Position numbers and translations under genes: made by a program. From positions 1 to 44,590 of the forward strand of contig JANJUB010000052.1 of assembly GCA_024710805.1 (NCBI GenBank): a stretch of DNA of 44,590 nt, given 5' to 3'. The notes beneath the pieces are model-generated. The model had not been told where the DNA came from and made no database searches. It was given only the letters and a program-made list of their open reading frames with translations. Shown here in pieces: positions 1-44,590 of this stretch; position 1 is the first letter of the stretch, and the number at the start of each line of letters is the position of its first letter. The stretch comes from Fimbriimonadaceae bacterium. Lineage in GTDB: Bacteria; Armatimonadota; Fimbriimonadia; Fimbriimonadales; Fimbriimonadaceae.

Positions 1-761
1 AGCAACGGGAGCTCGGTTAGAAACCGCACGGTGCCGTTGATCATCGCGTTGCCCAGGTCGAATCGTGGCAACGGCGTGAACAAGATGATGCTCACGATGA
101 GGACCACGATCGCGAAACTGGTGCCGCACCGCGGATGCAACCGAGTCTGGGCCCGGCAGTTGTCCATGGTCAGGTCTTGCTCGGCCTCGAGGGGGTTGAT
201 CGCCTTATGTTCCGCGCCGTGATACTGGAAGACCCTCCGGATATCAGGTAGCCGACTGATGAGCCAGATGTAACCGAGAAAGAAGGTCGTCTTGATGACC
301 TCGGTTGTAAAGTTGATTGCCGCATCGCTCTTGAACCCTAACCACTTGCCCAAGTTCGCGGAAATCAGGTTCGGAGCGAGGTTAAACAGCGCGATGCCAA
401 AGACCAAGGCGAAGACCATGGCTCCGGCAACGGAGAGATCCTGCATTCGCTTGGACGGCACCTTCTCGGCCTTGGCCGCCTCGACGTCCTTCTGATACTG
501 CGGCTCAAGCTGGATGTTCGATGCAAAGCGCATCGCCCGGATGCCCAGGGCCATTGAGTCGAGCAACGCCAAAGATCCGCGCAGAAACGGCAGTTTGAGC
601 CAGTTCTGTCGGCCGATCCACGTCTTCTCGATCGCCTCGGTGGTGGTGACGATCTCGCCATTGGGAGCCCGACAGGACACCGCAAAGAATCTCGGCGTCC
701 GCATCATCACTCCCTCGATGATCGCTTGGCCGCCGTATTGGAGGTATTCACCCTTCGGCAC
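1..761 (-). CDS. DUF1385 (YqhQ-like) membrane protein, 3' end outside window
   Basis: The frame is open from a GTG at 761 to base 1, giving 253 codons with no stop, so the C-terminus is missing. It shows the DUF1385 hallmarks: YGGQAIIEGVMMR near the N-terminus, then FQYHGAEHKAI and LHPRCGTSF in the second half. Hydrophobic segments lie around the stretches read from about 430-370, 300-250 and 130-60. Family members are polytopic membrane proteins of about 300 residues whose biochemical role is not established (YqhQ in Bacillus), so roughly 50 residues are lost. The GTG was chosen because the conserved N-terminal motif starts nine codons later. A perfect TATACT lies only 7 nt upstream of it and no Shine-Dalgarno is visible, which suggests a leaderless mRNA. 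The family is certain; the start is likely. Confidence 0.88.
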   Translation of the reverse strand, partial: MPKGEYLQYGGQAIIEGVMMRTPRFFAVSCRAPNGEIVTTTEAIEKTWIGRQNWLKLPFLRGSLALLDSMALGIRAMRFASNIQLEPQYQKDVEAAKAEKVPSKRMQDLSVAGAMVFALVFGIALFNLAPNLISANLGKWLGFKSDAAINFTTEVIKTTFFLGYIWLISRLPDIRRVFQYHGAEHKAINPLEAEQDLTMDNCRAQTRLHPRCGTSFAIVVLIVSIILFTPLPRFDLGNAMINGTVRFLTELPL

Positions 762-768
762 GAGGCAA

Positions 769-774
769 AGTATA
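769..774 (-). promoter_or_regulatory. -10 box TATACT, 7 nt before the DUF1385 start
   Basis: Read on the minus strand the hexamer is TATACT (5/6 match to TATAAT), and 7 nt separate it from the GTG at 761. Transcription would then begin at or next to the start codon. No convincing -35 is visible at 16-18 nt spacing. Confidence 0.5.
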
Positions 775-882
775 GCCGACCTGGCCCGTTTCCTCTCGAA
801 CCTGGCTAGATTCGCCAAGAATCCGGTCAATCGTAGGCAAAAGCCAGCAACTTTCCGGGAACATTCCAGCCTGAGTTCCGTC

Positions 883-888
883 TATACT
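883..888 (+). promoter_or_regulatory. -10 box TATACT for the 68-aa gene
   Basis: TATACT lies 26 nt upstream of the ATG at 915. Initiation would fall near 895, which excludes the in-frame ATG at 891 as a start. No clear -35 is visible. Confidence 0.45.
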
Positions 889-914
889 CGATGAGCCGAC
901 TCAAAGGAGGGGCA

Positions 915-1121
915 ATGTCTACTGGTAACCCAGCGGGACTTGAACTGACGGAAGAGGAAGCATTCGCTCTGTTGGCTATGTGTCTCACAAGCCCGCACGG
1001 GTTGGATGCAACTTCGGAGACGGCGTTGCGGAAACTGGCGGAATACGCGATCTCAAAGAGCAATCATAAGGATCTTCATCTCATTGACTTGAGCGCGTAC
1101 AAGACAGGAACCGTAGCGTAA
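915..1121 (+). CDS. small conserved-looking protein of unknown function, 68 aa
   Basis: This is a 68-residue soluble, mostly helical protein that starts MSTGNPAGLELTEEEA. I do not recognise the family. The ATG at 915 is preferred over the in-frame ATG at 891 because AAAGGAGG ends 4 nt before it, and because the TATACT at 883-888 would place the transcript start after 891. There is no signal peptide and no transmembrane segment. It has one Cys and an acidic N-terminal helix (LTEEEAFALLAM), which resembles small regulatory or adaptor proteins, but that is only a resemblance. It is monocistronic: a divergent gene lies upstream, and a GC-rich hairpin lies directly downstream against a convergent gene. 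The strong ribosome binding site and the terminator support a real gene. Confidence 0.75.
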   Translation: MSTGNPAGLELTEEEAFALLAMCLTSPHGLDATSETALRKLAEYAISKSNHKDLHLIDLSAYKTGTVA

Positions 1122-1130
1122 ACTCAGTTC

Positions 1131-1152
1131 GAGGCGGCGGTAACGCCGCCTC
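1131..1152. terminator. bidirectional hairpin between convergent genes
   Basis: GAGGCGGCG (1131-1139) and CGCCGCCTC (1144-1152) form a perfect 9-bp stem with loop GTAA. It sits between the stop of the 68-aa gene (1121) and the stop of the convergent gene (1160). Only a short T-rich tail (AATTT) follows on the plus strand. Confidence 0.6.
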
Positions 1153-1159
1153 CCGCAAT

Positions 1160-1960
1160 TTAAGAGGTCGGTTCGGCCGGTGTTGCTGGTCGCGCCTTCG
1201 CTTTGAACGACATCGCGTATTGGTAGTCCTCGATGTAGTCGATGTCGTACGCCAGTTCGGGCGGACTGCCGGGAACTGCTTTGCCTCGCACCCGCAGAAG
1301 CTCCGTGATCTTCGCTTCAATGTCCGGCACGGTGAGCTTTTTGTTCAGGTAATCCCACACAAACTTGAACCCAAGCATTCGCGCGATGCCCAACTTCGAC
1401 TTGCGGCGGTTAAACACCTCCTCGATGTGGGTCAGCGCCGTTCGGAATCCGCGCACCGAGACCTCGTACATGCACCCGGTGGTCCACTCGCCATCCAGCA
1501 GCTTCACGAACGTCGCCTCGGCACCGGGGTAGGCCTCTTCATAGTCCGGCCGTTCGATGAGCGGCACGTTGAAGTCGATGTTATGGTCACAGAGGTCGAG
1601 GAACTGCTCGACAACTGCGGGAGTGAGGAAAGGCAGATCGCTGGTGACGATCAGCACGCGATCCGGCGGCAAATCCATCGAGAGCAGATGTTCGATGCCG
1701 ACCATGATGTTCTTCGGTCCACTCCCCAACTCGGGCAGCGCGGCCGTCGCTAAGGCCATGTCCTCGTGGTTGATCACGGCCTCCGAACCCACCACAACGA
1801 TCCGGTTAATCCTGGGCGACCCACGAAGCGCTTCGATGGTCGAGCGGATGACGGTCTTGTTGTCGAACTTGACGAGCGGTTTGCAGTTGCTGCCCGTCAC
1901 GCGTGCGAAAGCCTCTTCCATCTGCCCACCGGCAGGAATCACTACATCTAGTCCGGGCAC
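1160..1960 (-). CDS. MobA-like NTP transferase family protein
   Basis: This is a 266-aa protein with a nucleotidyltransferase-like Rossmann core. It starts LDVVIPAGGQMEEAF, has a KPLVKF lysine motif about 18 residues later, and has VTSDLPFLT about 110 residues in, the usual D-containing strand that binds the NTP and metal. This is the MobA-like or glycosyl-nucleotidyltransferase superfamily. The typical GxGxRM loop after AGG is degenerate here, so the substrate cannot be named; a molybdenum cofactor role is not implied. The GTG at 1960 is preferred because GGAGG lies 5 nt upstream. A longer TTG start at 2002 would overlap the sigma gene. It is the third gene after dnaG and the sigma-70 gene, 25 nt downstream of the latter, and ends at a bidirectional hairpin. 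Confidence 0.75.
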   Translation of the reverse strand: MPGLDVVIPAGGQMEEAFARVTGSNCKPLVKFDNKTVIRSTIEALRGSPRINRIVVVGSEAVINHEDMALATAALPELGSGPKNIMVGIEHLLSMDLPPDRVLIVTSDLPFLTPAVVEQFLDLCDHNIDFNVPLIERPDYEEAYPGAEATFVKLLDGEWTTGCMYEVSVRGFRTALTHIEEVFNRRKSKLGIARMLGFKFVWDYLNKKLTVPDIEAKITELLRVRGKAVPGSPPELAYDIDYIEDYQYAMSFKAKARPATPAEPTS

Positions 1961-1985
1961 AGGTTCCTCCGCCGGAGTCCCGAAG

Positions 1986-2906
1986 CTACTCCAGTACTTC
2001 AAGAAGACGGGATGAGCGGGACGGATGCTTCAGCTTCTTGAGGCTTGTCTGTTCAATCTGGCGCACCCGCTCACGGGTGAGTTCGAACGCGTCCGCAACC
2101 TCTTCGAGCGTGTAGGCACGCCCGTCGGCAAGGCCGTACCGCAGCAGCATGACCGCCTTCTCCTTATTGTTCAGCGTTTCGAGGAGATCAGCGATGCGGC
2201 GACGGACGATGGCCCGGTTCGCCACAAGATCGGGGCACTCGATGCTGCGGTCCGCCAAGAACTCGCCCAACTCGCCGTCCTCAGAGTCTCCGATCGGCGC
2301 CTCAAGCGAGACGGTGTCCTGGCAGTTCCGCCGGATCTCCTGAAGGCGTTCAATCGAGACACATAGTGCGCTCGCCAGTTCCTGACACGTTGCCTCTCGA
2401 CCGAGCTGAAGGTAAAGGTCGTTGGCCGTTCGCGTCAATCGATTGACCAAATCCATGGTGTGGACGGGAATACGGATCGTGCGGCCCTGCTCGTTGATGG
2501 AGCGGGATATGCCCTGACGAATCCACCATGTCGCGTAAGTACTGAAGCGGAATCCACGGTCGGGATCAAACTTCTCCACCGCCCGCATCAAGCCGAGGTT
2601 GCCTTCCTGGATAAGGTCTTGGAGGGAGATTCCGCGTCCCAGATAGCGTTTGGCGATGCTCACGACGAGCCGCAGGTTTGATTCGATGAGTCGCGACTTG
2701 CTTACGTCGCAACCCTGCTTGGCCGCCAGTGCCAGCTGCACTTCCTGCTCGGGGCTCAGCAGGGGGATTTGGCCGATTCGTTGCAGCCATTGGCGAACCG
2801 AATCTTCCAGGCCACCTCCGTCCGGAAGTTCCTGTCCCCTCCTATTTCGTTCTGGCTTCGGCCCTGGTGACTCTACGGTCGCTTGGTTGCGTGTGTACGC
2901 AATCAT
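1986..2906 (-). CDS. RNA polymerase sigma-70 factor (RpoD/SigA type)
   Basis: This is a 306-aa sigma-70 family protein with the full core. Region 1.2 is around residue 35 (DSVRQWLQRIGQIPLLS). Region 2 includes LVVSIAKRYLGRG, the 2.2 segment DLIQEGNLGLMRAVEKFD and the 2.3/2.4 segment FSTYATWWIRQGISRSI. Region 3 follows INEQGRTIRIPVH. Region 4.2 is LEEVADAFELTRERVRQIE. It lacks region 1.1 and is short for a primary sigma, so it may be group 1 or group 2. Its place directly after dnaG matches the classic dnaG-rpoD arrangement and favours the housekeeping factor. GGGAGGGGAAG precedes the ATG at 2906. A TATAGT hexamer at 2949-2944 could give it its own promoter. Family is certain; group is not. 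Confidence 0.93.
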   Translation of the reverse strand: MIAYTRNQATVESPGPKPERNRRGQELPDGGGLEDSVRQWLQRIGQIPLLSPEQEVQLALAAKQGCDVSKSRLIESNLRLVVSIAKRYLGRGISLQDLIQEGNLGLMRAVEKFDPDRGFRFSTYATWWIRQGISRSINEQGRTIRIPVHTMDLVNRLTRTANDLYLQLGREATCQELASALCVSIERLQEIRRNCQDTVSLEAPIGDSEDGELGEFLADRSIECPDLVANRAIVRRRIADLLETLNNKEKAVMLLRYGLADGRAYTLEEVADAFELTRERVRQIEQTSLKKLKHPSRSSRLLEVLE

Positions 2907-2943
2907 AGGACTTCCCCTCCCTCCGAAGAAACCCGGTCGTTAC

Positions 2944-2949
2944 ACTATA
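2944..2949 (-). promoter_or_regulatory. possible -10 box TATAGT for the sigma-70 gene
   Basis: TATAGT on the minus strand lies 37 nt upstream of the sigma-70 ATG, in the 74-nt gap after dnaG. No good -35 is seen at normal spacing, so this is tentative. Confidence 0.3.
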
Positions 2950-2980
2950 CAATAGTTTTAGAGCTTGATCCGAGTTTTTT

Positions 2981-4696
2981 TTATGCTTTCAGGTTTTTGA
3001 GTCGTTCTTGGAGTTCGCGGAGCTTGTCGTCACCGGTCGTTTCTTTGATGGGCTGAAGGGCCCGCTCCTCGCGCTTCTTTCGCAGCAGCGCGATCGTATC
3101 GGCGAGCATCTCATCATTGAGCCGATCGTCCCGACCCAACTCGAGGTCCGTAAGAAGTTGGACCGACTCGTCATCCGTCAGCCGGTTTAGCCACTCAGAC
3201 GCCGAACCTGCCGGGCAAAGGTCCCCGAGCGTCGCCTTAAGGTGCTCCGCCAGATGCTTAGCCCGTCCCGTCAGGAAGAGGTCTGGCTCGCGTATCACCT
3301 TCCAGGCTTCACCCCGATACGTCGGATTCAGCAGGGCACGGAAGATCAGCACCTCGGCCGACTTCATTCCAATCTTCGGGCGGGCATCGGTCGCTGTCGG
3401 CAAGGAAGGGCGTCCTGGGGTTACCGGATGGTGCTTCCCAACCATCGCCCGCAACGCGCGTCCAGCCTCGACAGGATCTCGAAGGGCGGGGTACTTGGGG
3501 GCCAAGTGCTGAATGTGGCGAGCCCGCTCGAGTGCATTCGGACAAGCGGCGAGAATCTCGGCGACCTGGACCCAGTAGGCGTCATCCTCCGGCTTGAGTC
3601 GAGTATCGAGCTGGCGAAGGCGAAACTCGGTCGGGGTCAGCCCGTCCTTGACGACTTGCTGCACGGCCCCCGCTCCAGCCTCCTTCAGCAGCGTGTCCGG
3701 ATCCTGCCCCGCTGGCATGTGGGCAACCTTGACGTCTAGGCCCACCGCGGTCAACATCTCTGCGGCCCGGGCGGCCGCCTTCTCTCCGGCGGCGTCCGCA
3801 TCGTAGAGGATCGTTGCCGATCCCGAGCGAGACCACCGGGACAGCAGTCGAGCATGCTCATCGGAAAGCGAGGTACCGAGCGAGGCGACGGCGGTCGCAA
3901 CACCAGCCCGATGACAAGCGATGACATCGAGGTAACCCTCACACAACACCGGGGTCTGCCCTTCATTCAAGGCGGCCTTGGCGATGTGGAGTCCGTACAG
4001 CACCCGGCTTTTCCGGTAGAGCGGGGTATCCGAGCTGTTGATGTACTTCGGATGGCCGTCTCCGAGCAACCGACCACCGAACGCAACGAGTTCGCCGCGC
4101 TCGTCCCGAATCGGGAAGATCAAGCGACCCCGGAACTTGTCGAAGTAACCGCCACCTGAGTCGGCTTCGACCAAGTAAAGCTTCTCACACTCTTGCAAGG
4201 CGAACCCACGCTTCTGCAAGTGCGTGGCAAGCGCGACATCGACGTTTGGGGCGTAGCCGATTTCCCACGTGGCCAGCACGTCTTCGGTCAATCCACGACG
4301 CTGGCAGTATTCCTGCGCTTCCGCCGAGCGATCGAGTTGCGATCGGAAGAAGGCCAACGCCTCGGCCATGGCACCCTGCCACGTGAGCCTCTGCGAGGGA
4401 TCTTGGGTCTTGCGATGCTTGAGCTCGACCCCGGCGCGTCGGGCCAACACTTCGATGGCCTCGGGGAACGTCATGTTCTGGGTCTTCATGACCCACGTGA
4501 ACACGTCTCCCGACTCGCCGCACGACCAGCACTTGTAGCGGCCAATCTGATCGGAGACATTAAAAGAGGGTCTCCGATCGTCGTGAAACGGACAGAGACC
4601 CACCCAGTTGCGCCCAGTGCGCTTTAGACTTACTGATTCACCAACAAGCTCGACGATTCCAATGCGTGCACGGATATCGTCGAGCTCGTCGGACAC
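2981..4696 (-). CDS. dnaG: DNA primase DnaG
   Basis: This primase synthesises RNA primers at the replication fork. It has the CHC2 zinc-binding domain (CPFHDDRRPSF, then CWSC about 30 residues in all from the first Cys). The catalytic core follows with KFRGRLIFPIRD and GGRLL. The Toprim domain has CEGYLDVIACHRAG (catalytic Glu) and LYDADAAGEKAA (DxD metal site). A C-terminal helical domain of about 130 residues corresponds to the DnaB-helicase binding region. At 571 aa the length is normal. The GTG at 4696 gives MSDELDDIRARIGIVELVGE, a typical DnaG start; an in-frame TTG at 4723 would overlap the upstream gene. It is the first gene of a dnaG-sigma-70-nucleotidyltransferase cluster and starts 7 nt after the glycine-rich gene ends, so the two may be cotranscribed. 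Confidence 0.96.
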   Translation of the reverse strand: MSDELDDIRARIGIVELVGESVSLKRTGRNWVGLCPFHDDRRPSFNVSDQIGRYKCWSCGESGDVFTWVMKTQNMTFPEAIEVLARRAGVELKHRKTQDPSQRLTWQGAMAEALAFFRSQLDRSAEAQEYCQRRGLTEDVLATWEIGYAPNVDVALATHLQKRGFALQECEKLYLVEADSGGGYFDKFRGRLIFPIRDERGELVAFGGRLLGDGHPKYINSSDTPLYRKSRVLYGLHIAKAALNEGQTPVLCEGYLDVIACHRAGVATAVASLGTSLSDEHARLLSRWSRSGSATILYDADAAGEKAAARAAEMLTAVGLDVKVAHMPAGQDPDTLLKEAGAGAVQQVVKDGLTPTEFRLRQLDTRLKPEDDAYWVQVAEILAACPNALERARHIQHLAPKYPALRDPVEAGRALRAMVGKHHPVTPGRPSLPTATDARPKIGMKSAEVLIFRALLNPTYRGEAWKVIREPDLFLTGRAKHLAEHLKATLGDLCPAGSASEWLNRLTDDESVQLLTDLELGRDDRLNDEMLADTIALLRKKREERALQPIKETTGDDKLRELQERLKNLKA

Positions 4697-4703
4697 TCTA
4701 CTC

Positions 4704-5564
4704 TTAGGCCTTGCCGGCCGCAACCACGATGCCGGTCACCACATGCGGAGCATCGTCCTTCAGGCGATTCAGCCGGAAGGCGACCTTGTTCTTAACGAGA
4801 TATCGGACCACGAGGCTGTTGCCGTTGATCTCGTACGCATCCGGAACACCGTACGCTCGAATGATATCGGCGAACTTGGCACCGTATCGGGTCCCTCGGT
4901 TCGTCACCACCCGCGAGTCGTTGGAGCCAATCGCCTCGATCTGGATGATCTGACCATAGCGATTGAGGATGAACGCGAATCGGCTGTTGCCTCGCTTGTA
5001 CACCCAGCGCGTATAGAGGATGCGCGCGTCTTGACCCTGTTGGGCACCGCCCGCACCTTGACCACCGCCGCCACCCGCACCCGGGGCTCCAGCAGCCGTC
5101 GGAGCGCCGCCACCCTGTCCACCAGCGGCTCCACCAGCACCGGCACCGGCAAAGGTTGGCTCCTGTCCACCCTGGAACAGGCCGATCGTGCTGAACGCGT
5201 CCTTATTGCTCGGGGGGAGCATCCACTCGGCAACCGACGAGCCACCGGCAGCACCGCCTCCGCGGCCACCACCAGCGCGAGCACCACCCGCTGCGGCACC
5301 TTGTCCACCACCACCGGCTGGGCCGACGGCTCCGCCGCCACCGCCACCAACGGTCTGTACATCGTCAGGGTTGCCAAATCGGCGAACCAAATCGATTGCG
5401 GTGTCATAAAGCTTGATACCGACGAGCCCGGTCTCGGCGCCACTCTTGCTTGCCGTGGTTCCGCCTGCCGTCCGTCGTAGACCAGCATTGCTGCCGGTGC
5501 CATCCGCCATTACCATCGCGATTGTCGCCAATCCCGCGAGAATCAACATGCCAGTTCGCTTCAT
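4704..5564 (-). CDS. exported glycine/alanine-rich protein of unknown function
   Basis: This 286-aa protein has a signal peptide (MKRTGMLILAGLATIAMVMA). A short conserved-looking segment follows (VGIKLYDTAIDLVRRFGNP). Then comes about 120 residues of low-complexity Gly/Ala tracts (GGGGGG, AGGGGQGA, GAGAGGAAGG), broken by a non-repetitive island (SSVAEWMLPPSNKDAFSTIG). The C-terminal 100 residues are ordered and include LYTRWVYKRGNSRFAFILN and VVTNRGTRYGAKFADIIRAYG. The two GxPxxx-type segments (LVRRFGNPDDV and IIRAYGVPDAY) look like a repeated module split by the Gly-rich linker. ATG 5564 has GGAGG 12 nt upstream; ATGs at 5576 and 5663 are alternatives. I do not recognise a family. The linker suggests a flexible extracellular or periplasmic protein. 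Confidence 0.8.
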   Translation of the reverse strand: MKRTGMLILAGLATIAMVMADGTGSNAGLRRTAGGTTASKSGAETGLVGIKLYDTAIDLVRRFGNPDDVQTVGGGGGGAVGPAGGGGQGAAAGGARAGGGRGGGAAGGSSVAEWMLPPSNKDAFSTIGLFQGGQEPTFAGAGAGGAAGGQGGGAPTAAGAPGAGGGGGQGAGGAQQGQDARILYTRWVYKRGNSRFAFILNRYGQIIQIEAIGSNDSRVVTNRGTRYGAKFADIIRAYGVPDAYEINGNSLVVRYLVKNKVAFRLNRLKDDAPHVVTGIVVAAGKA

Positions 5565-5737
5565 CGAGTCGGTCATCCTCCGTCCGTTGACGCTGTGCGC
5601 GTTCGTATTTTTCAGACGCTTGCCAGATCTCGAAAGGTCACGGGGCCCGGCGCATCTCGCCATAACTTCGATATCTTGCCATTACCCTTTGGATATTTAA
5701 AGTCGATGGCGCGCATAGGTCTTATTTCCTAAAGGTC

Positions 5738-5766
5738 TTGTTTGCTGATCCAAAACACCATACAAT
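5738..5766 (+). promoter_or_regulatory. sigma-70-like promoter of the ECF sigma gene
   Basis: TTGTTT (5738-5743) and TACAAT (5761-5766) are separated by 17 nt, with the ATG at 5790. The expected start of transcription is near 5773. Confidence 0.5.
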
Positions 5767-5789
5767 GTCATCGAGGGTTGAGAGACATC

Positions 5790-6359
5790 ATGAAAACTGG
5801 ATCGAATCGAATACTGGGTTGGGAGGCTCACCTGGTTCAACGAGCCTCGGCAGGGGACTTTGTGGCGTTCGATTTGCTGTGCGAGCAAGTTCGCCCCACC
5901 CTCTACGGGATCGCATACCGAATGCTGCGAAACTCGGACGACGCGAACGACGCGGTTCAGGACACCCTGATTCGGGCCCTCAAGGCGCTCCGCGACTTCG
6001 ATCCCGAGCGTCCGATTCGCCCTTGGCTCAGCCGGATCTGCGCGAACTGTTGCGTCGACATCATCCGAACCCGCCGAGGAAGCGAGTCGCTTGATGTCCA
6101 CGAGCATGCCCTGGCAACCGACGATGCCTCGCTGGACGAGCAGACCGATCTCGCCTTCCAGCAGCGGGCGCTCGTGGCGGCCGTCGATCGCTTGCCCGCA
6201 ACCTATCGCAAGATCATCTTCATGCGCCACTTCCGACACATGGAGGTCAATGAGATTGCGGATGAGTTGAAGAAGCCGGAAGGCACGGTCAAGAGCTGGC
6301 TCTTCCGCGCCCGCGCCATGCTGAGGCAGGATCTCGATCTGGCGGCGGTCGCCGCCTAG
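5790..6359 (+). CDS. ECF-type RNA polymerase sigma factor
   Basis: This 189-aa protein has only sigma regions 2 and 4. Region 2 spans about residues 12-85 (AFDLLCEQVRPTLYGIAYRM, DANDAVQDTLIRAL, RPWLSRICANCCVDIIR). Region 4 spans about residues 125-180 (LPATYRKIIFMRHFRHMEV, EIADELKKPEGTVKSWLFRA). It directs RNA polymerase to a specific regulon. No anti-sigma gene lies beside it, since the next gene is convergent, so its regulator is elsewhere or it is controlled by expression. ATG 5790 was chosen over the TTG at 5742 because it begins at the usual distance from region 2 and follows a promoter whose start site is near 5773. A run of Cys (ICANCC) in region 2 is unusual but does not touch the DNA-binding helices. 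Confidence 0.93.
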   Translation: MKTGSNRILGWEAHLVQRASAGDFVAFDLLCEQVRPTLYGIAYRMLRNSDDANDAVQDTLIRALKALRDFDPERPIRPWLSRICANCCVDIIRTRRGSESLDVHEHALATDDASLDEQTDLAFQQRALVAAVDRLPATYRKIIFMRHFRHMEVNEIADELKKPEGTVKSWLFRARAMLRQDLDLAAVAA

Positions 6360-6397
6360 GCTACCGACTTGGGTGGTTCAGCTCGGCTGGGCCACCC

Positions 6398-6943
6398 CTA
6401 AACAACCGCCGGCTTGCCGGCGCGGGCGCTCAGGCATTGCACCCCGTGCGACTGCACGAACTGAATCTCGATCGGATGGAACCCGACGTGGTTTAGGAGG
6501 TTCAGTAGGCGGTGCGCAGTGTAGCCCCACTTGTGATAGAGACCATCGTGGTGCTGGTCGCCCCAAATCGCCTGGGCCCATAGTCCCCAACGATGCTGGG
6601 TGTTGTAGTCGTACTCCGGATTCGTATAGCCGTTCGGTTCCGGGGCACCGAGGAACTGCGCCACGCACCACTGGATGTCGGGCACCTCGATGAAGGCTAT
6701 GCCGCCTGGCTTCAGCACCCGCTGAATCTCCTGGCAGAGACGCACTCCATCCGCATATCCAAAGTGTTCGAGCACGTGGCTGAGCACAATTTCGTCCGCG
6801 TAGTTGTCCTCAAAAGGCAGCCCCGGAAGGTCTGCCGACACGACCGATTCGTCCTTCGGGAACTTGTCGACGTTGATGTAGCCTGGGCGTAGATCGTCTC
6901 CACAGCCGAGATTGAGGCGAACGGGGGTTGCGGTGCTTGCCAT
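6398..6943 (-). CDS. class I SAM-dependent methyltransferase
   Basis: This 181-aa protein has the Rossmann-like methyltransferase fold. Motif I is LNLGCGDDLRPGYINVD, with the acidic ribose-binding residue in INVDKF. Motif II/III follows as ADLPGLPFEDNYADEIVLSH, then VLEHFG and the post-motif VLKPGGIAFIEVPD. The C-terminal part is rich in His and Trp (HRWGLWAQAIWGDQHHDG), like small methyltransferases found in glycan-modification clusters. The substrate cannot be read from sequence. It is preceded by an SIS-domain sugar-phosphate gene 35 nt upstream on the same strand, so a carbohydrate-related role is possible but not shown. It starts at ATG 6943 with CCAGG just upstream. The downstream neighbour is the convergent ECF sigma gene. 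Confidence 0.85.
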   Translation of the reverse strand: MASTATPVRLNLGCGDDLRPGYINVDKFPKDESVVSADLPGLPFEDNYADEIVLSHVLEHFGYADGVRLCQEIQRVLKPGGIAFIEVPDIQWCVAQFLGAPEPNGYTNPEYDYNTQHRWGLWAQAIWGDQHHDGLYHKWGYTAHRLLNLLNHVGFHPIEIQFVQSHGVQCLSARAGKPAVV

Positions 6944-6978
6944 CCTGGCAAAATTGTCGGGTTACCGGCGGATATCGG

Positions 6979-7920
6979 TTAGGTTGTCTTTGTGACTTTC
7001 ATCAGCCGAGGAGCCTCATCGGGGTCGTGACCCCTGAGGCGGGCAAGCTTAAGCGCCATCGCTTGGCCGACGATCGCCTGCGGGATCGCGGCGATCTCGG
7101 GAGGAACCGCGAACTCGGGCCAATCAAGGCGATGAGAAGGCAGCCCCACGGGGGCAGAGAGTCGATTGACCACGAGCAGCGCGGCATCCGGTCCGGCCAG
7201 CGCACGGGGGCCGTGTTCGAAGTCCGCGCTCGAATACGCCTTGGCGGCGATCAGTGCGCACTCCATCAACTTGAGCGCCGTTTCGAGCGCCACTGGGTAC
7301 GCATATCCGCGACCAAGGACAACGAGTGGGGCGCGCTCGAGCAATGGCTCGGCATGCTGGTCGGCGAACGCCACCGCAGTCTCGATCCAACCGGAGTCGG
7401 CTTCAAATGACGGGACATCCGCCCCCAATGCGCGCACCAACGACACCATGGCCAGTAACGAGGCGGTGAACGTCTTTGTCGCCGCGATCGACTGTTCGGA
7501 GCCGACTCCGAGGGCAAGCGACATCTCCGCCACCTCCGTCATTCGAGAGCCTTCCGTGTTGGTGATGGCAAGGGTGTCCTGACCGGCTTCGCGCATTTGG
7601 GCTAGGACCTCGGCGACGTCCGGCGCAGCCCCACTCTGCGAGATGCCCAGTCCTAATACCCGTCCTGGATAGCGAAGATGTCCGCCAAACTGGGTGATTA
7701 CCGAGGGCGCAGCAAGACTCACCGGGATGCCCAAGTGGATCTCGATCAGGTAGCGAGCGAAGAGCGCCGCGTGGTCGCTCGAACCCCGAGCCGCGATCAC
7801 GACGAGATCGTAGCTCTTGCCGTTGAGCAGCCTCGCCAACTCATCGTCGTAGCGCGGGGCTTGTTGCGGCAGAACAACAGCCTGCTCGCGCAGTTCGGCT
7901 TCCATATGAAGGCCCAGCAT
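6979..7920 (-). CDS. SIS-domain sugar-phosphate isomerase/deaminase (GlmS-like isomerase half)
   Basis: This 313-aa protein has two SIS domains and lacks the N-terminal glutaminase of full GlmS. Domain 1 has VIAARGSSDHAALFARYL and the sugar-phosphate loop GISQSGAAPDVAEVL. ATKTFTASLLA links to domain 2, which has VVLGRGYAYPVALETALKLME and SADFEHGPRAL. The overall order matches the isomerase half of glucosamine-6-phosphate synthase and the NagB-II/AgaS/FrlB group of deaminases, so it probably acts on an amino-sugar 6-phosphate in the cytoplasm. Deaminase versus isomerase cannot be decided from sequence. No clear Shine-Dalgarno precedes ATG 7920; CACAAT lies 6 nt upstream, which may mean a leaderless mRNA. 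It is divergent from the RelA/SpoT gene. Confidence 0.85.
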   Translation of the reverse strand: MLGLHMEAELREQAVVLPQQAPRYDDELARLLNGKSYDLVVIAARGSSDHAALFARYLIEIHLGIPVSLAAPSVITQFGGHLRYPGRVLGLGISQSGAAPDVAEVLAQMREAGQDTLAITNTEGSRMTEVAEMSLALGVGSEQSIAATKTFTASLLAMVSLVRALGADVPSFEADSGWIETAVAFADQHAEPLLERAPLVVLGRGYAYPVALETALKLMECALIAAKAYSSADFEHGPRALAGPDAALLVVNRLSAPVGLPSHRLDWPEFAVPPEIAAIPQAIVGQAMALKLARLRGHDPDEAPRLMKVTKTT

Positions 7921-7972
7921 GCGACCATTGTGCTTAGTGTTGGCTAAATCGAATTTCGATCCTGCGGCGGCG

Positions 7973-7978
7973 TATACT
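7973..7978 (+). promoter_or_regulatory. -10 box TATACT upstream of the RelA/SpoT gene
   Basis: TATACT lies 40 nt upstream of the ATG at 8019, in the 98-nt divergent region. The -35 is poor. Confidence 0.45.
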
Positions 7979-8018
7979 GATGCAACCTCAGCAATGGCGC
8001 TGACCCCACGATCCCGCT

Positions 8019-10247
8019 ATGTCCGCTCCGGCATTCGATATCATTCACGAATGGGAGGAGCCTCAGGAGCTTCATGAGCTTCTCGAGGCCATTCGCGAAC
8101 GCCGACAGGACGCAAACCTCCAACGGGTCCGATACGCCTTCTACGTCGCCGAACAAGCCCACGCGGGGCAGTCGCGTGCTTCCGGCCAGCCATACATCAC
8201 CCACCCGCTAGCGGTAGCAAAGATTCTTGCCGACTTGCAGGTCGACGACGACACCATTGTCGCCGCTCTGCTTCACGACGTTCTGGAGGACACGGCCAGC
8301 CAGACGCGGGAGTCGATCGCCGAAGTGTTCGGCGACGACGTGGTCGACCTCGTCGAGGGCGTTACCAAGCTCAAGTTCAAGATTCCGACCGAGGCCACGG
8401 ACCGCCAGAAGGCGGTTGCCGAAACCACCCGTGCCGCGGAGAGCCTGCGCAAGATGCTCTTGGCGATGGCGAAGGACTTCCGCGTCATCATCATCAAACT
8501 CGCCGACCGGTTGCACAACATGCAAACCCTCGAAGGCCTTCCGCCGGAGAAGCGCACCCGGATCGCCAACGAGACGCTCGACATTTATGCGCCGCTGGCG
8601 GCGCGTTTGGGCATTTGGGAGATCAAGTGGCAGCTCGAGGACCTGGCGTTCAAGCACTTGCACCCCGAGGAGTTTCAGCGAGTCAGCGACCTCGTGTCGA
8701 AGACGCGCACGGAACGACAGAAGCAGGTCAATGTCGCGATCCTGCAGCTCAAGGAGCGGCTCGAGAGCAAGGGGATGCGCAACTTCGAAATTACCGGCCG
8801 CCCCAAGCATCTGTATTCAATCTTCAACAAGATGGTGAAGCAGGGGCTGGACTTCCACGAGATCTATGATTTGCTCGCCATCCGCGTGACGACCGAGGAC
8901 ACAAAGGACTGCTACCTGACGCTGATGGAAGCCCACGACCTTTGGATGCCCATCCCCGGTCTCTTCTTCGACTACATCGCCACCCCGAAGCCGAATGGCT
9001 ACCAGTCGCTCCACACCAAAGTTGTGGGCCCGGGCGGCGAACCGATCGAAGTGCAGATTCGAACGCGCGAGATGCACGCGATCGCCGAGTACGGGGTGGC
9101 TGCCCACTGGACCTATAAGGAAGGCAAACAGGTCGCCAACGAGACCACGAGGCTCAGCCGGCTCCGCCAGCAACTCTTTGATTGGTCGTCCGACGCGGGG
9201 ACCAGCTCCGACTTCCTGCGATCCCTCTCCACCGACTTGTTCAGCGAGCAAGTGTTCGTGTTTACACCGAAGGGCGACGTGCTCGACTTGCCCAAGGACT
9301 CGACCCCGATCGACTTCGCTTTCCGCGTCCACACCGAACTCGGCCTCTCGGTGGTTGGAGCCAAGGTCAACGGCGTCATCGTTCCGCTCCCGACGAAGCT
9401 GAAGAATGGCGACGTGGTGGAGTTGGTCACGCGGGCGAACGGGCAGCCCAGCCTGGACTGGCTGGAGTTCGTACGATCGAGCCACGCTCGAAACAAGCTG
9501 CGTGCCCACTTCAGAAAGCTGAGTCGCTTCGAAGATGCCCAGCGCGGCAAGGACCTGCTCGAAAAGGAGCTCCGCAGCATGCGCCTCGAGCCCAAGGAGT
9601 TCGTTGGCGAGGACCGGCTTCAGACGGTCGTCCACCATTTCGACGGCGCGGAGAACGCGACCGACCTGCTTGCAAAAATCGGCAGCGGGCTGCTATCCGT
9701 CCAGAGCGTCATCAACAAACTGCGGGGGAACGTGGCCGAGGCCCACCCCGATCAGATTCAGACCGCACGAACCAAAGAGGGGAAACTCACGCTCTCGAAG
9801 GACGGCATCGACGGCGTGGTCATCCACCGGGCCAAGTGCTGCGAGCCGATCCCCGGGGACGACGTGGTCGGCTACGTGACCCGCGGCCGGGGCATCATGC
9901 TGCACCGCAAGACATGCCCCAACATGGTCCGTTTTGAAACTGACGAGCCGGAACGACTGCTTCGGCTTGAGTGGCCGAGCGACGGTTCGCACTATGCGAT
10001 CAGCCTAAAGATCGTCACCCTCAACCGCCAAGGGCTGCTGATGGACATCTCCACGATCTTTGGGGAATCGCACACGAACGTCTCCGCCGCGAAGATCCGC
10101 ACGATGCCCAACCACACCGCCGAGATCGAAGTGTCGATCGACGTACGCGACACGCAGCACCTTCAGCTGGTCATGGCGAAGATCTCGAATTTCTCGGACG
10201 TGATCAGCATCCTCCGGATGTTCGGCCGGATCGCTCCGAAGGCCTAG
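8019..10247 (+). CDS. RelA/SpoT-type (p)ppGpp synthetase/hydrolase
   Basis: This 742-aa long RSH enzyme makes and probably degrades the stringent-response alarmone. The N-terminal HD hydrolase domain (about 40-180) keeps ITHPLAVAKILADL, the HD pair in LLHDVLEDT and KLADRLHNMQTL. The synthetase domain (about 230-370) has FHEIYDLLAIRV, PKPNGYQSLHT and EVQIRTREMHAIAEYGVAAHW. A TGS domain (about 400-465) has VFTPKGDVLDLPKDSTPIDF. The conserved Cys-containing segment VIHRAKCCEPIPGDDVVGYV follows, then a C-terminal ACT domain (about 665-740). The intact HD motifs argue for a bifunctional Rel rather than a synthetase-only RelA. It is monocistronic with a hairpin after the stop. A TATACT box lies 40 nt before the ATG. 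Confidence 0.96.
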   Translation: MSAPAFDIIHEWEEPQELHELLEAIRERRQDANLQRVRYAFYVAEQAHAGQSRASGQPYITHPLAVAKILADLQVDDDTIVAALLHDVLEDTASQTRESIAEVFGDDVVDLVEGVTKLKFKIPTEATDRQKAVAETTRAAESLRKMLLAMAKDFRVIIIKLADRLHNMQTLEGLPPEKRTRIANETLDIYAPLAARLGIWEIKWQLEDLAFKHLHPEEFQRVSDLVSKTRTERQKQVNVAILQLKERLESKGMRNFEITGRPKHLYSIFNKMVKQGLDFHEIYDLLAIRVTTEDTKDCYLTLMEAHDLWMPIPGLFFDYIATPKPNGYQSLHTKVVGPGGEPIEVQIRTREMHAIAEYGVAAHWTYKEGKQVANETTRLSRLRQQLFDWSSDAGTSSDFLRSLSTDLFSEQVFVFTPKGDVLDLPKDSTPIDFAFRVHTELGLSVVGAKVNGVIVPLPTKLKNGDVVELVTRANGQPSLDWLEFVRSSHARNKLRAHFRKLSRFEDAQRGKDLLEKELRSMRLEPKEFVGEDRLQTVVHHFDGAENATDLLAKIGSGLLSVQSVINKLRGNVAEAHPDQIQTARTKEGKLTLSKDGIDGVVIHRAKCCEPIPGDDVVGYVTRGRGIMLHRKTCPNMVRFETDEPERLLRLEWPSDGSHYAISLKIVTLNRQGLLMDISTIFGESHTNVSAAKIRTMPNHTAEIEVSIDVRDTQHLQLVMAKISNFSDVISILRMFGRIAPKA

Positions 10248-10260
10248 GAGTGCCCTTGTT

Positions 10261-10301
10261 GGCGGGAACGATTCCATCCCGCCGGCTACGAAGTCCTTTT
10301 T
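10261..10301 (+). terminator. hairpin plus T-run after the RelA/SpoT gene; REP-like
   Basis: GGCGGGA (10261-10267) pairs with TCCCGCC (10277-10283) around a 9-nt loop, and TTTTT follows at 10297-10301. The T-run is 13 nt from the stem, so termination may be inefficient. The right side contains CCGCCGGCTACGA (10279-10291), shared exactly with the palindrome at 11131-11197. The region continues with the palindrome CCCACGTGGG (10302-10311). Confidence 0.5.
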
Positions 10302-10336
10302 CCCACGTGGGGCAGGGATGCCTCGTGCCCTGACAT

Positions 10337-11080
10337 CTACAACCTTGCGTTCCTGCGCCTCGCTAGACTCAGGACCGCCAGGTGGGCGAGGGCGAAGACC
10401 CCTGCAACGGGGAGCGAGAACGGCGCGAGAAACAGCCACACCCCGTACCATTCGAGCCCCTCGATTCCCGCGACGTCGTAGAAGAATCGCTGCCCACCAG
10501 CGTACGCTAGGTCTGACGATCCAGCCGCCGAGGTAAAAACGGCTTCATAGAAGGGGTAGTGGTCGTTCGAGACTTCTCCGCCGCTCGCCGCAACAACCAC
10601 GATCCTCCCACCGCTTCCGTCGGTGCCTTCGACAATGACACCTCGTAAGCCTTTGATGCTGTTGTAGCCCTGCTCCGAGGCTGCAAGCAGTCCGGCCTTG
10701 TCGAGCTCCTCGTAGATTCCGGGAAACACACTAAGGTTGTCGTTCAGAACTTGGCTCAAGTTGCCCTTGGGCTTGATCGCCTTGATGACGCGACCCGTGA
10801 GGTCGTAATAGGGATCGTTCGGAAACTCGTTGAGATCGCGACCCAGGTCGTACTTGGGATACGGCACGGCAAGGGGATGCCCGTTCTGGTCGATTTGAGT
10901 CGCAAACGGCACGACGGCCGTGACCGTCTTCATTCTATGAACGTGCCCCAATACAGGAGGCCGCATGAAGAAGTAGCCCCAATACCATCGCGAAGCCGAG
11001 ATGGAAACGACGAAGGACACCGCGAGGAGCGCAAGGAGCCACGCACCAAAAAGTGCGAGTCCAGACTTCGGCTCCCTCAT
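10337..11080 (-). CDS. membrane-anchored protein of unknown function
   Basis: This 247-aa protein has one hydrophobic segment near the N-terminus (about residues 8-28, ALFGAWLLALLAVSFVVSI) and one near the C-terminus (about 212-240, LFLAPFSLPVAGVFALAHLA). A soluble domain of about 180 residues between them would lie on the periplasmic side. That domain contains DPYYDLTGRVIKAIKPKGN, a proline-rich YPKYDLGRDLNEFPND segment and a Gly-rich strand pair (GTDGSGGRIVVVAASGG). The C-terminus is basic (RRRNA). I do not recognise a family. AGGA precedes ATG 11080 by 4 nt. It stands alone on the minus strand between the RelA/SpoT gene (convergent) and the SRPBCC gene, with a 148-nt upstream gap holding a long palindrome. 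Confidence 0.75.
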   Translation of the reverse strand: MREPKSGLALFGAWLLALLAVSFVVSISASRWYWGYFFMRPPVLGHVHRMKTVTAVVPFATQIDQNGHPLAVPYPKYDLGRDLNEFPNDPYYDLTGRVIKAIKPKGNLSQVLNDNLSVFPGIYEELDKAGLLAASEQGYNSIKGLRGVIVEGTDGSGGRIVVVAASGGEVSNDHYPFYEAVFTSAAGSSDLAYAGGQRFFYDVAGIEGLEWYGVWLFLAPFSLPVAGVFALAHLAVLSLARRRNARL

Positions 11081-11130
11081 GTCCCTAGGAACGCTGGGAG
11101 GAGATGGTCTGGTTCCTGCTTGTCAAACTC

Positions 11131-11197
11131 TATCGTAGGCACGGGATGATACGTGCCCGTGCGTTCCGGCGGCACGTATCATCCGCCGGCTACGATA
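11131..11197. repeat. 67-nt extragenic palindrome
   Basis: Nested inverted repeat. TATCGTAG (11131-11138) pairs with CTACGATA (11190-11197), and GGATGATACGTGCC (11144-11157) pairs with GGCACGTATCATCC (11171-11184). This leaves a 13-nt apical loop and a small asymmetric internal loop. It contains CCGCCGGCTACGA, also present at 10279-10291. It lies between the stop of the SRPBCC gene (11229) and the start of the next minus-strand gene (11080). Possible roles are REP-like element, terminator or mRNA stabiliser. Confidence 0.7.
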
Positions 11198-11228
11198 GCG
11201 GATTCGTTAGCAACCGGCACACTTCCAG

Positions 11229-11681
11229 CTACTCGACCTCGGCCCTCGCCTTTAGGAATGCCGCTCGTGCCTCTAGGAAGCGTCGCATGTACCGTGTGAG
11301 AAAGAGCACCTCTGCAAGACGCCCAAGCGGGCCCAAGGGCGCCTCGAAGTCAAGCTCGTCAGTCATACGCGTACCCTCAGGAGTTGCTTCGAAGCGATGC
11401 ACATGTCGCATTCGCTTGAATGCTCCACGCACCATCTCGTCGGTGAACAGCCAAGGACGGTCAAACTCCGTCACGACCACTGTAAGTTCTTGCCAGACGC
11501 CGAGGTGCCGAGCCCGCCACGTTACTGACTCGCCCATGCCGATCAGCCCAGACGTGACTCCGGCGACGGCTCGTTCTCCCGTCGCCGAAGAGCTCTCCTG
11601 GTGCACGTCTACATCCCGCATCAGATCAAACACCCGCTCGGGCGCGGCACGGATGATCGTCGCCAGCCGGATGAGAGCCAC
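11229..11681 (-). CDS. SRPBCC (START/Bet v1-like) ligand-binding family protein
   Basis: This 150-aa protein starts ALIRLATIIRAAPERVFDLM, the usual opening strand and helix of SRPBCC/polyketide-cyclase-like folds. A central GMGESVTWRARHLGVWQELT sheet region and a DELDFEAPLGPLGRLAEVL strand-helix follow, with a long C-terminal helix (RYMRRFLEARAAFLKARAEVE). The fold binds hydrophobic ligands in a cavity; ligand and activity cannot be inferred. Its GTG start (11681) overlaps the TAG stop of the acyl-CoA dehydrogenase gene by one base, so the two are translationally coupled, and a link to acyl-CoA or lipid metabolism is possible (inference). The stop is followed by a long palindrome. Confidence 0.85.
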   Translation of the reverse strand: MALIRLATIIRAAPERVFDLMRDVDVHQESSSATGERAVAGVTSGLIGMGESVTWRARHLGVWQELTVVVTEFDRPWLFTDEMVRGAFKRMRHVHRFEATPEGTRMTDELDFEAPLGPLGRLAEVLFLTRYMRRFLEARAAFLKARAEVE

Positions 11682-12871
11682 TAGCTGAACGGATAGGTCG
11701 GCAGCATCCGAGCGAGCGGTTTGTCGCTGCGGTAGCCCAGCTCGTACTCCGCCTGCATGATCGTGTGGATCTCGTGGGTGCCTTCGTAGATCATCGCGCC
11801 GCGAGAGTTGCGGAAGTATCGCTCCACCGGGAACTCATCACAGAATCCGTAGGCGCCGTGGATTTCGACCGCCTTGTTCGCGGCATCGAAAGCGGCCGCG
11901 CAGTTGGTCCACTTCGCCATCGAACACTCGCGCGTATGGCGCTGGCCGGTGTTCTTCATCCAGCCCACCTTGTAGTACAGCAGACGGCCGATCTCGCGGC
12001 CTTGCGCCATGCTGGCAATCATCTGCTGCACCAGCTGCTTCTTGCCGATGGGCTCGCCCTGCACGGTGCGGTCGTTGGCGTAGGGCACGCATGCGTCCAG
12101 ACAGGCGGTGATGATGCCCACCGCACCTGAGGCGACCGTATAGCGGCCATGGTCTAGGGCGGACATGGCGACCTTGAACCCGTCGCCCTCCTCACCGATC
12201 ATGCAATCGGCGGGAACGCGCATATTCTCAAAGAAGATCTCGCCCGTGTTTCCGGCGCGCACACCGAGCTTTCCGTGGATGGCTCGGCTGCTGAATCCCG
12301 GGGTGTTGCGGTTGACGATGAAGGCCGCGTAAGGCGCCTTGGCCTGAGTATCGACAAGACGGGTGATGACCAAGAACTGGTCGGCATAGTCGGCAAGCGA
12401 GATCCACGTCTTCTGTCCGTTCAGGACGTAGCTGTCGCCGTCCTTACGGGCGGTCGTCTTCAGGTTGGAGGCATCGGATCCGGCGTTCGGCTCGGTGAGG
12501 GCAAACGCGCCGATCAGCTTCCCGGTGGCGAGGCTCGGCAGCCAGCGCTGCTTCTGCTCTTCGGTGCCCCACTGCATCAGCGTGAGGCTGTGCAGACCGC
12601 TGTGGACGGACATGACGACCCTCGCCGTGCTGTCGGCACGCTCGAGCTCTTCGCAAACGATTCCGAGGCTGATGTAGTCCGTGTCGCTGCCGCCGTACTT
12701 GGCGGGAATCGAGATGCCGAGCATCCCGGCGTCACCCATCTTTTCAAGGGTGGCGCGGTCGCTTCGGGCCTCACGATCGCGCTCGCGAAGGTCGGGAAGG
12801 ATTTCGGTTTGCCCGAACTTGTAGGCAGACTCGCGAATCAACTCGTGCTCGGCGCTGAGGGAGAAGTCCAT
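11681..12871 (-). CDS. acyl-CoA dehydrogenase
   Basis: This 396-aa flavoprotein of the acyl-CoA dehydrogenase superfamily carries out alpha,beta-desaturation of acyl-CoA with FAD, passing electrons to ETF. The N-terminal helical domain opens MDFSLSAEHELIRESAYKF. The middle beta domain has GAFALTEPNAGSDASNLKT and GQKTWISLADYADQFLV. The C-terminal helical domain has ALDHGRYTVASGAVGI and carries the likely catalytic Glu in MIYEGTHEIHTIMQAEYELG near residue 370. The sequence resembles short-chain or glutaryl-CoA-type members, but chain length is not decidable. No SD precedes ATG 12871; TAAACT lies 8 nt upstream. It is coupled to the SRPBCC gene downstream. The 109-nt gap from pgk holds tandem 10-mers and a GC hairpin. 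Confidence 0.95.
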   Translation of the reverse strand: MDFSLSAEHELIRESAYKFGQTEILPDLRERDREARSDRATLEKMGDAGMLGISIPAKYGGSDTDYISLGIVCEELERADSTARVVMSVHSGLHSLTLMQWGTEEQKQRWLPSLATGKLIGAFALTEPNAGSDASNLKTTARKDGDSYVLNGQKTWISLADYADQFLVITRLVDTQAKAPYAAFIVNRNTPGFSSRAIHGKLGVRAGNTGEIFFENMRVPADCMIGEEGDGFKVAMSALDHGRYTVASGAVGIITACLDACVPYANDRTVQGEPIGKKQLVQQMIASMAQGREIGRLLYYKVGWMKNTGQRHTRECSMAKWTNCAAAFDAANKAVEIHGAYGFCDEFPVERYFRNSRGAMIYEGTHEIHTIMQAEYELGYRSDKPLARMLPTYPFS

Positions 12872-12890
12872 CGCCCTAGAGTTTATCTTG

Positions 12891-12974
12891 CTCGGGTTGG
12901 TTCGGGTTGGCTCGGGTTGGTTCGGAACTCCCCCTCGCCTCGCTTGCGGGGAGAGGGGGCCGGGGGGTGAGGGG
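12891..12974. repeat. tandem 10-mers plus CCCCCTC/GAGGGGG hairpin
   Basis: Three copies of YTCGGGTTGG run head to tail at 12891-12920, followed by a partial fourth (TTCGG). Next is CCCCCTC, a short Cys-codon-like spacer and GAGAGGGGG near 12930-12957, then GGGGGGTGAGGGG. The element fills the gap between pgk and the acyl-CoA dehydrogenase gene. Similar CCCTC...GAGGG elements lie at about 29687-29800, 37395-37425 and 39848-39884. Confidence 0.6.
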
Positions 12975-12980
12975 TGCTTG

Positions 12981-14156
12981 TTACTTGTCCAACAGCGCGG
13001 CGATGCCGGGCAGGACCTTGCCTTCCAAGAACTCCAGACTCGCGCCGCCGCCGGTCGAGACGTGACTCACCTCATCCGAGAACCCAAACTTCTCGATCGC
13101 CGCCGCCGAGTCGCCTCCGCCGACGATGGTCGTGCCCTCAGCGTCCGCCATGGCCTGCGCCACGCCGCGTGTGCCCGCCTCGAACGGTTCCATCTCGAAC
13201 ACGCCCATCGGACCGTTCCAGACGATCGTGTGGGCGGCTCGCACGACTTCGCCAAAACGAGCGATCGACGCGGGTCCAATGTCGAGACCCAGCATGCCCT
13301 CCGGAATCTCGCCAGCCGGAACCACCGAAGTCGACACCGTCGGCGAAACTTCCGACGCAATCACCACATCGGTTGGTAAGAGCAACTTTTCGCCATGATT
13401 CTTTAGCAGATCGGCCGCATAGGCGAGGTTCGTCTCGTCGAGAAGCGAGCCGCCGATTTGGCCACCGGCCGCCTTGATGAAGGTGAACGCCATGCCGCCA
13501 CCGATGATCAAGTGGTCGACCTTGGGCAACAGACTATCGATCACGGCAATCTTGTCCTTGACCTTCGCGCCACCCAGAATCGCGACGAACGGGCGGGCGG
13601 GTTCGGTCAGCACCTTGCCCAGATAAGCAAGTTCCTTCTCGATGAGGAAGCCGGCCACCGCGGGAAGATGGTGAGCGACGCCTTCGGTCGAAGCGTGGGC
13701 GCGGTGCGCCGTTCCAAAGGCGTCATTGACGTACGCCTGGGCCAAGCCGGCCAACGAAGCAGCAAAGGCAGGATCGTTCTTCTCTTCCTCGGCGTGGAAT
13801 CGGACATTCTCGAGCAGCACCACTTGGCCCGGCTGAAGCGCACCGCAGGCGGCTTCGACTTCGGCACCGACACAGTCGGGCAACAAGGGGACGGGCATCC
13901 CCAACAACTCGGTCAGTCGCGCGGCGACGGGGGCGAGCGAGAACTCAGGGGTGACGCCCTTGGGGCGTCCCAAGTGGCTACAGAGGATCACCGAAGCTCC
14001 GTTCTCGATCAAAAACCGGAGGGTGGGAAGCGCCTCGGTGATGCGGCGATCGTCGGTGATGACGCCGTTCTCGAGCGGCACATTGAAGTCGCAACGAACG
14101 AGGGTGCGCACCCCCGACCACGATCGATCACGCACGGTCTGCTTCTGGAAAGCCAT
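12981..14156 (-). CDS. pgk: phosphoglycerate kinase
   Basis: This 391-aa glycolytic kinase transfers phosphate between 1,3-bisphosphoglycerate and ADP in the cytoplasm. The N-terminal substrate domain has [29 protein letters not shown] and the hinge-proximal [15 protein letters not shown]. The C-terminal nucleotide domain has [33 protein letters not shown] and [13 protein letters not shown]. All family motifs are intact and length is normal. No Shine-Dalgarno is visible before ATG 14156. TAAACT lies exactly 6 nt upstream, suggesting a leaderless promoter of its own even though the upstream gene ends only 23 nt away. No gapA or tpiA lies next to it, so it is separated from the usual glycolytic cluster. 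Confidence 0.97.
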
Positions 14157-14162
14157 GCCCGG

Positions 14163-14168
14163 AGTTTA
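14163..14168 (-). promoter_or_regulatory. possible leaderless -10 box TAAACT for pgk
   Basis: TAAACT on the minus strand is 6 nt from the pgk ATG and there is no SD. The match to TATAAT is 4/6, so this is suggestive only; it gains weight from similar spacing at other genes in the window. Confidence 0.3.
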
Positions 14169-14179
14169 CCGACCGCGCT

Positions 14180-15403
14180 CTAAGGACTCTGGGCCCAGCG
14201 GAGCTGATACCCGTACTTCCAGTTCTGAGGAATCATCCGGTCGCTGCTGTTGGCGAGCGGATTCAAGGTCGCGTAAGCGGCGATCTGCTGCTCCGGGGAG
14301 CCCACGTGGATGTTCTCCATCATGCGACCGACTCGGTGCGTGCCCAACATCGCCAGTTCGAACTTGGTGAATCGCTCGTCCTTGGTATCGTATTCGGCCA
14401 AGGCGAGCAGACGCCCCTTGTACGTGTCTCGACACCATTCGCTGTCCGCGCGCATATCGTAATGTGCAGTAATCCGCAGCGAAACCTTATTGTTTTCAAC
14501 GGCGACGACTTCGGATTCCATGTTCCCTCCGCGGATGTGGCTCTCCCACCACGCGCTCTGCCCCGCTTGCATGTGGCTCAGCAGGACAATCCGGTTGAAC
14601 AGCGGCCCGGTGACCGACGTCTTCGACCCCGGCGTCAGCTTTGCCGGCAGCCACGCCCGCCACTCGGATGGCTTGTACCAAAGGCGGTCGAGGTGATAGA
14701 ACTTCGGGTGCCGCTGGTCGAACGTGGTCATTCCGGAGAAGGCGTATCCCCGGCTCGAGATCCGCAGATCGAGCGTTCCCGGCGGCTTCTTGAACGCATC
14801 TTGCTCCCACTTCAGGCGGTCCGCGTCGGTGAGCGTCCGGCTTAGGCGACGCTCGGCCGGCGTCAGCCGACGGTACGCGGCCACCGCTTCCTTGAGCGCC
14901 TGCAAGGTAGCGTCCGCATCGGGATCCGGCCAACCTCGGTTCATCCGCCCCAAGTACCGACCCGATGACGAGGCCACGTAGATCCCTTGCTGAATCTGGT
15001 CGCGCATCAGCGTCGCCAACCACTTGCGCTCAAACCGTTCGTGGTCAGGATGCTCTTTATAGTTCACATCATCCACCGCGACGGGGATGAAGTTCTCTCG
15101 GGCGTATTCAACGATGTCGGGGCGAGTCCAGACAAACTGCCTGGTTTTGACTCCGTTCTGTCAGCAATGCCCTCGTGGATCGCCGAAGTACATCCACATG
15201 AGGAGCGGCTTATCTTCGCGCTGCCCGGCCTGCAAGCCTTCGTAGATGGTCGACCGCCAGTCGAGGCGCTGGAATGCCAGGTCTTCCGCGGTCGGCGAGG
15301 CATGAGCCTTGACTGCGGCAAACGTCGCCGCGGTCAGTTCGGCCGGTGGCCGGCGGTCCGCTCCCTGAAGGGGAACCAGAGCGAGCACCAACGCGAGGAT
15401 CAT
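14180..15403 (-). CDS. candidate exported thioredoxin-like selenoprotein (UGA at codon 81 read as Sec)
   Basis: The frame runs 408 codons and is broken only by TGA at 15163-15161. Before it are a hydrophobic leader (MILALVLALVPLQG) and a thioredoxin-like strand (KPLLMWMYFGDPRGHC). The TGA follows this Cys directly. After it the same frame continues QNGVKTRQFVWTRPDIVEYA and NFIPVAVDDVNYKEH, exactly what a thioredoxin-like fold needs, then about 300 residues without further stops. A hairpin with GU in its loop lies 16-33 nt past the UGA (bSECIS-like). Sec at position 81 would form a Cys-Sec pair; a periplasmic redox role is inferred. The C-terminal 240 residues (SSRGYAFSGMTTFDQRHP onward) are an unrecognised domain. 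ATG 15403 overlaps the upstream stop (ATGA). The alternative is a nonsense-mutated gene; read as two genes, the 3' half (GTG 15076) would lack the fold's first strand. selA/B/C are not in the window. Confidence 0.75.
15128..15160 (-). other. candidate bacterial SECIS hairpin
   Basis: On the mRNA (minus strand), 16 nt after the UGA, CCAGGC (15144-15139) pairs with GUCUGG (15133-15128) as 6 bp with one G-U, closing the 5-nt loop AGUUU. A lower stem GAGU/ACUC adds 4 bp, with a 5-nt bulge on the 5' side. The loop GU starts 24 nt after the UGA, inside the range known for bacterial SECIS elements, which need a GU in the apical loop to bind SelB. Confidence 0.6.
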
Positions 15404-16116
15404 GGCAGCGGTCGGAACTCGGCGACAGCGTCGTTCACGGTGAGCTGAGCCTGCAAGACCTCAGCCTTCATGCGCGGAATCCCGGTCAGCAACGTCACTG
15501 GCAGCTCGTTCAGCATCTGCTTGACCTGGTTCCGATTCAGGGCCAACATGTGCTGCAGGGCGCTGATCAACTCTTCGGTCTTATGCCCGCCGTGCGAAAG
15601 CAACACGAGTTCGTACAAGTTGTCGTCGTCGCGTCGGGCAAAGGCGATGTGCTTCGGCGTATGGCCGTCCTCGACCGAGATCGGAACCTCGCGATTGCAC
15701 CCTTCACAAAGCAGCACCTCGGTCTTAGCGCTGTAATAGTTGAGGAAGTTGCAGAAGCCGCAACGAACCTGACTGATCCCCAGCACTTGCCCATCGGGCG
15801 CGATCGGGATCATGCGGTAACAGCCCTGACAGGCAAAGTCGTTGTCCGGCTGCTCGGTAAGTCGGTTCTTGTGCTGGCAGTAGGGGCAAACGACCGCCAC
15901 ACTGGCCACTTTCTTGATCTGGGTGGCTTCGTAAATTGCGTAGCCGATTCCCGCGACTCCCGCCAAGGCGAGCACACCGGCAAGGCCGACCAGAGCGCCA
16001 TCGCCCCGGAAGATGAACAGGATGACCGCAATAACGAGGGCGATTACCCCGCCGATCGCGGCCCCGAGGGCCCTCATTCCAAATTGTTCAACGACATCTG
16101 AACTCCGCTCAGGCAT
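15400..16116 (-). CDS. membrane protein with two zinc-ribbon-like Cys4 motifs
   Basis: This 238-aa protein has two adjacent transmembrane segments near residues 18-40 (ALGAAIGGVIALVIAVILFI) and 43-64 (LVGLAGVLALAGVAGIGYAI). A soluble part follows with two Cys4 clusters: CPYC...CQGC, then CGFC...CEGC. These look like paired zinc ribbons in the cytoplasm. The C-terminal 80 residues are helical (HKTEELISALQHMLALNRNQ) and unrecognised. ATG 16116 has AAAGGAG 6 nt upstream; a TTG two codons earlier is less likely. Its TGA overlaps the ATG of the candidate selenoprotein (ATGA), so the two are translationally coupled and probably act together. A role in redox or metal sensing is plausible but not shown. 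Confidence 0.8.
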   Translation of the reverse strand: MPERSSDVVEQFGMRALGAAIGGVIALVIAVILFIFRGDGALVGLAGVLALAGVAGIGYAIYEATQIKKVASVAVVCPYCQHKNRLTEQPDNDFACQGCYRMIPIAPDGQVLGISQVRCGFCNFLNYYSAKTEVLLCEGCNREVPISVEDGHTPKHIAFARRDDDNLYELVLLSHGGHKTEELISALQHMLALNRNQVKQMLNELPVTLLTGIPRMKAEVLQAQLTVNDAVAEFRPLP

Positions 16117-16177
16117 GACCAACTCCTTTACGGGATGAGACGAGCGCCGACGCCCTCAAGCACCGCGCGCCATCGGG

Positions 16178-16906
16178 CTAGCCGCCGGATTGTTCGACGA
16201 CCGGTACGATGAGCACCGAGCCACGCGCTTGCTCCAATGGCGTAAATCCGTACTCGCGGCCCAGATCGACGAGCATCTCCATTCCCGTTCTTTGAGTATA
16301 GGACACGTTGATCATGGGATTAGGCATTCCCGGCGCGATTTCGATCTTCAGCTTGGTGGTATCGCTGATCAGGTTGAGGACATCGATCAGGCTGGCATCT
16401 GCGACGGACAGATCGTGACGATGCTCCCATGGCATGACCACACGCTCGGTCGGCGGCGGGACCGTCTGCTGGCCCCCCGGGGGCGTGGACTGCGCGGCGG
16501 TCGGGTCGTCCGGCAAGACTTGGTCAGAGCCTTCTGATGCCGGAGGCCCCGACGGACTCAACTGCCCACCCTGAGGAGTGGGAACGGTGGGGGGCGGTGG
16601 CGGATTCAAAGCAACCCACAAGAACGAGCCGAACGCGATGACCGCGGTCGCCGAAAGGGCGGCCACCCAACCGAGGCGACGCGGCGCGGGAGCGGGATTG
16701 GCCCGGGGCACGAACTTGGGGATGACCGGCGTCGGAGCGACAACCGGAGGACGAGCGTGGCGCAATCCGCGCACCATCGCCATCCTCGACTCCAGTTCGG
16801 ACTTCCACTCGGGGAAGCGGCGCTCAAAGTCATCCGCCGCGGCTACATCGGCCGATTCGGCGATCGTCCACATCAGCTGGTCGATATCGGCGGGGACTCG
16901 CTTCAT
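16178..16906 (-). CDS. anti-sigma-like membrane protein with C-terminal STN/secretin-N-like domain
   Basis: This 242-aa protein has four parts. The N-terminal 60 residues (MKRVPADIDQLMWTIAESAD, then a DDFERRFPEWKSELESRM helix) are shaped like a cytoplasmic zinc-less anti-sigma domain. One transmembrane segment is at about 78-101 (LGWVAALSATAVIAFGSFLW). A Pro/Gly-rich linker of about 60 residues follows. The periplasmic end is VADASLIDVLNLISDTTKL, IEIAPGMPNPMINVSY, then GMEMLVDLGREYGF, which matches the STN/secretin N-terminal or DUF4974 type of short beta-alpha domain. Its ATG overlaps the stop of the ECF sigma gene (ATGA), the standard sigma/anti-sigma order. Anti-sigma function is inferred from position and topology. 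Confidence 0.78.
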   Translation of the reverse strand: MKRVPADIDQLMWTIAESADVAAADDFERRFPEWKSELESRMAMVRGLRHARPPVVAPTPVIPKFVPRANPAPAPRRLGWVAALSATAVIAFGSFLWVALNPPPPPTVPTPQGGQLSPSGPPASEGSDQVLPDDPTAAQSTPPGGQQTVPPPTERVVMPWEHRHDLSVADASLIDVLNLISDTTKLKIEIAPGMPNPMINVSYTQRTGMEMLVDLGREYGFTPLEQARGSVLIVPVVEQSGG

Positions 16907-17460
16907 ACCCCCTCCCTCTCGTACAGCAGACGGAATCGCTCTCGGGCTCGATAGAGCCTCGTCTTCGCCGCATTGACGTTGCAGCCCAAGCTGTCGGCGA
17001 TCTCCTGGAGCGAAAGCTCTTCCCAGTAGAAAAGCGTCAGGAGCGCGCGATCCGCGGGGGCCATTTCGGCCATGACGCCTTCGATGCGCGGATCGGAGGT
17101 GTCTTCTTCAATGGGGGCGGCGGCGTGGTCGGCGGCATCCAGGTCGACGAGGCGTGACTTGTACTTGACCCGCCGAGCCTGCTGGATGCTCCGATTGACG
17201 GAGATTCGGAAGAGCCACGTGCTGAACTTCGAGCGCCGATCAAATCGTGGCAAGTGCCGGTAGACCAGTGTGAAAATCTCTTGCACGGCATCGGCGGCCT
17301 CGTCGGCGTCGAGCAAGATGCCCCGCGAAATCGCGAACACCTTGTCGTAATACTTGCCGTAGAGCTGCTCGAACGCGGTCGCGTCGCCCACCAAGAAACG
17401 ATCGACGAGGATCCCGTCCTCGTCGAAGGTTGCCTTGGATTTGTCGAAGAGCAACGACAC
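16903..17460 (-). CDS. ECF-type RNA polymerase sigma factor
   Basis: This 185-aa sigma factor has regions 2 and 4 only. Region 2 includes LVDRFLVGDATAFEQLYGKY, DEAADAVQEIFTLVYRHL and FSTWLFRISVNRSIQQARR. Region 4 includes APADRALLTLFYWEELSLQE and IADSLGCNVNAAKTRLYRAR. The following gene overlaps by four bases and encodes a membrane anti-sigma-like protein, so this is a sigma/anti-sigma pair sensing a signal outside the cytoplasmic membrane. The start is uncertain: GTG 17460 (or 17463) lies at the usual distance from region 2, while a TTG at 17508 is also open. No SD is seen; CAAAAT lies 6 nt before GTG 17460. The zinc-ribbon and candidate selenoprotein genes follow 61 nt after the anti-sigma gene and may belong to its regulon. 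Confidence 0.92.
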   Translation of the reverse strand: MSLLFDKSKATFDEDGILVDRFLVGDATAFEQLYGKYYDKVFAISRGILLDADEAADAVQEIFTLVYRHLPRFDRRSKFSTWLFRISVNRSIQQARRVKYKSRLVDLDAADHAAAPIEEDTSDPRIEGVMAEMAPADRALLTLFYWEELSLQEIADSLGCNVNAAKTRLYRARERFRLLYEREGV

Positions 17461-17518
17461 CACGCTATTTTGGACGCAGGCGCGTGCTGAGTGGGTTACC
17501 CTGGCCAAAAGCCAGCCC

Positions 17519-17548
17519 TTGCGGCGTGACGGCAGGTTCGGGTAGTAT
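17519..17548 (+). promoter_or_regulatory. probable rpmB promoter
   Basis: TTGCGG (17519-17524) and TAGTAT (17543-17548) are spaced 18 nt apart, 34 nt upstream of the rpmB ATG. Confidence 0.4.
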
Positions 17549-17582
17549 TTCCCTTCGCGTCTCGATGACGTGGAGCACGACC

Positions 17583-17852
17583 ATGGCGAATATCTGTCAA
17601 GTCACCGGAAAGAAGGCGAACAACGCGAAGCACATCCGCCACCGCCACTCGGGCCAGTGGAAATTCCGCGCCCCGAAGAAGAATCGACTTCAGCTCGTTA
17701 ACTTGAAGTCGGTGCGGGTCAAGACGGATCACGGCGTAGTTACCCTGCGCGTCGCCGCTTCGGTGCTGAAGAGCCCCGAGTTCAACGCGGTGGTCTGCGG
17801 CCTCAAGCCGATTCCCAAGGCTTGGCTCAAGAAGCCGAGCTACGGCATCTAA
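17583..17852 (+). CDS. rpmB: 50S ribosomal protein L28
   Basis: This 89-aa basic ribosomal protein starts MANICQVTGKKANNAKHIRH, the L28 signature, followed by FRAPKKNRLQLVNLKSVRV and KTDHGVVTLRVAASVLKS. It binds 23S rRNA near the peptidyl-tRNA exit side of the large subunit. It is about ten residues longer than the E. coli protein, with the extra length at the C-terminus (KPIPKAWLKKPSYGI). It lacks the two CxxC zinc pairs found in some L28 versions. GGAG lies 7 nt before the ATG at 17583. It is monocistronic, with its own promoter and a strong intrinsic terminator 22 nt after the stop, and is divergent from the ECF sigma gene. The rpmG (L33) partner is not adjacent. Confidence 0.97.
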   Translation: MANICQVTGKKANNAKHIRHRHSGQWKFRAPKKNRLQLVNLKSVRVKTDHGVVTLRVAASVLKSPEFNAVVCGLKPIPKAWLKKPSYGI

Positions 17853-17874
17853 GGCTTCCTCTCACGATCTTCAG

Positions 17875-17898
17875 AACCCGGCTCTGGCCGGGTTTTTT
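17875..17898 (+). terminator. rho-independent terminator of rpmB
   Basis: AACCCGGC (17875-17882), loop TCTG, then GCCGGGTT (17887-17894), followed by a run of six T (17893-17898). This is the clearest intrinsic terminator in the window. Confidence 0.92.
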
Positions 17899-17904
17899 GT
17901 TGCG

Positions 17905-18297
17905 TCAGCTTCTTGTGGTCGCGTAGAGGGTGAAGCCGCCGAGAGCCAACGCGAAGACGCCGATCAGCCTCGCTTGGCGGATAACGGGGGCGGCGTACTT
18001 CTCCGTGAACTGCTGGTTCATGCGCCAGGGCAGGATCAGAAGAACCGCGGTCAATGCGATCAAGACCCATCCGAAAATCAGGAATGCGGTCGGGAACCGC
18101 ATCTCGGGGGAGTGGATCACAAACGCCGCCCCTGCCAGAAGCCGGAGGACCATCTCCAGATAGTGCGACTTACTCGAACCCGCGAACGCTCCGAGGAAGG
18201 CTACGGCTCGCTTTGGTGCAAAGAAGCACACTGTAGCGATGCCAAGTTGGAACACGCCGACGAGGAGGACGATGATGACGGCGATAGTCTCGATCAT
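17905..18297 (-). CDS. small multispanning membrane protein of unknown function
   Basis: This 130-aa protein is almost entirely hydrophobic. Four likely transmembrane helices lie at about 4-26, 45-62, 68-88 and 105-125 (IAVIIVLLVGVFQLGIATVC, LEMVLRLLAGAAFVIH, AFLIFGWVLIALTAVLLILP, LIGVFALALGGFTLYA). Short polar loops carry FFAPKRAVAF and WRMNQQFTEKYAAPVIR. I do not recognise a domain family. The length and four-helix layout resemble small DoxX-like or DUF2065-like membrane proteins, but no motif confirms this. It starts at ATG 18297 without a clear SD. It faces rpmB convergently across the intrinsic terminator and lies 55 nt downstream of the next gene on its own strand, with a hairpin between them. 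Confidence 0.72.
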   Translation of the reverse strand: MIETIAVIIVLLVGVFQLGIATVCFFAPKRAVAFLGAFAGSSKSHYLEMVLRLLAGAAFVIHSPEMRFPTAFLIFGWVLIALTAVLLILPWRMNQQFTEKYAAPVIRQARLIGVFALALGGFTLYATTRS

Positions 18298-18320
18298 GGG
18301 TCAATGCATCCAATCTCTGT

Positions 18321-18349
18321 AGCCGCAGGATGCACCCGTGCCTGCGGCT
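18321..18349 (-). terminator. hairpin after the 140-aa gene
   Basis: AGCCGCAGG (18321-18329) and CCTGCGGCT (18341-18349) make a perfect 9-bp stem with an 11-nt loop, starting 4 nt past the stop codon at 18353. There is no T-run on the minus strand, so it may act as a weak or factor-assisted terminator or protect the 3' end. Confidence 0.45.
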
Positions 18350-18352
18350 TTG

Positions 18353-18775
18353 CTAGAACGCAAACTCCTCGTCCTCAGGCAGACGCCCTCGAACAGCAAA
18401 GACGGCGGAAGCACTGACCGCTGCGTCGCGTAGGCGCCGCCACTCCGCGGTGTCGAACAGAATCTCCAGGCTGGGCAAGCGCTTCGCTGTCGCTTCGCAG
18501 ACCTCGGTCCATACCTGGTGATAGGCTGCGATCGCATCTTGCTCTTCGCGCGAGAAGACCGGCTCTGAGAAGTGGGGTCTTCGTGGGTCTGGCACCCAGT
18601 CTTCCCACTGGTTGATGATCTCATTGGGCACGTGGGCTGGAGCCTTGGATTGGTAGATGCGCTGATCCTCGAACGAACTCGCCATTTCCAGGTACTCGAT
18701 GATTCTATTGCGGATTCGCTGATCGATCACCGGATCTGATGGTTGAACATCTGTGCCTTCACTCATCTCGCTCAC
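18353..18775 (-). CDS. small soluble acidic protein of unknown function
   Basis: This 140-aa cytoplasmic-looking protein has no signal peptide and no transmembrane segment. Recognisable features are the helix RNRIIEYLEMASSFEDQRIY, a middle PNEIINQWEDWVPDPRR segment, SREEQDAIAAYHQVWTEVCE and an acidic C-terminus (GRLPEDEEFAF). The PNEIINQWEDWV segment recurs, from memory, in small uncharacterised proteins of other bacteria, some near toxin-immunity loci, but I cannot assign a function. GTG 18775 and ATG 18766 are both possible starts; GGTGGA upstream slightly favours the GTG. It lies 15 nt upstream of nothing coding on its own strand except the next minus gene, and ends at a 9-bp hairpin. Confidence 0.7.
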   Translation of the reverse strand: MSEMSEGTDVQPSDPVIDQRIRNRIIEYLEMASSFEDQRIYQSKAPAHVPNEIINQWEDWVPDPRRPHFSEPVFSREEQDAIAAYHQVWTEVCEATAKRLPSLEILFDTAEWRRLRDAAVSASAVFAVRGRLPEDEEFAF

Positions 18776-18790
18776 CCCGATCCACCCAAG

Positions 18791-19183
18791 CTACCCGCGG
18801 GACTGCCTTGCATACTTCGCAACCCAGGGTTCGGGACTCTCTCCCAAGTCCTCTCCGGTCAAGGTGCGCAGGTGCGCGATGATATCACGAATGGCACTGC
18901 GGCGAACCCGCTCAACCGTGCGGTCTAGCCCTGAACCAGCTTCCTGCTTGGTGCCCGACGGATAGTAGTAAACGACGAAGTCGAGACAGCTCGCTGCTCC
19001 TGCGGCGTCGCTTTGCAGGGCTTTGTTCCGCGACATCTCGAAATTGCGCGTCTGTTCATCAGCGAACCCAGCGCGGAGCCAGAGAAGGCCATAGCTCAAG
19101 AGGAGCGCGACGAAGAGAATGGCCAGCCCGACCCTAGCGGTCCAGCGCATGATCGTCAAACGCTTGTCGGTTGAAGTGTTCAT
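18791..19183 (-). CDS. membrane-anchored or exported protein of unknown function
   Basis: This 130-aa protein has one N-terminal hydrophobic helix at about residues 14-36 (RVGLAILFVALLLSYGLLWL) after a basic start (MNTSTDKRLTIMRW). The rest is soluble, with ASCLDFVVYYYPSGTKQEAG and a charged helix TVERVRRSAIRDIIAHLRTL. The helix could be a signal anchor. I do not recognise a family. ATG 19183 was chosen because AAGAG lies 6 nt upstream and the transmembrane segment then sits at a normal distance; upstream in-frame starts would add an unlikely polar extension. It lies 50 nt downstream of the 100-aa gene and 15 nt upstream of the 140-aa gene, so the three may form one transcript. Confidence 0.7.
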   Translation of the reverse strand: MNTSTDKRLTIMRWTARVGLAILFVALLLSYGLLWLRAGFADEQTRNFEMSRNKALQSDAAGAASCLDFVVYYYPSGTKQEAGSGLDRTVERVRRSAIRDIIAHLRTLTGEDLGESPEPWVAKYARQSRG

Positions 19184-19233
19184 GTCCGCTCTTAGTGGAT
19201 CGTTCTCGAATGTTGATCGTAAGTCAAATGACT

Positions 19234-19536
19234 CTACTTCACTCTGAGCCACAGGTATTCGCCGCTGAGAAACACCACGTAGTAGATGGCCATGATGCCG
19301 TTGCACCCTCCCACATTGCTACCGCATTCGAACTCAAGAACTCCACCTCCGAACCCAAAGTCAACGATGTTGCTGCGGCACCAGTCGATCTTCAACTGCA
19401 GTTGATGCCTTCCCGGCGCGACGTCGAACTCGACTTGCTCGCCATCCTTGATCGTCCCGATGATCTTGCCGTCGAGAACAACCTTATATGCGCGCAAAAC
19501 ATCAGCGAATCCGGACTCTCGGGTGATTCGGATCAT
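19234..19536 (-). CDS. small beta-rich protein (PEGA-like or cargo-binding type), function unknown
   Basis: This 100-aa protein starts MIRITRESGFADVLRAYKVV and continues LDGKIIGTIKDGEQVEFDVA and PGRHQLQLKIDWC. This is a compact beta-sandwich pattern of the kind seen in PEGA-like domains, where a G-x-I-x-x-GE strand pair is followed by PGxHxLxLK. The C-terminal part is GGGVLEFECGSNVGGC, then a hydrophobic end (AIYYVVFLSGEYLWLRV). It has three Cys and no signal peptide. Its ATG overlaps the stop of the hydrolase gene (ATGA), so the two are translationally coupled. A joint function is likely but unknown. Confidence 0.72.
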   Translation of the reverse strand: MIRITRESGFADVLRAYKVVLDGKIIGTIKDGEQVEFDVAPGRHQLQLKIDWCRSNIVDFGFGGGVLEFECGSNVGGCNGIMAIYYVVFLSGEYLWLRVK

Positions 19537-20414
19537 GAGCCTGCGTCACCCGAAAAGAACTGAGTCAGCCGATCCGATAGCCACGCCTGGAACTCGGGCG
19601 TCGTCGGCGGGCAGTGCTTACAGCCCGGGATCACCTCAACCTCCGCATTCGGGAGCACCGAACGCACCCGCGATACCACCGCCTCGCCGGGGAAGGAGAT
19701 GTCTTCAGCCGCGCCAAGCACCATCAGCGGCATCGTCAGGCGTTGCAGGTCGGCATCCGTTGCCAGCGGCGGTATTCGAGGATCGAAGGGCATATCCCGC
19801 AGGCTCTCCCCCATGTAACCAGCCCAGTCGCTATCCCAAGTGGTCAACAGAGGATCAAGAAACCGGCGCAAACTCGCCTCCGAACCGGACATCCGATAGC
19901 GGAGCATCGGCAAGGCCATCTGGGTGAGTCCCTTCCAGTGCGAGCCGTTCGCGATGCCCGCCGGTACCAAGAGCGCCAGCTTCTGCACTCGCTCTGGTGA
20001 CGAAGCAGCGGCCACTCGCGCCACAAACCCGCCCCAACTCACCCCAAACACATTCGCGGTCTCAACGTCCAACCCGTCCAGCACCTCGAACAGCCAGCGG
20101 GCGTGGGAGTCATCGTTTAGTGGCAACCGAACCTGCGGACCACGCACTGACTGCCCCGGCAAGTCCGGCGCAATGATGCGAAACTGGCTGAACAGCGGCC
20201 CCAACTCGGAGAGGAGGTGCGCAGAACCGGTGCGCATCGCGTGCAAGCAGACCAGCGGCGGCCTATCGGCCGGGCCACCCACCAAGACGTGGCTGGGGCC
20301 GTGTGAGGTCGAGACCTCACGGCTCTCGACGGAGGCGGGAATCCTCGCCCGAAACTTGTCGTACCACCCCTCCAGCCGCGCTCGGCCCTCCTCGTTCTTC
20401 CAGTTCACTGCCAT
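19533..20414 (-). CDS. alpha/beta-fold hydrolase
   Basis: This 293-aa protein of the alpha/beta-hydrolase superfamily has an oxyanion-hole strand (PPLVCLHAMRTGSAH). The nucleophile elbow is VFGVSWGGFVARVAAA, with the Ser in G-V-S-W-G. An acid-bearing segment follows (LMVLGAAEDISFPGEAV), then the catalytic His in VIPGCKHCPPTTPEFQAWL. The cap region between (about 150-215) is helical. Substrate cannot be inferred; close relatives include esterases, haloperoxidase-like and C-C bond hydrolases. ATG 20414 follows GGGAGG by 7 nt; a TTG one codon earlier is less likely. It is the first gene of a minus-strand cluster coupled to the 100-aa gene, and divergent from the tandem exported-protein genes. 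Confidence 0.92.
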   Translation of the reverse strand: MAVNWKNEEGRARLEGWYDKFRARIPASVESREVSTSHGPSHVLVGGPADRPPLVCLHAMRTGSAHLLSELGPLFSQFRIIAPDLPGQSVRGPQVRLPLNDDSHARWLFEVLDGLDVETANVFGVSWGGFVARVAAASSPERVQKLALLVPAGIANGSHWKGLTQMALPMLRYRMSGSEASLRRFLDPLLTTWDSDWAGYMGESLRDMPFDPRIPPLATDADLQRLTMPLMVLGAAEDISFPGEAVVSRVRSVLPNAEVEVIPGCKHCPPTTPEFQAWLSDRLTQFFSGDAGS

Positions 20415-20483
20415 CAAGTTGCCTCCCGCTCTGACTTTCGAACCTCATGCTACCAAAGGCCGCATCTGAGCTCGTCAGAAGTC

Positions 20484-20504
20484 GGCGTTACAACGCCGTT
20501 ACAA
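20484..20504. promoter_or_regulatory. candidate operator: palindrome plus 11-bp-spaced direct repeat
   Basis: GGCGTT-AC-AACGCC (20484-20497) is a perfect palindrome, and CGTTACAA occurs twice at 20486 and 20497, one helical turn apart. It lies in the divergent region between the hydrolase gene and the tandem exported genes, 38 nt upstream of the -10-like TAGAAT. Confidence 0.4.
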
Positions 20505-20541
20505 AGTCATCGAAAGCGGCGTGTTTCTGCCCGAGCCGTAA

Positions 20542-20547
20542 TAGAAT
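20542..20547 (+). promoter_or_regulatory. -10 box TAGAAT, 6 nt before the first tandem exported gene
   Basis: TAGAAT (5/6 to TATAAT) is separated by 6 nt from ATG 20554, with no SD. This matches leaderless start architecture. Confidence 0.45.
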
Positions 20548-20553
20548 GGCTAC

Positions 20554-22662
20554 ATGAAGTTCGTTGCTCGCGTCGCCCTAATCCTGTTTGCGGCGGGTTT
20601 GGCCGTCCCGGCTCTGGCGCAGCCCCTAATCTGGTCTCACGACTACAAGGACCGGCGCAACTCAAGGATCGCCCGAGATTATTCCGGCGGGCTCTACTTT
20701 GTATCGGTCCTGCCTACGCTTAAGGGTTGGTCCTTAGTCACCGACAAGTACACCCCGAACGGTGAACGGATCTGGTCGGCCGAGCTCTTCAACGGCCGAC
20801 CCAACACGGAGACCCTCCACGCGGTAGCCGCGACCGCCGACGGCACTCATGTCTATTCGGTGGCCAATCGTCGTCAGAACGACGCCGGGGGCGCGGTCAC
20901 GGGCAGCATGCTCGACATCCATCGGGCCACCAATGGCGTCCGCGATCACTATCTTATCGCCGACGGCGAGGCGTATGCGAGCGTCGCGGTCTCGGGCAAT
21001 CACCTCGCCCTCCTCTCTCAGAACGTGGCCACGGGGGTGGCATCGGTCACCTTCTTCCAGACGGGAACATGGACCAACATGGGCACCGTCAACCTGGGCG
21101 TTGTGGCCAGCGTGGCCGAAGTCAAACTCGATATTGCCGGGAATGCCTACGTTGCCGCGAGCAACACGAATGGAACCGTGCAAATCTCGAAATGTTCTGC
21201 GGCGGGTGGGATCGCTTTTCAAACCGTTCTGGACGCGCCGAACCCGCGCATCAACGAGAAGCTCGTGCGGCTCGAGGTAGACACGGTGGCGGGGAGAGCT
21301 TACGGCCTAGGAACGGTCGCCTATTCGCCAACGGATCAGGACGTGATGCTGTACATCGTTGACTCGTTCTCAGGAGCCAACGTGGGTATTCAGAGCATTC
21401 GCTCCTCCGGAGCCGACGACTTTCCGGGTGATCTCACCATCGTTCCAGGCAGTGGAGGGGTGATCGCGAGTGCCTACACGCCGTCCAACGAGATCACCGG
21501 GGTGGTTAGGCGCGCCACGACCGGTGCGCTGGTCTGGTCGATCACGATCGCTGGAACACCCGCCGGGGTAGGTCGCTCGCATGGTACCGATGCGGATGGC
21601 CAGTTCTTGATCATGAGTCCGTCCTCGGCCACGAACGTCGCGATGGATCGGCTTGATCGAGTCACGGGCGCAACCCTGGGGCGAGAGACCTTCTACATCG
21701 GGGCCGAGGCCGAAGCACGTCAGCTATTGACGACCGCGGGCGTGCACTTCGTGAACTCGGATTACCGAACGTACGTTCCGCAAGCATGGGTCTCGCGCTT
21801 CCAAAGGGTCCAGTCTTCGAGGTTGAGCTTTTTCGAGAACAACAAGCCGGGAGGCACAACGGTTACTGCGCGGATTCACCGATTTCCGACCACGACCGTC
21901 GAGGAGGTGTGGGCAGTGACCAGCGGCAATCCGGCCGTCGCTTCGGCGCCCGCGACGGTGACCGTTCCGATCGGGATACAGACGAAGTCGTTCCCCATCG
22001 TCTTGTCGCCGGTCACCTCAAACACAAACGTCAGCATCAACATTCGCTACAACGGATTTGCCGACCAGCAGACCCTCACGGTCATCCCATCGGCCATCTG
22101 GCGACTTCGCATCATCCCTCACGTGGTGATCGGAGGAGTGCCGACGGTTGCCTTCGCGGATATCGCGGGAACCGCTCCGGCGGGTGGTCTCAATGTCGTA
22201 CTCTCCAGCAACAAGCCAGACGTGGCCTCGGTGCCCCCCAGCGGCATGATCCCGGAGGGCGCAGTCGTTGGCGAGTTCCCAGTCACCACCTACGGCGTTA
22301 ATGCCAATCAGGGGGTCGTGATATCGGCGAGTACGGGCTCGGTAACGAAGACCGCCTTCATGGCGGTGAACGCCCCCTCGCTGACGAGCATTGCTGTCAC
22401 ACCGACGACGCTCAAAGGAGGCCTAACCGGAACTTTGACGCTGAATATCAATGGCATCGCACCAACCGGAGGCTTCAGCATCGTGCTCATTTCTGGGGTG
22501 CCAGCGACCGTCATATTGCCCGCTTCCGCTAGCGTAAGCGCGGGCCAAACAACGCGCAACGTGTCGATGGCGACCGCTGCCGTCACGTCCACCACGAACG
22601 TCATGATCTTCGCAACGCGTAGCGGGATCTACAAGACCACCACATTGACGGTGACACCGTGA
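20554..22662 (+). CDS. exported beta-propeller-like protein with C-terminal Ig-like repeats, copy 1
   Basis: This 702-aa protein has a clean signal peptide (MKFVARVALILFAAGLAVPA, cleavage near ALAQ). The first 400 residues have repeated blade-like strands (SGGLYFVSVLP, TDKYTPNGERIWSAEL, DSFSGANVGIQSIRSS, RATTGALVWSITIAG), the pattern of PQQ/NHL-like beta-propellers. About three Ig-like or cadherin-like domains of 85-90 residues follow to the end (motifs VVIGGVP, NANQGVVISASTGS, TTLKGGLTGTLTLNINGIAP, FATRSGIYKTTTLTVTP). It is probably a secreted or cell-surface protein that binds carbohydrate or protein, but no enzymatic motif is seen. The C-terminus lacks an LPXTG or PEP-type anchor. A paralogue follows directly. 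A -10-like TAGAAT sits 6 nt before the ATG. Confidence 0.88.
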   Translation: MKFVARVALILFAAGLAVPALAQPLIWSHDYKDRRNSRIARDYSGGLYFVSVLPTLKGWSLVTDKYTPNGERIWSAELFNGRPNTETLHAVAATADGTHVYSVANRRQNDAGGAVTGSMLDIHRATNGVRDHYLIADGEAYASVAVSGNHLALLSQNVATGVASVTFFQTGTWTNMGTVNLGVVASVAEVKLDIAGNAYVAASNTNGTVQISKCSAAGGIAFQTVLDAPNPRINEKLVRLEVDTVAGRAYGLGTVAYSPTDQDVMLYIVDSFSGANVGIQSIRSSGADDFPGDLTIVPGSGGVIASAYTPSNEITGVVRRATTGALVWSITIAGTPAGVGRSHGTDADGQFLIMSPSSATNVAMDRLDRVTGATLGRETFYIGAEAEARQLLTTAGVHFVNSDYRTYVPQAWVSRFQRVQSSRLSFFENNKPGGTTVTARIHRFPTTTVEEVWAVTSGNPAVASAPATVTVPIGIQTKSFPIVLSPVTSNTNVSINIRYNGFADQQTLTVIPSAIWRLRIIPHVVIGGVPTVAFADIAGTAPAGGLNVVLSSNKPDVASVPPSGMIPEGAVVGEFPVTTYGVNANQGVVISASTGSVTKTAFMAVNAPSLTSIAVTPTTLKGGLTGTLTLNINGIAPTGGFSIVLISGVPATVILPASASVSAGQTTRNVSMATAAVTSTTNVMIFATRSGIYKTTTLTVTP

Positions 22663-22679
22663 ACTTCTTAGGCACCTCC

Positions 22680-24749
22680 ATGCAGAAACTCCTCCTCATC
22701 CTTATCGCTCTTTTGATCTCCGCCACGTCTTTGGCGCTACCCGTAGCGTGGTCCAAGTACAAAGACGGCACCAGAGGAGGCAAGATGATCCGCGATGCCA
22801 GTTCAAACGTCTACTTCGTGACGTCTCAGCCGACCGGTACCGGTCGCCGATACACGATCGAGAAATTCAACGCCGCGGGTGTCCGCCTTTGGGAGAACTC
22901 AGTTGCGGAGAATGGAACACTTGGTTTGCAGTTCGACATCAAGCAACTGGCGATTACCCCCACGGGCCTCTATGTGCTCGTCCAAGTTCGCGAGGGTGGA
23001 GGCACGGGAACCGCAAACCAGAGCTGGATACGCCGCCATAGTCTCGACACCGGAGGTTGGGTGGGGGGCTTCGGGTCGTTTTACGAAGCTTGGGAATCTA
23101 TCGACCTAAACGATGCAGAAATAGCGATCCACGGACGGGATACGCTGACCGGCAACGCCATGGTGTACATCGCGTCCCTTGACCTCAGCAGTTGGGACGA
23201 GTTCGACCTGGGGAGTTGCGAAGCGGCGGGCGAGGTCAAAATGGATCCCTCCGGCTTCACCTATGTGGTCACCACTCATTTCAACAAGCTCAAGCTGTCG
23301 AAGTGTCTGCGCTCGTCGGGTGTGATCTACCAGGTGGATTTGGACTCAGCGAACCACTTTAGCGAGGATGGGCTTCGACTTGAGATCGACTACTTAACCA
23401 ACCGCGCCTATGTGTTGATGCGGGGTGCGTTCGGCCCCTCTGACATAGACATCATGCTGTACTACGTGAATCTGGCGACCGGTGCCCAGCTCAGCATTCA
23501 GCCCGTCAGTAGCACGGTCAACTCGGAGTGGGAAGCCCAATTGACGCTGCTGCCCAATGCGGGCGTAATCGCCAGCGCGGTGGTTACGTCGCTCGACCAG
23601 ACGAGGATTGTTCGGCGTGATCCCACTGGCGCTCTCGTATGGAGCACCACTGTTGCAGTACCGTTCTCTAATGAACCGCACTGCCACGCCCTGGGTCCGG
23701 ACGGTAGCTTCCATATTGCGAGCTATTTCCACAACTCACCGAGCCTCATCCATCGCCTTCATTCGGGCACCGGAGCAAGCCTCGGTCAATTCACAACGGG
23801 TTTCTTTTCCGGGAGGCCCCGGCAGTTCGTCCTCGACGCGGCAGGCAACATTTACGCCAACTATGATTTGGTCAATGGGGCCATCGTTGCTCGATTGCAG
23901 CCAGCGCAACTCTCGTTCTCCGCGAACAATCTCCCCGGAGGAGCAGCTGCGCACGGCGTAATCACCTTAAGTGAGCCAGCCACCGCGAACCAGGTTTGGA
24001 CCGTGGCAAGCTCCAATGCTTCGCTGGTGGGTGTTCCTTCGACGGCCACTGTAACGGCTGGCAACTCGTCCGTCAACTTCCCGCTGACCATCGGCTCAGT
24101 CGCCGCAATCACATCGGTTAGCGTCAACGTACGCTATGGTGGCTTCATCTCGCAACAGGTCTTGACGTTGGTGCCCTCTCTGGCGCAGTCCGTGACGATC
24201 ATTCCCCAAGTGGTGATTGGCGGTATCGGCACGACGGGCACGGTCACACTGAATGGAGTGGCCCCGGCAGGCGGGCGTCTGGTGAACCTATCCAGCAACA
24301 AGACCAGTGTGGCGACCGTACCAGCTTCGGTGACCGTAGCCGCTGGCAACACGACAGCGAACTTCCCGATCACTACGTTTGGAGTGAACGCGAACCAAGG
24401 CGTGGTGATTACGGCCACGACCGGCTCGTTGTCGAGGACGGCCTTCTTCGCCGTCAATGCCCCGGCGCTCACCACGATCTCCGTCAATCCGGCGACGCTC
24501 AAGGGAGGCGTGACGGGTTCGCTGACGCTGAACATTAGTGGGGCTGCCCCGCTCGGTGGGTTTTCGATTGTCCTGTTCTCGGGAGCCCCGGGCATCGTGT
24601 TTCTGCCCGCCGCGGCTTCCGTGACTGCCGGGCTGACTAGCCGAACGATCAGCGTGCCGACTGCCGCCGTCACTGCCACAACCGCGGTCACCATCTTCGC
24701 GACGCGCAGCGGTATCTACCGTACGACGACACTAACCGTCACACCCTAG
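22680..24749 (+). CDS. exported beta-propeller-like protein with C-terminal Ig-like repeats, copy 2
   Basis: This 689-aa protein has the same architecture as the preceding gene: signal peptide (MQKLLLILIALLISATSLA), propeller-like half (SNVYFVTSQPTGTGRRYTIE, RRDPTGALVWSTTVAV), then Ig-like domains. The C-terminal 180 residues are nearly superimposable on copy 1 (VVIGGIGTTGTVTLNGVAPA, GVNANQGVVITATTGSLS, TLKGGVTGSLTLNISGAAP, FATRSGIYRTTTLTVTP), so this is a tandem duplication. ATG 22680 begins a standard signal peptide. A GTG at 22659 that overlaps the previous stop (GTGA) is the alternative and would add seven residues. The two genes are almost certainly cotranscribed. A hairpin follows the stop. 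Function is unknown. Confidence 0.88.
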   Translation: MQKLLLILIALLISATSLALPVAWSKYKDGTRGGKMIRDASSNVYFVTSQPTGTGRRYTIEKFNAAGVRLWENSVAENGTLGLQFDIKQLAITPTGLYVLVQVREGGGTGTANQSWIRRHSLDTGGWVGGFGSFYEAWESIDLNDAEIAIHGRDTLTGNAMVYIASLDLSSWDEFDLGSCEAAGEVKMDPSGFTYVVTTHFNKLKLSKCLRSSGVIYQVDLDSANHFSEDGLRLEIDYLTNRAYVLMRGAFGPSDIDIMLYYVNLATGAQLSIQPVSSTVNSEWEAQLTLLPNAGVIASAVVTSLDQTRIVRRDPTGALVWSTTVAVPFSNEPHCHALGPDGSFHIASYFHNSPSLIHRLHSGTGASLGQFTTGFFSGRPRQFVLDAAGNIYANYDLVNGAIVARLQPAQLSFSANNLPGGAAAHGVITLSEPATANQVWTVASSNASLVGVPSTATVTAGNSSVNFPLTIGSVAAITSVSVNVRYGGFISQQVLTLVPSLAQSVTIIPQVVIGGIGTTGTVTLNGVAPAGGRLVNLSSNKTSVATVPASVTVAAGNTTANFPITTFGVNANQGVVITATTGSLSRTAFFAVNAPALTTISVNPATLKGGVTGSLTLNISGAAPLGGFSIVLFSGAPGIVFLPAAASVTAGLTSRTISVPTAAVTATTAVTIFATRSGIYRTTTLTVTP

Positions 24750-24758
24750 GGGAGAGGT

Positions 24759-24780
24759 CGGGCTCTGGCAACAGGGCCCG
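24759..24780. terminator. hairpin between convergent genes
   Basis: CGGGCTCTG (24759-24767) pairs with CAGGGCCCG (24772-24780), 9 bp including one G-U, capped by a GCAA tetraloop. There is no T-run. It separates the tandem exported genes from fliT. Confidence 0.5.
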
Positions 24781-24782
24781 GC

Positions 24783-25118
24783 TTACGACATTGCGTCCCA
24801 CGAGATCGCCGTGCCGGGCGCACGATAAGCTCTGCGAGCACGGCGCGATTCCCACTGGTCGCGCTGGTCCTGAGCAAGTGAGCGTTGCATCGCTCGCAAG
24901 CGATCGACCATATCCGCCTCCAACAGCTGGATTTGCGCGAGTACGTCATTGACCGAGCGCGTCATGGGCACCGCCTCGAGTTGGTCGAGAATCTGCTCTC
25001 GGCGCTGAAAAAGCGCGTTAGACTCCTGCCAGTCCTCACGCCCAAGGGCGTGGTCAAGAGCAAGCGTCAGCAGCAGCATCTGCTGCGCCAGCGCGTCAGG
25101 CGACGGCTTGGGCCGCAC
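24783..25118 (-). CDS. FliT-like flagellar protein
   Basis: This 111-aa all-helical protein has LAQQMLLLTLALDHALGRED, then WQESNALFQRREQILDQLEA, and a final charged helix (EADMVDRLRAMQRSLAQDQR). Size, helix layout and position directly after fliS fit FliT, the export chaperone of the filament-cap protein FliD and a regulator of FlhDC in enterics. Primary identity to FliT is weak, so the call rests on context. GTG 25118 was chosen because GAGGAG lies 6 nt upstream. It overlaps the fliS reading frame by 23 nt, so translation is likely coupled. No other flagellar genes lie in the window. Confidence 0.65.
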   Translation of the reverse strand: MRPKPSPDALAQQMLLLTLALDHALGREDWQESNALFQRREQILDQLEAVPMTRSVNDVLAQIQLLEADMVDRLRAMQRSLAQDQRDQWESRRARRAYRAPGTAISWDAMS

Positions 25119-25503
25119 CCTGGGCTCCTCGCGTTTGGGCCTCGATCTGGACCCAGCTATCCCGAAGCTCGCTGAAAATCTTGATGCATCGCTCGACGGG
25201 TTCAGCGCTGTCTTCGCAGTTGGCTTTGACCAGTTCGTTCAGCACGTACGTGTACAGGCTGATCAGGTTCCGAGCAACTTCCCCGCCCTGTTCCTTATCG
25301 ATGCACGCCATCAGCTCCAGCACGACCTTTTGGGCCCGCTGCAGCTGGTCGTTTTGGCGAGTCAAGTCCTGGTGGGCGATCGCGTGCTTCCCCGCTTCCA
25401 TGAACTTCAGCGCACCGTCGTACATCATGATGACGAGTTGGAGCGGCGAGGCACCGTTCACTGATTGCTTGCGATACTCGTGCGTTATGCGTCCGTAGGC
25501 CAA
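25096..25503 (-). CDS. fliS: flagellar export chaperone FliS
   Basis: This 135-aa helical protein of the FliS family binds newly made flagellin in the cytoplasm and keeps it unpolymerised before export. The signature is SVNGASPLQLVIMMYDGALK, followed by FMEAGKHAIAHQDLTRQNDQ, AQKVVLELMACIDKEQGGEV and a LISLYTYVLNELVKANCEDS helix. The usual LDxxxGGEIA-type segment appears as IDKEQGGEVARNL. The start is the TTG at 25503, with GGGAG about 7 nt upstream; no ATG lies in frame before the conserved part. The C-terminus is Ala/Gly-rich (RGAQGAAQAVA). It overlaps the FliT-like gene. The upstream ABC-exporter operon is separated by 51 nt. Confidence 0.9.
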   Translation of the reverse strand: MAYGRITHEYRKQSVNGASPLQLVIMMYDGALKFMEAGKHAIAHQDLTRQNDQLQRAQKVVLELMACIDKEQGGEVARNLISLYTYVLNELVKANCEDSAEPVERCIKIFSELRDSWVQIEAQTRGAQGAAQAVA

Positions 25504-25554
25504 GGGTAACTCCCGGATAACTACTGGGGATTATCGGCCCTGGTTTGGAGAAGC

Positions 25555-26034
25555 TCAGCCTGAGTTGCGTCCTGAGATGTCAATTTCCGATGGACGGATC
25601 ATAATCGCCACGACGAGAAAGAGCATCAACACCCACGCGAACGGAGCAAGCCACACCCACGACTCCGGAAAATCCGGCTGCTCGAGGCCGCGCTGAACCC
25701 GGCGCAGGTTGACCTCAAGGAGCCTGAGATAGAGGAATATCGCCGCCGACAGCCCGCCACCAATGAAGCCCGCCGCAGAGGCAAGCCCGAAGCGACGGGT
25801 GACGTATGCCCCGAAGAGGAGCGCGGGCAACATGCCCAGCAGAGCGCATTGAGCCAGTTGCAGCAGGCGATGGGTCTCCGTGAAGAGAAAGAAGGGCCAG
25901 ATCGCGATCACGTACGTGATGAGCGAAGACACCACGAACCCGGTGCAGCCAACCAGCATGACCGTATCGGTATCGCGCTCAGTCGGGGCGGGCGTCTCAA
26001 GTTTTTCGTCGGTCTGCAGCGGTTCGAAGGACAT
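25555..26034 (-). CDS. small membrane protein in an ABC-exporter operon
   Basis: This 159-aa protein has four likely transmembrane helices at about 25-48, 60-80, 85-104 and 130-150 (VMLVGCTGFVVSSLITYVIA, LLQLAQCALLGMLPALLFGA, AAGFIGGGLSAAIFLYLRL, VWLAPFAWVLMLFLVVAIMI). The N-terminus is acidic and polar. It is the last gene of the operon, starting 4 nt after the preceding permease stops, with GGAG as SD. I do not recognise a family. It may be an accessory subunit of the second exporter or an unrelated passenger. Confidence 0.72.
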   Translation of the reverse strand: MSFEPLQTDEKLETPAPTERDTDTVMLVGCTGFVVSSLITYVIAIWPFFLFTETHRLLQLAQCALLGMLPALLFGAYVTRRFGLASAAGFIGGGLSAAIFLYLRLLEVNLRRVQRGLEQPDFPESWVWLAPFAWVLMLFLVVAIMIRPSEIDISGRNSG

Positions 26035-26037
26035 GGG

Positions 26038-26811
26038 TCACTCCGCGTCTTCACGTGGCAGATACTCGAACCGCGTGAACCACGCCATCGAGCCAAACGA
26101 CATGCAGATGACCAAGATGAACATCGCTGGCCACGCGACGGATGTCGGCATCAGATTCTCGGACAGCCCCCCCGACAGGAACTGCAATCCCGGTCCCGTT
26201 TGTGTAACCGATGGCCGCTCCGCGATTGAAGTCAGGTAGCTATTGATGCTGAGGTAGTACATGCTGCCGGGCAGCTGGGCGACCGCAGTTTCCCACACGA
26301 AGGCAATCAGGATACACACGATCATTGCCCGGTTCACCAACAAGCTGATGAACACGAACAGCGCGCCGTACGCCGCCGCGCCGATGAGAATCGCCTTCAC
26401 ATCGCGATAGAGATACGGGTTGCTGAGGGCTCCGGCGCCATGCACCGAAGCCGAGACAAATACCGCCGCGACCAGCGAAATGATCGCGACCGCCGTCATC
26501 GAGGCGAGCGAACGCATGAGCAGCAGTTGCGGCCTCGGAATCGGCCGGGTCAGCAGATACACGATGGTCTTCTGCTCGATTTCCGCGCTGAGCACCTGGG
26601 TCGAGAAGATTGCCGACACGAGCGGCAGCAACCGAAACACGAGGGTCGAACTGAGCAGACTGTAAAGTTCGTCCACGGGCCGATCCACCGAGACGCGCTT
26701 GATCAGGACACCCATCAGGACAAGGCCGAGCGAAACCGCGAGCCAGGTCAGCACGCGCTTCAGCCTAAGGAAGTCGCGAAGGGTGCTGAGATAGAGGTAG
26801 CTCGAACTCAT
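26038..26811 (-). CDS. ABC-2-type transporter permease
   Basis: This 257-aa integral membrane protein has about six transmembrane segments. It opens SSSYLYLSTLRDFLRLKRVL, has VLSAEIEQKTIVYLLTRPIP after helix 2 (a segment typical of ABC-2 permeases such as NosY-like proteins), and ends in a cytoplasmic tail (RFEYLPREDAE). It would form the membrane channel for the ATPase encoded immediately upstream. Its ATG overlaps the ATPase stop (ATGA). The substrate is unknown: drug, lipid or peptide export are all possible for this type. Four nucleotides separate its stop from the small membrane protein gene. Confidence 0.9.
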   Translation of the reverse strand: MSSSYLYLSTLRDFLRLKRVLTWLAVSLGLVLMGVLIKRVSVDRPVDELYSLLSSTLVFRLLPLVSAIFSTQVLSAEIEQKTIVYLLTRPIPRPQLLLMRSLASMTAVAIISLVAAVFVSASVHGAGALSNPYLYRDVKAILIGAAAYGALFVFISLLVNRAMIVCILIAFVWETAVAQLPGSMYYLSINSYLTSIAERPSVTQTGPGLQFLSGGLSENLMPTSVAWPAMFILVICMSFGSMAWFTRFEYLPREDAE

Positions 26812-27731
26812 TCGTTCACCAGATAGCGGAAGATCGATTCCAGGTTGTTGTCGGGGCTGTGGAACTCGCGAATGTGAAGTCCCTTCTCAAGCACGAGCAC
26901 GGGCAAGGCATCGTAGAAACGGCTCGGCTCTCGGGTCTGGAGCTCGAGCCCATCCCTCGTCACCTGCACCGAAAGCACGTAGGGGAGAGCCACCAGCTCT
27001 TGGGCAATCTCGCGCGGCTGATCAGTTTGGATGCGCACCCGGTGCGGGTACTTGTCGAGCAGTTCGCGAATGACCTTGAGGTCACCGCTCGCGAGCAGCC
27101 GACCACGGTGCAACAACAAGATCGAGCGGGTCATCTGCTCGACCTCATGCAAGATGTGCGAGGACACCAAGATGGTCTTGCCGCTCTCCGCAAGACGGTG
27201 GAGCAGGTCGATGTACTCGCGCCGGGCGACGGGGTCGAGGCCGTTGAGCGGCTCGTCGAGCAAGATGATGTCGGGATCGTTGAGCATCGCCTGGGCGAGC
27301 TTGATGCGCTGGCGCATGCCCTTGGAGTAGCCGGCGATCTTGCGATCGCACCGATCGCTCATCCCTACCGCCTCGATCACCTCGTCCGCGCGGAGGCGGG
27401 CTTTGGCGTGGTCGAATCCGTTGAGGCGAGCCAGGTGGTACACGAATCGCCGACCGGTCATGTGCTCGTAAAAGTTGTCGATCTCAGGGCAGTAGCCAAG
27501 ATGCCGAAAGACCTCGGGATTGGCAAACGGTGCGTGGCCGTATACGCGTACATCGCCGGTGGTCGGCCGCAGTTGGCCGGTGATCAGGCGCATCATCGTG
27601 CTCTTGCCCGCGCCGTTCATCCCCAGAAGCGCGGTGACGCCCGGGCCAACTGTGCAGGTGACGTCGTTGAGGCCAATGACCTGGCCGTACCAGCGAGAGG
27701 CTTCGGTGAGTTGGATCCGAAGATCGCTCAT
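26808..27731 (-). CDS. ABC transporter ATP-binding protein
   Basis: This 307-aa ATPase has Walker A GMNGAGKSTMMRLI, Q-loop region HLGYCPEIDNFYEHMTGRRF, the signature-like YSKGMRQRIKLAQAM, Walker B IILLDEPLNGLDPVARR and the H-loop LVSSHILHEVEQM. The C-terminal 80 residues are the accessory domain common in ABC-2 export ATPases. ATG 27731 is preferred because its ATG overlaps the upstream permease stop (ATGA) and AGGTGG lies upstream; an in-frame GTG at 27764 would extend into the permease. It pairs with the downstream permease. This is the second of two ATPase-permease modules in the operon. Confidence 0.95.
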   Translation of the reverse strand: MSDLRIQLTEASRWYGQVIGLNDVTCTVGPGVTALLGMNGAGKSTMMRLITGQLRPTTGDVRVYGHAPFANPEVFRHLGYCPEIDNFYEHMTGRRFVYHLARLNGFDHAKARLRADEVIEAVGMSDRCDRKIAGYSKGMRQRIKLAQAMLNDPDIILLDEPLNGLDPVARREYIDLLHRLAESGKTILVSSHILHEVEQMTRSILLLHRGRLLASGDLKVIRELLDKYPHRVRIQTDQPREIAQELVALPYVLSVQVTRDGLELQTREPSRFYDALPVLVLEKGLHIREFHSPDNNLESIFRYLVNE

Positions 27732-28702
27732 CCCACCACCTCGACGGCGCGGATGCGTCGCCACGCGATGAACAGCATGAGCGCGCTAAGCCCAACCATG
27801 ATCGCCAAGACGGGCAACAACGGAGGCGCAGGCACCATCTGCATACGACTTGGAATGCCAAAGTAGGGCGAGCCGGCGGTCCCGAGGATCGCCTTTGCCA
27901 TGCCGATGTTCAGCCCGTCGACGCTGGCATAGTACAGCGAGTGCACGATCGGCAGGGCCGCCTTTGCGGCCTCAGAAGTCTCTCCGCGCCCCATGGTGAG
28001 GTTCACATGGACCACGACCATCGCTTGGGTGAAGAAGTTGGTCACGAAGTAAAGCGCCGCGTAGGTCGCCCCGGCAAGTCGCCCCTGGTTGAACATCGAA
28101 CTGAATCCGATGACCAGCGAGGCATGGAATGCCGCTCCGAGCGGGAACATCAGCAGGAGCTTTAGGAACAGCAGCGGGTCTTGGGAGACGAATCCCTTTT
28201 CCCGGTAGCTCATTAACCCGAAGAGAAAGAACGCCAACGACGGGATGAGCATGATCGCGAGCAGCGGCAGGAACACGCCGAACCACTTGCCCATCAAGTA
28301 GTCGCGCTTGGTGACCGGCTTGCTGAGATACACCAGCAGCGCATTCGCACGGGTGTCGTTCGCGATCGTCCCTGCACCGAGAATCAGGGCCCCGAGCAGG
28401 AAGAGGATCTGGCCAAAGCCGAAACCGTGGAGGAACTGGTCCTTCCAGACGATCCGCAAGAGGAAGGCCTCCATGGGATCGGGGGCGTTGGGTGCCCGGT
28501 TCGCCGCAATCTGGTCGAGCACGAACATCACGAACACCATGCCCAGGTAGTACCAAGCCGAGCTGGCGCTTACCACCCACATGACCTTCTTGCGGAATGC
28601 CTGGCGCATCGTCGTCTTGGCGATCGCCCACCAGCGGTGGCGAGGCGGCTCAAGAACGCCCTCGTAGTGGCGGTAGCTGAGGTCGGCAATCGGGCTAGAC
28701 AT
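27728..28702 (-). CDS. ABC transporter permease
   Basis: This 324-aa protein has about six transmembrane helices. It opens MSSPIADLSYRHYEGVLEPP, followed by a cytoplasmic helix (AIAKTTMRQAFRKKVMWVVS). The first extracytoplasmic region is FVLDQIAANRAPNAPDPMEA. Helix 2 leads into GAGTIANDTRANALLVYLSK and PVTKRDYLMGKWFG, the conserved segment of ABC-2 type exporters that reads out to the ATPase. The ATG at 28702 overlaps the end of the upstream ATPase gene by 8 nt; a longer in-frame start at 28801 would lie inside that gene and is unlikely. It pairs with the first ATPase. Substrate is unknown. Confidence 0.9.
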   Translation of the reverse strand: MSSPIADLSYRHYEGVLEPPRHRWWAIAKTTMRQAFRKKVMWVVSASSAWYYLGMVFVMFVLDQIAANRAPNAPDPMEAFLLRIVWKDQFLHGFGFGQILFLLGALILGAGTIANDTRANALLVYLSKPVTKRDYLMGKWFGVFLPLLAIMLIPSLAFFLFGLMSYREKGFVSQDPLLFLKLLLMFPLGAAFHASLVIGFSSMFNQGRLAGATYAALYFVTNFFTQAMVVVHVNLTMGRGETSEAAKAALPIVHSLYYASVDGLNIGMAKAILGTAGSPYFGIPSRMQMVPAPPLLPVLAIMVGLSALMLFIAWRRIRAVEVVG

Positions 28703-29636
28703 GGAACTGAGGACCTCCCTGGGGACCCACGGCGGCAAGGAAAGCTTCTTCCAAAGACCGCTCGGCGAGGCCAAAACCTCGGATTTGGGCGCCGGCGGCA
28801 CTAGCTGCCTTCATTACGCGTGGAAGCAGTTCTTCGGGGGTGCCGGGGGCCTGAACGCGCCAGTGCAGCGCTTTCGCAGAAATCACTCGGAAGCCGTTTT
28901 CGATGAGTCGGTCACCGAAGCCGGGGCACTCCTCGCGCAGTTCAATGTCCAGCGGCTGCCCTTCCAGTTTCTTCAGGTCCTCGATCCGTCCCGTCGCCCG
29001 CAGTTGGCCGGTGGTAACGACGATCACGTAGTCGCACACGCGCTCGATGTCGGGGAGCAAGTGGCTGGAGATAAGGACGTTCACCCCCTTGCCGTGCGAC
29101 ACCGACCGGACGAGTTCGAGCATGTCCTCTCGTCCGGCAGGGTCGAGTCCGTTGGTGGGTTCGTCGAGGAGCAACAGCTTTGGGCCATGAACGAGCGCCT
29201 GCGCCAGCTTGATCCGCTGCTTCATGCCCGTCGAGTAAGTCTCGACATTTCGGTAGCGGGCTTCGCCGAGGCCGCAATACTCGAGGACCTCGTGGGCTCG
29301 ACGAAGCGCCTGGGCCGAGGGCATTCCGGCGAGTTCTCCGGCGTACGCAACGAACTGGACGGCGCTCATTCCGGGAATGTGGCAATCCTGCTCGGGCATC
29401 AAGCCGATGACCTGGCGGATGCGGCGCTCGTCACGTTCAACATCGAGCCCGAGCACGCTCGCCGAGCCGCCTGCGGGCTTGACGAAGCCAAGCATGGTCT
29501 TCAGAAGTGTGGTCTTGCCGGCCCCGTTAGGACCAAGAAGTCCGACCGCCCCTTCGGGGATGTCCACGGTGAAATCGCGGAGGGCCGTGAATGATCCGTA
29601 TCGAACGGTCAGGTTGCGGATCTGAGCAACGGCCAT
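28695..29636 (-). CDS. ABC transporter ATP-binding protein
   Basis: This 313-aa ATPase has Walker A GPNGAGKTTLLKTM, Q-loop GLMPEQDCHIPGMSAVQFVA, signature YSTGMKQRIKLAQAL, Walker B LLLLDEPTNGLDPAG and H-loop LISSHLLPDIERV. The C-terminal 90 residues form the regulatory or accessory domain of export-type ATPases. It starts the five-gene operon 29636-25555. TAGAAC lies 6 nt before the ATG, so a leaderless start is possible; no clear SD is seen. Two complete ATPase-permease pairs in one transcript suggest either two exporters or one heteromeric exporter. Confidence 0.95.
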   Translation of the reverse strand: MAVAQIRNLTVRYGSFTALRDFTVDIPEGAVGLLGPNGAGKTTLLKTMLGFVKPAGGSASVLGLDVERDERRIRQVIGLMPEQDCHIPGMSAVQFVAYAGELAGMPSAQALRRAHEVLEYCGLGEARYRNVETYSTGMKQRIKLAQALVHGPKLLLLDEPTNGLDPAGREDMLELVRSVSHGKGVNVLISSHLLPDIERVCDYVIVVTTGQLRATGRIEDLKKLEGQPLDIELREECPGFGDRLIENGFRVISAKALHWRVQAPGTPEELLPRVMKAASAAGAQIRGFGLAERSLEEAFLAAVGPQGGPQFHV

Positions 29637-29686
29637 AGGTGAGTTCTACTTTACACGCAGATGGGCTCGGCGTGGGTCTAAAGGCG

Positions 29687-29800
29687 AGAGCCCCCTCGCC
29701 AGGTTGGGTTGGTGGTGAGGGGTAGCGGCAGGGCTCCTCAACCCGGTTCGAGCACCTCACCATCCTCACCCTGCGGGCGAGGCGAGGGTTCTCGGGCACC
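29687..29800. repeat. long imperfect palindrome of the CCCTC/GAGGG type
   Basis: The outer arms CGAGAGCCCCCTCGCC and GGCGAGGCGAGGGTTCTCG are near reverse complements. An inner pair GGTGGTGAGG and CCTCACCATC also matches except for one base. The element lies in the 244-nt gap between the ABC ATPase start and the next plus-strand gene. It resembles the elements at 12891-12974, 37395-37425 and 39848-39884. Confidence 0.5.
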
Positions 29801-29880
29801 ACCTTTGTCGCGTCAGTGTTCCCCACAGTGGAAGCGAACTGCAAACAGAACCGCGTTGTGCTCCGATTTAGAGACCGAAG

Positions 29881-30369
29881 ATGCTGATTCTCCTCATTGC
29901 GTGCCTTGCTGCGACCGACGTCGATCGGCCTTTGACCTTCGAGATCAGGGGCGAGAATCAGAGTCTCGTCACGCTGAATCTCCACTGGGACGACGCCGCC
30001 AGTTATCTTGTATTGCAGCTGTCAAATGAAGGACCATCCACAGTTATCTTGCCTAATCTGGTGACGCCGTACCACTTCCTTCAAGTGGAGGGAGTTCCGT
30101 GGAAGTCCGGCGATGTGATTTCACATGCAGCGCCCTACAACGTCTACGGCAACGGGTACGAGCGAGTCAAGCGTGGTGCCACGTTAAGACATGAACTTCC
30201 CATAGGTGAACTTCTGGGTCCTCGGCGGAACACGGATGGTGCCTACCGCTTGGGATTGACCTACAACGACTCATGGTCGGAGCATCCTGCGTTGGGGCGC
30301 GTACCGCTAGGCACCGTGCTCATCTCAAAGGAAGGAGAAGACGTTGAGGTAAGGCTCGTCAAGCAGTAG
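29881..30369 (+). CDS. exported protein of unknown function
   Basis: This 162-aa protein has a short hydrophobic leader (MLILLIACLAATDVDRPLTF) that could be a signal peptide. A beta-rich domain follows (ENQSLVTLNLHWDDAASYLV, VILPNLVTPYHFLQVEG, YRLGLTYNDSWSEHP). No Cys pair and no catalytic motif were seen, and I do not recognise a family. The ATG at 29881 has no clear SD. It is isolated between two repeat-containing gaps and divergent from the ABC operon; 102 nt separate its stop from the 3' end of rnpB. The reading frame is consistent with real coding (GC-rich third positions in most codons), but its expression is not shown. Confidence 0.6.
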   Translation: MLILLIACLAATDVDRPLTFEIRGENQSLVTLNLHWDDAASYLVLQLSNEGPSTVILPNLVTPYHFLQVEGVPWKSGDVISHAAPYNVYGNGYERVKRGATLRHELPIGELLGPRRNTDGAYRLGLTYNDSWSEHPALGRVPLGTVLISKEGEDVEVRLVKQ

Positions 30370-30439
30370 CTCAAGCCAGTCAACCCTTCAAATCGCCTCT
30401 CCCCGAACGCCACAAGTTAGATGTCGCGAACTTCCTGCC

Positions 30440-30468
30440 CTCCCTCTCGCTGGAGCGAAAGGAGGGAG
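30440..30468 (-). terminator. hairpin downstream of rnpB
   Basis: CTCCCTC (30440-30446) pairs with GAGGGAG (30462-30468), with an inner TCGCT/AGCGA pairing near 30447-30458. It lies just past the 3' end of rnpB. There is no T-run. Confidence 0.4.
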
Positions 30469-30471
30469 TTG

Positions 30472-30785
30472 TCGAGTCGGCCGGTAAGCCGGATTCTGTC
30501 GTGAGTGACGATTTATCTGCGCGACCAACCCGGAGGATCGGCGGGCCACCTCATCTCCTCCCTATTTGGTCTTGCTTCCGGTGGGGTTTGCCCCCGCGCA
30601 CCTTGCGGCAACGCGGCGTGAGCTCTTACCTCACGATTTCACCCTTGCCCCGGCAAGCCGTGGCGGTATGTTTCTGTGGCACTTTCCGTCGGGTCACCCC
30701 GCCCCCGGTTGCCCGGGGCACCGTGCCCTATGAAGTCCGGACTTTCCTCTCCCGACAAGCGGGAGCCGTCACTTAGCCGACTCCT
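30472..30785 (-). ncRNA. rnpB: RNase P RNA, bacterial class A
   Basis: Read on the minus strand, this segment carries the universally conserved RNase P RNA blocks in order: GAGGAAAGTCCGGACTTC (P3-P4 region), ACAGAAACATACCGCC (J11/12 region), GGGTGAAATCGTGAGGTAAG, GCAAGACCAAATAGG, and the 3' block ACAGAATCCGGCTTACCGG (P4 partner and J2/4). The ends pair as GAGTCGG/CCGACTC (P1), fixing the boundaries at about 30785 and 30472. The RNA is the catalytic subunit that trims tRNA 5' leaders with the protein RnpA, which is not here. It is divergent from dnaE. The A-type arrangement is inferred from the presence of the P13/P14 and P16-P18 regions. The ends are uncertain by a few bases. Confidence 0.96.
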
Positions 30786-30931
30786 TTCCAGCGTACCTTG
30801 TGGCCCATGACCGCTTCCGGGGACTGATCCGACACTTATCCCCAGCCCCCGAAAGCCTGCGACAAAGACGGCCCCCGACACGTCACAATTCCTGCGTGGA
30901 TGCCCCGCGTCCACAACCCCCGAACCTCGGT

Positions 30932-33900
30932 ATGGCTCGTCCTTTTTGCCACCTCCATAACCACACGGAATACAGTCTTCTCGACGGTGCCAACCGCATT
31001 CCAGACATGGTGAGCCGTGCCCACGAGCTCGGTATGGAGGCGCTCGCCATCACCGACCACGGGGTCATGTTTGGCGTCATGGAGTTCCACATGGCGTGCC
31101 ATGCCAAGGGAATCAAGCCCTTGATCGGGCTGGAAGCTTACGTCGCGCCGAACGGCTACAAGAACCGGGGTAAGGGCGAAGAGAAGGACAGCTTCCACTT
31201 GCTGCTACTGGCCAAGGACCTCGAGGGCTACCGCAATCTGTGCAAGCTCGCCACGATCTCGGCGCTGGAGGGCTATTACTACCGGCCGCGCATCGACCAT
31301 GACCTGCTTCGCCAACACTCGGCCGGACTCGTCGCGACGACCACCTGCCTTGGCAGCGAAGTCAACCAGGCCCTGCTCAAGGGCGAATATGACCGCGCCC
31401 AATACTTGGCGGGCATGTACGCCGAGTTGTTCGGCGAGGGGAACTACTTCGTCGAGTTGCAGGACCACCGGCTGCCCGAGCAGGCGCAGATCCGAGATGG
31501 ACTCCTCCAGATCAGCCGGGAGTTGAAGCTGCCGCTGGTTTGCACCAACGACGCGCACTATCTGTGCAAGACCGACGCCCAGCCCCACGACGTCCTGCTG
31601 TGCATCCAGACGGGAGCGCAAGTCGCGGACGAGAAGCGGTTCAAGTTCTCGACCGACGAGTTCTATCTCAAGTCCGCCGACGAGATGGCGGAGATATTCA
31701 AGGACACCCCCGAGGCGATCGAGAACACGATGATGGTCGCCGACCTGTGCGATGTTCAGCTGGGCAAGCAGAAAGCTGACATGCCCGACCCCGAGCTTCC
31801 CGAGGGCGAAACGCCACGGAGCTACCTTCGTAAGCTGGCGGTCGAACAGTTGTCCAAGCGTCTTCCTCACGTCGAGGAGGAGCGCTATCTCCAGCGCTTG
31901 GAGTACGAACTGGAGGTCATCGAGAAGACCGGGTTTGAGAGCTACTTCTTGCTCGTCAAGGAGTTTGCCGAGTTCGCCCGCAATCAGGGCATCGCCTACG
32001 GAGTTCGCGGTTCGGCCGCGGCCTCGCTCACCAGCTTCTGCATCGGCATCACCGACATCGATCCGGTCGAATACGACCTCACCTTCGAGCGGTTCTTGAA
32101 CCCCGAGCGCGTGACGATGCCCGATATCGACATGGACTTCGAGGATGCGCGGCGAGATGAAATCATCAAGTACGTCACGCAGAAGTACGGCACGAACCAT
32201 GTGGCGCAGATCGTCACCTTTGGCACGCTCGGCGCCAAAGCCGCGATCAAAGACTGCGGACGGGTGCAGGGCTACACCCCGCAAGAAACCGACCGCATCT
32301 GCAAGACGATCCCCAATGTCCCCGGCATGACCTTGCAGAAGGCCCTTAAGGAGAGCGCCGAGTTCCGTCAGATGGTGGAGAACGAACCGCGCGTTCGGGA
32401 GTTGGTTGAGACCGCCAAGACCGTCGAGGGCATCGCGCGCAACTGCGGCGTGCATGCCGCTGGTGTCGTGATCTCGAAGGAACCGCTGGTCGATCACATC
32501 CCGCTCTACCGAGGCAATGACGGCCAAGCCATCACCGCGTTCGAGATGGGCATTCTCGAGAAGATCGGGCTGCTCAAGATGGACTTCCTGGGGCTGAGCA
32601 ACCTCACCGTCCTCTCCCGCGCCATCGAGAACATCCGCACGTCCCGCGAACGCAGCGCCAAGTGGTCGAAGGACTTGGCCGCGAAGGCTGAGGTGCTGCT
32701 CGATCAAGGCATTCTTGCGATCCCGCTTGACGACGTTCCGACTTATGAGATGCTCGGCCGTGGCGAAACGGTCGGCGTTTTTCAGCTGGAATCGGGCGGT
32801 ATGACGAGGTGCGTCAAGGACCTGAAGCCGCAGTCCGTCCGCGAACTGGCCGCCCTTGTCGCGCTGTACCGCCCGGGCCCGATGGAGCACATTCCGCGCT
32901 TCGTGAACCTGAAGCATGGGCGGGCCGAGCCAGAGTTTCTCGACCCCAAGATGCAGCCGATCTTGGAGGAGACGTACGGCGTCATCGTCTACCAAGACCA
33001 GGTTCTCAAACTAGTCCAAGCGCTCGCGGGCTTCAGCCTCGGCAAGGCGGACATCCTCCGCCGCGCGATGGGCAAGAAAGACAAGGCGCAAATGGACTCG
33101 CTCCAATCGGAGTTCAAAGAGGGCTGTACGGCAAATAGCGTCGACGGCTCGGTCGCCGATAAGGTGTGGGAGTTGCTGCTGCCGTTCGCCGGTTATGCGT
33201 TCAACAAGGCGCACGCGGTCTGCTACGCCATGATCGCCTATCAGACGGCATTCCTCAAGGCGAACTTCCCGGTCGAGTATATGGCGGCGCTTCTTGCGGT
33301 CTACCGCGACAAGGAAGACCGGGTCGTATCGTGCATCGAAGAGTGCCGACGCATGAAGATCGCGGTGCTCTCGCCGGATGTGAACTCCTCGGAACTCGAC
33401 TTTTCGATCGACAAATCCGGGGCGATTCGCTTCGGACTTGCCGCGATCAAGGGCGTTGGCGACGGCATCACCAAGGCCTTGATCGACGAACGCGCCGCTG
33501 AGGGCCCCTATAAGCACCTCTTCGAGTTTGCCGAGCGAATGAAGCCGCACGGCATCAACCGATCGGTCCTCGAAGCGCTCGTCAAAGCGGGAGCTCTCGA
33601 CTCAATCGACCGTAATCGCAAGAAGCTCCTCGAGGTCGTGGATGGGGCGATGGCGTTCGCCGACTCCGCCAACCGCAACCGGCTCGCAGGCCAGGATTCG
33701 CTCTTCGGCGGCGAGCAGAGCGAGGGGCCGAGCTACCCCGCGCTACCCGAAGTCGAACCGTACGGCCGCACCGATCTGCTCGCCCTGGAGAAGGAGGTCA
33801 TGGGAATCTACGTCTCTGACCACCCGCTTCGAGGTTATGAGCGGGCCATCCAGCTTTCCGCAACCCATACGTGCGCATCGGTTGCCGAGCTGGAGGATGG

Positions 33901-34468
33901 GACCCAGGTTCGCCTTGCCGGGGTCATCGCCGGCTTGCGAACGGCGATCTCGAAGCAGTCCGGTAAACGCTGGGCGACGCTGGTACTCGAGGACTTCACC
34001 GGGCAGGTCACGCTGACCGCGTTCGCCGCAACCTACGAGCGATTGGGTGAACGACTGGTCAAGGACACCGTGGTCAAAGTGACAGGGACGGTCTCCCATC
34101 GAGAGCGTCCCGGAGGCGGCGGCGAGAAGTCCATCGAAGTTCGGCTGGAAGACGTCACGCTGATGGATCAGCTGAGTCTGGACGGTATGTCCTCGGACTC
34201 CCCAGGCGTGATCGAGATCGAACTCGAGCGGGCGACTCGTCCGCAGCTGCGCGATCTGATGGCCGCCTTCTCGCAGCACCCCGGCGACTTTGAAGTGCAG
34301 ATTCAGATTCTCCCGAAGGACATCCACCTTCCAATCTTCGTACCAGCCACCGTTCAGCCGACCGGAGAGCTGATCCAGCAAATCCGAGCTCGGGTTCCCG
34401 GTGCTCGAGTAACCGTCCACGCAGATACCGCGGACGATGCCGTAGACGCGCTCGCGATTGCCGGATGA
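30932..34468 (+). CDS. dnaE: DNA polymerase III subunit alpha
   Basis: This 1178-aa replicative polymerase has an N-terminal PHP domain (FCHLHNHTEYSLLDGA, ITDHGVMFG). The palm has the first catalytic pair in MPDIDMDFEDARRDEI (about residue 395) and a third Asp in LLKMDFLGLSNLTVL (about residue 550). Finger and thumb signatures are GVFQLESGGMTRCVKDL, ALYRPGPMEHIPRF, YQDQVLKLVQALAG and FAGYAFNKAHAVCYAM. A tandem helix-hairpin-helix region and an OB-fold follow (RLAGVIAGLRTAISKQSGKR). The C-terminal tau-binding region is about 140 residues. It is of DnaE1 type and full length. ATG 30932 gives the usual start; longer in-frame starts lie in the gap next to rnpB. No SD is obvious. Confidence 0.97.
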   Translation: MARPFCHLHNHTEYSLLDGANRIPDMVSRAHELGMEALAITDHGVMFGVMEFHMACHAKGIKPLIGLEAYVAPNGYKNRGKGEEKDSFHLLLLAKDLEGYRNLCKLATISALEGYYYRPRIDHDLLRQHSAGLVATTTCLGSEVNQALLKGEYDRAQYLAGMYAELFGEGNYFVELQDHRLPEQAQIRDGLLQISRELKLPLVCTNDAHYLCKTDAQPHDVLLCIQTGAQVADEKRFKFSTDEFYLKSADEMAEIFKDTPEAIENTMMVADLCDVQLGKQKADMPDPELPEGETPRSYLRKLAVEQLSKRLPHVEEERYLQRLEYELEVIEKTGFESYFLLVKEFAEFARNQGIAYGVRGSAAASLTSFCIGITDIDPVEYDLTFERFLNPERVTMPDIDMDFEDARRDEIIKYVTQKYGTNHVAQIVTFGTLGAKAAIKDCGRVQGYTPQETDRICKTIPNVPGMTLQKALKESAEFRQMVENEPRVRELVETAKTVEGIARNCGVHAAGVVISKEPLVDHIPLYRGNDGQAITAFEMGILEKIGLLKMDFLGLSNLTVLSRAIENIRTSRERSAKWSKDLAAKAEVLLDQGILAIPLDDVPTYEMLGRGETVGVFQLESGGMTRCVKDLKPQSVRELAALVALYRPGPMEHIPRFVNLKHGRAEPEFLDPKMQPILEETYGVIVYQDQVLKLVQALAGFSLGKADILRRAMGKKDKAQMDSLQSEFKEGCTANSVDGSVADKVWELLLPFAGYAFNKAHAVCYAMIAYQTAFLKANFPVEYMAALLAVYRDKEDRVVSCIEECRRMKIAVLSPDVNSSELDFSIDKSGAIRFGLAAIKGVGDGITKALIDERAAEGPYKHLFEFAERMKPHGINRSVLEALVKAGALDSIDRNRKKLLEVVDGAMAFADSANRNRLAGQDSLFGGEQSEGPSYPALPEVEPYGRTDLLALEKEVMGIYVSDHPLRGYERAIQLSATHTCASVAELEDGTQVRLAGVIAGLRTAISKQSGKRWATLVLEDFTGQVTLTAFAATYERLGERLVKDTVVKVTGTVSHRERPGGGGEKSIEVRLEDVTLMDQLSLDGMSSDSPGVIEIELERATRPQLRDLMAAFSQHPGDFEVQIQILPKDIHLPIFVPATVQPTGELIQQIRARVPGARVTVHADTADDAVDALAIAG

Positions 34469-34508
34469 CACGCCGAGCGGTCCTCAGTCGTCACAATAGG
34501 AGACGCTT

Positions 34509-35207
34509 ATGAAACGCACCCTTGCCCTCTTTGCGGCCTTTTCACTATTCAGCATCGCCGCTGCGGATGACTTCGACAAGAAGATCGCGGCCTTCCAGCT
34601 CTTGCAGGACAAGAAGGTGCAAACGGAGCTCAAGCTGACCGAGGCGCAACGAACCAAGCTGAACAAGCATGCGGATGCGTTCAATGCGAAGGCAGCTGCC
34701 TACCAGAAGGAACTCGAAGCCCAACAGAAGAAGACCAACAAGCCGGCCCAACCCGACCAGAAGCGGATGGAGGCGATGATGACCGAGCTGAAGGGCAAGG
34801 TCCTTGCCGAGCTCAGCGCCACGCAGATGAAGCGGCTTCGAGAGCTGAGCCTTCAAGCGGTCGGCGTGACCGCGTTGGGAGACGATCTCGTCGCGGCGAG
34901 GGTCGGGCTGACTGCCGATCAGAAGGCGAAGGTGCGAACTTTGATCAAGTCCGGTTTGGACGCGGCCAACAAGCTGATGGCGCAGGCTGACGCCAACGCG
35001 CGAAAGGGCATCAAGGAGCCGAAGAACGAAGCGGAGTTCAAGAAGGCCGAAGAGACTTACAACAAGCGTATCGAGGCCGAGCAGAAGCGAATCCAGCCCC
35101 AGCTTCAGAAGCTTCGCGAGGACACCATAAAGAAAGTGCTGGCGGCCATGAATGCCAAGCAGAATGCGGCCTGGAAACAACTCCAGGGCAAGCCGTACAC
35201 GGGCTAG
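34509..35207 (+). CDS. exported helical Spy/CpxP-like protein
   Basis: This 232-aa protein has a signal peptide (MKRTLALFAAFSLFSIAAA, cleavage near AAADD). The rest is long, highly charged amphipathic helices with LTEAQRTKLNKHADAFNAKA and LTADQKAKVRTLIKSGLDAA. These LTxxQ-type repeats are the feature of Spy/CpxP periplasmic chaperones; the whole resembles that group in length and helix order, but a clear match is not proven. Lys/Gln/Ala-rich stretches (QQKKTNKPAQPDQKR) are likely coiled coil. AGGAG lies 6 nt before ATG 34509. It is probably cotranscribed with the NTF2-like gene, which starts 13 nt after its stop. Confidence 0.78.
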   Translation: MKRTLALFAAFSLFSIAAADDFDKKIAAFQLLQDKKVQTELKLTEAQRTKLNKHADAFNAKAAAYQKELEAQQKKTNKPAQPDQKRMEAMMTELKGKVLAELSATQMKRLRELSLQAVGVTALGDDLVAARVGLTADQKAKVRTLIKSGLDAANKLMAQADANARKGIKEPKNEAEFKKAEETYNKRIEAEQKRIQPQLQKLREDTIKKVLAAMNAKQNAAWKQLQGKPYTG

Positions 35208-35208
35208 C

Positions 35209-35214
35209 TATAAT
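35209..35214 (+). promoter_or_regulatory. perfect -10 box TATAAT, 6 nt before an ATG
   Basis: TATAAT ends 6 nt before ATG 35221 and starts 1 nt after the TAG of the previous gene. No SD precedes the ATG. This is the clearest leaderless-type start in the window. A -35 is not recognisable at 17 nt spacing. Confidence 0.55.
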
Positions 35215-35220
35215 CCTTTC

Positions 35221-35700
35221 ATGCGTCTGGCCACCCTCCTCGTCGTCGGGTTATTGCCGGGGCTTGTCGCTGCCAACGCGGTGAAGGAGTTGGAGGCGGT
35301 GTACCGCGACTTCAATGCCGCGATGAAGGCGCGCGACCTGAAGAAAGTCATGGCCTTCACAACCCCGGATTTCAAGCTGATCAATGCCAGCAAGGTTGTG
35401 TTTTCGCGCATCGAAGTCCGAACGAATCTTGAGCAGACGCTGAAGCAGTTCAAGAGCATATCGAGCATCACCACGAAGATCGACAGCTTCAAAAGCAACA
35501 AGCTCACGGTGATTCAGGTGCGCTCGACCAGCGTGTTCAAGGCCGAGATCGTGAACCCTTCGACCAAGAAGGTCGGCGTCTTTGAGAGCAAGTCCACCAG
35601 TGACGACGTCTGGCATAAGACGCAGGCTGGCTGGCGGATCAAGGAGTCGCGGATCGTGAAGGAAGAGAACACCTTGGATGGGCGCAAGGTGGGCGCGTGA
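35221..35700 (+). CDS. exported NTF2-like/SnoaL-type protein
   Basis: This 159-aa protein has a signal peptide (MRLATLLVVGLLPGLVAANA). An NTF2/SnoaL-like cone fold follows, opening VKELEAVYRDFNAAMKARDL, KKVMAFTTPDFKLINASKVV, then the sheet-forming IQVRSTSVFKAEIVNP and VWHKTQAGWRIKESRIVKEE. This is the pattern of DUF4440-like and ketosteroid-isomerase-like proteins. The acidic residues needed for isomerase activity are not evident. ATG 35221 was chosen because the signal peptide starts there. Its last codons overlap the GTG start of the OppD-like gene (GTGA), so the two are coupled. A periplasmic substrate-binding or accessory role is possible. Confidence 0.8.
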   Translation: MRLATLLVVGLLPGLVAANAVKELEAVYRDFNAAMKARDLKKVMAFTTPDFKLINASKVVFSRIEVRTNLEQTLKQFKSISSITTKIDSFKSNKLTVIQVRSTSVFKAEIVNPSTKKVGVFESKSTSDDVWHKTQAGWRIKESRIVKEENTLDGRKVGA

Positions 35701-36686
35701 AGGAACCGATTCTCGAACTCCGCGACGTCGAAGTGGCATTTGGCCAAGCCAAGATTCTGCGCGGGGTGTCGCTCGAACTCTTTCCGGGAGAGACGCTCGG
35801 CGTCGTCGGCGAATCGGGCTGCGGCAAGTCGATGACCGGCTTCGCCGTGATGGGCATGCTGCCCAAGCCGGGCAAAGTCACGGCGGGCTCTCTCCGACTT
35901 GAGGGGCGCGAATTGACCACGCTCACCAACCGGGAGTGGCTGGACGTCCGGGGCGACCAGATCGCCCTCGTCATGCAGGATCCGTTCACCAGTTTGAATC
36001 CGATGATGCGCGTCGGTGAGCAGATCGCCGAAGCGTTGAGGCTCCACCAGAACATGAGCCGCGATCAGGCGAATCGTAGGGCCATCGAACTGCTCGACGA
36101 GGTCGGTGTTCCGGTGCCAGAGTCGTCCGCCCGAAAGTATCCCCACCAGATGTCCGGCGGGCAGCGCCAACGGGTCGTGATTGCGATCGCGTTTGCTTGC
36201 AAGCCCAAGGTCCTCATCGCCGACGAGCCGACTACCGCCCTCGACGTCACGCTGCAAGCGCAGATCCTCCGCCTGATCCGCGAGATGCAAGAACGCGATG
36301 GTACGGCGGTCATGCTGATCTCGCACGACATCGGCGTGATCGGCGCGCTGAGCACTCGGGTCGCGGTCTTCTACGCTGGACGTGTGGTGGAGATTGGGAC
36401 CTCCCGCGAGGTCTTGCTGTCGCCGGCTCACCCCTACACGAAGGCGTTGCTGAGCGCCATGCCCACCGCGGGCAAGACGGTCCTCGCTTCCCTACCCGGT
36501 CAACCCCCGGATCTTAGCACCCTCGGTGGCGGCTGTGCGTTTGCCGAGCGGTGTCCGGTGCGGTGCGACCGAGCCGAGATCGACCCGAGACTCACTCCAA
36601 TCGCCCAAGCCCCCGACCATCGTGCGGCGTGCTGGCGCGTGGAATCCGCCTCGCCCGCCCAGGTTGGGGAAACTCCCCTTCCCTAG
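35697..36686 (+). CDS. oligopeptide/dipeptide ABC transporter ATP-binding protein (OppD-type)
   Basis: This 329-aa ATPase of the OppD/DppD group has Walker A GESGCGKSMTGFAVMGML, Q-loop VMQDPFTSLNPMMRVGEQ, signature MSGGQRQRVVIAIAFA, Walker B VLIADEPTTALDVTLQ and H-loop LISHDIGVIG. The C-terminal oligo_HPY-type tail has four Cys (CAFAERCPVRC and a later Cys in AACWRVE), which in this family can bind a metal or an iron-sulfur cluster. It would power peptide uptake. No OppA, OppB, OppC or OppF gene lies nearby, so its partners are elsewhere. It starts at GTG 35697, overlapping the stop of the NTF2-like gene (GTGA). Confidence 0.94.
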   Translation: MKEPILELRDVEVAFGQAKILRGVSLELFPGETLGVVGESGCGKSMTGFAVMGMLPKPGKVTAGSLRLEGRELTTLTNREWLDVRGDQIALVMQDPFTSLNPMMRVGEQIAEALRLHQNMSRDQANRRAIELLDEVGVPVPESSARKYPHQMSGGQRQRVVIAIAFACKPKVLIADEPTTALDVTLQAQILRLIREMQERDGTAVMLISHDIGVIGALSTRVAVFYAGRVVEIGTSREVLLSPAHPYTKALLSAMPTAGKTVLASLPGQPPDLSTLGGGCAFAERCPVRCDRAEIDPRLTPIAQAPDHRAACWRVESASPAQVGETPLP

Positions 36687-36703
36687 CAAGCGTCCAATAG
36701 GGG

Positions 36704-37363
36704 ATGGTTGTGACGTCGCTTGCTTTGCTCTTGATGGCCCAAGAGCCGATGACTCTGAAGTTCTCCCCGGTGGGCGAGTCCATCTACCGCGAGCAGTTCA
36801 GCATCGTCGAAACCACCGAAGGATCGGCCACGATCAACGCATCCGGCGAGCGGCGACTCCGCCTCAAGGTGCGCGAAATCTCTCGTGGACGGGCGCGCAT
36901 GGAACTCACCGTCGCCGAAATCGAGTCCCGCGGAGCCGAAGGGCTCGCGGCGGAGTTGCACAGCTGGCTGGATCAGCCCATGCGTGAGCAGTATGTGAAC
37001 GACCGCGGCTTTGTCGATCGGAAGGAAGAGCCTCGCGGCAACCGGCCGTTCTTCGGCCTCGTCCTGCCGCCTCCGTCCAACTCATTGCCCGATCGGTGGA
37101 ACGCCAAGCTTCTGATGCCCATCGGCTCCGAACGAGCGGTCGACTTCAAGTACGAGTTAGAGCAAGTCGAGCAACGCGATGAACCGGTCTTGCGGATCAA
37201 GGTGCAAGCGGCGGACAAACAAGGTGCCCAGTCGACGGCGCTCGATGGCGTCGTCTTCGTCTCGCGTTCCGGCACGGTACTGAATGGCGAGATGGTCAGC
37301 CGCCTGGAAGACACCGACGCCAAGACCAAGACCACGATCACGTATCGGTTTCTGAAGCTATGA
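36704..37363 (+). CDS. exported protein of unknown function
   Basis: This 219-aa protein has a short hydrophobic start (MVVTSLALLLMAQ) that acts as a probable signal sequence. A beta-rich domain follows (LKFSPVGESIYREQFSIVET, RARMELTVAEIESRG, FGLVLPPPSNSLPDRWNAKL, VFVSRSGTVLNGEMVSRLED, TKTTITYRFLKL). The layout of repeated long strands resembles lipoprotein-localisation or DUF6263-like periplasmic proteins, but I cannot assign a family. AGGGG lies at 36698-36702, just before ATG 36704, and a GTG two codons later would have better spacing. It lies 17 nt after the OppD-like gene, and its stop overlaps a possible start of the next gene (ATGA at 37360). Confidence 0.72.
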   Translation: MVVTSLALLLMAQEPMTLKFSPVGESIYREQFSIVETTEGSATINASGERRLRLKVREISRGRARMELTVAEIESRGAEGLAAELHSWLDQPMREQYVNDRGFVDRKEEPRGNRPFFGLVLPPPSNSLPDRWNAKLLMPIGSERAVDFKYELEQVEQRDEPVLRIKVQAADKQGAQSTALDGVVFVSRSGTVLNGEMVSRLEDTDAKTKTTITYRFLKL

Positions 37364-37394
37364 AAGCACCTTTGTGGGTGAAGCAGGCGTCGTC

Positions 37395-37425
37395 CCCTCG
37401 CTTGGGCTTGTGGGTGAGGGGTGCG
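37395..37425. repeat. CCCCTC...GAGGGG hairpin inside a gene junction
   Basis: CCCCTC at about 37395 pairs with GAGGGG at about 37418 around a T/G-rich loop. It lies between the upstream stop (37363) and the signal-peptide ATG (37450). It belongs to the same family as the elements at 12891, 29687 and 39848. Confidence 0.4.
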
Positions 37426-37449
37426 TCGCGCCCCCGCACCGCCCGCCCC

Positions 37450-38244
37450 ATGCTCTCCCTGCTCCTCCTCCTCACGGCAGCCTTTTCCGGCGCCCAAGTA
37501 CCGAACGGCACCGAGATCAAGCTCGTGCTCCTGAAGGAACTAAACTCGGGGGGCAGCGTCGTGGGTGAAGAAGTGCCCTTGGCGGTCGCCGAAGATGTAT
37601 GGGCCGGCGGGCGCGTCGTCATCCGCGAGGGCACGTTGGCCGTCGCCAAGATCAAGCAAGCCCGACGGGAAGGTGCCCTTTCGGCGAGCGTGTTCGATAA
37701 GCCCGCCCGGCTCGCGATCGAGCTTCAGCACACTTGGGATGTCACGGGACGGCTCGTGCCGTTGAAGGCGAAGTTGAACGGCAAGGATCAGCGCCTCTAC
37801 CAGTTCAACCGCGACAACACCAAGATCCCCAAACTCGCCGATCGCAAAGCGCAAGAAGTGCTTCGTCAACCGAAGAGCCGTGAGGCGGTCGAAGTGCTGG
37901 TCGACTCTCTGCGCGGCGTACGAACCACGGAGGACCTGGCAAAGAACGTGGAGCGGGCCGCCTTGTTGGAAGTCGCCCGCGCTCTCCGGCTGGAGAACAC
38001 GGTTGAGCTGCTGATCTCGAACCGGCTGATGGACCTGGTGAACTTGGGGACGACGCTGAGCAAACCCGGCTTTGCCGCGATCCTCGGGGCTCGCGCCGCG
38101 GTGGGCACGGTGAGCGTGGTGTTGCGCTCGGCAAGGGAGATCGTGCGCATCGGCAGTCACCTGCCCGGCTTTCTCTCGCGGAAGTTTGGGGGGCGGAACA
38201 TCAATGCCGCGATTGGGCTAGAACTGTCGACGTTTAAGGGTTAG
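37450..38244 (+). CDS. exported protein of unknown function
   Basis: This 264-aa protein has a signal peptide (MLSLLLLLTAAFSGAQVPNG). A beta domain follows (GTEIKLVLLKELNSGGSVVG, EEVPLAVAEDVWAGGRVVIR, EGTLAVAKIKQARREGALSA), matching the pattern of small periplasmic SH3-like or CpaB/flagellar P-ring-like domains. The C-terminal half is helical and charged (KAQEVLRQPKSREAVEVLVD, RALRLENTVELLISNRLMD). I cannot assign a family. ATG 37450 begins the signal peptide; an upstream ATG at 37360, overlapping the previous stop, would add 30 residues that run through a hairpin-forming repeat, so I consider it less likely. It precedes the 521-aa exported gene by 18 nt. Confidence 0.72.
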   Translation: MLSLLLLLTAAFSGAQVPNGTEIKLVLLKELNSGGSVVGEEVPLAVAEDVWAGGRVVIREGTLAVAKIKQARREGALSASVFDKPARLAIELQHTWDVTGRLVPLKAKLNGKDQRLYQFNRDNTKIPKLADRKAQEVLRQPKSREAVEVLVDSLRGVRTTEDLAKNVERAALLEVARALRLENTVELLISNRLMDLVNLGTTLSKPGFAAILGARAAVGTVSVVLRSAREIVRIGSHLPGFLSRKFGGRNINAAIGLELSTFKG

Positions 38245-38249
38245 CCTCA

Positions 38250-38255
38250 CATAAT
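38250..38255 (+). promoter_or_regulatory. -10 box CATAAT, 7 nt before an ATG
   Basis: CATAAT (5/6 to TATAAT) ends 7 nt before ATG 38263 with no SD. It fits the leaderless architecture also seen at 20554 and 35221. Confidence 0.4.
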
Positions 38256-38262
38256 ACAGGTT

Positions 38263-39828
38263 ATGGTCAGCGTCGCTGTACTTGCGCTTTCTTTTTTGTC
38301 GGTCACCGATTCCGCCAATCCTGTCGCCGTTGCGGCTCGGTCGCTGGGTCAACGAGGCGTTACCGCAGCCTCTAAGCCGGCGCAATCACCCACCCTGTTC
38401 AAGCCAAACCAGAGGCGGATCTTCGTGTCAACCTTCGCCGCGGGGGTCGGCGATACGGCGGAAGAGCGCAAGGCGCTGACAGATGGCCTGACTTCGTTCA
38501 TCGAAGGGTATGAGGAGTCCGCTAAAGCGGGCAAGTTCGAAAACGATGCGGCCGCTGCACTCGGGTTCTCAATTTCATTCCTCTACGGAGTTGCCAAGGG
38601 GGTTGAGGTCTCGGATACGACGATGCTCCCCCTCATTGACAGCTTGCGAGCCGCGCTCGACCAGCCGGATGTCCGCAAGGCGACCGACGCGCAGAAGCAA
38701 GAGTTCTACGAGCACTCCTTGTGCATGGCCGGCCTTACGCTCCTGCTGGCTAGCGGGGTTGAAACTGACGCTCAGAAGACGCAGTTGCGCACGCTCGCGA
38801 CCAGCAACCTAGAAACCCTGACCGGTGCCAAGTTGGATCAGTTCGAACTCCGTCAGGACGTGCTCACGATCAAGGGGAAACTGCCTGAGCCAACCTCGGG
38901 CGGACTCGCCGCCGGCTTCAGCTTTTCCCCACCCGCGGGTTGGCAAAAGTCAGGCAACTGGTGGGTCAAGAGCAAGATCGAGAACCGGGGAGGCGGCGAC
39001 GAGGTCAGGTCTGCCATGGTGATGTTCCTCCCGGCGGTCGCCGCGCAAGGGAACATGGGTGACGCCTTGCGCAAGGCATGGGAGCAGTCGATGCCAAAGG
39101 GACTTGAGGGGCGAGCCGGGGGCATGGTGTATCGCCGCTATGTGGGCGATGGACTCTTCAGCCAGTTCATTTTCGGACGTGGGCGAGAAGAGGGGCGTCG
39201 TTCGGACACGATGTATTCGCTGTTCATGGTCGACTGCGGGAAGCAGTGGCAACCTGTGATCATCGCGCAAACCTACGAAGATCGCGGCCTCATCAAGACC
39301 GGAGAGGAGATGATGGGGTCGCTCTCCTACTCGGAGAGTTGGCCGATCGCCGAGGAAGCCCTCGCCGCGCTCAGGGGACCGGGGCCAAAGTTCGTCCCGA
39401 TCGTGTCGGCGGACGCACTGGTCGGCAACTACAACTTCGGGTCGGGGGCCAACCTCCAATGGGAGAACATCTACACCGGAGCCACCACCATGACATTTGT
39501 GAGCTATGGCGGTGAACTCAACCTGGCCGCAAACGGCACCTTCACTTACCGGTTCGTTTCGGCAAGTGGGCAAGTCGGGGCCATGCGCACCGGCAATGCC
39601 CGAGGCTCAGGCACGTACCGCATCGAGCGCGACCTGTTGATTTGCACCTTCAAGGAGTACGACCAGGGCGACAGCTATAAGGCCAAAGAGCATCGCTATC
39701 GCATCGCGGGGCTCGTCCAGTTCGCGGGCGGTGAAAAGGTCGCTGTCTTAATCAGCCAAGCGAATGTCGTGCCAAGCTGCATCACGCTGGGCGACTCGTC
39801 GCATTGGTATACGACGAAGAAAAGGTAG
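38263..39828 (+). CDS. exported DUF6683-like protein with C-terminal beta domain
   Basis: This 521-aa protein has a short hydrophobic start (MVSVAVLALSFLSVTDSANP). An N-terminal helical domain spans about residues 45-190 (FKPNQRRIFVSTFAAGVGDT, ERKALTDGLTSFIEGYEESA, AAAALGFSISFLYGVAKGVE, AQKQEFYEHSLCMAGLTLLL), which looks like DUF6683 (assigned by pattern, not search). The middle region is GFSFSPPAGWQKSGNWWVKS and GDALRKAWEQSMPKG. The C-terminal 140 residues are beta-rich and lipocalin-like (ALVGNYNFGSGANLQWENIY, ANGTFTYRFVSASGQVG, GSGTYRIERDLLICTFKEYD). Function is unknown. It follows the 264-aa gene by 18 nt; CATAAT lies 7 nt before the ATG. A strong hairpin follows the stop. Confidence 0.75.
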   Translation: MVSVAVLALSFLSVTDSANPVAVAARSLGQRGVTAASKPAQSPTLFKPNQRRIFVSTFAAGVGDTAEERKALTDGLTSFIEGYEESAKAGKFENDAAAALGFSISFLYGVAKGVEVSDTTMLPLIDSLRAALDQPDVRKATDAQKQEFYEHSLCMAGLTLLLASGVETDAQKTQLRTLATSNLETLTGAKLDQFELRQDVLTIKGKLPEPTSGGLAAGFSFSPPAGWQKSGNWWVKSKIENRGGGDEVRSAMVMFLPAVAAQGNMGDALRKAWEQSMPKGLEGRAGGMVYRRYVGDGLFSQFIFGRGREEGRRSDTMYSLFMVDCGKQWQPVIIAQTYEDRGLIKTGEEMMGSLSYSESWPIAEEALAALRGPGPKFVPIVSADALVGNYNFGSGANLQWENIYTGATTMTFVSYGGELNLAANGTFTYRFVSASGQVGAMRTGNARGSGTYRIERDLLICTFKEYDQGDSYKAKEHRYRIAGLVQFAGGEKVAVLISQANVVPSCITLGDSSHWYTTKKR

Positions 39829-39847
39829 GTGAGTTCGTCGACCCCAA

Positions 39848-39884
39848 CCCTCTCTCCGCGAGTGATCATCTCGCGGAGAGAGGG
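39848..39884. terminator. 15-bp perfect hairpin between convergent genes
   Basis: CCCTCTCTCCGCGAG (39848-39862) and CTCGCGGAGAGAGGG (39870-39884) are perfect reverse complements around TGATCAT. It lies between the stops at 39828 (+) and 39892 (-), so it can end both transcripts. There is no T-run. Confidence 0.75.
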
Positions 39885-39891
39885 AGACTAG

Positions 39892-41433
39892 CTACTTCAG
39901 CAAATCCTTCACCACGTGGCCGTGGACGTCCGTCAGGCGGAAGTCGCGGCCCTGATAGCGGTAGGTCAGCTTCGTATGGTCCACGCCCAGCTGGTTGAGG
40001 ATGGTGGCGTTGAGATCGTGGATGTGCACCGCACCGGGGGTGAAGTGGTCGATCGACGGGGTGATGACCTCGCCATCCTTGTCGACCAGGTTGTAGCCGT
40101 AGTCGTCGGTCTGGCCGTAGGTGATGCCGGGCTTGACGCCGCCGCCGGCCATCCACATGGTGAACGCGCGAGGGTGGTGGTCGCGGCCGTAGTTCTCGCG
40201 TGAGAGCGGGCCTTGGCAATACACCGTGCGGCCGAACTCGCCGCCCCAAATCACCAACGTTTCGTCGAGCATGCCCGTGCGCTTCAGGTCCTTGATCAGC
40301 GCGGCGCACGCCTGGTCGACGTCCTTACACTGGATTGGAAGTTCACCCGCAAGGTTGCCGTGCTGGTCCCATCCGCGATGGAAGACCTGAATGAACCGAA
40401 CGCCTCGCTCGGCCAGGCGCCTGGAGAGCAAGCAGTTCGCGGCAAACGTGCCCGGCACGCGGCTCTCTTCGCCGTACATGGCGAACACCTCGTCCGGCTC
40501 CTTCGTGAGGTCCATCAGGTCTGGCACGCTGGTCTGCAGGCGGTAGGCCATCTCGTATTGCTTGATTCGCGCCGCGATCTCGGGATCGCCGAATTCATTC
40601 AAGTTTCCTTGGTTTAACTTGGCGAGATCATCCAGCATATCGCGCCGCGTCTTGCGGTCGAGACCTTCAGGATCGGATAGGTAAAGGACGGGGTCGCCGT
40701 TCGACCGCATGCTGACGCCCTGGTGCTCGCTGGAGATGAAGCCCGAGCCCCAAAGCCGCGCAAAGAGGGCCTGGTCGGGGTTGCCTCGCGTCACTTTGCT
40801 GTGCAGCACCACGTAGGTCGGCAGGTTCTCGTTCTCACTGCCCAAGCCGTAACTGGCCCACGAGCCCAAGCTCGGACGGCCCGGCAACTGGCTGCCGGTT
40901 TGGATGTACGTCACCGCCGGATCGTGGTTGATCGCCTCGGTCCACATCGACTTCACCACGCACAGTTCGTTAACGACCGACGCCGTATGAGGCAGCAGTT
41001 CGGAGACCCACACACCGTCGCCGCCATTGTCGTACTTCTGGAACTTGTAGCGCGAGGGGGCAAGCGGGAAGCGCGCCTGGCCGCTGGTCATCGTCGTCAG
41101 CCGCTGACCCATGCGAATGTTCTCCGGCAGATCCTTGTCGTACTCCTCGTGGAGCTTCGGCTTATAGTCCCACAGGTCCAACTGCGAGGGACCGCCGTTC
41201 ATAAACAGGTAGATGACGCGCTTCGCCTTGGGAGCAAAGTGCGGAATACCTGGGAGGCCACCATGCCGCGTGTCCTGGCTGGCCATCGCCGCCATCGGGG
41301 CGAGGAATCCCGAGCCCATCAGCAGCCGATGCAGCGCCGCGGTACCGATGCCAAGGGCGGCACGCCCAAACAGCTGGCGGCGGGTCATGCCAAGTTCAAA
41401 CTCGCGTTTCGGATCCAAAGTGTGGTCGTTCAT
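39892..41433 (-). CDS. DUF1501 domain-containing exported protein
   Basis: This 513-aa protein has a Tat-type leader ([20 protein letters not shown], twin Arg at TRRQLF). It then shows the DUF1501 pattern: [77 protein letters not shown] and late [10 protein letters not shown] and [20 protein letters not shown]1501 belongs to the alkaline phosphatase/sulfatase fold; these proteins are common next to DUF1549/DUF1553 cytochromes, and their activity is not established. ATG 41433 overlaps the stop of the cytochrome gene (ATGA), so the pair is translationally coupled. A longer in-frame start at 41475 is less likely. A strong hairpin follows the stop. Confidence 0.93.
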
Positions 41434-44354
41434 TGCAGGCTCATAAACTCGTCGGTATTCAGAAGGGTCGAGCAAACCATGGTCCAGGCGGCATGGTCGG
41501 CGAGATCGAGAGAGGCATCGCGGGCGGCAAAGCCGACCGTCACCAAGCTCCGCGCGGACTCAGGGTCTTCGGCGTAACGAGCGCGGTAACGAGTCAGGCT
41601 CTGCTTCAGCAACGCCCGCTCTTGCGGCTTTGGTGCGCGCCCTAGGGTCAGGTTGTAGGCTAAGGTGAGCCGATCGTCATCCGTCTTCGCCTCGCGCATC
41701 ACGCGCTCGCTGAGCACCCGCGAAGCCTCGACGAACGCGGTCTCATTCAGCGTGATCAGCGCCTGAAGCGGGGTGTTGGTCCGACCCCGCCGCACCACGC
41801 AAGATTCGCGCATGGGGGCGTCGAACGTCAGCATGATCGGGTGCGGGCTGGTGCGCTTCCAGAAGAGATAGAGGCTGCGGCGATAGATGCTATCGTCGAT
41901 GTCGGGCACGTACCGTGCGGTGTTGCTGTCGAGGAAGCCAAGCGCTTCCCACAGCCCTTCTGGCTGGTACGGCTTGAATCCGCGTCCGCCGAGTTCCTCA
42001 CGCAGAAGGCCGCTCGCGTGGAGCGCCGTATCGCGAAGCACCTCGGCTTCCAGACGGAATCGAGGCCCGCGTGAGATCATCCGGTTCTCGGGATCGCGGT
42101 CGCGCTTGGCGTTGGAAACCACCGATCGTTGGCGGAACGCGGCGCTGTTCACGATCATCCGGTGCATCGCCTTCTGGCTCCAACCCGTTTCGGCGAACCG
42201 CACGGCCAGGTAATCGAGCAGTTCGATGTTGCTCGGCCAGTCGCCCTGCGCACCGAAGTCCTCGGCGGTCTTCACGATGCCGTGGCCGAAGAACGCCTGC
42301 CAATAGCGATTGACGGTCACGCGGGCGAACAGCGGATGGTCGGGCCGGGCGAGCCAACGCGCCAGGCCAAGTCGGTTCTTCGGCGCATCTTTGGGCGTCT
42401 CGCCCAGGATCGTCGGTACGCGCCGATAGGCGGGCACGGTCGGCAAGTTGTACTCGCCGCGGCGCAGGATGAAGGCGGGGCGCGGAACCGGCAGTTCTTC
42501 GGCGACCAGCGTAAAGGGAATCATCGAGTCCAGCTGGTCCAGATCAGCCTTCGCCTTTCGATAGGCGATGGTCGCGCTGGTCTCGGGCCCGCTGGTTAGA
42601 TACAGATCGCGCAGGCCGGCTTCGGCGCGCTTGGGATCACGGGCCTTGAGCGCCACCAGCCGAGCGGCCTGATCCGACACGGCGTCGCCCACGTCGTACA
42701 CGAGGCCGTCGCCGCCGCCACCATTCGAGATCTTGACGACCAGCGTGTTCGTGCCTTGTTCAAGCGTCACCCGCACGTTGTCCACAGGAGTCTGCACGCC
42801 GCGCAAGACCTTGTTGTCGTGGACGAGCTTTCCGTTCAGCCACACCCGGATACCGTCGTCGCTGCCGAAGCGGAAATCGACATCCCTTCGGGCGTCCGAT
42901 GTCACCGTGGTGCGGGCATAGCCCGCCGAGTTCTCTTTGCCCGCAACCGTGACGAACTGTCCGCGACGGATGGCGAGCGGGCGCCACTTGCCGGGATCTT
43001 CCACGCCGCCGGGCTCGGGTCCGAACTCCGTCGTATGGGCGAGATCGAAGTTGGCTGCCGTGTACGGGCCGGAGACTTCCCAGTTGCCGACGTTCGGAAC
43101 GAACACCTTCTTGGCCTCGGCCCATGCAGACACTTCATCGAGGCTCAGCGAAGCCCGCGCGTTGGCCATTGCCGACTCGTATCGCTCGGCGATCTCTTGC
43201 TGCGCGTGGCTGCGCGCCCGCATGACCGGAGCCGGCGTCAGCAGATTGCCGTCGAGCGGAGCGTCGGCGGTGGAGTTGAAATAGGCGTACAGGCTGAAGT
43301 AGTCACGCTGCGAGATCGGGTCGTACTTGTGGTCGTGGCATCGCGCGCACCCTACGGTGAGCCCCAAGAACACGGTGCTGAACGTGTCAACTCGATCGAA
43401 GGTGTTCTTGGCGAGGAACTCGGCCTCGATCGCCCCGCCTTCGGCCGTCGTCGGGTTCATCCGAATGTAGCCGGTGGCGATTCGCTGGTCGATCGTCGGC
43501 TTGGGAAGCAGGTCGCCGGCCAGTTGCCAGGTCGTGAACTGGTCGAACGGCAGATCCTCGTTGAACGCCCGAACGACCCAATCGCGGTACGGATAGATCG
43601 ACCGCTCGTTGTCGAGGTGCAAGCCGTGGGTGTCGCCGTAGCGCACCGCATCCAGCCATGCCCGAGCTTGATGCTCACCATAGCGGGGGCTGGCGAGCAG
43701 CCGCTCGACCTCCTTCTCGTAAGCCTTGGGGTCCTTTGAGGCGACGAATGCCCGAATCTCCTCTGGCATGGGTTGAAGTCCAGTGAGGGCGAGCGACACC
43801 CGCCGAAGCAGGGTTGCGCGGTCGGCTTCGGGTTCGGGAGCCATTCCAACCGCCTCAAGCCGAGACAGGACGAAGACATCGATCCCGGTACGCACCCAGT
43901 CCTTCTGCTTGACTGCCGGAAAGGCTGGTTTCTTAGGTGCGACAAAGGACCAGTGAGGCTCGTATTTCGCGCCTTGTTGAATCCAGTTCTTGAGAATCTC
44001 GACTTGCTCGGGCGTGAGTGGCTTCATGCCCGAATGGGGAGGAGGCATCTTCATCTCCTCGACCGTCGTGGTGATCCGACCCATGATCATCGACTTCGTC
44101 ACGTCGCCGGGGGTAATGGCGCGATAGCCGCCGCGGTCGCGAGTCGCATCCTTCGGATCGTTCAGCCGCAGGTTGCCCTTAGCTTCCTTCGCGTCAAACC
44201 CGTGACACTTGAAACAGCTCTCACTCAGGATCGGGCGGACGTCGCGATTGAAGCTAACCGTCTTAACCACCGCAGGTTTGGGCGTCGACACCGCCACCGT
44301 ACCACTCGCCGTCACAAAGACGACTGCCCCACCGAGAATCCACCAGCGCCGCAT
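41430..44354 (-). CDS. exported c-type cytochrome/DUF1549/DUF1553 protein (PSD1-type)
   Basis: This 974-aa protein has a signal peptide ([20 protein letters not shown]). The N-terminal planctomycete-type cytochrome c domain has the heme motif CFKCHG about 45 residues in and a later [14 protein letters not shown] with the Met that may be the axial ligand. DUF1549 follows (about 160-370; [54 protein letters not shown], a second CxxCH-like site). A beta-sandwich insertion spans about 440-590 ([20 protein letters not shown]). DUF1553 ends the protein ([40 protein letters not shown]). In Planctomycetes and Verrucomicrobia such genes pair with DUF1501, as here. Substrate is unknown. AGGA precedes ATG 44354 by 6 nt. 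Confidence 0.95.
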
Positions 44355-44417
44355 CACGTTCCTTGCATGTTAGCGCAAGATGAGCGGAACCGAGAGTCCT
44401 TGCCCCATCATTTAGCC

Positions 44418-44441
44418 AAGTTTCAGTCATCGCTGAAACTT
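44418..44441. promoter_or_regulatory. 9-bp inverted repeat AAGTTTCAG-N6-CTGAAACTT, candidate operator
   Basis: AAGTTTCAG (44418-44426) and CTGAAACTT (44433-44441) are perfect reverse complements with 6 nt between. The repeat overlaps the -35 region of the divergent plus-strand promoter whose -10 is TACAAT (44455-44460), so a repressor or activator could bind there. Confidence 0.5.
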
Positions 44442-44454
44442 CGAACCTGGCAGG

Positions 44455-44460
44455 TACAAT
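44455..44460 (+). promoter_or_regulatory. -10 box TACAAT upstream of the mqnE-like gene
   Basis: TACAAT (5/6) lies 17 nt before the ATG at 44478. The -35 position (about 44432-44437, GCTGAA) does not match consensus, which is compatible with an activator-dependent promoter at the palindrome. Confidence 0.4.
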
Positions 44461-44477
44461 GCCGCGTAGAACGAGCT

Positions 44478-44590
44478 ATGCCCATCTCTCCCGAACGGAT
44501 CGTCGGCGCCGACCTGATGGACATCCACGATAAGGTGGTTGCCGGAACTCGCCTGTCTTTTGAAGACGGACTTCGCCTCTTGAAATCGCC
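44478..44590 (+). CDS. mqnE: aminofutalosine synthase-like radical SAM protein, 5' end only
   Basis: Only the first 37 codons are in the window (MPISPERIVGADLMDIHDKV, then AGTRLSFEDGLRLLKS). This opening, with HDKVVAGxRLSFEDGLRL, is characteristic of the radical SAM enzymes of the futalosine menaquinone pathway (MqnE, and similarly MqnC); the CxxxCxxC cluster motif would come about 50 residues later, outside the window. MqnE is the better guess by the spacing of the motif, but MqnC is not excluded. It is divergent from the cytochrome gene and preceded by TACAAT and a palindrome. No SD is obvious; GAACGAG is upstream. Confidence 0.72.
   Translation, partial: MPISPERIVGADLMDIHDKVVAGTRLSFEDGLRLLKS

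Follow-up and report, generated by a model that had tools for sequence, protein, structure and literature searches.

The window, by which we mean the whole 44,590-nucleotide stretch of DNA analyzed here, carries on its minus strand a gene cluster headed by an ECF sigma factor and containing a candidate selenoprotein gene (Table 1). This gene opens with an ATG at 15403, closes with a TAG at 14182-14180, and holds a single internal TGA across its 407 codons. Cys80 lies directly before residue 81, and the residues around the UGA read ...GDPRGHC-U-QNGVKTRQFVW...NFIPVAVDDV. An earlier note on this DNA had described one open frame with a single TGA after a Cys codon, and its coordinates and sequence are correct. 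The same note took the product to be exported; the hydrophobic N-terminus, judged by eye, agrees with this prediction, and clearer signal peptides stand at the N-terminus of homologues (e.g., MKRLVYLLIASAIGSASASAQ).

Table 1. Coordinates of the candidate selenoprotein gene, its parts, and its neighbors in the window.
Feature	Coordinates	Strand	Basis or remark
ECF sigma factor, head of gene cluster	16903..17508	-	Sigma70_r2 and r4_2 above cut-off
Upstream gene, 240 aa membrane protein with zinc-ribbon-like CxxC pairs	15400..16122	-	TGA stop overlaps selenoprotein start (ATGA)
Candidate selenoprotein gene	14180..15403	-	407 residues plus TAG stop, UGA read as Sec; homologues match the joined protein over its full length
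Probable signal peptide, short hydrophobic N-terminus	15356..15403 (boundary approximate)	-	MILALVLALVPLQGAD, judged by eye
Thioredoxin-like (DsbH / Thioredoxin_7-like) domain, about residues 28-178	14870..15322	-	AlphaFold2, Foldseek, profile match
In-frame UGA, codon 81, putative Sec codon	15161..15163	-	Shared alignment column in 47/47 TGA homologues and about 30 more loci
bSECIS-like hairpin CCAGGCA-GUU-UGUCUGG	15128..15144	-	7-bp stem, triloop GUU at 15137-15135
C-terminal beta-rich domain, residues 205-407	14183..14791	-	Own model; no recognized relative
Phosphoglycerate kinase	12981..14156	-	PF00162, E 4e-156; 24 nt downstream of selenoprotein stop

The arrangement of ECF sigma factor, membrane protein, selenoprotein, and phosphoglycerate kinase is kept within the genus and not beyond it, and a search for a conserved operon partner outside the genus returned none. 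Between 16178 and 17508 on the minus strand, the sigma factor is followed by a 242 aa single-pass membrane protein, possibly an anti-sigma or secretin-N-like protein; this pair, too, is conserved in the same genus. A paralogue of the candidate selenoprotein in the same genome (G000:C16:9570-10799; L051) bears the motif CTU and lies two genes downstream of an exported Redoxin.

When the joined protein was searched against 101 relatives, 36 genomes gave matches, and almost all of these matches held exactly one internal TGA. We extracted 52 loci and aligned the 51 with a usable match; the column of residue 81 held TGA in 47, Asp in two, Ser in one, and Cys in one. The TGA thus falls in one and the same column in 47/47 TGA homologues, whose identity to the window protein spans 17-96%. 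Gly74, Pro76, Trp49, and Pro66 (window numbering) are present in 47/47 of these members, Asn83 and Gly84 in 46/47, and the stretch W.MNGHPxGCT-U-NNG around the UGA is among the most conserved in the protein. A profile search across 291 genomes of the phylum matched 62 of them and added about 30 further TGA loci, including some from other families of the phylum. A scan of public genome contigs yielded a single locus, a near-identical relative with the same TGA (JADZEW010000026.1; L050), and viral contigs and plasmids gave no match to the family. That contig is titled "Methanoregulaceae archaeon isolate SJ84"; its genus is that of the window's genome, in which the 16S is bacterial and SelA is present, so the MAG looks mislabeled.

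The Cys beside the putative Sec is less uniform than the Sec column itself. It sits two residues before Sec (C-T-U) in 39/47 members and adjoins Sec (H-C-U) in the window's clade, and three members have neither motif. The earlier note had cast Cys80 and Sec81 as a redox pair: this is tenable for the window's clade and fails as a feature of the whole family, in which C-T-U predominates and three members are without an adjacent Cys. Cys occupies the Sec column of full-length members in a single divergent form (L065), and the remaining non-Sec forms have Ser or Asp. In a quick tree of 70 family members, the window's HCU clade (10 rows) has a support of 100, and the other clades include two large ones with CTU. 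The one Cys form is nested among Sec-bearing members, a position that suggests a loss of Sec on that branch, and the Ser and Asp forms make up a separate long-branched group of unsure placement.

Two outlying groups were seen alongside the family. Distant thioredoxin-domain relatives (L133-L141) have Cys in the Sec column; those from L133 to L139 are shorter exported thioredoxin-like proteins with the motif CANART, occur in genomes both with and without SelA, and are candidate distant Cys relatives. Several genomes from other families of the phylum hold a group with an in-frame TGA and the motif GRCUGGAF (L111, L120, L121, L131, L132, and possibly L104 and L122), related to the window family and with some apparently shorter members, which is perhaps another undescribed selenoprotein group.

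The window's genome (3.25 Mb, 95.8% complete) encodes the full apparatus that the earlier note had proposed looking for. Its tRNA-Sec scores 67.2 bits against a cut-off of 47, with the anticodon tca according to ARAGORN, and SelB (347 bits, cut-off 242), SelA (469 bits, cut-off 268), and SelD (356 bits, cut-off 125) are all present. The selD gene (G000:C191:17537-18436; L017, L073) has its own in-frame TGA in the catalytic loop (...SCAGUASKLGP...); SelD with Sec at this place is a known kind of selenoprotein, and the gene therefore serves as an internal positive control. Across the phylum, SelA is present in 45/50 genomes with a TGA-bearing member and in 97/241 others (Fisher p = 2.5e-11, a value that overstates independence because the genomes are related), and the five TGA-bearing genomes with no SelA match are all fragmented assemblies (380-1060 contigs). 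Among genomes whose sole member lacks Sec, one with Ser (G045) and one with Asp (G024) are without SelA, and another with Asp (G006) has it; a further genome (G035) has no SelA, and the Sec column of its member is unreadable.

Downstream of the UGA lies a hairpin with a predicted energy of -7.7 kcal/mol, its stem beginning 16 nt past the UGA and its loop 23 nt from it. The consensus bSECIS model has a loop of 3-9 nt, a stem of 4-16 bp, a G in the first two loop positions, a distance of 16-37 nt from the UGA, and an energy of at most -7.5 kcal/mol (PMC13188914), and the hairpin of the window falls within every one of these limits. The earlier note had placed such a hairpin correctly; the loop it gave, AGUUU, takes in the A and the U that form the closing pair. 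Shuffling synonymous codons (n=300) gives -2.5 kcal/mol (p = 0.007), and over 47 genes of the family the mean is -6.5 against -2.6 kcal/mol for synonymous shuffles. Across the 15 loci of the window's hairpin group, 95.9% of the stem cells are paired, against 9-39% when the stem is slid along the sequence, and a few changes are compensatory. Where the window gene and four relatives encode the same residue, 8-10/10 codons are identical within the hairpin, compared with 42-70% over the remainder of the gene. A dinucleotide shuffle of the fold of 71 nt gave no significant signal (z = 0.37); what supports the hairpin is therefore the set of tests that are local, codon-aware, or comparative. Hairpins vary in offset and sequence among subfamilies, and in the VRGRQLVW group they are individually weak (p 0.13-0.4 for most members). 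RNAalifold returned no consensus structure for all 45 distinct sequences because the hairpin offset differs by subfamily.

The protein folds, in an AlphaFold2 model built on the family alignment (pLDDT 85.5, pTM 0.86), into an N-terminal thioredoxin-like domain followed by a beta domain. Residue 81 follows strand 67-72 and immediately precedes helix 82-90, at the N-terminus of the active-site helix. The sole convincing Foldseek match is DsbH (2ju5; E 3.8e-3, prob 1.00, TM 0.58 on target), and a profile match to PDB chain 3f9u (E 6e-4) extends across the thioredoxin domain. In the latter alignment residue 81 pairs with the first Cys of CVNC and Gly84 with the second, which puts Sec at the nucleophile position and leaves the resolving Cys of CxxC missing; relative to DsbH and DsbD-gamma-like proteins, then, the thioredoxin fold is present and the CxxC is absent, with U-x-x-G in the aligned positions. 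Modeled alone, the C-terminal domain is equally well predicted (pLDDT 85.5, pTM 0.85); it has no match among PDB folds (best E 0.012, TM-score at most 0.31) or in Pfam and NCBIfam. Both the thioredoxin-like half and the unrecognized C-terminus had been proposed in the earlier note, and these structural data agree with it on each.

A skeptic could hold that the TGA is a real stop and that the locus is a pseudogene, a sequencing error, or two genes, and standard gene calling does yield exactly two ORFs, of 80 residues and of 298 residues (from a GTG at 15076). A start at this GTG would, however, sever the thioredoxin fold behind its active-site helix. Dozens of genomes share the TGA at this column, between highly conserved flanks, and its presence in an independent genome with 95% amino acid identity (JADZEW010000026.1) excludes a sequencing error. 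Compared with the relative from the same genus, the gene has a dN/dS of about 0.08 upstream of the UGA and of 0.03-0.04 downstream, which indicates that the downstream part is translated and constrained, and the region past the UGA is under RNA-level constraint as well; we regard a genuine stop as very improbable. Reassignment of TGA in this lineage (e.g., to Trp or Gly), or readthrough by a near-cognate tRNA, would likewise leave the frame open with a residue other than Sec at position 81. TGA nonetheless closes ordinary genes here, among them the upstream gene that ends at 15400, and none occurs in the SelA matches of 142 genomes, so that it is a normal stop; in-frame TGA is seen only in family members and SelD, in genomes that have dedicated Sec machinery. 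This possibility strikes us as extremely improbable. Pseudogene, sequencing error, and code reassignment were accordingly rejected on the conservation of the locus and the normal use of TGA as a stop.

A different challenge accepts the Sec and disputes its chemistry: the residue could bind a metal, selenium, or an organometal rather than take part in thiol or peroxide redox reactions. The bacterial selenoprotein families already catalogued include some that bind metal or are related to mercury (PMC13188914, Table 1), and the second Cys of CxxC is absent, which makes a classical dithiol cycle impossible. Yet the Sec stands where a thioredoxin fold has its nucleophile, a Redoxin gene lies close to the genome's second family member, and the 47-member alignment has no conserved metal-binding His/Cys cluster. 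We consider a binding role unlikely.

We think it very likely, in sum, that the gene encodes a 407-residue exported protein in which SelB and the hairpin direct the insertion of Sec81, the redox nucleophile of a thioredoxin fold. The earlier note had called it a candidate selenoprotein, a proposal borne out by the homologues with TGA in the same column, the sel genes and tRNA-Sec, and a hairpin of bSECIS form. At UGA codon 81, SelB with Sec-tRNA(UCA) would bind the hairpin that starts 16 nt downstream, Sec would be inserted, and the full 407-residue protein would then be exported. In the N-terminal DsbH / DsbD-gamma-like domain, Sec would replace the first, nucleophilic Cys of CxxC and Gly the second (U-x-x-G). 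Sec most likely attacks a disulfide, a peroxide, or a similar oxidized substrate, and the resulting selenylsulfide or selenenic acid would be resolved by the Cys that precedes Sec directly in the window's clade (HCU) and by two residues in most members (CTU) or, in members with no nearby Cys, by an external thiol. The C-terminal beta domain probably binds a substrate or partner. The members of the family probably function as exported selenol oxidoreductases.

In our reading, these proteins constitute a new selenoprotein family. Neither the motif nor the architecture of the window family appears in the 2026 catalogue, which covers 119 families and subfamilies of prokaryotic selenoproteins (PMC13188914), and NCBIfam release 20 has no model for the family; all of its Pfam and NCBIfam matches are below cut-off, the nearest NCBIfam model, VPGUxxT, far below. 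A literature search on selenoproteins of Armatimonadota or Fimbriimonas found nothing relevant. The suggestion of the earlier note that the architecture may be undescribed is in keeping with these searches. All known selenoproteins now appear to have Cys homologues (PMC12013277). Judging by the sequences of 291 genomes, close full-length Cys forms of this family seem nearly absent within the phylum. We raise, as a reading less likely than not, the idea that the family is Sec-dependent. The full-length protein would then have no functional Cys form among its close relatives; it would instead disappear or take on Ser or Asp, frequently where the genome lacks Sec machinery.

The family, which is widespread and multicopy in many genomes, would enlarge the catalogue of roughly 119 families and subfamilies of prokaryotic selenoproteins, and it suggests that Sec is used more widely in this phylum than annotation shows. 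Standard pipelines split such genes at the UGA, and selenoprotein finders that rely on Cys homologues would tend to reject the members of this family. If close Cys forms are truly absent, the family offers a way to examine which tasks Sec can perform and Cys cannot.

Several known systems resemble the window family in part. The VPGUxxT family (NF041382, NF041383; hypothetical protein OS_HP5) likewise has a single Sec in a thioredoxin-like protein, and its thioredoxin domain is weakly similar (best E 4e-4 among 46 members); the window protein, however, scores 15.3 bits against cut-offs of 350 (NF041382) and 275 bits (NF041383), and its family has the motif [HD]PxG(C/H)(T/C)UxNG (GHCUQNG in the window), not VPGUxxT. 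A search of the 291 genomes of the phylum for NF041383 members found none, and the same search matched no control genome either. DsbH (2ju5) and the Pfam families Thioredox_DsbH / DUF255 and Thioredoxin_7 share the thioredoxin fold, with the Sec of the window family at their nucleophilic Cys position. The window protein scores 16.4 against Thioredox_DsbH / DUF255 and 17.5 bits against Thioredoxin_7 (PF13899), under the gathering score of 27, and the best Thioredoxin_7 score among the members shown is 21.7. DsbH has a CxxC, whereas the window protein has Gly in place of the second Cys and an extra 200-residue beta domain. The putative exported cytochrome c biogenesis-related protein 3f9u, DsbD-gamma-like, has a matching thioredoxin domain with its first Cys under the Sec; it differs in having Cys instead of Sec, an intact CxxC, and no C-terminal domain in the solved chain. 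The Trx7/PDZ selenoprotein NF041199 (CxxU) is a Sec-containing Thioredoxin_7-type protein of the 2026 catalogue (PMC13188914). At E 0.1 none of 46 window-family members matches it in NCBIfam, its PDZ domain is not found in the window family, and Sec is the second residue of the CxxC pair in NF041199 and the first in the window family.
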